Notes under the pieces: model-generated
Database searches by the model: none
Told to the model about the DNA's origin: nothing
Seen by the model: only the letters and a program-made list of their open reading frames with translations
Origin: Synergistaceae bacterium
Lineage (GTDB): Bacteria > Synergistota > Synergistia > Synergistales > 79-D21
Length of the DNA stretch: 32,673 nt
NCBI GenBank assembly: GCA_012517195.1
Contig: JAAYVK010000080.1
Coordinates: forward strand, 1-32,673
Reading direction: 5' to 3'
Position numbers and translations under genes: made by a program
Shown: positions 1-32,673 of the stretch, piece by piece
How positions within the stretch are numbered: position 1 is the first letter of the stretch
Layout: each line of letters starts with the position of its first letter

Positions 1-306
1 AGGCAGGGGGCGTTCACCAGCGACGAACTGATGGACATGCTTCTTCACCCTGAGAAAAAGGCCGATTACCTCAAAAAGGCTTTGTCCAAAGGGGACACGA
101 AAGCTGCAGCCCCCATTCCTGCCCCGGCATCTTCAGCCCCGTTTTCCGGGACGGTCCCTTCCGCTTTTGAATTCCAGGGGAAGGGATGGGGACACGGAGT
201 CGGCCTCTCCCAATGGGGGGCAAAAGCCCTGGCTGAAAACGGATGGAAGTTCGAAGCCATCCTGGGGCATTATTTCCCTGGGACAACGCTTCGGACGATC
301 CCCTGA
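1..306 (+). CDS. SpoIID/LytB-domain protein, C-terminal fragment
   Basis: The reading frame is open from base 1 and stops at 304-306, so only the last 101 residues are present and the start lies outside the window. The hallmark is the C-terminal motif [17 protein letters not shown] followed by [14 protein letters not shown], which is the conserved end of the SpoIID/LytB family (peptidoglycan lytic transglycosylases in sporulating bacteria, with homologues in many non-sporulating bacteria). An Ala/Pro-rich stretch precedes it. A likely role is cell-wall remodelling outside the inner membrane; that is inferred from the family. Its stop is 18 bases before the queA start used here, so the two may be co-transcribed. 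Confidence 0.85.
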
Positions 307-324
307 GTGAAAAGGACCGGCCCC

Positions 325-1401
325 ATGAACGGAAAACTCGAAGGCGGGGAGCCGAAGGGCACCTTGCCGGACCTGCTCAGGATCGATTCCTACGATTACG
401 ACCTCCCCCCGGGGCAAATCGCGCAATCGCCGGCGACCCCGCGCGATTCATCCCGCCTTCTCGTGCTGAGGCGTTCGACAGGCCTGCTGGAGCACCGGGT
501 TTTCCGGGAACTACCCGAGTTTCTCCGCCCGGATGATCTTCTCGTGCTGAATGACGCCCGGGTGATTCCAGCCCGGCTTCTCGGGCGGAAGATGGACGGA
601 TCGGCCCGATGCGAAATCTTTCTGTTGCGACCGACACGCCCCGACTGGAGAGAGTGGGAAGCACTGGTCAGACCTGGAAGGAGGCTTCAGCCGGGGACGG
701 CGGTCCTCCTGGGTGAAGGGACCGCCGTGCGGGTTGAGGAAAGGCTCCCCGAGGGGCTGCGACGGGTCCGGTTTCCAGAAACCCTCGACGTCCATGACTT
801 GATCGGCAAAGCGGGTCAGGTTCCCTTGCCCCCGTACATCGAGAACGAGACGATCGACCCCGAACGCTACCAAACGGTTTACGCAAGCCGGGAAGGTGCA
901 GTGGCTGCCCCCACTGCCGGGCTTCATTTCACGGAAAGCCTTCTGGGAAAAATCCGTTCCATGGGAATCGAGATCCGGAGACTGACCCTTCACGTGGGAA
1001 TCGGCACTTTTCGACCGGTCAAAGAGTCCGATATCCGCAACCATCCGATGCACGAAGAATTTTTCGAAATTCCCGAAGAAACCGCCCAAAGCGTTACCGA
1101 AGCCCTGCGAGGAAGAAGGAGAATCGTCGCCGTTGGAACGACCGTCGTCAGGGCCCTGGAGGCTGCCTCTCAAACCGGGACATGCCTGCCGGGCATCAAT
1201 CGAACAAGGCTGTTCATCTATCCTGGATACCGCTTCAGGGCGATCGGCGCCCTCATCACGAACTTTCACCTGCCCCGAAGCAGTCTCCTGATGCTCGTTA
1301 GCGCGTTTGCCGGGCATGAACTCATCATGAAAGCGTATCAAACGGCGGTCCGGGAAAAATACCGGTTTTTCTCCTTTGGAGACGCCATGTTCATCGAATA
1401 G
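325..1401 (+). CDS. queA: S-adenosylmethionine:tRNA ribosyltransferase-isomerase (QueA)
   Basis: QueA transfers and isomerises the ribosyl moiety of S-adenosylmethionine onto 7-aminomethyl-7-deazaguanine in tRNA, giving epoxyqueuosine. The protein has the typical N-terminal YDYDLPPGQIAQ.P motif, LVLNDARVIPARL, AAPTAGLHFTE and the terminal FFSFGDAMFIE. The length of 358 residues is normal for the family (about 340-360). A GTG at 307 would add six residues, but I prefer ATG 325 because AAAGGA at 311-316 lies 8 bases upstream of it. No other queuosine gene is in view. It follows the SpoIID-like gene closely and precedes the AmmeMemoRadiSam pair by 82 bases. Function is assigned with high confidence; the exact start is less certain. 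Confidence 0.96.
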   Translation: MNGKLEGGEPKGTLPDLLRIDSYDYDLPPGQIAQSPATPRDSSRLLVLRRSTGLLEHRVFRELPEFLRPDDLLVLNDARVIPARLLGRKMDGSARCEIFLLRPTRPDWREWEALVRPGRRLQPGTAVLLGEGTAVRVEERLPEGLRRVRFPETLDVHDLIGKAGQVPLPPYIENETIDPERYQTVYASREGAVAAPTAGLHFTESLLGKIRSMGIEIRRLTLHVGIGTFRPVKESDIRNHPMHEEFFEIPEETAQSVTEALRGRRRIVAVGTTVVRALEAASQTGTCLPGINRTRLFIYPGYRFRAIGALITNFHLPRSSLLMLVSAFAGHELIMKAYQTAVREKYRFFSFGDAMFIE

Positions 1402-1427
1402 AGCGGCCTTCCGGATCCCCGCATTCC

Positions 1428-1456
1428 TCAACAAAATGGAAGGGTTGGAGTATATT
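1428..1456 (+). promoter_or_regulatory. Possible promoter for the MEMO-AMMECR1/amrS pair
   Basis: In the 82-base gap after queA there is TCAACA (1428-1433), a 17-base spacer, and TATATT (1451-1456). The -10 matches 5 of 6 and the -35 4 of 6 of the sigma70 consensus, with ideal spacing. The downstream gene starts at 1484 behind a G-rich ribosome binding site. The -35 is weak, so this is only a candidate. Confidence 0.35.
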
Positions 1457-1483
1457 GATGAGGAGAGAAGGGGGGGGTGAATC

Positions 1484-2809
1484 ATGTGGCTTTGGGGTTG
1501 TCTGGCTCCACATCCGCCCATCATCGTCCCGGCGGTTGGCCGGGGGAGGGAGCGCGAAGCGTCGAAAACCCTCCACGGGATGAAAGCCCTGGCGGAAAAG
1601 GTGAAGTGCGAAAAACCCGATCTGCTCTTCGTCCTGAGCCCTCACGCACCGTTCGGAAACGGTCTGATGTTTGTCGATGCGGAAACCTTCGAAGGGGGGC
1701 TTCAGAAATTCGGCGTTCCCGATCCTTTCTTTTCGGCACCGGGAAACTCCGAAGCCGTCCAGAAGCTGTCCGATTTCCTCGCTGGTTCGATTCGCCTCGG
1801 CACCTGGAGGACCTCCATCTTTGCCCTTGATCATGCCTCGGTCGTTCCCCTGACCTGGTTCGCCGAAACCTGGGGACAGCTGCCGCCTCTCGTTTTGGCC
1901 AACCCGATCGGCCTTGACCTCGAATCCGCCTACCGGCTGGGGGAAAAACTCGCAGGATTCGAGGATCCGCGCCGCTGGGCTCTCCTGGCAAGCGGAGACC
2001 TGTCCCACCGGGTCACTCCCGGGGCCCCCGCAGGGTACCATCCCGACGGCCGGAGGTTTGACGAGGCCGTGATCAACGCCTTGAGACAGAGCGACGCCTC
2101 AGCGCTTCTGAGGCTCGATCCGGATCTGATTGACCGGGCCGGAGAATGCGGCCTGAGATCTGTGTTGGCGTTGCTCGGTCTCGCCGGGAGCGGGCCGATC
2201 GAGGTCCTTTCCTACGAAGCCCCGTTCGGGGTGGGGTATGGAACCGCGTTCTGGAAAAAGACGGAAAGCAAGGGACTGCCGCACCTTGCCCGGGAAGCGG
2301 TGCTCTTTTACCTTAAGACCGGGAAAAGACTCCCCGTGGAACAGGCCCGGCAAATCACGCCCGATCCCAGAATCTGGACCGAAAGGAAAGCCTGCTTCGT
2401 TTCCCTGAAGGATCGGCGGAACGGCTCGCTTCGGGGCTGCATCGGGACAATCGAGCCGACGTCCCCCTCGCTGGGCGAAGAAATCATCCGCAATGCAATG
2501 GCCAGCGCCACCCAGGATCCGCGCTTCGAGCCCGTCAGCCTGCCGGAATTGCAGGACCTGGTCTTCTCGGTCGACGTGCTTGGACGCCCTGAACGGGTTT
2601 CGGGACCTGAATCGCTCGATCCGAAACGGTTTGGCGTCATCGTCGAAAAGGGGAATCGACGCGGGGTGCTTTTGCCGGACCTGGAAGGGGTCGACACCGT
2701 CGATGAGCAGCTTTTCATCGCCAGCCGCAAAGCAGGGCTTCCGGGTCCGGAAGGAGCCGGCCTGTGGCGTTTTACGGTCGAGCGGTTCCGGGAGCAGGAA
2801 GAACAATGA
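1484..2809 (+). CDS. MEMO-AMMECR1 fusion protein (AmmeMemoRadiSam system proteins B and A)
   Basis: This 441-residue protein joins two domains that are separate in many organisms. Residues ~1-255 resemble the MEMO/LigB-type family, related to class III extradiol dioxygenases: LAPHPPIIVP (His10), LSPHAP (His54), LDHASVVPL (His117) and SGDLSHR (His175) are candidate metal-site histidines. Residues ~262-438 are an AMMECR1 domain with its hallmark LRGCIG at 316-321, preceded by ACFVSL. In bacteria and archaea these two families co-occur with a radical SAM enzyme as the AmmeMemoRadiSam system, whose reaction is not established. The next gene is that radical SAM partner and overlaps by 4 bases, so the two are surely co-translated. 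The start is ATG 1484 behind a G-rich Shine-Dalgarno sequence. Domain assignment is strong; no enzymatic activity is claimed. Confidence 0.92.
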   Translation: MWLWGCLAPHPPIIVPAVGRGREREASKTLHGMKALAEKVKCEKPDLLFVLSPHAPFGNGLMFVDAETFEGGLQKFGVPDPFFSAPGNSEAVQKLSDFLAGSIRLGTWRTSIFALDHASVVPLTWFAETWGQLPPLVLANPIGLDLESAYRLGEKLAGFEDPRRWALLASGDLSHRVTPGAPAGYHPDGRRFDEAVINALRQSDASALLRLDPDLIDRAGECGLRSVLALLGLAGSGPIEVLSYEAPFGVGYGTAFWKKTESKGLPHLAREAVLFYLKTGKRLPVEQARQITPDPRIWTERKACFVSLKDRRNGSLRGCIGTIEPTSPSLGEEIIRNAMASATQDPRFEPVSLPELQDLVFSVDVLGRPERVSGPESLDPKRFGVIVEKGNRRGVLLPDLEGVDTVDEQLFIASRKAGLPGPEGAGLWRFTVERFREQEEQ

Positions 2810-3822
2810 GCGGGTCTGAAGCCGGAGCTGCAATCGCGCTCTGGTGGAACCGGGAAAACGGAAGCATCCGCTGTACTCTTTGCCCGCACCGGTGCCTGAT
2901 CAAACCGGGGCAGCGGGGGCTTTGCGGGGTCCGGCAGGCTTCAGCGGACGGACAATCCCTCGAGGCCCTGAATGCCGGTCTGGCGGCCGCCATCCATCTG
3001 GATCCCATCGAAAAGAAGCCGCTGTTCCACTGGCAGCCGGGCAGCCGGATCCTTTCGGTCGGAACGGTCGGCTGCAATCTTGCCTGCCCTTTCTGTCAGA
3101 ATTGGGAGCTGGCTCGCTGGGATCCCACCGTGGGGCTGTTCAGGATTGCGCCTCAGGACCTCCTGAAAGCTGCAAGGGATTCGGGAAGCGGGAGTGTGGC
3201 CTTCACTTACAACGAACCGCTTGTCTGGTACGAATTTCTCCGCGAAGCAGCGCCGCTCCTTCGAAAGGAAGGGTTCGACGTCGTCCTGGTCACCAACGGC
3301 ACCATCAACCCGGATCCCCTGGAGGCCATCCTTCCTTTTGTTTCAGCGGCAAACGTCGATCTCAAGGCTTTTTCGGAAACGGCCTACCGGAAGATGGGGG
3401 GATTTCTCCAGCCAGTCCTGGAAACGATCCGCACCTTGAAAAGGTCCAATGTCCATGTGGAACTCACGCACCTGCTCGTACCGGGGATCAACCTCGAAAG
3501 AGCCTCCTTTGAAAAAATGGTGGAGTGGATTGGCGACCTGGATGAAACGATTCCGCTCCACCTTTCCCGGTATTTCCCGCGGTGGAAGTGGACCGAACCC
3601 GCAACCCCCCTGCCGGTCATGGAAGAGTTCCGGCAGATCGCATCCGGCAGGCTTTTCTACGTTTACCTGGGCAACCTGTCCGGCCTGGGAATCACCCGAT
3701 GCAGAAAATGCGGACGTGACATCGTTGTACGCGATGGATATAATGTTGTGCAGCTTGAATTAGATTTATTGGGAAAGTGCCGGTTCTGCGGACAGGAGAA
3801 CGGATTCGTTGTTCGCCGGTAA
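2806..3822 (+). CDS. amrS: AmmeMemoRadiSam system radical SAM enzyme (AmrS)
   Basis: A 338-residue radical SAM protein. The [4Fe-4S]-SAM cluster motif is C90-N-L-A-C94-P-F-C97 (CxxxCxxC). An N-terminal cysteine cluster (C23, C26, C30, C40) and a C-terminal pair of CxxC motifs (RCRKCG and KCRFCG) flank the core, as is typical of the AmrS branch of the pyruvate formate-lyase activating enzyme-like family. FTYNEP (core) and VTNGTINPDPLEA fit that family. I start at ATG 2806, whose ATGA overlaps the stop of the MEMO-AMMECR1 gene; an upstream in-frame start at 2764 would lie inside that gene. Substrate and product are unknown. The 3' end of this gene is unusually AT-rich and contains a consensus-like promoter for the following hut operon. 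Confidence 0.92.
   Translation: MSGSEAGAAIALWWNRENGSIRCTLCPHRCLIKPGQRGLCGVRQASADGQSLEALNAGLAAAIHLDPIEKKPLFHWQPGSRILSVGTVGCNLACPFCQNWELARWDPTVGLFRIAPQDLLKAARDSGSGSVAFTYNEPLVWYEFLREAAPLLRKEGFDVVLVTNGTINPDPLEAILPFVSAANVDLKAFSETAYRKMGGFLQPVLETIRTLKRSNVHVELTHLLVPGINLERASFEKMVEWIGDLDETIPLHLSRYFPRWKWTEPATPLPVMEEFRQIASGRLFYVYLGNLSGLGITRCRKCGRDIVVRDGYNVVQLELDLLGKCRFCGQENGFVVRR
3716..3744 (+). promoter_or_regulatory. Sigma70-type promoter ahead of the hut operon, inside amrS
   Basis: GTGACA (3716-3721), a 17-base spacer and a perfect TATAAT (3739-3744) lie within the last 110 bases of amrS. The -35 matches 5 of 6 bases and the -10 all 6. Transcription would start near 3751, leaving a leader of about 115 bases before hutH at 3867. 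The segment is AT-rich compared with its GC-rich surroundings. Because it lies in coding sequence, some of the match could be chance. Confidence 0.6.
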
Positions 3823-3866
3823 GTTCCCGGACCCGGGGTTTCTAAACTGCGGAAGGAGGGGCTATC

Positions 3867-5399
3867 TTGGACGGAAAAGTGATCGCACTGAACGGACACT
3901 CTCTCTCGCTCGAAGACGTCGTAAAGGTTGCGAGGGAAGGATTTGGAGTCTCCCTCGATCCCGCAGCGGTGACCTTCGTGGAGAGGGGAGGGCGTATCGT
4001 CAGGGAATGGGCCAGGGATGGAAAGGTAATCTACGGGATTACGACGGGATTTGGGGACCTGGCTTCAGTTTCGATTCCGCCCGATCAAAGTGAATTACTT
4101 CAGAAAAATCTCCTCCTGAGCCATGCCTGCGGAGTGGGGGAACCTTTGCCGGAAGACGCGGTGAGGGCTATCATGCTGCTGAGGATCAACACTTTGACGC
4201 GGGGATTTTCCGGGATCAGCCTGGAAACCCTGACTCAGCTCGTCAATTACCTCAACCTGGGAATCCACCCGGTGATTCCAAGCCAGGGTTCCGTAGGTGC
4301 CAGCGGTGATCTATGCCCTCTTTCCCACCTGGCGATCACCCTTCTCGGTGAAGGAGAGGTTTTCTATGGGGGCCGCAGGATGCCGACAGCCAGGGCCCTC
4401 CAGGAAACCGGCCTGAAGCCCGTTTCCCTGAAACCCAAAGAGGGGCTGGCCCTGAACAACGGAACAGCCTTCATGGCCGGCCTGGCGGCTCTTGCCGTCT
4501 ACGATGCATCGCTGCTCTCCAAGGTCGCAGACATCGCCGCGGCTCTTTCCCTCGAAGCGCTGCACGGAGTCCCCTACGCCTTCGACCCCAGGACTCATGA
4601 ACTTCGGCCCCACACTGGGCAAAAACTGGTGGCGGAGAACATCCGGACCCTGATCAAGGATAGCCGGATCATTGAACGCTTCAAGGGCAACCGCGTCCAG
4701 GACGCCTATTCCCTGCGCTGCGTCCCCCAGGTGCACGGGGCCAGCCGCGATGCGCTGGAATTCGTTCGGGGCAAGATCGACCTCGAGATCAACTCCGTGA
4801 CGGACAACCCGATCATTTTCCCCACGGACGGCATCGCCATCAGCGGAGGCAACTTCCATGGACAGCCCATCGCCCTGGCCATGGACTTTTTCGGTATCGC
4901 CGTCGCAGAACTTGCAGACATTTCGGAGAGAAGGGTCGCCCGGCTTGTGGACCACAAGCTTTCCGGACTGCCCCCGTTCCTTGTGCCCGAAAGCGGCCTG
5001 AACAGCGGATTCATGATCCCGCAGTACACGTGCGCAGCCCTTGTTTCCGAGAACAAGGTCCTGGCTCACCCAGCTTCCGTGGATTCGATCACGACCTCGG
5101 CCTGCCAGGAAGACCACGTTTCCATGGGAGCCCATGCAGCCCGGAAGGCCAGGACTATCCTGGAAAACACCTTCAACGTCCTGGCTATCGAGATCCTGAC
5201 GGCAGCCCAGGGCATCGACTTCAGCCTGCCCCTGAAGCCGGGAAAGGGAACGGAAGCCGCCTACGCTGCGGTGCGGGAGGCCGTCCCCTTCTACGAAAAG
5301 GATGCCTTCATGGAACCGCTGATCCGGGAGGTCCACCGGATCACCCGTTCCGGAAAGATCGTGGCGGAGGTCGAAGCCGCCGTCGGCCGATTGAACTGA
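3867..5399 (+). CDS. hutH: Histidine ammonia-lyase (HutH)
   Basis: HutH removes ammonia from L-histidine to give trans-urocanate, the first step of histidine breakdown, in the cytoplasm. The 510-residue length is normal. The signature GSVGASGDLCPLSHLA contains Ala145-Ser146-Gly147, which self-condenses into the MIO electrophile. YGITTGFG (Tyr56), NGTAFMAGLAAL, RCVPQVHGA and the C-terminal TSACQEDHVSMG are other family motifs. The start is TTG 3867, supported by AAGGAGG at 3853-3859 with 7 bases spacing and by the typical N-terminus (ALNGHSLSLEDVVKVAREG). It is the first gene of the hut operon and is followed at once by the transporter genes. Phenylalanine/tyrosine ammonia-lyases share the fold, but hutU, hutI, ftcD and fchA downstream settle the assignment. 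Confidence 0.97.
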   Translation: MDGKVIALNGHSLSLEDVVKVAREGFGVSLDPAAVTFVERGGRIVREWARDGKVIYGITTGFGDLASVSIPPDQSELLQKNLLLSHACGVGEPLPEDAVRAIMLLRINTLTRGFSGISLETLTQLVNYLNLGIHPVIPSQGSVGASGDLCPLSHLAITLLGEGEVFYGGRRMPTARALQETGLKPVSLKPKEGLALNNGTAFMAGLAALAVYDASLLSKVADIAAALSLEALHGVPYAFDPRTHELRPHTGQKLVAENIRTLIKDSRIIERFKGNRVQDAYSLRCVPQVHGASRDALEFVRGKIDLEINSVTDNPIIFPTDGIAISGGNFHGQPIALAMDFFGIAVAELADISERRVARLVDHKLSGLPPFLVPESGLNSGFMIPQYTCAALVSENKVLAHPASVDSITTSACQEDHVSMGAHAARKARTILENTFNVLAIEILTAAQGIDFSLPLKPGKGTEAAYAAVREAVPFYEKDAFMEPLIREVHRITRSGKIVAEVEAAVGRLN

Positions 5400-5427
5400 A
5401 ATCTGGATCTGAAGGAAGACGACCGTC

Positions 5428-6294
5428 ATGCAGCTTTTTCTCGAACAAATGCTGAACGGCATCGCCATCGGGGCGATCTATGCGATGATCACGCTGGGAC
5501 TGGCCCTGGTGTATGGGATCCTCCGGATCCTCCACGTGGCCCATGCCGCCGTTTATACGGTGGGAGCCTACATCGGACTTGCGATCTTCTCCGCCACCCA
5601 CAGCATCCTCCTGTCGGCCGCGGGAGCCATGGTGTTCTGTGCCGGCCTGGGGTTTCTGATCGAGCGGTTCGTCTATTTCCCGCTTTTGAAATACCCTCCC
5701 TATGTCCCTCTCATCGGGAGCATTGCCTGCCTGCTTGCCATAGAAGAGCTCTGCCGTCTCGCGGCGGGCCCCTACATCCTCTCGTTTCCAGCCCAGCTGC
5801 CGTTCCCGAGCTTCACGGTGGGGGGGATCGTGATTTCCTCCACGCTTACGGCGGTTTACTGCATCAGTGCCGGGGTTCTTGCCCTTCTCTGGTTCATCAC
5901 GACGAGAACCGAGCTCGGCCTTGCCATGCGGGCGACGTCGCAAGACATGGCGATCGCGAGCTCGATGGGGATCAACAGTCACCGGATCATCTCCCTGACT
6001 TTCATGATCGGTTCGGCGGTGGCCGCGATCGCCGGCATCCTAGTGGGGATCTACTACAACCAGGTCTATCCCTCGATGGGAGCGGTCCCTGCCTACAAGA
6101 CCCTGGCTTTGATCGTCGTCGGGGGGCTGGGTTCGGTGCCGGGTGCGGTTCTGGCATCGATTCTCCTCGGGGTCGGGGAAACCCTGCTGATCGGCTACGC
6201 GGGCATTCCTCTCCCGCGGGATGCCCTGGCCTTCATTGCCATGATCGCCGTTCTTCTCTGGCGCCCGCAGGGACTCCTCGGCGGCCGCGGGTAG
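5428..6294 (+). CDS. livH: HAAT-type amino acid ABC transporter permease (LivH-like)
   Basis: A 288-residue, highly hydrophobic inner-membrane permease of the hydrophobic/branched-chain amino acid transporter family. The family N-terminus is clear (LNGIAIGAIYAMITLGLALVYGILRILHVAHAA), as is the late cytoplasmic loop MGINSHRIISLTFMIGSAVAAIAGIL and the C-terminal LLWRPQGLLGGRG. About eight membrane segments are expected. It starts 28 bases after hutH behind a GGAAG site and precedes its partner permease by 16 bases. The position between hutH and hutU suggests that the transporter brings in histidine or a related pathway substrate and not Leu/Ile/Val; this is inference from context, since sequence alone does not show substrate. 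Confidence 0.93.
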   Translation: MQLFLEQMLNGIAIGAIYAMITLGLALVYGILRILHVAHAAVYTVGAYIGLAIFSATHSILLSAAGAMVFCAGLGFLIERFVYFPLLKYPPYVPLIGSIACLLAIEELCRLAAGPYILSFPAQLPFPSFTVGGIVISSTLTAVYCISAGVLALLWFITTRTELGLAMRATSQDMAIASSMGINSHRIISLTFMIGSAVAAIAGILVGIYYNQVYPSMGAVPAYKTLALIVVGGLGSVPGAVLASILLGVGETLLIGYAGIPLPRDALAFIAMIAVLLWRPQGLLGGRG

Positions 6295-6310
6295 AGGAGG
6301 AAAGACTTCC

Positions 6311-7192
6311 ATGAGCGAGTATTCGATCACCATCGGGACCTTGATCGCCATCCAGGCAATCGTCGCCTGCGGCCTGAATGTCATTGTCGGCTACGCCGGG
6401 CAGATTTCACTGGGACACGCAGCCTTCTTCGGAATCGGAGCCTATGCCTCGGCCCTTCTGACCACGGCAGGGGGGCTTTCCTTCTGGAGCGCGCTGCCAA
6501 TCGTCCTGGGGATCACCGGGCTCATCGGGCTGTTTCTGGGACTTCCGAGCCTCCGTCTGAGAGAAGACTTCCTGGCGATCACCACCATCGGGATCAACTT
6601 CATCGTCGTGTCCGTTTTCCAGTACGTCCCCTTTTTCGGCGGGGCCCTGGGGATTGGAGGAATCCCCAGGATCGTCCTTTTCGGGGAACGGATCAGGGGA
6701 GTTTCCTTCCTGCTCCTGAGCGCGGGCTTCCTCGCCATCACTCTCCTGATCTGCTGGCTGTTCACCCGGAGCTGGTCGGGCCTGGCCTGCTTCGCCCTCC
6801 GGGAGGACGAGACCGCCGCATCCAGCATGGGGGTGTCCCCCGTGCGGTTCAAGCTGACCGCCTTCATCCTGGGGACAGCCATGGCGGGGCTGGGCGGAGC
6901 CCTCTACGCCCATTTCATGCGCTTCATCAGCGCCACCGATTTCGGCTTTCCCATGTCGGTCATGATCCTGTCCATGGTCGTCCTGGGAGGCATGGGGACG
7001 CTGTGGGGCCCGGTCCTGGGCGCCCTCGTCCTGGGCATTCTTCCGGAGGTGTTCAGACCCCTGACGGATTACCGGATGTTCCTTTACGCGGCCCTCCTCC
7101 TGCTTATGATCCGTTTCCAGCCGGGGGGTCTTTTGGGAGAGAACAGCCTGGCCAGGCAGACCCTTTCCAGGCTGAAGGGAGGGAAGTCCTGA
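6311..7192 (+). CDS. livM: HAAT-type amino acid ABC transporter permease (LivM-like)
   Basis: The second permease, 293 residues, with the diagnostic LivM motifs GLNVIVGYAGQISLGHAAFFGIGAYASALL near the N-terminus, SLRLREDFLAITTIGI in the middle, ALREDETAASSMGV in the ABC-contacting loop and VVLGGMGTLWGPVLGA near the end. It pairs with LivH to form the membrane channel. A strong GAGGAGG-like site lies just before ATG 6311, and its stop overlaps the livG start by one base (TGATG at 7190-7194), indicating translational coupling. Confidence 0.93.
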   Translation: MSEYSITIGTLIAIQAIVACGLNVIVGYAGQISLGHAAFFGIGAYASALLTTAGGLSFWSALPIVLGITGLIGLFLGLPSLRLREDFLAITTIGINFIVVSVFQYVPFFGGALGIGGIPRIVLFGERIRGVSFLLLSAGFLAITLLICWLFTRSWSGLACFALREDETAASSMGVSPVRFKLTAFILGTAMAGLGGALYAHFMRFISATDFGFPMSVMILSMVVLGGMGTLWGPVLGALVLGILPEVFRPLTDYRMFLYAALLLLMIRFQPGGLLGENSLARQTLSRLKGGKS

Positions 7193-7959
7193 TGGACGAA
7201 GCCCTTCTAAGCCTGCGTGAGATCTCCATGCACTTCGGGGGCCTGAAGGCCCTGGACAAGGTTTCGTTCGATCTGCGGGAAGGAGAGATCCTCGGATTGA
7301 TCGGCCCGAACGGCGCCGGCAAGACCACCTGTTTCAACACCGTATCGGGGGTCTACCGCCCGACCTCGGGAGAAATCCGATTCCGCGGAACCCGGACGGA
7401 CGGCCTGCCTCCCCACCGGATGGCCGCCCTGGGAATCGGCCGGACCTTCCAGATCGTCCGCCCCTTCCCGAACCTGACGGTCCTGGAAAACGTCATCGTG
7501 GCCGCGGGCCTGAACTGCTACGGGAAACTGATCCCCTCCTGCCGTCCCTGGAAAGGTCGCAAGACCCGGGAAGAAGCGATGGAAATTCTCGCCCGGGTAG
7601 GGCTTGATAGCCAGGCAGAACAGAAAGCGGGGCTCCTGCCCCTGGGCAACCTGAGGCGGCTCGAGCTGGCGAGAGCCCTGGCGCTGAAACCGCATCTTCT
7701 GCTCCTGGACGAATCGTTCTCGGGCCTTCGGCACGAGGAGATCGCCCAGCAGGAGGAACTGGTCCGGAAAACCCGGGAGAGCGGGATCTCGATCCTTCTC
7801 ATCGAGCACAACATGAGGGTCGCCATGGGATTGTGCGACCGGCTGGTGGTCCTCGACCACGGGATGAAACTGGCCGAGGGGAAACCGGAATCCATCCGGA
7901 ACAATCCGGAGGTCATCCGGGCCTACCTGGGCAAGGGGGGCAGCGCCAATGCTTCTTGA
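7192..7959 (+). CDS. livG: HAAT-type amino acid ABC transporter ATP-binding protein (LivG-like)
   Basis: A cytoplasmic ATPase of 255 residues. The Walker A motif is GPNGAGKTT, the Q-loop region is GRTFQIVRPFPNLTVLENV, and Walker B is LLLLDES with the catalytic Glu kept. The signature loop reads LPLGNLRRLELARAL in place of the classical LSGGQ; relaxed signatures such as this are frequent in LivG-type proteins, so I do not treat it as damage. HNMRVAMGLCDRLVVLDHG carries the switch His. The start is ATG 7192, overlapping the livM stop; longer in-frame extensions lie inside livM and lack family similarity. It overlaps livF by 11 bases and probably heterodimerises with it. Confidence 0.94.
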   Translation: MDEALLSLREISMHFGGLKALDKVSFDLREGEILGLIGPNGAGKTTCFNTVSGVYRPTSGEIRFRGTRTDGLPPHRMAALGIGRTFQIVRPFPNLTVLENVIVAAGLNCYGKLIPSCRPWKGRKTREEAMEILARVGLDSQAEQKAGLLPLGNLRRLELARALALKPHLLLLDESFSGLRHEEIAQQEELVRKTRESGISILLIEHNMRVAMGLCDRLVVLDHGMKLAEGKPESIRNNPEVIRAYLGKGGSANAS

Positions 7960-8659
7960 GGTCCGCGATCTCCGGATCGCCTACGGGGATATCGAGGCCG
8001 TTCACGGGGTTTCCTTCTCGGTGGAGGAAGGCGAGCTGGTTTCCATCATCGGCGCGAACGGGGCAGGGAAAAGCTCGATCCTGAACGCGATCATGGGGCT
8101 GGTGCCCTCCCGTTCCGGGTCGATCCGCTTCAAGACGGCGGAAATTTCCAGAATGGCCGCTCATGAACGGGCACGGGCCGGGATTCGACTTGTGCCGGAA
8201 AGGGCACGCGTTTTTCCCCGGCTGACGGTCATGGAAAACCTACGGGTCGGCCTTTATGGGATCCACGATAGGTCCCGGGAAGAAAAACAGCTTGAATGGC
8301 TTTACTCCCTTTTCCCGATCCTGGCGGAAAGGAGCGGGCAGAATGCCGCGACGCTCTCCGGAGGGGAGCAGCAGCAGCTCGCCATCGCAAGGGCCTTGAT
8401 CTCCGATCCCCGGCTTCTGCTGGTGGACGAAGTTTCCATGGGGCTCATGCCGAAGCTGGTGGAAGAGGTGTTCACGGTCCTGCAGGAACTGAACCGTCAG
8501 AAGGGGCTGACGATCCTGCTGGTGGAGCAGAACGCCCTGGCGTCGCTCGAGATTTCCAAACGCTCCTACGTCCTGGAAACCGGGAGGATCCAGTTTGAAG
8601 GCGAATCCAGGGTCCTGAAGGATGACCCGCGAATTCGCGAGGCCTACCTGGGCCTTTGA
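7949..8659 (+). CDS. livF: HAAT-type amino acid ABC transporter ATP-binding protein (LivF-like)
   Basis: A 236-residue ATPase, normal length for LivF. It has Walker A GANGAGKSS, a canonical signature LSGGEQQQLAIARAL, Walker B LLLVDEVSMGL and the switch His region with ILLVEQN. LVPERARVFPRLTVMENL is a typical LivF Q-loop neighbourhood. ATG 7949 lies 11 bases before the end of livG. It completes the HLMGF order; the binding protein follows 51 bases later. Confidence 0.94.
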   Translation: MLLEVRDLRIAYGDIEAVHGVSFSVEEGELVSIIGANGAGKSSILNAIMGLVPSRSGSIRFKTAEISRMAAHERARAGIRLVPERARVFPRLTVMENLRVGLYGIHDRSREEKQLEWLYSLFPILAERSGQNAATLSGGEQQQLAIARALISDPRLLLVDEVSMGLMPKLVEEVFTVLQELNRQKGLTILLVEQNALASLEISKRSYVLETGRIQFEGESRVLKDDPRIREAYLGL

Positions 8660-8710
8660 GACCAGGCGCAAGAAACAGGATTCAAATTCATTTCGGGAGG
8701 TGTTTCGGAT

Positions 8711-9865
8711 ATGCGTGGTTTTCGGGTTTTTGCGGCTGTTCTGGTGATCCTGTGTCTTTCGATCGGCGTTGCTTCGGCGGCGGAGACGATCAAGATCGGG
8801 ATGCTGGCCCCCTTGACAGGGTTTGCGGCGGCAGACGGAGCCAGCGCCTTGAATTCCGTCAAAATCGCCGTTGACCAGGTCAATGGGCAGGGGGGAGTCC
8901 TGGGAAAGAAGATCCAGCTGATCGTCTACGATGACCGGGCCGACGCAAAAGAAGCGGTCGCTCTGGCCTATAAGCTCATCGAGCAGGACAAGATCGCTGC
9001 TTTCGTTGCTGGTTCCTATAGCCTTCCCACCCGGGCCGTTGCCCCGATCTTCCAGGAGGAGAAGATCCCCCTGGTCGCGGCCTACGCCATCCACCCGGAT
9101 GTCACCAAGGCCGGAGAATACTGCTTCAGGAACGGGTTTCTGGGCACGGTGGAAGGCAAGGCGGCAGCCTATACCGCCCATAAGCTCCTGAACGCCAAAA
9201 CGGTCGCGCTTTTGACCAGCGACAACGATTTCGGCCGGACCCTGGTCGAGGGATTCAAGATGTACCAGGCGAAATACGGCAAGGACATGAAGATCGTCTA
9301 CGAGCAGGCCTACCCCTTCAGCGAGAAGGACTTCAAGCCCTACCTATCCAAGATCAAGGAAGCCAACCCGGACGTGATCTTCGCCAGCGGCTACTATTTC
9401 CAGACCGGGCCGCTGCTCAAGCAGGCCCGGGAACTTGGAATCAAGTCGAAAATCCTCGGGGAGGAAGGGGCTGACTCCCCGAAACTGGCTGAAATCGCCG
9501 GAGAGGCAGCCGAAGGCTTCTACATCGTCACAAACTTCGACCGGGATGACCCCCGGCCCGTCGTCCAGAACTTCCTCAAGGAATACCGCAAGCGCTACAA
9601 GATCGAGCCGGACATGGTGGGAGCCTCGGCCTACGACGCTTTCATGATCATCGTAGACGCCATGAGGAAAACCAAGACCTATTCCAACCCCACCGCGATC
9701 CGGATGGCCATTTCCAAGACAACCAATTTTGATGGCCTGACCGGGATCATCAAGGGCTTCACCCACATCGGGGAAGTTGTGAAGCCGGTCCAGGTCCAGG
9801 TGGTAAAGAACGGTTTGTTCCGGCGTTTCGGAGTGGTGGACGATCCCGAGCTGATTCGTCCGTAG
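8711..9865 (+). CDS. livJ: Periplasmic amino acid-binding protein of the HAAT transporter (LivJ/LivK-like)
   Basis: A 384-residue substrate-binding protein. The N-terminus is a signal peptide: a charged start (MRGFR), a hydrophobic core (VFAAVLVILCLSIGVA) and a likely signal peptidase I site after ASA, before AETIKIG. There is no lipobox cysteine, which points to a soluble periplasmic protein and so to a cell with an outer membrane. The mature part starts KIGMLAPLTGFAAADG and continues INP-like (VDQVNGQGGVLGKKIQLIVYDDRAD), typical of type I periplasmic binding proteins of the Leu/Ile/Val family. A strong GGGAGGTG site precedes ATG 8711. Position in the hut operon suggests histidine or urocanate as ligand; this is inference. 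A stable hairpin follows the gene and may protect its mRNA. Confidence 0.93.
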   Translation: MRGFRVFAAVLVILCLSIGVASAAETIKIGMLAPLTGFAAADGASALNSVKIAVDQVNGQGGVLGKKIQLIVYDDRADAKEAVALAYKLIEQDKIAAFVAGSYSLPTRAVAPIFQEEKIPLVAAYAIHPDVTKAGEYCFRNGFLGTVEGKAAAYTAHKLLNAKTVALLTSDNDFGRTLVEGFKMYQAKYGKDMKIVYEQAYPFSEKDFKPYLSKIKEANPDVIFASGYYFQTGPLLKQARELGIKSKILGEEGADSPKLAEIAGEAAEGFYIVTNFDRDDPRPVVQNFLKEYRKRYKIEPDMVGASAYDAFMIIVDAMRKTKTYSNPTAIRMAISKTTNFDGLTGIIKGFTHIGEVVKPVQVQVVKNGLFRRFGVVDDPELIRP

Positions 9866-9889
9866 ACGTAGAAAGGGATCCTTGGAGGC

Positions 9890-9921
9890 GAGGGGTGTGC
9901 CCTAGTTCCCGCACACCCCTC
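9890..9921 (+). terminator. Stem-loop between livJ and hutU (attenuator or mRNA-stabilising hairpin)
   Basis: Perfect 11-bp inverted repeat: GAGGGGTGTGC (9890-9900) and GCACACCCCTC (9911-9921) with a 10-base loop. No T-run follows (the next bases are ATTCGCG), so it is not a classical intrinsic terminator. Such hairpins after transporter binding-protein genes often raise the abundance of the upstream mRNA by blocking 3' exonucleases; that role is inferred. Confidence 0.55.
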
Positions 9922-9968
9922 ATTCGCGAAAGGGAACGGAATGTTTCCCTCAGGAGGTGCATGAGATC

Positions 9969-12014
9969 ATGAGCATCAACAGAGAAATCGGCAAGGCCAT
10001 GACCATCAGGCTGGACGGCCCTTTTCCGCCGGATCCCGTTTTTGAACCCGGGATCCGGCGCGCCCCGAACCGGGGGTACAGCCTGAACCGCCGGGAAACC
10101 GAACTGGCGCTGAAAAACGCCCTCCGGTACATTCCCGAGGAGTGGCATGAAAGGCTCGCTCCCGAATTCATGCAAGAACTCCTGACAAGGGGGCGCATCT
10201 ACGGCTACCGTTTTCGGCCCCAGGGGAGGATCTGGGGGCGGCCCATCGACGAGTACGAGGGGAAGACAGTCGAAGGCAAAGCCTTCCAGGTCATGATCGA
10301 TAACAACCTGGATTTCGAAGTTGCCCTGTACCCGTATGAACTGGTTACCTACGGAGAAACGGGACAGGTGTGCCAGAACTGGATGCAGTACCGGCTCATC
10401 ATGAAATACCTCCAGATCATGACAGACGAGCAGACCCTCGTTGTGGCCTCGGGACATCCTCTGGGCCTGTTCCGTTCGCGTCCCGACAGTCCCCGCGTCA
10501 TCATTACAAACGGACTCATGGTGGGGATGTTCGACAACCAGGAGGAATGGCACCGGGCGATGCAGCTGGGGGTGTCAAATTACGGCCAGATGACTGCAGG
10601 GGGATGGATGTACATCGGCCCCCAGGGGATCGTCCACGGGACCTTTAACACGATCCTGAACGCCGGGCGCCTGAAACTGGGGCTGGGGCCAAACGAGGAC
10701 CTTTCCGGGCACCTGTTCATCTCCTCCGGACTGGGCGGCATGAGCGGGGCCCAGCCGAAAGCCGTGGAAATCGCCAGGGGAGTTGGAATTTTCGCGGAGG
10801 TGGACGCTTCCCGGATCGAAACCCGTCACAGCCAGGGATGGGTTTCCCGTGTCACGGCGAACCTGGACGAAGCCTTCCTCTGGGCGGAAAAAGCCATGGC
10901 GGAGAAAGAACCGCTCTCCATCGCCTACCACGGGAACATCGTGGACCTCCTGGAGTACGCCGTGAAGCAGGGAAGGAGGATCGACCTGCTCTCAGACCAG
11001 ACATCGTGTCATGCCCCCTATGACGGAGGCTATTGCCCGCAGGGACTCACCTTCGAAGAACGGACCGAAATGCTGGCAAAAGACCGGGCGGAATTCCGCC
11101 GAAGGGTCGACGAAAGCCTGCGGAAGCATTTTTCCCTGGTCAAGACGCTGGTGGAAAGGGGGACCTACTTCTTCGACTATGGGAACTCCTTCCTGAAGGC
11201 CGTTTTCGACGCCGGGGTGAAGGAGGTTGCCCGGAACGGCCATGACGAACTCGACGGGTTCATCTTCCCCTCGTACGTCGAGGACATTATGGGGCCGATG
11301 CTTTTCGACTACGGATACGGCCCCTTCCGCTGGGTCTGCCTGAGCGGGAGGCACGAGGACCTCGTCAAGACGGACCGTGCGGCAATGGAATGCATCGATC
11401 CAAACCGCCGCGGCCAGGACAGGGACAACTGGATCTGGATCCGGGATGCGGAGAAAAACGCCCTGGTGGTAGGAACACAGGCTCGAATCCTGTACCAGGA
11501 TGCCGGGGGACGGATGCGGATCGCCCGGCGGTTCAACGAAATGGTGCGGCGCGGTGAGATCGGCCCGGTCATGATGGGGCGAGACCACCATGACGTGTCG
11601 GGAACGGATTCGCCCTTCCGCGAAACCGCCAATATCAAGGATGGAAGCGCCATCACAGCCGATATGGCCATCCACTGCTTCGCCGGAAACGCCGCGAGGG
11701 GCATGAGCCTTGTGGCTTTGCACAACGGCGGGGGAGTGGGGATCGGGAAAGCCATCAACGGCGGGTTCGGACTGGTTCTCGACGGGAGCGAGAAGGCGGA
11801 TCGGGCGATCGAGCTTTCCCTGGCCTGGGACGTCATGGGAGGAGTGGCCCGGAGGGCGTGGGCCCGAAACGAAAACGCCCTGACCACCAGCATGGAGTAC
11901 AACCGCCAGCACCAGGGAACCGACCACATCACCCTGCCGTTCATTCCCGACGAGGAACTGGTCAGGGAAACCGTCAAAAAGGCCCTGGATCGAACCCTTG
12001 GAAAGGATGCCTGA
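9969..12014 (+). CDS. hutU: Urocanate hydratase (HutU), long form
   Basis: HutU adds water to urocanate using tightly bound NAD+ as an electrophile, giving imidazolonepropionate. The protein has 681 residues, far longer than the ~555-residue form of Pseudomonas or Bacillus and close to the ~676-residue animal-type enzyme. Recognised motifs are YGQMTAGGWMYIGPQGIVHG (~205-224), the NAD-binding GLGGMSGAQPKA (254-265), YHGNIVDLLEYA, LLSDQTSCHAPYDGGY (~340-355), GRDHHDVSGTDSPFRET and the C-terminal LHNGGGVGIGKAINGGFG. The start is ATG 9969, 9 bases after AGGAGGTG (9952-9959); the in-frame GTG 9957 overlaps that site. It begins the second half of the hut operon, after the transporter block. Confidence 0.96.
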   Translation: MSINREIGKAMTIRLDGPFPPDPVFEPGIRRAPNRGYSLNRRETELALKNALRYIPEEWHERLAPEFMQELLTRGRIYGYRFRPQGRIWGRPIDEYEGKTVEGKAFQVMIDNNLDFEVALYPYELVTYGETGQVCQNWMQYRLIMKYLQIMTDEQTLVVASGHPLGLFRSRPDSPRVIITNGLMVGMFDNQEEWHRAMQLGVSNYGQMTAGGWMYIGPQGIVHGTFNTILNAGRLKLGLGPNEDLSGHLFISSGLGGMSGAQPKAVEIARGVGIFAEVDASRIETRHSQGWVSRVTANLDEAFLWAEKAMAEKEPLSIAYHGNIVDLLEYAVKQGRRIDLLSDQTSCHAPYDGGYCPQGLTFEERTEMLAKDRAEFRRRVDESLRKHFSLVKTLVERGTYFFDYGNSFLKAVFDAGVKEVARNGHDELDGFIFPSYVEDIMGPMLFDYGYGPFRWVCLSGRHEDLVKTDRAAMECIDPNRRGQDRDNWIWIRDAEKNALVVGTQARILYQDAGGRMRIARRFNEMVRRGEIGPVMMGRDHHDVSGTDSPFRETANIKDGSAITADMAIHCFAGNAARGMSLVALHNGGGVGIGKAINGGFGLVLDGSEKADRAIELSLAWDVMGGVARRAWARNENALTTSMEYNRQHQGTDHITLPFIPDEELVRETVKKALDRTLGKDA

Positions 12015-12020
12015 TTGCAG

Positions 12021-12944
12021 ATGAGCAGGAAACTCCTGGAATGCGTTCCGAATTTCAGCGAGGGGAGACGACCGGAGGTCATCGAGGAGATCGTCACCCC
12101 ATTCCGAAACCGGGCCGGGTGCACCCTGTTCGACTACCGCGCAGACCCCGATCACAACCGCCTTGTCGTGAGCCTGGTGGGAGAGCCCGAGGCGCTCACG
12201 GAATCCCTTCTCCTGGCAGCGGAAACAGCCGTCCGGCACATTGACATGAATCATCACCAGGGAGCCCATCCCCGGATCGGGGCGATCGATGTCATTCCCT
12301 TCACCCCTGTCCAGGGAATGACGATGGAGGAATGCGTCGCTTTCTCCCATGAATTCGGGAAAAGGTTTTACGAAAAGACCCGGATCCCGGTCTATTTCTA
12401 CGAAGAGTCGGCCCTGAGGCCGGAGAGGACCCGCCTGGAGGTCATTCGGAAAGGACAGTACGAGGTCCTGAAGAACGAAGTGGAAAAGCCCGAACGCAGA
12501 CCCGACGTCGGAGAGCCGAGGCTCCACCCGACCGCCGGGGCAACAGTGGTGGGAGCAAGAAAATTCCTCGTGGCTTTCAACGTCAACCTCCGGACCACGG
12601 ATCTGGCGGTGGCGAAACGGATCGCGGCAGCGGTCAGGGCTTCGAGCGGCGGTCTCTGTGCCGTCAAGGGAATCGGCGTTGCCCTGGAGGACAAGGGAAT
12701 GGTCCAGGTCAGCATGAACATCGTCGATTACGAAAAGAACGCACTCTATCGAGTGCTTGAGATGATCCGGTTCGAGGCCCGCAGGTGGGGGGTCGAAATC
12801 GCTGAAACGGAAATCTACGGGATGATTCCGGCTCGAGCCATCCTGGAAAGCGCAGCCTATTACCTCCAGGTGGCGGATTTTGATCCCATGCAGGTTCTGG
12901 AACTGAAGCTTCTGGAAACGATGGGGAGCGAAGAAACCCGATGA
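12021..12944 (+). CDS. ftcD: Glutamate formimidoyltransferase (FtcD, transferase domain only)
   Basis: This enzyme transfers the formimino group of N-formimino-L-glutamate to tetrahydrofolate, releasing glutamate. The protein of 307 residues corresponds to the transferase half of the bifunctional animal enzyme; the cyclodeaminase is a separate gene (fchA) two genes downstream. The N-terminal LLECVPNFSEGRRPEVIEEI is diagnostic. HHQGAHPRIGAIDVIPFTPV (~78-97) contains the probable catalytic His83. GARKFLVAFNVNLRT and GGLCAVKGIGVALEDKGMVQVSMN follow. ATG 12021 gives the usual N-terminus; TTG 12015, two codons upstream and better spaced from AAAGGA (12002-12007), is an alternative. Its stop overlaps the hutI start by 4 bases. 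Confidence 0.95.
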   Translation: MSRKLLECVPNFSEGRRPEVIEEIVTPFRNRAGCTLFDYRADPDHNRLVVSLVGEPEALTESLLLAAETAVRHIDMNHHQGAHPRIGAIDVIPFTPVQGMTMEECVAFSHEFGKRFYEKTRIPVYFYEESALRPERTRLEVIRKGQYEVLKNEVEKPERRPDVGEPRLHPTAGATVVGARKFLVAFNVNLRTTDLAVAKRIAAAVRASSGGLCAVKGIGVALEDKGMVQVSMNIVDYEKNALYRVLEMIRFEARRWGVEIAETEIYGMIPARAILESAAYYLQVADFDPMQVLELKLLETMGSEETR

Positions 12945-14185
12945 CGGTCAAGCTTTTCGTCAACGCCCGCTGCTTCACTCCGATCGATCCAGGGCGCCCC
13001 CTGTCCGGAAATGACCAGGGAATGATCCGGGAGATCCCGAGAAGTGCGATCCTGACCCAGGACGGACGAATCCTCCAGATCGGCCCCGAACCGGAAGTAC
13101 TGGAGGCCGTAAGGCACTTGTCTCCGGACCAGGAAATCGATTGCGGGGGGCACTGCGTAATCCCGGGTTTTGTCGACCCCCATACCCATCTCTGTTTCCA
13201 CGGCTTGCGGGAATCCGAGTTCTCCATGCGGCTGGAAGGCATTCCCTATCTTGAAATCCTTCGGCGCGGCGGCGGAATTCTCTCTTCGGTGAAGCGGGTT
13301 CGGGCAGCCACAGAAGAAGAACTCTTTAAATCGACCCAGCAGCTTGCTCAATCTGCCCTGGCTCACGGGACGACAACGATCGAAATCAAGAGCGGATACG
13401 GCCTTGAAACGCAGGCCGAACTCAAGATGCTCCGGGTGATCGACCGGGTAGGCAGGCAGTCGCCGCTCGACGTCGTTCCAACCTTCATGGGCGCTCACGC
13501 CATACCGGAAGAATTCGCCGGCGATTCGGAAGGTTTCGTCGAGATGATCATCCACGAGATGCTGCCGGAGGTCGCAACCCAGGGGATCGCACGATTCTGC
13601 GACGTTTTCTGCGAGGAAGGGGTCTTTTCAATTGCCCAAAGCAGGCGTATCCTCGAAGCCGCGAGAGCCTTGGGGTTCGGAATCAAGATCCATGCGGACG
13701 AGGTCCACGACCTCGGAGGGGCGGGGCTGGCGGCCTCGGTCGGCGCCCTCTCGGCCGAGCACCTTCTCGCGGCTTCCGATGAAGGATTGAAAGCCATGGC
13801 CGCTGCCGGAACGATCGCGGTCCTCCTGCCGGCGACGGCCTACAGCCTGGGGAAACCCTTCGCCAGGGGAAGGGAAATGATCCGTCTCGGGGTTCCCGTC
13901 GCGCTGGCGACGGATTGCAATCCGGGATCCTGTTTCTGCGAGTCGATTCCCTTCGTGTTCGGTCTCGCCGTTTTGGGGATGAAGCTCTCCCCGGAAGAAG
14001 CGCTGACCGCGACCACCTTGAATGCGGCCTACGCGGTCGGACAGGCGAAGTCCTGCGGCAGCCTGGAACCTGGGAAAAAGGCGGATTTTCTCATCCTCGA
14101 GGGACAGACCCCGGCAATCCTTGCGTACCATGCGGGAGGATCTCCCGTTAAGGCCGTTTATAAGGGTGCAGAACGCGTTGTTTGA
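12941..14185 (+). CDS. hutI: Imidazolonepropionase (HutI)
   Basis: HutI hydrolyses imidazolone-5-propionate to N-formimino-L-glutamate. The 414-residue protein is an amidohydrolase-superfamily enzyme: CVIPGFVDPHTHL holds the HxH metal pair (His81 and His83), GTTTIEIKSGYGL is the substrate-loop motif, THP-like VVPTFMGAHAIP and IKIHADEVHD give further metal and catalytic residues, and ATDCNPGSCFCESIPF contains the active-site Asp. The start codon (12941) overlaps the ftcD stop as ATGA. Length and motif order are normal. Placement among hutU, ftcD and fchA leaves little doubt about function. Confidence 0.96.
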   Translation: MTVKLFVNARCFTPIDPGRPLSGNDQGMIREIPRSAILTQDGRILQIGPEPEVLEAVRHLSPDQEIDCGGHCVIPGFVDPHTHLCFHGLRESEFSMRLEGIPYLEILRRGGGILSSVKRVRAATEEELFKSTQQLAQSALAHGTTTIEIKSGYGLETQAELKMLRVIDRVGRQSPLDVVPTFMGAHAIPEEFAGDSEGFVEMIIHEMLPEVATQGIARFCDVFCEEGVFSIAQSRRILEAARALGFGIKIHADEVHDLGGAGLAASVGALSAEHLLAASDEGLKAMAAAGTIAVLLPATAYSLGKPFARGREMIRLGVPVALATDCNPGSCFCESIPFVFGLAVLGMKLSPEEALTATTLNAAYAVGQAKSCGSLEPGKKADFLILEGQTPAILAYHAGGSPVKAVYKGAERVV

Positions 14186-14203
14186 TTAGGAAAGGAGTAT
14201 TCT

Positions 14204-14830
14204 ATGCTCTCAGATCTTTCTCTTCGAGATTTTGTCAAAGAATTGGGTTCCGCCTCTCCAGCTCCCGGGGGCGGTTCGGCGGCTGCGCTTGCCGGAGCCC
14301 TGGCAAGCAGCCTCTGTTCGATGGTCGCAGCATTGACCGCCGGAAAGGAACGCTTCCGGGACGTATGGCCGGAAATGGTCGAAGCCGGTGAAAAAAGCAG
14401 GCAGCTTACGGAAAGACTGATCGAATTGATGGACCAGGACGCGGAGGCATACAACCGCGTCATGGAAGCGGTCAGGATGCCCAAAAGCACGGAGGAAGAA
14501 AAATCCCTCAGGGAACAGGCTCTGCAAGAAGCCCTGAAGGCCGCTTGCAGAGTCCCCCTTGAAACGGTGCAAACAGTCGCGAAAACGGCCCGCATTATGG
14601 AATCGCTCCTTTTCAAGGGAAACCCCAATGCGGTCACCGATGTCGGTTCGGCCGGAAGGCTCGCATGGGCAGCCGCCCATGCTGCGGCCTACAATGTCGA
14701 GGTCAACCTTAGGGGAATCAGCGATTCCTCCTTTGTGGAGGAAACCCGCAAGCAGCTGCGGTTCGAACTTTCGCAGGTCGAAGCTTCCGCCATTGTCGCG
14801 GAAGCCGAAATGCAGAAGCGGTTTTCTTAA
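14204..14830 (+). CDS. fchA: Formimidoyltetrahydrofolate cyclodeaminase (FchA)
   Basis: A 208-residue, mostly helical protein of the cyclodeaminase/cyclohydrolase family. The family N-terminus is obvious: LRDFVKELGSASPAPGGGSAAALAGALA, with LCSMVAALTAGK following, and NPNAVTDVGSAGRLAWAAAHAAAYNV near the C-terminus. It converts 5-formimino-THF to 5,10-methenyl-THF and ammonia, completing the pathway begun by FtcD. In amino-acid fermenters the methenyl group can be processed to formate with ATP formation. ATG 14204 follows AAAGGAG. It is the last hut gene; mltG starts only 6 bases after its stop and no terminator is visible, so the hut transcript may run on. Confidence 0.94.
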   Translation: MLSDLSLRDFVKELGSASPAPGGGSAAALAGALASSLCSMVAALTAGKERFRDVWPEMVEAGEKSRQLTERLIELMDQDAEAYNRVMEAVRMPKSTEEEKSLREQALQEALKAACRVPLETVQTVAKTARIMESLLFKGNPNAVTDVGSAGRLAWAAAHAAAYNVEVNLRGISDSSFVEETRKQLRFELSQVEASAIVAEAEMQKRFS

Positions 14831-14836
14831 ACAAAC

Positions 14837-15904
14837 GTGAGGCCAGGAAAGAAAACCCTGCCTTTGATTCGGTCGGTCGGTGCCGGTATTGCCCTTCTGA
14901 CGATTCTTCTCTTCGGAACGATCGTTTCGAAGGACGGGACGTGGTGGGTAAAGAACGTCCCTCCAGGCCAAGGGGCGCCGGTCGAAGCTCTGGTTGAACC
15001 GGGGCAGAATGCGCTTGCCGTCGCCCGGTCCCTGGTGGAGCAGGGCGTAACGAGCGGCGATGCGCGGGTTCTGTCCCGCTGGTTTTCTCTCCTGGGAATG
15101 GATACACGACTGCAACCCGGCCTTTACAGGATCCGCCCTGGCACGCCCTGGGAAATCGCTCGACAGATGCAGCATCAGGAGCCGGACTCCGCTGGAGTCC
15201 GGCTCATCCCGGGGACTTCCCTCGGGGATATCGCGGCAGGGCTCTCGCGCTGGGGAGGCGAAGCCGTTCTCCGGCGGGAGCTTGCCGATGTTTCCAATTT
15301 TCCTCCAGAGATGCGCAGTTACCTGCCGGAAAAGCCTGAAGACCGTCTCGCATTTCTACTTCCAGACACGTTTCTCGTGACCCCCTCGCAAACCGCCTTG
15401 AAGGACCTGGTCCGCCTCGCCTCCCGCAAATGGCAGGAGAAGGTCGGTCCCTGGGTGCCGGATGGGGCGTCGCCGCAATGGATCAGGGAACGGGCGATTC
15501 TCGCCTCGATCAATGAGCGGGAAGCCAAGGACAACAGGGAACGGGCACGGGTTGCGGGGGTTTTCGAAAACCGCCTGAGGCTGGGAATGCCGCTTCAATC
15601 CTGCGCGACGGTGATCTTCGCCTGGAAACAGCATGGACGGACGCTGAACCGGTTGACCTACAAAGATCTCGAAGTCGATTCGCCGTACAATACCTATCGG
15701 AACAGGGGACTTCCTCCTGGCCCCATCTGCATTCCATCCGAGCCGGCCTGGCGTGCGGCGCTGTTGCCGGAAAAGCACGAATACCTGTATTTCTTCCTTT
15801 CTCCCTCCGGAAGGCACCTGTTTTCGAGGACTTATGAAGAACACCTGGCCGCACAGCGGACTGCTTCCCAGGACACGGAGAATCAGGAACGGAAAGGGGA
15901 TTGA
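14837..15904 (+). CDS. mltG: Endolytic murein transglycosylase (MltG, YceG-like)
   Basis: A 355-residue inner-membrane protein that cuts nascent peptidoglycan strands. One N-terminal membrane anchor is visible (about residues 8-30, IRSVGAGIALLTILLFGTIV). A LysM-like domain follows (~48-110: VEPGQNALAVARSLVEQGV, LQPGLYRI). The catalytic domain has ASINEREAKDNRERARVAGVFENRLRLGMPLQSCATVIF in outline, with Glu227 aligning with the catalytic Glu of E. coli MltG, and ends with YNTYRNRGLPPGPIC, a family signature. The start is GTG 14837, which has no good Shine-Dalgarno sequence and may depend on coupling to fchA. A perfect 12-bp inverted repeat lies inside the gene. Confidence 0.92.
   Translation: MRPGKKTLPLIRSVGAGIALLTILLFGTIVSKDGTWWVKNVPPGQGAPVEALVEPGQNALAVARSLVEQGVTSGDARVLSRWFSLLGMDTRLQPGLYRIRPGTPWEIARQMQHQEPDSAGVRLIPGTSLGDIAAGLSRWGGEAVLRRELADVSNFPPEMRSYLPEKPEDRLAFLLPDTFLVTPSQTALKDLVRLASRKWQEKVGPWVPDGASPQWIRERAILASINEREAKDNRERARVAGVFENRLRLGMPLQSCATVIFAWKQHGRTLNRLTYKDLEVDSPYNTYRNRGLPPGPICIPSEPAWRAALLPEKHEYLYFFLSPSGRHLFSRTYEEHLAAQRTASQDTENQERKGD
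15179..15205 (+). repeat. Perfect inverted repeat inside mltG
   Basis: GAGCCGGACTCC (15179-15190), a GCT loop, then GGAGTCCGGCTC (15194-15205): a 12-bp perfect stem with a 3-base loop, within codons ~115-123 of mltG, between the LysM-like and catalytic domains. No T-run follows. It could form a very stable mRNA hairpin or serve as a protein-binding palindrome; its role is unknown. Confidence 0.7.
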
Positions 15905-15913
15905 AGCCAAGCC

Positions 15914-17056
15914 ATGACGTTTTCCCAGGGGAAAGAACCGCCGGCAATCTGCCCCGGCTGCGGAGCCTTCCTGCAAAGCGATGATCCAGAAGCGCCCGGC
16001 TTTGTGCCGGAAGGGCTGAAACCCCGTCAAGGCATGGTTTGCAGGCGCTGCTTCCGCCTGGTCCATTACCGCCAGGCGACAAAGGCCCCCCTCTCGGATG
16101 AGCAGATTTTCGGGATCCTTCGCCGGGAGATGGAGAATGCCGATGGCGGAATCGTCTTTCTTGACGCCCTGCAGCTTGCCCCCAATCCGCGGCTCGAAAA
16201 ACAGCTGAAAGAGTGGGGAAAGCCCTTCCTGAAAGTCATCAACAAATATGATATGCTTTCATCATGGTTTCGTGACGGGCCCTCAACCAGGCAGCTCGAA
16301 ACGATTCTGGGAGTCTCGAAGGACGATTTTCTCACGATGAATGCGCTGGATCATGCTGCCGTCAGGAAGGCCCTTACATGGCTTGAAAGCCGCTTTTCCC
16401 GCGGAGCACGGGTTCTTCTGATGGGACCGGTCAACTCAGGGAAGACCACCTTCCTGAGAAGCGCCTGTGCAGAAGCCCGCTTTGCTTCGAGTTCGCCGAT
16501 GCCGGGGACCACTCTGGGCCCGATCGGAGTTTCGAATTCACGGTTAGGCATGACCTTTGTCGACATCCCCGGCTTCCGCTCGGACGATCCTTGGATCCCG
16601 ATCCTTTGCCCGGACTGCCTTTTCAGGCTCCAGCCGGAAAAAAAGCTTGTGCGCTCGTCGTTCTCCCTGTCTTTAGGGGATGCCCTTCTTTTCGGCGGCC
16701 TTGTTGAAGTCAAAGTCCTGGACAATCCAAAGGGGAACCGCCTTGGGACTGCGGCCTTTACCCCTGAGTCCCTGAAGCCTCACCGCACGAAGTCGCAAAG
16801 AGCGGCGGAGCTGATTGAAAAGCACTCGGGGGAACTCCTGAGAATCCCCTGCCGGGGATGCCGGACGGTTCTTGACGGCATTCCTCGAACCGAGGCGGAA
16901 GTTCAGCTCTCGAAGGGGCAGGATCTGGTGCTTCCTGGTTGCGGCTGGCTCACTCTCTTGCGGGGAGAGGGAATTTTCTCTGTCGCCGCTCCTCATTTTT
17001 TCAAATTCAGGGTTCGAGCTGCGCTGATCGGAGGAGATGAGATTGATGAAGGTTGA
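15914..17056 (+). CDS. yqeH: Circularly permuted GTPase of the YqeH family
   Basis: A 380-residue GTPase. It starts with a zinc-finger (CPGCG at 13-17 and CRRCFRLVHY at 43-52), then the G motifs in permuted order: G4 NKYD (110-113), later G1 GPVNSGKTT (171-179) and G3 DIPG (217-220). G4 before G1 is the mark of YqeH/YlqF-type circular permutation. YqeH homologues assist 30S ribosomal subunit assembly. A C-terminal region with CRGCRTVLDG follows. It starts 9 bases after mltG stops and overlaps tldD by about 11 bases. Ribosome assembly is inferred from the family. Confidence 0.9.
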   Translation: MTFSQGKEPPAICPGCGAFLQSDDPEAPGFVPEGLKPRQGMVCRRCFRLVHYRQATKAPLSDEQIFGILRREMENADGGIVFLDALQLAPNPRLEKQLKEWGKPFLKVINKYDMLSSWFRDGPSTRQLETILGVSKDDFLTMNALDHAAVRKALTWLESRFSRGARVLLMGPVNSGKTTFLRSACAEARFASSSPMPGTTLGPIGVSNSRLGMTFVDIPGFRSDDPWIPILCPDCLFRLQPEKKLVRSSFSLSLGDALLFGGLVEVKVLDNPKGNRLGTAAFTPESLKPHRTKSQRAAELIEKHSGELLRIPCRGCRTVLDGIPRTEAEVQLSKGQDLVLPGCGWLTLLRGEGIFSVAAPHFFKFRVRAALIGGDEIDEG

Positions 17057-18446
17057 ACCCCTTGCCGGCGGATGGAACTCTCTCGGCGAACAGCTGGCAG
17101 CTCTTTCGGGCAAAAAGGTGAACTATGCCGATCTCTTCGTTCAGTCCGCTTCCGGACACAGCGTGACTTTCGAAAAGGGGAGGGTCGAGGAGGTGTCTTC
17201 CGGTGCTTCCGGCGGTGTCGGGGCAAGGGTCCTTCTGAACGATCACTCGGTCTTTTCGCACTCACCTGATTCTTCCCTGAAGGGCGCCTGGCTTTGCATG
17301 GAAGAAACCCTGTCAAGGGCTGGCCTTCCCTCCCTCAGAACCCCTTCATTCACTCCGGCGGACTTTACGGATTGCGACCCGATCCGGCTGAAAGCTCCGG
17401 AAACGGAACCCCTGGGCGAAGTCGACCGATCCATCCGCAACGCCTCAAACCATGTCCGGCAGGTGACTCTCCGGGCCAAGGTGTCCGGGAGGCGAACCCT
17501 CATCGTCCGCGGGGACGGAAAGATCGTTACGGATCTCCGCTTTCATTCCCTTTTTGCGGTCCAGGTCACGGTTGAACGCAAGGGGACGATACAGACCGGA
17601 TACGAGGTACGCGCCTTTCAAACCGGGCCCGGGAATTTTTGGGACGACCTGTCCCCCCTGGAAGTCGGCCGACAGGCACTGGAAAGAGCCCTGCTCATGC
17701 TTGAGGCCAGCCAGTGCCCGGCAGGAAGAATGCCGGTTGTCCTCTCAGGCCAGGCGGGAGGAACCATGATTCACGAGGCCTGCGGGCACGGCCTGGAAGC
17801 GGATATCGTGCAGAAAGACTATTCGGTTTACCGTGACCGGCTCGGAGAGCAGGTCGCTAGTCCGCTCGTCACTCTCGTGGACGACGCGACGATCCCGAGA
17901 GCGTATGGGAGCTATGAAGCCGATGATGAAGGGACACCCTCCCAGCGCACCATCCTGATCGACAGGGGGGTTCTGAAAGCCTACCTGACCGACGTGCAGT
18001 CAGCCCAAAAGGGCGGCCTTCCCCTGACGGGAAACGGCAGGAGGGGTTCCTACCGGAATCTGCCTCTGCCCAGGATGAGCAACACGTTCCTTCTTCCTGG
18101 CGAAGACCCCTTTGAATCCCTGCTGGACAAGGCGGGGAAAGGCCTGCTTGTGACGAAGATGGGAGGGGGACAGGTCAACCCGACCTCCGGTGATTTCGTT
18201 TTCCAGGTGACCGAGGCCTTTCTCATCGAGAACGGGAGGGTCGGAAAACCCGTCCGGGGTGCCACCCTCATCGGCAACGGCCCGGAAACGCTGAAACAGA
18301 TCGAAGCGATTGGCGGTGACCTCCATTTCGAACCCGGCCTGTGCGGAAAAGATGGCCAGAGCGTGCCGGTCACGGATGGGCAACCCAGCCTTCTCATTCG
18401 GGATCTGCTGGTAGGGGGGTGTGAAATCGGCGATGGCGAGGGTTAG
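17046..18446 (+). CDS. tldD: TldD-type metallopeptidase (peptidase U62 family)
   Basis: A 466-residue protein of the TldD/PmbA family. The zinc site is the HExxGH motif MIHEACGH (His243-Glu244 and His248), the mark of the TldD catalytic subunit. Other family features are SGHSVTFEKGRVEEVSSGASGGVGARVL near the N-terminus and MSNTFLLPGED with KMGGGQVNPTSGDFVFQVTEAFLIENG near the C-terminus. TldD with its partner TldE degrades or matures peptides in the cytoplasm; no tldE/pmbA gene is in this window. I start at ATG 17046, 9 bases after GGAGGAG (17030-17036); ATG 17037 is too close to that site. It ends inside the start region of ftsK. Confidence 0.92.
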   Translation: MKVEPLAGGWNSLGEQLAALSGKKVNYADLFVQSASGHSVTFEKGRVEEVSSGASGGVGARVLLNDHSVFSHSPDSSLKGAWLCMEETLSRAGLPSLRTPSFTPADFTDCDPIRLKAPETEPLGEVDRSIRNASNHVRQVTLRAKVSGRRTLIVRGDGKIVTDLRFHSLFAVQVTVERKGTIQTGYEVRAFQTGPGNFWDDLSPLEVGRQALERALLMLEASQCPAGRMPVVLSGQAGGTMIHEACGHGLEADIVQKDYSVYRDRLGEQVASPLVTLVDDATIPRAYGSYEADDEGTPSQRTILIDRGVLKAYLTDVQSAQKGGLPLTGNGRRGSYRNLPLPRMSNTFLLPGEDPFESLLDKAGKGLLVTKMGGGQVNPTSGDFVFQVTEAFLIENGRVGKPVRGATLIGNGPETLKQIEAIGGDLHFEPGLCGKDGQSVPVTDGQPSLLIRDLLVGGCEIGDGEG

Positions 18447-20706
18447 GAAACAGTATCCCGAACTTCGTGAGCGACAGAGCCCAACGGTCCGGAAAGAATC
18501 CGGCGATTCTACGGAAAGCCCGGCCTGGGTGGACGGCGCCGTTGTTTTCGTGCTCTTCCTTGCCGTGTATTTTCTGGCTTCGCTCTATACCGACCTGACC
18601 GGAGCCTGGGGGCAAACCGTCAGAAACGGCTTCTTCGGTATTACCGGAGGCGGTGTCGTGCTCCTGCTTGTTTTCGTCCTGTACTGCGGGATTTTCCATC
18701 TCCTGAGGAAGCCGGTCCAGGATCTGGCAAGGCAGGCGGGTGGAACGATCGTCCTGTATCTTTGCCTGGAGGTCGTACTTTTCATCGGCCAGGGAACCTG
18801 GCCAATGGCGGCCCGAGAGTGGCTCAACCCAGGGCTGCTGGGAAAAGCGATCGGGGAATTCCTCCTGAAACAGACGGGCGTCCTGGGCATCGTTCTTGCC
18901 GGGCTTTTCGGGGTCTTCCTTTCCGCAGCCCTGTACGGACTGATCGAGCCGCTCGACTTTGTCCGCTGGGCTGGGACGATCCGGGACGGGCTGTTTTCGG
19001 GAATGCGCCGCTTCAAGGTTCTTTTGTCGGGGATTTCCCTCCCGATGACCGAAAAACTTTTCCCGAAGACGCCGGACGGCGTTTCTGAACCCGAAACGGC
19101 CCCGCTTTTTTCCAAGAGCGGGACTCAAATTGCCGAGCCTCCGGAAATCGCTCCTTTATCTCCGTCATTTGCAGAAGAAGAAACGGATGACCTGCTCGTC
19201 CTACCCGTTGAAGAAGCGGTCGAACAGGCAGAATTCCAGGAAGAGTGTCCTCTTCCTGAGGGGATCGATCCTTCTGCCTTCCCTCCGCCGCTTGAACTTT
19301 TCGGCAATGAGGGGATCACCGCCAACCCGATTTCGGACGAGCTGATCCGCAACCAGGGAGAGCGAATCATCTCCACCCTTGAGGAATTCGGCGTTGAAGC
19401 CGAGCTGGCAGAAACGATCACAGGACCGACCGTCATCCAGTTCCGCCTGCAGCTGGCACCGGGGATCAAGGTCAGCAAGGTCGCGGGGCTCAGCAACGAC
19501 CTGGCCGTGGCACTTGCGGTTCCCGCCCTGCGGGTCGAAGCTCCCATCCCGGGTACGACCTTCGTCGGGATTGAAACGCCTAACCCGAGAAGATGGATCG
19601 TTCCGTTAAGGGCCCTCCTCGAGTCGACTCCGTTCCAGCGAGGCGATTTCGACCTTCCTCTCCCCCTGGGGCTTACCGTCGACGGAGTGCCGCTCGTCAT
19701 GGGACTCGAAGACCTGCCGCACCTTCTCGTGGCAGGGACCACCGGGTCAGGGAAGAGCGTCCTCGTCTCCAGCTGCATCATCGGGCTGTGCTGCGCCAGG
19801 AGGCCGGATGAACTGCGCCTCCTGCTGATCGATCCCAAGCGGGTGGAGATGACCCTCTACGAGAAGCTCCCCCACACCCTGACTCCTCCCGTCGTCGACT
19901 CGAAAAAGGCCGTCCACGCCCTCGGATGGGCGATACGGGAAATGGAGCGCCGTTACGAGCTTTTCGCGGGCGCAAGGGTCCGGCACCTGAAGGCCTACAA
20001 CAGGAAAGTCCTTCCGAAAGACCGGCTCCCTCACATCGTCATTGTCGTCGACGAACTGGCCGACTTGATGATGACCTCTCCGAAGGAAGCCGAGGATTAC
20101 ATCTGCAGGCTTGCCCAGATGGCCAGGGCCACGGGCATTCACCTCATCCTTGCCACCCAGAGGCCTTCCGTGAATGTCGTCACCGGCCTGATCAAGGCCA
20201 ACATCCCGGCGCGGGTTGCCTTCACCCTTCCTTCCCAGGCGGATTCCAGGACGATCATCGACCTTTCCGGGGCGGAAAAGCTCCTCGGAAAAGGAGACAT
20301 GCTTCTCCTGACTTCCCGCTACCCGAAACCCCTTCGGGTACAGGGTCCCTGGATCGACGAAAGCCGGATCACCGGGTTCATCCAGCATGTCCTGCGGGTT
20401 TTCGGCGAACCGCAACATATCGATATCGACAGTGACGAAAATGGAACCTGGGGGGAAATCGCGGCCAACCTGGAGGATCCGCTCCTGGAAGAGGCCGTCT
20501 CGATCATCCTTCAAACGGGGATCGCTTCGGCCAGCCGTCTCCAGAGACAGCTGAAAATCGGTTTTACACGCGCGGCGCGCCTGATCGACACCATGGAGCA
20601 GCTGGGCATGGTGGGGCCCCAGGAAGCCTCTCGCCCAAGGGAGATCCTGGTTGATGAAGACAAGGCCGAGGAGATTCTCCGCCAGGCCTTCAGCGGTGGG
20701 GGTTGA
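18421..20706 (+). CDS. ftsK: DNA translocase FtsK/SpoIIIE
   Basis: A 761-residue septum-linked DNA pump. About four hydrophobic segments lie in residues ~40-180. A variable acidic linker (~210-290) follows. The motor has Walker A GTTGSGKS (439-446), Walker B HIVIVVDELADLMM and the ATQRPSVNVVTGLIKANIPARVAF signature. The C-terminus is a winged-helix gamma domain (~695-755: DPLLEEAVSIILQTGIASASRLQRQLKIGF in outline) that reads chromosome polarity sequences. The start is uncertain: GTG 18421 overlaps the tldD end, and ATG 18433 is four codons later; the upstream AGGGGG (18413-18418) is poorly spaced for both. The protein acts in chromosome dimer resolution and segregation at division. Confidence 0.95.
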   Translation: MKSAMARVRKQYPELRERQSPTVRKESGDSTESPAWVDGAVVFVLFLAVYFLASLYTDLTGAWGQTVRNGFFGITGGGVVLLLVFVLYCGIFHLLRKPVQDLARQAGGTIVLYLCLEVVLFIGQGTWPMAAREWLNPGLLGKAIGEFLLKQTGVLGIVLAGLFGVFLSAALYGLIEPLDFVRWAGTIRDGLFSGMRRFKVLLSGISLPMTEKLFPKTPDGVSEPETAPLFSKSGTQIAEPPEIAPLSPSFAEEETDDLLVLPVEEAVEQAEFQEECPLPEGIDPSAFPPPLELFGNEGITANPISDELIRNQGERIISTLEEFGVEAELAETITGPTVIQFRLQLAPGIKVSKVAGLSNDLAVALAVPALRVEAPIPGTTFVGIETPNPRRWIVPLRALLESTPFQRGDFDLPLPLGLTVDGVPLVMGLEDLPHLLVAGTTGSGKSVLVSSCIIGLCCARRPDELRLLLIDPKRVEMTLYEKLPHTLTPPVVDSKKAVHALGWAIREMERRYELFAGARVRHLKAYNRKVLPKDRLPHIVIVVDELADLMMTSPKEAEDYICRLAQMARATGIHLILATQRPSVNVVTGLIKANIPARVAFTLPSQADSRTIIDLSGAEKLLGKGDMLLLTSRYPKPLRVQGPWIDESRITGFIQHVLRVFGEPQHIDIDSDENGTWGEIAANLEDPLLEEAVSIILQTGIASASRLQRQLKIGFTRAARLIDTMEQLGMVGPQEASRPREILVDEDKAEEILRQAFSGGG

Positions 20707-20711
20707 TCCAT

Positions 20712-21434
20712 ATGGAGAGAATCGAGGAAATCAGACTGCCTCAGGTGCTTTTGTCTTCCCCGATGATCCCGCAAGGGGAGGAAATCCTCCTGGTCGCGGG
20801 GGGGCGTAAGCCCAGGGTCAACTGGCTGCTTGAAGCCGCCGAAAATCGTACCGTCTGGGCCATCGACCGGGGAGTCGACGCCTGCATGGAAGCCGGACTT
20901 TTGCCCGCGATGATTCTGGGGGATGCCGACAGTGCCTCCCCAAAGCTCTGGAAAGCCGCAACGGAAAGGGGAGCTGAAGTGCTGTCCCTTTCCCGCGAGA
21001 AGGATGACACCGACCTCCAGGTGGCCCTCAAGACGCTCGCGATGCGGCTTGGCCGGATCAAGATCCTCGTGACGGGTTGCTGGGGAGGACGGTTTGACCA
21101 TGCCTGGAGCAACGTTCTATCCGTCCTGGGAGCGCTTCGTGAAAGGGGTGGCTATGCGGTCCTTGTCGATCACAGGGAACTTCTGGCCTTCATCAGGGGC
21201 AGGGAAACCGTAACGCTCACCCAGCTCAGGAAACCCGAGGCCGTTTCGCTTCTGGCCTTTTCGGAACGATGCACGGGAGTCTCGATCCAGGGGGTTCACT
21301 GGCCCCTGGAGAAAACGGAACTGGATAAGGGACTACCGTATGCGATCAGCAACCGTCCGAAAGGGGATGAACCCATCGTTGCGGGCCTCGATGCCGGGGA
21401 AATGGGGCTTTACGTCAGCTGGTGGGAAAGGTAG
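20712..21434 (+). CDS. thiN: Thiamine pyrophosphokinase
   Basis: A 240-residue protein with the TPK fold motifs: WAIDRGVDACMEAGLLPAMILGDADSAS (nucleotide and Mg binding), SREKDDTDLQVAL, and VTGCWGGRFDHAWSNVL. The C-terminal half has the thiamine-binding style YAISNRPKGDEP. It would transfer pyrophosphate from ATP to thiamine to give thiamine diphosphate, the cofactor used by DXS encoded downstream. ATG 20712 is preferred over the in-frame TTG 20703 that overlaps the ftsK stop. It ends the plus-strand run and faces rpmB. Confidence 0.85.
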   Translation: MERIEEIRLPQVLLSSPMIPQGEEILLVAGGRKPRVNWLLEAAENRTVWAIDRGVDACMEAGLLPAMILGDADSASPKLWKAATERGAEVLSLSREKDDTDLQVALKTLAMRLGRIKILVTGCWGGRFDHAWSNVLSVLGALRERGGYAVLVDHRELLAFIRGRETVTLTQLRKPEAVSLLAFSERCTGVSIQGVHWPLEKTELDKGLPYAISNRPKGDEPIVAGLDAGEMGLYVSWWER

Positions 21435-21455
21435 GGCGGGGGAGCGGAAGTCGAA

Positions 21456-21492
21456 TCAAAAAAGAAAGGCGGGCTGCCCTTAGACAGCCCGC
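21456..21492 (-). terminator. Intrinsic terminator of rpmB, overlapping its stop codon
   Basis: On the minus strand GCGGGCTG (21492-21485) pairs with CAGCCCGC (21476-21469), an 8-bp GC-rich stem whose 8-base loop includes the rpmB TAA stop (21482-21480). A T-rich run (CTTTCTTTTTTGA) follows at about 21468-21456. On the plus strand no T-run follows the hairpin, so it should act only on rpmB transcripts. Confidence 0.85.
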
Positions 21493-21674
21493 TTGACCAG
21501 ACCGGAACGGAGACAGCGTGAACAGACCTTGAGCTTGGTTCGGCCCCCTTCGCCAAAATCGACCCGTACGGTTTGCAGGTTCAACTGCCAACGACGGCGG
21601 GTATGGCGGTTCGAGTGGCTGACGTTATTGCCGGTAACGGGCCCGCGGCCACAGCACTGGCAGACCTTGGACAT
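21480..21674 (-). CDS. rpmB: 50S ribosomal protein L28, zinc-binding form
   Basis: A 64-residue ribosomal protein: MSKVCQCCGRGP at the start, NNVSHSNRHTRRRW in the middle and KVCSRCLRSGLV at the end. Two CxxC pairs (Cys5/Cys8 and Cys51/Cys54) mark the zinc-containing (C+) form of L28. The start is ATG at 21674, 7 bases after GGGAGG (complement of 21682-21687). Longer upstream starts would run through the promoter. It is the only minus-strand gene in the window, with its own promoter (21715-21743) and terminator. Confidence is very high. Confidence 0.97.
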   Translation of the reverse strand: MSKVCQCCGRGPVTGNNVSHSNRHTRRRWQLNLQTVRVDFGEGGRTKLKVCSRCLRSGLVKRAV

Positions 21675-21714
21675 CGTCGATCCCTCCCAGATTGGAAACC
21701 ATGCAGCGAGAGGC

Positions 21715-21743
21715 ATTGTATCATACGGCAGTATGATTGGCAA
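21715..21743 (-). promoter_or_regulatory. rpmB promoter with a palindrome in the spacer
   Basis: Reading the minus strand: -35 TTGCCA (21743-21738), 17-base spacer, -10 TACAAT (21720-21715). Transcription would start near 21708, about 34 bases before the rpmB start codon. The spacer holds a perfect inverted repeat, ATCATAC-GGCA-GTATGAT on the plus strand (21720-21737), which touches both promoter boxes. A repressor bound there would block RNA polymerase. The promoter call is strong; the operator is inference. Confidence 0.75.
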
Positions 21744-21780
21744 ATCCGTCCGGCCAAACTAGGGGAAGAGGGTGTATCCC

Positions 21781-22014
21781 ATGAGTTTTTCGAAGGAAAT
21801 CGAAACTCTCCAGGCTATTGTCAAGCGCCTCGAGAGTGAACCGATGCCGCTGGAGGAAGCGATGGAGCTATTCGAAGAAGGAATGGCGAAGGCACAGCAG
21901 TGCAGGGCCTTTCTTGAGCAGGCACGGCAGAAGGTGATCCTCCTTTCGGAGGGCGGAAACGACTCCGGTGGGACGGCCTGGAATCCCTTGAACGGAGAGG
22001 AAACCGTATCATGA
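21781..22014 (+). CDS. xseB: Exodeoxyribonuclease VII small subunit
   Basis: A 77-residue helical protein with the XseB pattern: SFSKEIETLQAIVKRLESEPMPLEEAMELFEEGMAKAQQCRAFLEQARQKV in outline. Several XseB chains bind the large subunit XseA, and the complex degrades single-stranded DNA to oligonucleotides. The large-subunit gene, often immediately upstream, is not in this window. ATG 21781 is chosen over GTG 21772; a GGAAGAGGG site lies 21762-21771. Its stop overlaps the ispA start as ATGA. Confidence 0.88.
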   Translation: MSFSKEIETLQAIVKRLESEPMPLEEAMELFEEGMAKAQQCRAFLEQARQKVILLSEGGNDSGGTAWNPLNGEETVS

Positions 22015-22913
22015 CGGAAAGGGAAGAAGATCTCGAACTTCGCCTTCGGCGCTGCCGGGAGGAAGTCGACCGGGAAATCGAAAGGCTGCTCGAGGAAGAT
22101 TCCGGGATCCCCGAACGTCTCCGGGATGCAATGGGGTATTCCCTTCGGGCAGGGGGAAAGCGTCTGCGTCCATTCCTGTGCATCGCTGCGGCGGAGCTTT
22201 CCGGCTGCCCGGCGGAACCGGTGCTTCCGATGGCGGTCGCCCTCGAGATGTTCCATACCGCTTCGCTGATCCACGACGATCTTCCGTGCATGGATGACGA
22301 TCCGCTACGGAGGGGCAAACCTTCCAACCACATGGTTTTCGGCGAAGGGCTCGCCACTCTGGCTGGAGATGCCCTCCTTCTCTGGGCTTTCGAAACCGCA
22401 ATTTCGAAGCTCCTGCCCGTTTTTCCCGCGGAACGTATCCTCGGTGCAATCGGCGAATTCGCGAAGGCCATCGGGCCCTCGGGCGTATGTGCTGGCCAGG
22501 TTCTTGACACCGATCCTTCAAGCCGGGAATCCGAAGATGATTTTGTCTGGAGAATCGCCTCCCTGAAAACCGGGGCCCTGATCCGGGCTTCTGTCCTGGC
22601 CGGCGGAATCCTCGGCGGCTTGGAAGACGTGAAAATCGAAGCATTATATAATTATGGGACACATTTGGGCCTGGCCTTTCAGGTCGTGGACGACATCCTC
22701 GATGTTACGGGAAAGCCGGAGCAAATGGGGAAGACTCCGGGGAAAGATTCTGTCCAGGGGAAGGTTACGTTCGTTTCCACCTACGGGCTGGAAAAGGCCC
22801 GCAGGATCGCCCGCGATGAGAGCGTGAAGGCGATTGATTCCCTTTCCTGCTTCGGACAGGAAGCCGATCCCCTGCGTTCCCTCGCCCGTGTGTTGCTTGA
22901 TCGGTCCAGTTGA
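22011..22913 (+). CDS. ispA: Polyprenyl (farnesyl/geranylgeranyl) diphosphate synthase
   Basis: A 300-residue all-helical trans-prenyltransferase. The first Asp-rich motif is DDLPCMDDD (89-97) followed by LRRGKPSNH, and the second is VVDDILDVTGKPEQMGKTPGKD. GGKRLRPFL near residue 48-56 is the substrate-binding signature. It condenses isopentenyl diphosphate with allylic diphosphates, probably to farnesyl diphosphate, upstream of undecaprenyl phosphate and quinones; chain length cannot be fixed by eye. Neighbouring xseB and dxs match the common xseB-ispA-dxs gene order. Confidence 0.92.
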   Translation: MTEREEDLELRLRRCREEVDREIERLLEEDSGIPERLRDAMGYSLRAGGKRLRPFLCIAAAELSGCPAEPVLPMAVALEMFHTASLIHDDLPCMDDDPLRRGKPSNHMVFGEGLATLAGDALLLWAFETAISKLLPVFPAERILGAIGEFAKAIGPSGVCAGQVLDTDPSSRESEDDFVWRIASLKTGALIRASVLAGGILGGLEDVKIEALYNYGTHLGLAFQVVDDILDVTGKPEQMGKTPGKDSVQGKVTFVSTYGLEKARRIARDESVKAIDSLSCFGQEADPLRSLARVLLDRSS

Positions 22914-22935
22914 ACGGAGGCGAAGCGCCAGAAGG

Positions 22936-24810
22936 ATGGGCATTCTCGAGAACCTGAAGGATTACGAGGGATTCAGGCAACTTCCAAAGGAACAGCTGCC
23001 GGGACTCTGCCAGGAGGTCCGGGAGCTGATGGTTCGTGTCGTTACAGAAAACGGGGGACATCTGGCATCCTCGCTTGGGGCTGTCGAACTCGTCGTTTCC
23101 CTGCTTCGCGTGTTCGATCCAAGAAAAGACCGCATCATCTTCGATGTGGGACATCAGGCCTATGCCTACAAAATCCTGACGGACCGTCTCGAACGCTTTC
23201 CAACCCTGCGCCTGGAAGGCGGAATTTCGGGGTTTCCCAAAAGGAAGGAAAGCCCTTTCGATCATTTTGATGTCGGGCACAGCAGCACGTCGATCTCAGC
23301 CGCCCTTGGATACGCCAAGGCCCGGGATCTGATGCGGCAGAACCATGAAGTAGTGGCAGTCATCGGAGACGGGGCGCTTTACAATGGGCTTGCCATGGAG
23401 GCCTTGAACAATGTGAGGGAAACCCAAAGCCGCCTGACCGTGATTTTCAACGATAACTCCATGTCGATCAGCCGCCCTGTCGGCGGCCTCGCCGATTACC
23501 TGGCCCGCCTGGCGGTCAACCCCTACTACAAGCGCTTCAAGGAGTACGTGAAGGACCAGTGCCGGAAAAGGCAGCGCGGGGAGTCCATCGAGGATCTATT
23601 ATCCCGCTCCAAGACACGGATGAAGTCCCTGCTGCAGCCAAACAACATCTTCGAGGGCCTGGGAATCAGCTACTGGGGCCCCTTCGACGGGCACAACCTG
23701 GATGAACTGCTGGAGATTTTCAATCTTTCCCGGTTTTACGGGCAGCCGCTTTTGATCCACCTACGCACGAAAAAGGGAAAAGGCTACCCGCCGGCTGAAG
23801 CCGACCCGACGCGATACCACGGGATCCCGGGGAATAAGGCGGGAAAAACGAATCCTTCCGGGGCCAGCTGGAGCGATGTCGTCGTTCATTCCGTGAGAGA
23901 ACTGGCCGAAACGGATGAACGCATCGTCTGCCTGACGGCAGCCATGAAAGACGGAACGAGGCTGAACGGGTTCGAAGAACGCTGGCCGAACCGGTGTTTT
24001 GACGTGGGGATCGCGGAAGGGCACCTCCTCACCTACGCCGCGGGTCTTGCCGCCGGGGGAATGAGGCCCTTTGTCTTCATCTATTCGACGTTTCTGCAAA
24101 GGGCCATGGACCAGCTGATTCACGACATTGCCATGCAGGACCTTCCCGTGGTGCTCCTCGTCGATCGGGCCGGCCTGGTGGGGGAGGATGGAGAAACCCA
24201 CCACGGCCTGGTTGATGTCTGCTGGGGAAAGTCGATCCCCGGGATGACCATCATGGCCCCGCGAGATGCCGAAGAAGCCGGCTGGATGATCCGGGAAGCG
24301 CATCGGCAGGGACATCCCGCGATGATCCGCTTTCCGCGCGGCCTCGCACCGGATCGGCTGAAGGCTTCGGGCAACCCCGCCGCCCCCGCGGAATGGGGGA
24401 AAGCCGAAGTCCTGATCGAAGGAAAGGCCCCCTGGACGATCATGGCCTACGGGAAAGCGGTCGCTCTGGCGCTGGAAATCCATGAACTGGCAGCGCGGGA
24501 AGGCCTGCCGGAGCCTTCCGTGCTCGATCTCCGTTTTGTCCGCCCCGCGGACTGGGGCCGTATCGACGCGGCGCTCTCCTGCAACCGCCTGGCCTGTGTC
24601 ATCGAGGACGGGTTCGTCTGCGGGGGGGTCGGAGAGGCGATCGCCGCCCGGGCCAACTCAATCCGGGGCTCTGCGCGGGTGCTCCCTTTCGGCGTGCCTG
24701 ACCGCTATATCCCGCAGGCCACGGTTGCAGCCCAGTGGAGAGCCTGTGGCCTTACGGCGCAGGAGATCCTGGAGAAGGCCCTTGACTCGCTCGAAGGAAC
24801 GGCTCGATAA
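22936..24810 (+). CDS. dxs: 1-deoxy-D-xylulose-5-phosphate synthase (DXS)
   Basis: A thiamine-diphosphate enzyme (624 residues) that joins pyruvate and glyceraldehyde-3-phosphate in the first step of the MEP isoprenoid route. Expected motifs are GGHLASSLG (His42), FDVGHQAY, VGHSSTSIS, the TPP motif GDG (144-146) ending in FNDNSMSIS, GPFDGHN, YSTFLQRAMDQ, DRAGLVGEDGETHHG and RFPRG. The catalytic Glu region reads IAEGHLLT (Glu361) where the classic form is AEQHAVT. ATG 22936 gives the family N-terminus; an in-frame start at 22834 would overlap ispA. A GGAGG site lies 14 bases upstream, so the ribosome site is not ideal. It overlaps tlyA by 29 bases. Confidence 0.95.
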   Translation: MGILENLKDYEGFRQLPKEQLPGLCQEVRELMVRVVTENGGHLASSLGAVELVVSLLRVFDPRKDRIIFDVGHQAYAYKILTDRLERFPTLRLEGGISGFPKRKESPFDHFDVGHSSTSISAALGYAKARDLMRQNHEVVAVIGDGALYNGLAMEALNNVRETQSRLTVIFNDNSMSISRPVGGLADYLARLAVNPYYKRFKEYVKDQCRKRQRGESIEDLLSRSKTRMKSLLQPNNIFEGLGISYWGPFDGHNLDELLEIFNLSRFYGQPLLIHLRTKKGKGYPPAEADPTRYHGIPGNKAGKTNPSGASWSDVVVHSVRELAETDERIVCLTAAMKDGTRLNGFEERWPNRCFDVGIAEGHLLTYAAGLAAGGMRPFVFIYSTFLQRAMDQLIHDIAMQDLPVVLLVDRAGLVGEDGETHHGLVDVCWGKSIPGMTIMAPRDAEEAGWMIREAHRQGHPAMIRFPRGLAPDRLKASGNPAAPAEWGKAEVLIEGKAPWTIMAYGKAVALALEIHELAAREGLPEPSVLDLRFVRPADWGRIDAALSCNRLACVIEDGFVCGGVGEAIAARANSIRGSARVLPFGVPDRYIPQATVAAQWRACGLTAQEILEKALDSLEGTAR

Positions 24811-25645
24811 ACTTCTCGTCGAAAGGGGACTCGCGCCAACCCGTGCCAAGGCACAGGCGCTGATCATGGCCGGACTCGTCCGGGTCAACGGGTCCCCCGC
24901 GGACAAGGCGGGGCAACAGGTTTCAACCGATCTCGACCTGACGGTCATCGGGCAGGAAACAGAGTGGGTGAGCCGCGGAGCCAAAAAACTGCTCAAGGCT
25001 CTGGAAGTTTTCGGAATTGATCCAGCCGGTCTTGTTTGCCTGGATGTCGGGGCTTCTACCGGCGGGTTCACCGAAGTCCTTCTGTCCCGCAACGCTTCCC
25101 GAGTCTACGCCGTCGATGTAGGATACGGACAGCTGGCCTGGAAAATCCGTACCGATCCGCGGGTCGTCGTCATGGAACGGACAAACGCCCGCTACCTCAG
25201 CCGGGAATCGTTCCCGGCGCAGGTGGACCTGATCGTGGTTGACGCTTCCTTCATTTCGCTGCGCCTTTTGCTGCCGCCCCTGCTGGATCTCCTGAAGCCC
25301 GACGGAGAGATGGCCGTCCTGGTGAAACCCCAGTTCGAGGCAGGCAAGGAACGCGTAGGCAAGGGGGGAGTGATCCGTTCCCCAGAAATTCACCGGGAGG
25401 TGCTCGAGGAATTTATCGATTACGTCCGGACCCTGCCTGGAATCAGCTTGGCGGGGTTGACCTGGTCCCCCATCAAGGGTCCCAGCGGGAATATTGAATT
25501 CCTTGCGCATCTCTCGCGCGTCCTCCGGGAAGGGAAAACTCCTGAAAACGTGAAGGAAACGGTAGCAGCAGTCGTTTCAGAAGCGGTTCTGGCCCTGTCC
25601 GGAAAGCCGGAACGGGAAAGCCGAGAAAAGGGGATTGACAGATGA
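24782..25645 (+). CDS. tlyA: TlyA-family rRNA 2'-O-methyltransferase
   Basis: A 287-residue protein: an N-terminal S4 RNA-binding domain (RLDKLLVERGLAPTRAKAQALIMAGLVRVNG) and an FtsJ-like methyltransferase domain with the SAM motif CLDVGASTGGFTEVLL, YAVDVGYGQLAWK and the catalytic-lysine region VLVKPQFEAG. TlyA methylates 16S and/or 23S rRNA ribose; older names call it hemolysin A. The only plausible start is TTG 24782 (MTRSKERLDK), 7 bases after GGAG at 24771, inside the dxs end. Its stop overlaps the nadK start as ATGA. Which rRNA position is modified cannot be told here. Confidence 0.93.
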   Translation: MTRSKERLDKLLVERGLAPTRAKAQALIMAGLVRVNGSPADKAGQQVSTDLDLTVIGQETEWVSRGAKKLLKALEVFGIDPAGLVCLDVGASTGGFTEVLLSRNASRVYAVDVGYGQLAWKIRTDPRVVVMERTNARYLSRESFPAQVDLIVVDASFISLRLLLPPLLDLLKPDGEMAVLVKPQFEAGKERVGKGGVIRSPEIHREVLEEFIDYVRTLPGISLAGLTWSPIKGPSGNIEFLAHLSRVLREGKTPENVKETVAAVVSEAVLALSGKPERESREKGIDR

Positions 25646-26508
25646 AAGACAAAATCGGCCTGCTGATCAACCCGCAAAAGCCAAAGGCTCTGGAAATCGG
25701 CAAGCGCCTGCTTCGATGGGGGGCAGAAAAAGGCGTTTCATTCCTTGCCCCGCCCCACGAAGCCGCTGTTCTGGGTATCCCGGGAGCGGAGGACGAGGAT
25801 TGGAAAGAGCAGGTTCGTTTCGCTGTCGTCCTGGGCGGAGACGGCACCTTCCTCAGAGCCGCAAGGTATGTCCTTGGAAACGACATCCCCCTTTACGGGA
25901 TCAACGTCGGGAGGCTGGGCTTTTTGGCCTCGGGCGATCCGAACCAGGCCGAAAAGGATATTGAAACGATCCTCGAGGGGCGCTTCTTTACCCAGAGGAG
26001 GCAGCTTCTTAAGGGGACCGTCTTTCGCAAAGATGCGATGGTCCACGAGGTCTACGCCCTGAATGACCTGGTTGTGACAAAGGGCGCCTTTGCCCGGGTC
26101 ATCACCCTCGAAATCTCGGTCGGGCAGCGTCCCTTGAGCCTGATGACGGGAGACGGTCTGATTCTTTCAACCCCCACGGGATCGACCGGCTACGCCCTTT
26201 CGGCCGGAGGACCCATCATCCCCCCTCACGTCCCCTGCATGCTGCTGGTGCCGATCTGCGCTCACACCCTCTATGCCCGGCCGATGGTTTTCGGCGGGGA
26301 CGATCTTATCCGGGTCATCCCGCGCGGAGACCACCGGGACATGATGCTGACGCAGGATGGGCAGCTCGGGTACGAGCTTTTACCAGGAGACCAGATCTGC
26401 GCATCGCTGGCAAAGGAGAAATCAGTGAGCATCATCCTTCTGCCTGACCGGGACTATTACGATCTTCTTCTGGAGAAATTCCAGTGGGGGCAGAACGTCA
26501 TCGAATGA
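25642..26508 (+). CDS. nadK: NAD kinase
   Basis: A 288-residue enzyme that phosphorylates NAD to NADP. Motifs: VLGGDGTFLRAAR (GGDGT at 65-69), YGINVGRLGFLA, LNDLVVTKGAFARVI and the highly conserved DGLILSTPTGSTGYALSAGGPII. Length is normal. The start overlaps the tlyA stop (ATGA) and the stop overlaps the recN start (ATGA), so the three genes are translated together. Confidence 0.96.
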   Translation: MKDKIGLLINPQKPKALEIGKRLLRWGAEKGVSFLAPPHEAAVLGIPGAEDEDWKEQVRFAVVLGGDGTFLRAARYVLGNDIPLYGINVGRLGFLASGDPNQAEKDIETILEGRFFTQRRQLLKGTVFRKDAMVHEVYALNDLVVTKGAFARVITLEISVGQRPLSLMTGDGLILSTPTGSTGYALSAGGPIIPPHVPCMLLVPICAHTLYARPMVFGGDDLIRVIPRGDHRDMMLTQDGQLGYELLPGDQICASLAKEKSVSIILLPDRDYYDLLLEKFQWGQNVIE

Positions 26509-28142
26509 ACACGCCGAAGGGTGGACTTTCCGAATTTTCGGTCAAAAATATCGGGGGCATCCGGCAGGCCCGTCTTGTTCTCAAGGGCAATTTCATCGCC
26601 GTAACGGGCGAAAGCGGGGCGGGGAAGAGCAGCCTGGTCAGGGCCCTGGAGCTCCTGGCGGGGAAAAGGGGACAAGCGGCCTCCATCCGCTTCGGAGCCG
26701 AGGAAGGGGAAGTGTGGGGAACTTTCCGGGAGAAAGATTCCGGGAAAGAAATCGTCGCGGGACGCATCCTCTCGAGAGGAACGAAAAACCGGAGCTTTCT
26801 CGGAGAAGAAACGGTCCCGTTCGCAAGATTGAAGGATTTCACGGAAAGCCGTATCGGCATCCAGAGCCAGTTTTCCCAGCTTGACCTGCTTGACCCCCGT
26901 CGCCAGAGGGATCTTCTTGACAGCTGCGGAGGAGAGGAATCCGCCAGGTTGAGAAAGAAGCTGGCCCAGGATTTCGAAACGGCAATGGGGCTTGAAAGAA
27001 AACTTTCTGCCCTGCAGGAAAGAAGACGGGAAGTCGAACGGACCTGCCTGGACGCGGAAAAGGTGATTGAAACCGTCCGCCGCCTCCAGCTGAAGGAAGG
27101 AAACGAGGCTGGATGGAAAGAGGAACTCCTGTCCGTCGAGCAATTCCTCGCAAGCCAGAGGAAACAGGTGGAAATCGCGACCCGTTTTCTTGGCGCCGCT
27201 TCCGAAGAAGGCCTCGCCGACGAATTCCAGCGGTGGATCCGCGAAATGGCCGGCCTTCTTGATAAAAATCAGGAAGCGGCGTTGGGAAACTCGTTCGAAA
27301 TTCTTATGAAGGAAATCCAAAAACTGGAAAATTTTGCCAGGACCATCCTTCGGGACCGGCGATTGGCCGAAGCGGAAGAGCGGAGAGAACTCCTTGAAAA
27401 CAGGCTTGGCACTCTTCGGAAGCTGAAACGGCTCGTGGGCGTCGAATCGCTGGAAGAACTGCTCGCTTTCTGCGAAAAGGCCGAGAAAAACCTTGACTGG
27501 ATGCGGAAAAGCTCCATGGAAAGGGAATCCCTGATCCAGCTTTGCCGGCAGGCGAGGAAAGAAGTCGCCCAGACGGCAAACGCACTGGGACAAAACAGGC
27601 GGGCTCTTGCAGCGAAACTTGAGGAAACCGTGACCTGCCATCTCGCCGACCTTGCGATGGAAAACTTCCATTTCGGAGTCTCCCTGAAAGACCTCGGGAA
27701 AATCAGGCCAAGCGGTTCGGACGAAATCGAATTTACCCTTTCGAATGGGAATTTCAGCGGCCCGATCGCCCGGGTCGCCTCAGGGGGGGAGCTCAGCCGG
27801 ATCCTTTTGGCTCTCCAGGTTTCCCTTCCGGACGACCAACTTCCCCAAACTCTAGTTTTCGACGAGGTCGAGGCCGGGCTGGGTGGACGCTCCGCCCTTT
27901 TGACAGGATTCAAACTCCGGGAACTTTCAGGCCGTTGCCAGGTCATCCTCGTCACCCACGAGGCAGTGATCGCAGCAAGAGCGGACCAGCACTTTACCGT
28001 CCGCCGAAACGGTGACCTGACCGAGATTTTGGAAGTCACGGGTGAGGAAAGGGCAGCGGAAATTGCCCGAATGCTTTCAGGAACTCCTGATTCTCCGGAA
28101 GCCCTCGAACATGCCTCCGCCCTTCTGAAAGAAACGACATAA
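26505..28142 (+). CDS. recN: DNA repair protein RecN
   Basis: A 545-residue SMC-like ATPase involved in double-strand break repair. The N-terminus has FSVKNIGGIRQ and Walker A GESGAGKS (35-42; GETGAGKS in classic RecN). The middle (~150-400) is rich in Glu, Lys, Arg and Leu and is expected to form coiled coils. Near the end are the ABC signature VASGGELSRILLALQ, Walker B LVFDEVEAGLGGRSA and the QVILVTHEAVIAARADQHF segment. The family position next to nadK and tlyA is typical. It is more divergent than the other genes in the run, but all ATPase motifs are intact. ATG 26505 overlaps the nadK stop. Confidence 0.92.
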   Translation: MNTPKGGLSEFSVKNIGGIRQARLVLKGNFIAVTGESGAGKSSLVRALELLAGKRGQAASIRFGAEEGEVWGTFREKDSGKEIVAGRILSRGTKNRSFLGEETVPFARLKDFTESRIGIQSQFSQLDLLDPRRQRDLLDSCGGEESARLRKKLAQDFETAMGLERKLSALQERRREVERTCLDAEKVIETVRRLQLKEGNEAGWKEELLSVEQFLASQRKQVEIATRFLGAASEEGLADEFQRWIREMAGLLDKNQEAALGNSFEILMKEIQKLENFARTILRDRRLAEAEERRELLENRLGTLRKLKRLVGVESLEELLAFCEKAEKNLDWMRKSSMERESLIQLCRQARKEVAQTANALGQNRRALAAKLEETVTCHLADLAMENFHFGVSLKDLGKIRPSGSDEIEFTLSNGNFSGPIARVASGGELSRILLALQVSLPDDQLPQTLVFDEVEAGLGGRSALLTGFKLRELSGRCQVILVTHEAVIAARADQHFTVRRNGDLTEILEVTGEERAAEIARMLSGTPDSPEALEHASALLKETT

Positions 28143-28147
28143 AAGCT

Positions 28148-28176
28148 TGACGGACCGCCTCGGGGACCTTAAAATT
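28148..28176 (+). promoter_or_regulatory. Sigma70-type promoter of rplU-rpmA
   Basis: TTGACG (28148-28153), 17-base spacer, TAAAAT (28171-28176): 5 of 6 matches in each box, in the gap just after recN. Transcription would begin near 28183, giving a leader of about 75 bases. Confidence 0.75.
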
Positions 28177-28215
28177 CAAAAGCTGTCAACATATCGCTTG
28201 GGAAGGGCTCAAGTG

Positions 28216-28241
28216 CCGCTGGCCGCCCTGTGTCCCAGCGG
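28216..28241 (+). promoter_or_regulatory. Leader hairpin just ahead of the rplU ribosome binding site
   Basis: CCGCTGG (28216-28222) pairs with CCAGCGG (28235-28241), a 7-bp stem with a 12-base loop, and the GGAGGAGGAA ribosome site starts at its last base. Ribosomal protein operons, including those of L21, are often controlled by the protein binding such leaders. Direct regulation here is inference. Confidence 0.4.
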
Positions 28242-28258
28242 GAGGAGGAACGGATTCG

Positions 28259-28570
28259 ATGTATGCAGTGATCGAAACAGGAGGGAAACAGTATCGCGTA
28301 TCGCCGGGTGAAATCATCCGCGTGGAGAAGATGAGCGCGGAACCCGGAGCGTCCGTCAGCCTTGGGAAAGTGCTTTTTTTTGCGGACGAGAACGAGGTCA
28401 AGATTGGAAACCCCTTCCTTGAAGCGGCTAGCGTTGAGGGGACGGTCCTCCGGCACGGCCGGGAACCGAAGGTGTTCATTTTCCACTACAAGCGCAAGAA
28501 AAACTACCGCAAATTCCGCGGACACCGGCAGGACTTCACGGAAGTCCGCATCGATGCGGTTCGCGGGTAG
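28259..28570 (+). CDS. rplU: 50S ribosomal protein L21
   Basis: A 103-residue ribosomal protein, normal length: MYAVIETGGKQYRVSPGEIIRVEKM at the start, VLFFADENEVKIGNPFLEAASVEG in the middle and FHYKRKKNYRKFRGHRQDFTEVRI at the end, all L21 signatures. The ATG lies 8 bases after GGAGGAGGAA (28241-28250). rpmA follows 27 bases later with no prp/ysxB protease gene between them, unlike the Firmicutes arrangement. Confidence 0.97.
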   Translation: MYAVIETGGKQYRVSPGEIIRVEKMSAEPGASVSLGKVLFFADENEVKIGNPFLEAASVEGTVLRHGREPKVFIFHYKRKKNYRKFRGHRQDFTEVRIDAVRG

Positions 28571-28597
28571 CGCCGGTTCGGGTACAGGAGGAAAACG

Positions 28598-28855
28598 ATG
28601 GCTCACAAAAAAGGACAGAGCAGCAGCACCAACGGCAGAGATTCCATCGGAAAGCGCCTGGGCCTCAAGCGTCATGACGGCCAGGTCGTCAACGCGGGAA
28701 CGATCCTCGTCCGGCAGAGGGGAACAAAGATCCACCCGGGTCTAAACGTGGGGCGGGGCAAGGATGACACGCTTTTTGCCCTCAAGTCGGGAATCGTTCG
28801 TTTCACGACAAGATGCGGCCGCAAGGAAGCCCGGATTGAAACCGTTCCTGCCTGA
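28598..28855 (+). CDS. rpmA: 50S ribosomal protein L27
   Basis: An 85-residue ribosomal protein: [24 protein letters not shown] and the [29 protein letters not shown] signature. It starts directly with MAHKKG, without the N-terminal extension that is cleaved by Prp in Firmicutes; this fits the missing prp gene. Its N-terminal tail reaches the peptidyl transferase centre. A stable hairpin follows before obgE. Confidence 0.97.
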
Positions 28856-28883
28856 TTTGAGATCTTTCTGCGCCGAGATTTGC

Positions 28884-28919
28884 AAAGCGAAAGGGGCCTT
28901 GCAGGGCCCCTTTCGCTTT
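28884..28919 (+). terminator. Strong stem-loop between rpmA and obgE (partial terminator or processing site)
   Basis: Perfect 15-bp stem: AAAGCGAAAGGGGCC (28884-28898) and GGCCCCTTTCGCTTT (28905-28919), loop TTGCAG. The 3' arm ends in CTTTC with no longer T-run. The obgE ribosome site (GAGGTG) starts only about 17 bases later. It probably lowers read-through into obgE or stabilises the rplU-rpmA mRNA. Confidence 0.65.
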
Positions 28920-28948
28920 CAAAAGGTTTCTGCAATGAGGTGTTGCGA

Positions 28949-30295
28949 ATGAAATTCATTGATCTGGCGACCATCACCGTTCGGTCAGGAAACGGCGGCG
29001 ATGGCTGCATGAGCTTCCGCAGGGAGAAGTACATCCCGAAAGGCGGCCCGGACGGAGGGAATGGGGGACGGGGGGGGAACGTTTACCTCGAAGCCACCCG
29101 CTCGCTGCAGACGCTCGCCGATTTCGAATTTGAGCGGCGCTTTTTCGCCGAATCGGGGAAACCGGGGGAGGGTGCCCGGAGGAATGGCCGGTCCGGAGAG
29201 GATCTCCTTATCCCGGTCCCCTGCGGGACCCTGGTTTTTGACGCGTTCTCCGCGGAACCGATCGCCGACCTCGTGGAACCGGGTGACCGTTTTCTCGCCG
29301 CAAGGGGCGGAAGGGGAGGAAGGGGAAACGCGGTCTTCGCCAGTTCTTCCCGAAGAACCCCCCGGTTCTCCGAAAAGGGGATGCCTGGGGAAGAGCGGAC
29401 CCTGAGACTTGAGCTCAAGCTGATCGCGGATGTCGGGCTTGTCGGTATGCCCAATGCCGGGAAATCGAGCCTGCTCGCGGCCCTTTCCAAGGCCCAGCCC
29501 AAGATCGCTTCATACCCTTTCACGACGCTTTCTCCCAACCTCGGCGTGCTGTCCGTTGACGATGACCGGGTCGTCCTCGCCGACGTTCCCGGACTCATCG
29601 AGGGATCCCACCTGAATCTCGGACTCGGGCTGGCTTTCCTTCGCCATATCGAACGGACGCGATTCCTGGTCCACGTCCTCGACGTGTCGGATGAAGGGGG
29701 ATTCCCGTCCGTTCGGAAACAATGGGAAACGGTTCGGGAAGAATTCAGGCAGTACAAGGAAGCTCTTCTAGAAACTCCAGCCCTCGTCGTGGGAAACAAG
29801 ATCGATCTCCTGGAAGACCGGGCGGTCCTCGAGGAAATCCGCGCGTTTTTTGAAAGAATGGGGTTGCGGTTCTTCCCGCTGAGCGCCCTGACCGGGGAAG
29901 GGATCGACAGCCTGGCAAATGCGATCGTGGAGTGTTCGCGGTCTATCCCGCGCCCGACCGGAGAAACCCGGCTGGTCGCCCTGCAGGAAGAAGAACCGGA
30001 ATCGTCTTCCGGCCCGCGGAAACGGGATGTCGTCCAGATCGTAAAACTCCGTGCAAATCGGGGGTATCGAGTGATCCATCCCCGCCTTGAACAAGCCGTC
30101 CTAAGGTACAATTTTGACCAGGACGAGGCGATCCTTCGATTTTCAAGGCTGCTGGCGCGGTATCGGGTGGAAGACCTGCTCGAGGAAGCCGGTGCCAGGG
30201 AAGGGGATTTGGTGACCATCGGGGAAATGGAATTCACCTTCAAACCGGAAAAAGCGGCCGAAGCCCCCGTAAGTCCAGACGAATTGAAAGCCTGA
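28949..30295 (+). CDS. obgE: Obg-family GTPase (ObgE/CgtA)
   Basis: A 448-residue ribosome-associated GTPase. The N-terminal Obg fold is glycine-rich (FIDLATITVRSGNGGDGCMSFRREK, GGNGGRGGNVYL). The G domain has G1 GMPNAGKSSL, G3 DVPGLIEG, G4 NKIDL and G5 SALTGEG. A C-terminal OCT domain (~350-430) contains RGYRVIHPRLEQAV and NFDQDEAILRFSRLL. It acts in 50S maturation and stress signalling. ATG 28949 follows GAGGTG at 28937-28942 and gives the standard N-terminus; an in-frame start at 28880 would run through the hairpin. The rplU-rpmA-obgE order is widely conserved. Confidence 0.96.
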   Translation: MKFIDLATITVRSGNGGDGCMSFRREKYIPKGGPDGGNGGRGGNVYLEATRSLQTLADFEFERRFFAESGKPGEGARRNGRSGEDLLIPVPCGTLVFDAFSAEPIADLVEPGDRFLAARGGRGGRGNAVFASSSRRTPRFSEKGMPGEERTLRLELKLIADVGLVGMPNAGKSSLLAALSKAQPKIASYPFTTLSPNLGVLSVDDDRVVLADVPGLIEGSHLNLGLGLAFLRHIERTRFLVHVLDVSDEGGFPSVRKQWETVREEFRQYKEALLETPALVVGNKIDLLEDRAVLEEIRAFFERMGLRFFPLSALTGEGIDSLANAIVECSRSIPRPTGETRLVALQEEEPESSSGPRKRDVVQIVKLRANRGYRVIHPRLEQAVLRYNFDQDEAILRFSRLLARYRVEDLLEEAGAREGDLVTIGEMEFTFKPEKAAEAPVSPDELKA

Positions 30296-30315
30296 TCCCG
30301 AAAGGGGAGAGGAAC

Positions 30316-30945
30316 CTGAACCAGACCTTTCTTGCCCGGAATCGAGTCGGAATCATGGGCGGCACGTTTGATCCCATTCATTATGGGCATCTCGTGTCGG
30401 CCGAGGAGGCCTATTTCGCCCTGGGGCTTTCCGAGGTGATTTTCGTCCCGACGGGGAATCCCCCCCACAAAAGGACAAAACTCGTTTCCTCCCCCGAGGA
30501 CCGCTACACGATGACCCTTCTTGCCACCCTGGACAACCCTCATTTCAAGGTTTCACGGCTTGAAATCGACCGAGGGGGAGACAGCCACACCGTCGACACC
30601 CTGAGGGAGATGCGGCACTGGTATGCCCCGGGCAGCACGGAACTCTTCTTCATCACAGGCCTTGACGGAGTCCTCGATATCCTTTCCTGGAAGGAACCTT
30701 ACGCGATCATCGATCTTTGCAGGATCGTGGCAGTCAGCCGGCCCGGCTACAACTCCGCCCGGCTGAAGGATCTGCCCGAACCCATCCAGAAGGCGATCAT
30801 CCCCCTTGAAATCCCGCTTCTCGCCATTTCAAGCACAGAAATCCGGGATCGAGTCCTCGAAGGGAAGAGTACGAGGTATCTCCTCCCCTGGACCGTTGAA
30901 CACTACATCTTCAAGAAAAACCTTTACATCCGAAACGGAAGGTGA
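30316..30945 (+). CDS. nadD: Nicotinate-nucleotide adenylyltransferase (NadD), probable CTG start
   Basis: NadD joins nicotinate mononucleotide with ATP to form deamido-NAD, here in the same region as nadK. The motif GGTFDPIHYGH and the C-terminal ISSTEIRDRV are diagnostic. The first ordinary start codon in frame is ATG 30355, but that would remove the first beta strand: the codons before it read RVGI, and VGIMGGTFDPIH is the usual N-terminus of the family. No ATG, GTG or TTG precedes it in frame, whereas CTG 30316 sits just after GGGGAGAGGA (30304-30313). I therefore propose CTG 30316 (209 residues); the minimal form 30355-30945 has 196. Function is sure, start is inferred. Confidence 0.85.
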   Translation: MNQTFLARNRVGIMGGTFDPIHYGHLVSAEEAYFALGLSEVIFVPTGNPPHKRTKLVSSPEDRYTMTLLATLDNPHFKVSRLEIDRGGDSHTVDTLREMRHWYAPGSTELFFITGLDGVLDILSWKEPYAIIDLCRIVAVSRPGYNSARLKDLPEPIQKAIIPLEIPLLAISSTEIRDRVLEGKSTRYLLPWTVEHYIFKKNLYIRNGR

Positions 30946-30951
30946 AACGGC

Positions 30952-32208
30952 TTGAAAAAAGCCCGCCTGGTTCTCTTTTTCGCTCTTTGCGCCCTTTCAA
31001 TCGGCCTGGGCATCACCTGGCGAATGCACACGATCGTTTCCCCAGGATCGAAGGAAATCGAAAAGAGTTTCGAGCACGACACGCTCACGGGAAACATCAA
31101 TATCCTCGCCGTGGGAATCGACGATGTCCAGGGATCCCATCGTTCCGATACGATCGCCGTCGTGGCGATCAATATCGATGACCGGTTCGTCAAGGTCCTT
31201 TCCCTTCCGCGCGACCTGCGCGTCCAGATTGAGGGGCACGGCTGGCAAAAGCTCAACCACGCCTATGCCTACGGGGGGATCGACCTTCTCCGATCCACGA
31301 TCTCCAATTTCCTCGGGATTCCCCTTCACTATTCGGTCATCGTCAATTACCAGAGCTTCCCGAAGCTGGTCGACCTCCTGGGAGGGGTGTCGGTGGACGT
31401 CCCCAAGCGGCTGCGCTACACAGACCGGGCCGGCGGTCTCTACATCGACATTCCGGCAGGGCGCCAGACACTCAACGGGAAGACCGCACTGGAGTTCGTC
31501 CGCTTCCGTCACGATGCTCTCGGGGACATCGGGCGCATTCAGCGGCAGCAGCTTTTCCTGAAAGAAGTCCTGAACAAGCTTAAAGAGCCGGAAACCGTCG
31601 CCAGGCTTCCTAAGATCGTGGAGGAGGCGACCCGTTTCTTCCAGACGGAGATCCAGCCAACTCAGGCAATCCAGATGGTGAACTACCTGAAGGACCTTGA
31701 CCGGAGCCGGTTCTCCTTCGAGACAATGCCGGGAAAAGCAGCAATGATCGACGGGATCAGCTACTGGCTGGGGGATATTGCTCTTGCCTCGCAGTATTTG
31801 ACAACCCCACCGGAGCCTGTCAGCGGCGACAAGGCGGAAAACCAGGAAGGAACGGCCCTGGTCCCCGCCGATGCCATCCTGGAAAGGATCAGGGGACAGA
31901 TCGCCGTCCTCAACGGCTGCGGGGTCAAGGGGGTCAGCCAGGCTTTTTCGGAACACCTGCAGCGTCTCGGGATCGACGTGGCTTTCCTGGGAAATGCCAA
32001 GCATTTCGACTACCAGTACACCAACATCGCGTACCCGGAGAACCCGACAGCCCAGGTCCTTTCCAATGCAAAGGCTCTCGGAGATCTCTGCGGAGTCCCG
32101 GCCAACCTCGTCCGTGCAAACCGGGGCGCGACCCATGCAACGATCATCGTCGGCAAGGATTATGATATAATTCTGAAAAGGTTAAAACAATACAAACGGA
32201 ACCTATAA
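30952..32208 (+). CDS. LytR-CpsA-Psr (LCP) family protein with LytR_C domain
   Basis: A 418-residue membrane-anchored protein. One N-terminal transmembrane segment is visible (LVLFFALCALSIGLGITW). The LCP domain spans ~45-215: GIDDVQGSHRSDTIAVVAIN, LSLPRDLRVQI, KLNHAYAYGG, LLGGVSVDVPKRL and FVRFRHDALGDIGRIQRQQ, with the conserved Arg and Asp residues for polyprenyl-phosphate and metal binding. A C-terminal LytR_C domain (~305-415: IAVLNGCGVKGVSQAFSEHL) follows. LCP enzymes attach polymers to peptidoglycan or other acceptors; the substrate here is unknown. TTG 30952 lies 7 bases after GGAAGGTG (30937-30944) at the nadD end. Confidence 0.9.
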   Translation: MKKARLVLFFALCALSIGLGITWRMHTIVSPGSKEIEKSFEHDTLTGNINILAVGIDDVQGSHRSDTIAVVAINIDDRFVKVLSLPRDLRVQIEGHGWQKLNHAYAYGGIDLLRSTISNFLGIPLHYSVIVNYQSFPKLVDLLGGVSVDVPKRLRYTDRAGGLYIDIPAGRQTLNGKTALEFVRFRHDALGDIGRIQRQQLFLKEVLNKLKEPETVARLPKIVEEATRFFQTEIQPTQAIQMVNYLKDLDRSRFSFETMPGKAAMIDGISYWLGDIALASQYLTTPPEPVSGDKAENQEGTALVPADAILERIRGQIAVLNGCGVKGVSQAFSEHLQRLGIDVAFLGNAKHFDYQYTNIAYPENPTAQVLSNAKALGDLCGVPANLVRANRGATHATIIVGKDYDIILKRLKQYKRNL

Positions 32209-32209
32209 T
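32182..32209 (+). promoter_or_regulatory. Possible promoter for rsfS
   Basis: TTAAAA (32182-32187), 16-base spacer and a perfect TATAAT (32204-32209) lie at the very end of the LCP gene, in an AT-rich patch (32160-32225) that contrasts with the GC-rich surroundings. The -35 matches 4 of 6. The TATAAT overlaps the LCP stop codon. Confidence 0.45.
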
Positions 32210-32243
32210 TAATATTTTATTACAGAGTTGAGGTGAGGCATGA

Positions 32244-32615
32244 TTGAAGGAAAAATTGAAGGAGAAGATGAGCAAAGAGGTTCAAACCATTGTCAAATCG
32301 CTGTCCGACAAGCACGCTGAAAAAATCACCGTCATGAACCTTGGAGAATCCACAACCCTGGCCGACACGTTTATTCTGGCCACCGCCAATTCCGATGTCC
32401 ACATGAACACGCTGATGGAAACGACCCTGGATACCCTCGAGGAGCTGGGGCTTCCGTCACGGCTGGAAGGGGCCTCAAGCCCGAGATGGCGCCTCATCGA
32501 CGCCGGGAACCTCGTGATTCACATTTTCAGCCGGCAGGGCCGTGATTTTTACGGGATCGAACGAATCTGGGGAGATGCGGAAACGGTTGAAATCGGCGAG
32601 GATATGCCCCTGTAA
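32244..32615 (+). CDS. rsfS: Ribosome silencing factor RsfS
   Basis: A 123-residue protein that binds L14 on the 50S subunit and prevents joining with 30S in starvation. Family segments: LSDKHAEKITVMNLGESTTLADTFILATANSDVHMNTL, GLPSRLEGASSPRWRLIDAGNLVIHIFSRQGRDFYGIERIWGDA in outline. The start is uncertain: TTG 32244 has GAGGTGAGG upstream (32230-32238) and adds MKEKLKEK; ATG 32268 gives the more usual N-terminus but AAGGAG is only 3 bases from it. The nadD-LCP-rsfS order is common in bacteria. Confidence 0.92.
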   Translation: MKEKLKEKMSKEVQTIVKSLSDKHAEKITVMNLGESTTLADTFILATANSDVHMNTLMETTLDTLEELGLPSRLEGASSPRWRLIDAGNLVIHIFSRQGRDFYGIERIWGDAETVEIGEDMPL

Positions 32616-32660
32616 CGCCTTCCTGGGAAACAAGCGGGCAATGGAATAAACGGGACAAAA

Positions 32661-32673
32661 AGAGGGGCGCTTG
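32661..32673 (+). other. Possible translation start signal of a gene beyond the window
   Basis: AGAGGGG (32661-32667) is followed by TTG as the last three bases (32671-32673). With several TTG starts used elsewhere in this window, this could be the start of the next plus-strand gene; nothing of its coding sequence can be read. Confidence 0.3.

Follow-up and report, generated by a model that had tools for sequence, protein, structure and literature searches.

The window analysed here, a stretch of 32,673 nucleotides, carries on its + strand an open reading frame of 441 amino acids (1484..2809, ATG start, TGA stop) which encodes two Pfam domains in one polypeptide, as the initial annotation had described. 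The first is a LigB-type (class III extradiol dioxygenase-like) domain (residues 7-253, 1502..2242) and the second an AMMECR1 domain with an invariant LRGC(I/V)G motif (residues 267-435, 2282..2788). The following gene, which encodes the 338-amino acid radical SAM enzyme AmrS of the AmmeMemoRadiSam system (2806..3822), begins before the fusion gene ends: its ATG (2806-2808) and the TGA of the fusion gene (2807-2809) form the four-base overlap ATGA (2806..2809) that had also been reported from the first inspection. An AGGA within the fusion gene (2796..2799), six bases ahead of the ATG of AmrS, resembles a Shine-Dalgarno sequence and may serve as such. AmrS carries the CX3CX2C radical SAM motif (Cys90/94/97, 3073..3096), which is invariant in all 28 AmrS sequences of the same order and in an alignment of 27 members, an N-terminal four-cysteine motif (Cys23/26/30/40, 2872..2925), likewise invariant in the 28, and a zinc-ribbon-like CXXC...CXXC tail at the C-terminus (Cys299/302/325/328, 3700..3789). 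Because this tail is missing in G023, G031 and G038 (loci L107, L112 and L116), where the gene ends earlier, it is not essential. Selenocysteine at the in-frame stops of these three genes was considered and rejected; the earlier stop is genuine and removes the tail.

Two neighbours lie outside the unit on the same strand: queA upstream (307..1401; PF02547, E 5.4e-131), which adjoins it in 23 of the 28 unit-bearing genomes of the same order, and hutH downstream (3867..5399; TIGR01225, E 1.6e-202), which follows the unit directly in 21 of them. A histidine-degradation region occupies 3867-14830 of the window, with a branched-chain-type ABC transporter (5428-9865), urocanase (9957-12014), a formiminotransferase domain protein (12015-12944), an amidohydrolase that is probably hutI (12941-14185) and a separate cyclodeaminase domain protein (14204-14830). 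Each half of FTCD has its own gene here, and the amidohydrolase gene separates the two. The urocanase frame has about 90 residues ahead of its first Pfam domain (9957-10235), which probably reflects a later start codon, or else an extension. The genome from which the window comes is 1.23 Mb in size at an estimated completeness of 94%, and two of the four congeners compared have 2.1 and 2.7 Mb.

Domain identity of the fusion protein

The domain assignments did not arise by chance, since the AMMECR1 half matches PF01871 with an E value of 2.7e-41 and scores 118 bits against TIGR04335 (AmmeMemoSam_A, curated cut-off 99), and AmrS reaches 284.9 bits against TIGR04337 (AmmeMemoSam_rS, cut-off 220). 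The N-terminal half lies over the curated cut-off of the LigB family (PF02900, E 1.5e-24). A Memo domain, after which this half had been named initially, was not found: PF01875 gave no match in the fusion protein even when E values up to 10 were allowed, the Memo models of NCBIfam gave no match to it, and a search of the whole genome with PF01875 returned zero matches. The initial reading as a MEMO-AMMECR1 protein was therefore right for AMMECR1 and has to be changed for its partner, as the domain search, whose failure to find either domain the annotation had named as a refutation, recovers AMMECR1 and finds LigB instead of Memo. In 44 related fusions a profile search detected LigB every time (best 1.8e-65) and also Memo, weakly, in 18 (best 6e-10), hence the N-terminal domains of these fusions lie between the related families LigB and Memo. 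The N-domain is a homologue of MEMO within the same superfamily; it belongs to the LigB branch, whereas the human protein represents the MEMO branch.

The AlphaFold2 model of the fusion has a mean pLDDT of 95.7 and a pTM of 0.71, and because of the latter we are less sure how the two domains are arranged relative to each other. Its N-domain comes closest to TK2203 from Thermococcus kodakarensis (5HEE, TM 0.82 by target length), a putative extradiol dioxygenase which has 262 residues, shares 20% identity with it and, unlike the fusion, stands alone. Many extradiol dioxygenases follow, with 3VSH and 1BOU among the further fold matches; at least 10 entries of this kind, TK2203 included, rank above MEMO1, whose structures are found at ranks 38-42 (TM 0.56-0.57 by MEMO1 length). 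The solved structures nearest to the C-domain are PH0010 (1VAJ; 39% identity, rmsd 1.8 A) and other archaeal AMMECR1 proteins, which differ from the fusion in being stand-alone domains.

Across the 44 fusions, which come from several phyla, H10, H54, D116, H175 and E245 are invariant in the LigB half, H117 (41/44) and C222 (42/44) are nearly so, and L316, R317, G318, C319 and G321 are invariant in the AMMECR1 half. Judged by their positions, His10 (codon 1511..1513) and His54 (1643..1645) are predicted metal ligands equivalent to H12 and H61 of LigB, Glu245 (2216..2218) is the predicted third ligand (E242 of LigB), and His175 (2006..2008) is a predicted active-site histidine. Human MEMO1 (3BCZ, 7KQ8) shares the superfamily fold and two corresponding histidine ligands; its iron, however, is bound by H49, H81 and C244 (PMC11081632, which also gives the ligand equivalences between LigB and MEMO1), whereas the fusion has Glu245 at the position of C244, a match taken from LigB sequence motifs and not from residue-by-residue superposition. 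The metal site of the fusion would be of the dioxygenase-like 2-His-1-Glu type and not the 2-His-1-Cys type of MEMO1. Profile, fold and, by sequence, the ligand set all point to LigB.

We regard it as almost certain that the locus is a LigB-type variant of the AmmeMemoRadiSam unit, consisting of a LigB-AMMECR1 fusion and AmrS, with a LigB-type domain where other lineages have MEMO. It resembles the known system in that protein A (TIGR04335) and the radical SAM enzyme (TIGR04337) reach their cut-offs and the genes are contiguous, and differs in that a LigB-type domain, joined to A in one chain, takes the place of protein B (Memo). The same architecture is presumably described by the CDD entry ED_3B_N_AMMECR1, which we take to be a LigB-type domain N-terminal to AMMECR1. 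In the literature that we found, the bacterial system is mentioned only in passing. The paper on the PCAD-Memo superfamily (Burroughs et al. 2019 J Biol Chem) is cited in PMC7694686 and PMC7159879, and for MJ0403, a Memo homologue from Methanocaldococcus once proposed to be a phosphomevalonate decarboxylase, no activity was found (PMC3857490).

Fused and split forms and their gene neighbourhood

The initial annotation had expected that fusions of this kind are probably not unique, and this was correct and even understated: a scan of 84,980 species genomes yielded at least 579 stretches that encode relatives. The copy in the window is an ordinary one of hundreds, and nothing was found that distinguishes it from other LigB-AMMECR1 proteins. 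The viral contigs searched contained no relative. In the best 80 of the at least 579 relatives the two domains are encoded in one frame in 71 loci and split in 9, a fused share that is biased upward because these loci were picked by their similarity to a fused query. AmrS lies inside the fetched flank in 68 of the 80, across phyla and on either side (61 after, 7 before). An overlap of the ATGA/GTGA type is present in 14 of the 61 with AmrS downstream; the four-base overlap is one common arrangement out of many.

Within the Synergistota AMMECR1 occurs in 120 of 188 genomes, at 72 places in frames of at least 430 amino acids (fused) and at 51 in frames of at most 300, some of these short frames being cut off by contig ends. 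A tree of LigB plus AMMECR1 (108 loci) contains 13 changes between the fused and the split form, at least seven of them on well supported branches, and both forms occur within one genus (G012 fused; G021, G028, G035 and G040 split). Where the genes are split, the junction is usually an ordinary stop followed by a restart, just past the LigB domain. Read-through at these in-frame stops was rejected as an explanation, as an ordinary restart codon coincides with most of them or lies close by, and all three stop codons (TAA, TAG, TGA) are used. The stoichiometry of 1:1 that the initial annotation derived from the fusion holds for the single polypeptide, but the argument has little force because the covalent link has so often been made or lost. 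At one place (G108:C1:1175564-1176062) an AMMECR1 gene was seen in two broken frames, perhaps through a frameshift or because the gene is decaying.

The gene string nadE, yebC, ruvC, ruvA, ruvB, spoIID, queA, unit, hutH is kept in 23 of the 28 unit-bearing genomes of the order, and in the other five the unit is whole and stands outside the queA-hutH context. A link to queuosine by way of queA was rejected: nearly all genomes of the phylum have queA (170 of 188), yet six that carry the unit do without it, so QueA indicates no substrate. In the 80 wider loci hutH was not seen as a recurrent neighbour. Genes that read, by their sequence, as miaB and miaA lie near the unit in four of these loci and truA in six loci of Bacillota type. 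At L143, L171, L193 and L194 the fusion or split genes were observed near genes reading as miaB, miaA and dapF.

Co-occurrence and joint transfer

Of 41 genomes of the order, 28 have LigB, AMMECR1 and a high-scoring AmrS together, always contiguous and in the same arrangement, and the remaining 13 have none of the three and only low-scoring radical SAM relatives. Phylum-wide, AMMECR1 and LigB are found together in 117 of the 188 Synergistota genomes, AMMECR1 alone in three and LigB alone in two (Fisher p 2e-44, shared descent ignored). Of the three genomes with AMMECR1 alone, G017 had LigB in another search, in one the gene stands at a contig start, and one is 63% complete.

In the tree of LigB plus AMMECR1, G031 and G038 from the window's order fall among Bacillota, and the deltaproteobacterial loci L123 and L126 fall among Synergistota. 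The AmrS tree repeats both placements, with a support of 84 for the wider Bacillota group and of 100 for L123 and L126 with the Synergistota. Because both trees place these loci alike, they argue that the fusion and AmrS were transferred jointly between phyla at least two times. The initial annotation had staked its proposal on a link between the fusion and AmrS, and a functional link is supported by the shared 28 genomes, the constant contiguity and the joint transfer. In a comparison of rates, however, the fusion correlated with AmrS no more strongly than with SpoIID and other neighbours in the operon, hence nothing specific beyond shared descent. We consider it very probable that the three modules act in one process and are kept, lost and transferred together.

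MEMO was not found in the 28 unit-bearing genomes of the order. A mutual exclusion of LigB and MEMO, which is true in the order sample, fails for the whole phylum, where 28 genomes have a separate Memo-family protein and AMMECR1; such separate proteins occur in 34 Synergistota genomes, six of them without AMMECR1, and so track AMMECR1 only loosely. At L204, L206, L207 and L208 separate Memo-family proteins of about 300 amino acids with an apparent signal peptide were seen in genomes that also have the LigB-AMMECR1 unit, possibly a secreted Memo branch. The genomes at L113 and L117 (G031:C144 and G038:C14) have, besides the unit, a second, stand-alone LigB gene of 284 amino acids.

Possible reactions of the unit

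The AlphaFold2 model of AmrS (pLDDT 95.6) is nearest in fold to pyruvate formate-lyase (PFL) activating enzyme (3C8F, TM 0.79 by target length), which is also its top sequence match in the PDB, followed by NifB and QueE. These latter two enzymes act on clusters or small molecules. Most secondary NCBIfam matches of AmrS are to glycyl-radical activases. Unlike PFL activating enzyme, AmrS adds the N-terminal four-cysteine motif and usually the C-terminal CXXC pair, and it stays far under the curated cut-offs of all known activases (e.g. PFLA, 51.6 versus 231.75 bits).

As a mechanism we tentatively favour an O2-independent radical reaction in which AmrS acts on the fusion or on a substrate held by it; this is a serious possibility that falls short of being probable. 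AmrS would cleave S-adenosylmethionine to a 5'-deoxyadenosyl radical, which would abstract a hydrogen either from the fusion itself, at one of its residues, or from the substrate that it holds. AMMECR1, with the invariant cysteine of its LRGCxG motif, could bind the target, and the LigB domain might finish the reaction at the predicted iron site (His10, His54, Glu245), together with that cysteine and with no need for O2. All three modules may, as the initial annotation suggested, act on one substrate. The nearest named relatives among the matches listed are Synergistaceae, which are anaerobes, and this counts in favour of the explanation. Against it stand the cut-offs of the known activases, NifB and QueE as the next structural neighbours, and the lack of a special signal in the rates. 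In eukaryotes MEMO1 and AMMECR1 are, to our knowledge, present although no AmrS is evident, hence AmrS cannot be required for every role of the two proteins. A reading that joins the LigB-type identity of the unit, its one functional process and the O2-independent radical mechanism is one that we hold as a whole with caution, as possible and not as likely.

Two other explanations are the main ones to be weighed, and they partly overlap with the favoured one. AmrS might be an activase or maturase dedicated to the fusion: like PFL activating enzyme with PFL, it would stay out of turnover and modify one residue of AMMECR1 or LigB, to yield a radical, a cross-link or a built-in cofactor. Its nearest fold and sequence, the secondary matches to activases, the invariant glycines and cysteine of the AMMECR1 motif and the strict co-occurrence of fusion and AmrS would all suit such a role; however, AMMECR1 is small and unlike glycyl radical enzymes, the activase cut-offs are not reached, and the match in fold may reflect the shared radical SAM core alone, so that we find this explanation rather unlikely. 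Less likely still is that the unit modifies an RNA base, for example in tRNA, with AMMECR1 as the nucleic acid-binding part. Genes of tRNA modification do lie beside the unit in unrelated phyla, namely queA, miaB/miaA and truA, and the PCAD-Memo paper is reported to tie Memo systems to base and isoprenoid modification. These neighbours, however, have housekeeping functions and stand in long conserved strings (ruvCAB, ribosomal proteins), and none of them is found again from phylum to phylum; the explanation is weak because of these strings and because the unit can do without queA.

That the fusion is a catabolic enzyme, tied for instance to the downstream hut genes, whose LigB domain functions as an O2-dependent dioxygenase and cleaves aromatic rings, would agree with the full 2-His-1-Glu set and His175, with the fold and with hutH as the usual next gene in the order, but it is very improbable: most relatives come, judging by the titles of their records, from anaerobic lineages, the partner is an oxygen-sensitive radical SAM enzyme, and the unit stands apart from hutH in five genomes of the order and lacks it as a recurrent neighbour in the 80 wider loci. 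Equally hard to credit is that gene order was simply inherited and that nothing functional connects the fusion with AmrS, since the unremarkable rate correlation that would allow this is set against all-or-none presence, joint transfer into new contexts and the adjacency of AmrS across phyla.

In conclusion, AMMECR1 in a whole bacterial phylum has as its constant partner a LigB-type domain with an apparently intact dioxygenase-like site, and not MEMO. The unit offers biochemistry a clear protein and clear residues (H10, H54, E245, C319), and in its two-gene form nature provides many versions, both fused and split. It might be that a complete extradiol-dioxygenase iron site, 2-His-1-Glu along with the active-site histidines, has been co-opted in anaerobes for an O2-independent reaction, with a radical SAM enzyme like the PFL activase as the oxidant, although we think this unlikely. 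For human MEMO1 and AMMECR1 we know of no agreed reaction. If the iron site has indeed been co-opted in this way, the LigB-AMMECR1-AmrS unit would reveal the reaction that MEMO and AMMECR1 ancestrally carried out.

Follow-up and report, generated by a model that had tools for sequence, protein, structure and literature searches.

We propose that the five-gene ABC importer block lying between hutH and hutU in a Synergistaceae genome is a HAAT-family (Liv-type) importer specialised for histidine, to which we give a probability of roughly 0.7, with histidine deduced as the ligand from gene linkage and from the pocket of the receptor. The block would probably represent an undescribed HAAT subfamily, present in several phyla of mostly anaerobic bacteria, dedicated to histidine and reading the imidazole ring via an invariant Asp where the hydrophobic side-chain site used to be. 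The window, i.e. the whole stretch of 32,673 nucleotides that was analysed, corresponds to a complete contig (C2) from a draft genome of 1.23 Mb, whose completeness is estimated at 94%. Ten open genes in the order hutH-livHMGFJ-hutU-ftcD-hutI-fchA are tightly packed between 3867 and 14830, all on the + strand, which confirms the gene content, order and co-direction (five hut enzymes and a five-gene importer between hutH and hutU) described in an earlier, sequence-only reading of this DNA. The features are the following:

3716..3744, + strand: candidate promoter GTGACA-N17-TATAAT, with 11/12 consensus matches
3867..5399, + strand: hutH, histidine ammonia-lyase (TIGR01225, 673 bits, cut-off 539; MIO triad Ala-Ser-Gly in GSVGASGDLCPLSH)
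5428..6294, + strand: livH-type permease (PF02653; under the LivH and UrtB cut-offs)
6311..7192, + strand: livM-type permease (PF02653; under the LivM and UrtC cut-offs)
7192..7959, + strand: livG-type ATPase (PF00005 and BCA_ABC_TP_C; Walker A GPNGAGKT, Walker B LLLLDE)
7949..8659, + strand: livF-type ATPase (PF00005; Walker A GANGAGKS, LSGGE, LLLVDE)
8711..9865, + strand: livJ-type periplasmic binding protein, predicted histidine receptor (PF13458, 234 bits; AlphaFold2 pLDDT 93.6)
9890..9921, + strand: candidate 11-bp hairpin in the livJ-hutU gap (GAGGGGTGTGC / GCACACCCCTC; computed fold, stem kept in 4/4 same-genus loci)
9969..12014, + strand: hutU, urocanate hydratase, long form of ~680 aa (TIGR01228, 447 bits, cut-off 375)
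12015..12944, + strand: ftcD, glutamate formimidoyltransferase (TIGR02024, 386 bits, cut-off 221)
12941..14185, + strand: hutI, imidazolonepropionase (TIGR01224, 471 bits, cut-off 298)
14204..14830, + strand: fchA-type formimidoyl-THF cyclodeaminase (PF04961, FTCD_C, 224 bits)

Adjacent genes of the cluster overlap or are spaced by about 50 bases at most, the sole exception being a 103-base gap 3' of livJ. The start of livG was corrected to ATG 7192, with a TGATG start-stop overlap with livM, and hutU probably starts at ATG 9969 and not at GTG 9957, where its open frame begins. Because of the short gaps and overlapping starts, a single operon for histidine uptake and fermentation is the best explanation of the 3867-14830 stretch. 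The promoter-like site is located 122 bases 5' of hutH, inside the last (3') part of the radical-SAM coding sequence that precedes it, and is kept in 5/5 same-genus genomes, a conservation that may be due to coding constraint. As for the hairpin, a T-tract follows it in three relatives and none is found in the window; its conservation and the T-tracts of the relatives suggest that it terminates transcription in part or stabilises the message. The operon is flanked by housekeeping genes, namely queA, AMMECR1 and radical SAM upstream, and mltG, yqeH, tldD, ftsK, thiamine pyrophosphokinase, ispA and dxs downstream. At 1484-2809, a LigB (MEMO1-like) domain is fused to AMMECR1, adjoining the radical-SAM gene.

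Histidine is degraded through urocanate, imidazolonepropionate and formiminoglutamate to glutamate and methenyl-THF, and the enzyme set, as assigned from family models, covers this hut route to its end. HutH, HutU, HutI and FtcD were identified by curated NCBIfam equivalog cut-offs and FchA by Pfam. FchA, which consists of a stand-alone FTCD_C domain, reaches 180 bits against the methenyl-THF cyclohydrolase cut-off of 275, a shortfall consistent with its predicted role as formimidoyl-THF cyclodeaminase. Thiourocanate hydratase of the ergothioneine pathway was rejected as an identity for the HutU of the window (311 bits, cut-off 930). Formyl-THF synthetase is represented in the same genome by two fragments, at contig ends; this enzyme could regain ATP from the one-carbon unit, and energy recovery is proposed on this basis.

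The importer shows the complete HAAT make-up in one cluster, with two BPD_transp_2 permeases, two ABC ATPases and one Peripla_BP_6 receptor. LivJ has an N-terminal signal peptide visible in its sequence and, in the AlphaFold2 model, a type I periplasmic binding protein fold. Homology at the family level would make the block an ordinary Leu/Ile/Val importer whose position within the hut operon is due to chance or to shared regulation, and the nearest solved structures are indeed Leu/Ile-binding proteins of the LivK/LivJ kind (best match Tm LivK 3td9, TM-score 0.82 by query length). We regard this explanation as highly improbable, since all five proteins score well under the NCBIfam cut-offs of the Leu/Ile/Val models (bits/cut-off: LivH 142/379, LivM 193/366, LivG 247/362, LivF 213/441, receptor 155/477); the cut-offs, together with the receptor pocket, led us to reject a plain Leu/Ile/Val transporter as the leading reading. 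A urea importer (Urt) was discarded as well, the UrtA-E cut-offs being all missed.

Pocket positions of LivJ were transferred by alignment to the E. coli Leu-binding protein at ~25-30% identity, and their contact roles are those we assume from general knowledge of Leu-binding proteins; the roles given here to individual residues are thus predicted ones. From the E. coli protein to LivJ, W18 changes to D42, G100 to Y125, T102 to Ile, Leu or Val127 and N103 to H128, and the resulting signature consists of D42, GSYS and Y125-A-[ILV]-H128. In 43/43 Synergistales orthologues D42, Y103, S104, Y125, H128, F174 and Y228 are invariant, position 78 (E. coli numbering) is Tyr, and Ser79 and Tyr202 are kept. 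Position 18 is occupied by Trp in E. coli and by an aromatic residue in the two further solved Leu/Ile receptors of the alignment. Instead of the aromatic residue at 18 and Thr at 102 that mark a leucine pocket, 43/43 Synergistales orthologues have Asp and Ile, Leu or Val, and this argues against Leu/Ile/Val as substrates, as does the lack of the pocket set in the three other LivJ-like receptors that the genome encodes. An Asp in place of the hydrophobic side-chain contact would be a natural partner for the imidazole ring. The acidic E226 of E. coli, corresponding to E252, is presumably the residue that holds the alpha-amino group of the ligand; it is Glu in 39/43 Synergistales and Gln in 4/43, and Glu in 58/58 receptors outside the phylum. 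Outside the phylum, Asp (D42) is likewise found in 58/58, a count partly selected by the search pattern, Tyr125 in 55/58 and His128 in 53/58, while position 102 is mostly Val, with Thr in 5/58.

Within the genus, the gene order is intact in all genomes, save that in one of them (G004) the contig is interrupted between livJ and hutU, and identity reaches 91% for LivJ and 92% for HutH versus about 62-79% for the flanking genes. Across the 183 genomes of the order Synergistales, the LivJ orthologous group was defined at 58% identity or more, the next level down being a sharp drop to 45%; orthologues are present in 48/183 genomes, and livHMGFJ move together as a block. A LivJ orthologue lies at most 12 kb from hutH or hutU in 18/48 genomes, versus 0/150 among the matches listed for a control made of paralogous LivJ receptors retrieved with the C56 protein of the window genome as query, 102/150 of which are placed in genomes having hut genes. 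The difference gives a Fisher value of 6.5e-11 in genomes with hut genes, although the related genomes are non-independent and Fisher values overstate the significance. Same-genus synteny and this order-wide control led us to reject a chance embedding in the hut operon, and the linkage shows the block to be in the service of histidine degradation. Moreover, hutH or hutU is present in 47/48 LivJ genomes versus 74/135 of the remaining genomes, the sole LivJ genome with neither being 55% complete. The block could in principle be a broad-specificity amino-acid importer that takes histidine among others, since Bra of Rhizobium leguminosarum (BraDEFGC), a HAAT importer of broad specificity, carries histidine among many amino acids (PMC2978685). 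Recurrent linkage to one catabolic pathway, the near-constant co-occurrence with hut genes and the conserved, divergent pocket point rather to specialisation, and make such a broad importer quite improbable.

Linked arrangements differ within the order: hutH-liv alone at the same housekeeping site (G177, G178), hutH-liv-ftcD-hutI-fchA (G118), hutH-liv-hutI (G014), ftcD-hutI-hutU-liv (G025, G026) and hutU-other genes-liv (G131, G132, G164). In 30/48 Synergistales genomes no hutH or hutU lies within 12 kb of the block; some of these cases are due to short contigs and others are genuine, as in the complete genomes G168 and G170. An alternative conserved partner of the unlinked blocks was sought and rejected, for their neighbours vary by clade (an SNF symporter in g53, an IlvD/EDD-type dehydratase in genus g36, a methyltransferase in others) and none of them recurs as widely as the hut genes. 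The ilvD-like gene adjoining the block in g36 could be counted in favour of Leu/Ile/Val transport.

Some further observations concern the same neighbourhoods. A hutH-liv island occupies one site beside queA-AMMECR1-radical SAM in four families of the order (window 1-21434; L027, L030, L031, L051), and three of these families (f1, G118, G177/178) also have mltG-tldD beside the island, with varying retained hut genes. In 6 receptor clades the liv block has a gene for a small SAM-dependent methyltransferase next to it (L040:6922-7599, L042:11559-12341, L052, L053, L054, L059). In several Synergistales genomes there is another hutH-like gene, divergent (~50% identical) and close to a short hutU-like one (L043:3640-5355; G118:C1:138662 and 144216; G132:C1:826448 and 835272), and the hutU-like gene of G157 has its best score, below cut-off, for S-methyl thiourocanate hydratase. 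Perhaps this divergent pair degrades ergothioneine or another modified histidine. In G162 (100% complete; C5, C41), LivJ and hutH are present and hutU was not detected; its degradation may stop at urocanate.

When 84,980 species genomes were scanned with the receptor alignment, 80 loci were obtained, 58 of them outside Synergistota; the D42 and GSYS stretches belonged to the patterns that selected the cross-phylum loci, whereas Y125, H128 and E252 did not. The LivJ group was found in Desulfobacterota, Methylomirabilota, Bacillota and others. Outside Synergistota, hut genes are present in the fetched flanks of 41/58 loci in at least five different gene orders, which again speaks against a Leu/Ile/Val importer; overall, hut neighbours were found at 60/103 non-redundant loci and in 16/25 LivJ clades. 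Among these arrangements are hutU-ftcD-hutI-fchA-livHMGFJ in Desulfobacterota, livJHMGF-hutU-hutH in Syntrophaceae, hutH-livJ-hutU-hutI-livHMGF in Desulfurellales, hutH-livJHMGF in Methylomirabilota and livHMGFJ-hutU-ftcD-hutI-fchA in Desulfacinum infernum, a cultured species whose LivJ orthologue lies at L074:9001-10149. The sampled distant hutH, hutU and hutI genes clear their equivalog cut-offs, and beyond the liv genes the most widespread neighbours are hut genes. A quick tree places the receptors together and away from the Leu-type ones, its deep part being unsure on account of long outgroup branches, and linked and unlinked loci are interspersed, with 15 changes versus 22.5 in shuffles. 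One locus filed as a Spirochaetaceae MAG (L065) has a liv block with 78% receptor identity and is nested in Synergistota, through misbinning or transfer. The sequence-only reading had suggested an importer dedicated to histidine or urocanate, which homology alone would mis-annotate, and had proposed a search for the same gene order in relatives, where a lack of linkage would have counted against it. That search strongly upholds the reading and shows the transporter block to be linked to hut genes inside and outside the phylum, with a linkage that is not universal, and both this linkage and the LivJ pocket support a dedicated importer, for which the substrate is a predicted one.

As to which compound is carried, the main rival to histidine is urocanate. 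The main substrate could be urocanate or another imidazole compound (imidazole propionate or a thio-/methyl-histidine derivative), with histidine entering by another route. Many blocks adjoin hutU instead of hutH (G025, G026, G131, G132, G164 and many Desulfobacterota), and Thr102, which in Leu-binding proteins we take to contact the ligand backbone, is lost; for an imidazole compound other than histidine, it is also worth considering that the blocks of G157 and G145 lie beside a divergent short urocanase-like gene. Yet the acidic residue presumed to pair with an alpha-ammonium is retained, G162 has LivJ and hutH without hutU, and hutH is the only hut gene beside the block in G177, G178 and the Methylomirabilota loci L128 and L139. 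Both the kept E252 and the loci where hutH stands alone speak for histidine rather than urocanate, and we therefore consider urocanate or a related imidazole unlikely as the main substrate.

With histidine as the ligand, periplasmic LivJ would capture L-histidine and deliver it to the LivHM channel, LivGF would drive import with ATP, and HutH, HutU, HutI, FtcD and FchA would convert it to ammonia, urocanate, glutamate and methenyl-THF, the last being usable for energy via formyl-THF synthetase. The direction and mechanism of import are those expected from the HAAT family, and the pocket, once a site for hydrophobic side chains, would now fit an imidazole ring. Amino-acid fermenters such as Synergistota hold many Liv-type systems that homology would label Leu/Ile/Val importers. 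Here, one such system is given a specific, predicted substrate from cross-phylum linkage and a pocket signature visible in the sequence, and this signature (D at the W18 position, GSYS, YA-[ILV]-HP) can be used to re-annotate the family in other genomes.

Among known systems, E. coli LIV-I/LS (LivJ/LivK-HMGF) has in common with the block the five-part architecture, the domain families and the receptor fold. Unlike LIV-I/LS, the block falls under every Liv equivalog or subfamily cut-off, has a substituted pocket and is linked to hut genes. The urea importer UrtABCDE also shares the HAAT architecture and is set apart by its cut-offs. Bra differs by its description as a broad general permease, with no hut link described in the available part of its source. 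In Proteobacteria, histidine importers of the hut regulon, co-regulated with hut, comprise HisT, named as a permease, and the ABC systems HisJMPQ, HutXYZ and the predicted HisXYZ (PMC5343134). The block resembles these four in being tied to hut genes and in its predicted histidine uptake. To our knowledge, none of them has the five-gene HAAT make-up. In the searches made of open-access literature, no histidine-dedicated HAAT importer encoded alongside hut genes was found. The HAAT family and the carriage of histidine by a HAAT system are known; what would be new, and is well supported, is a histidine-dedicated HAAT importer within hut clusters.
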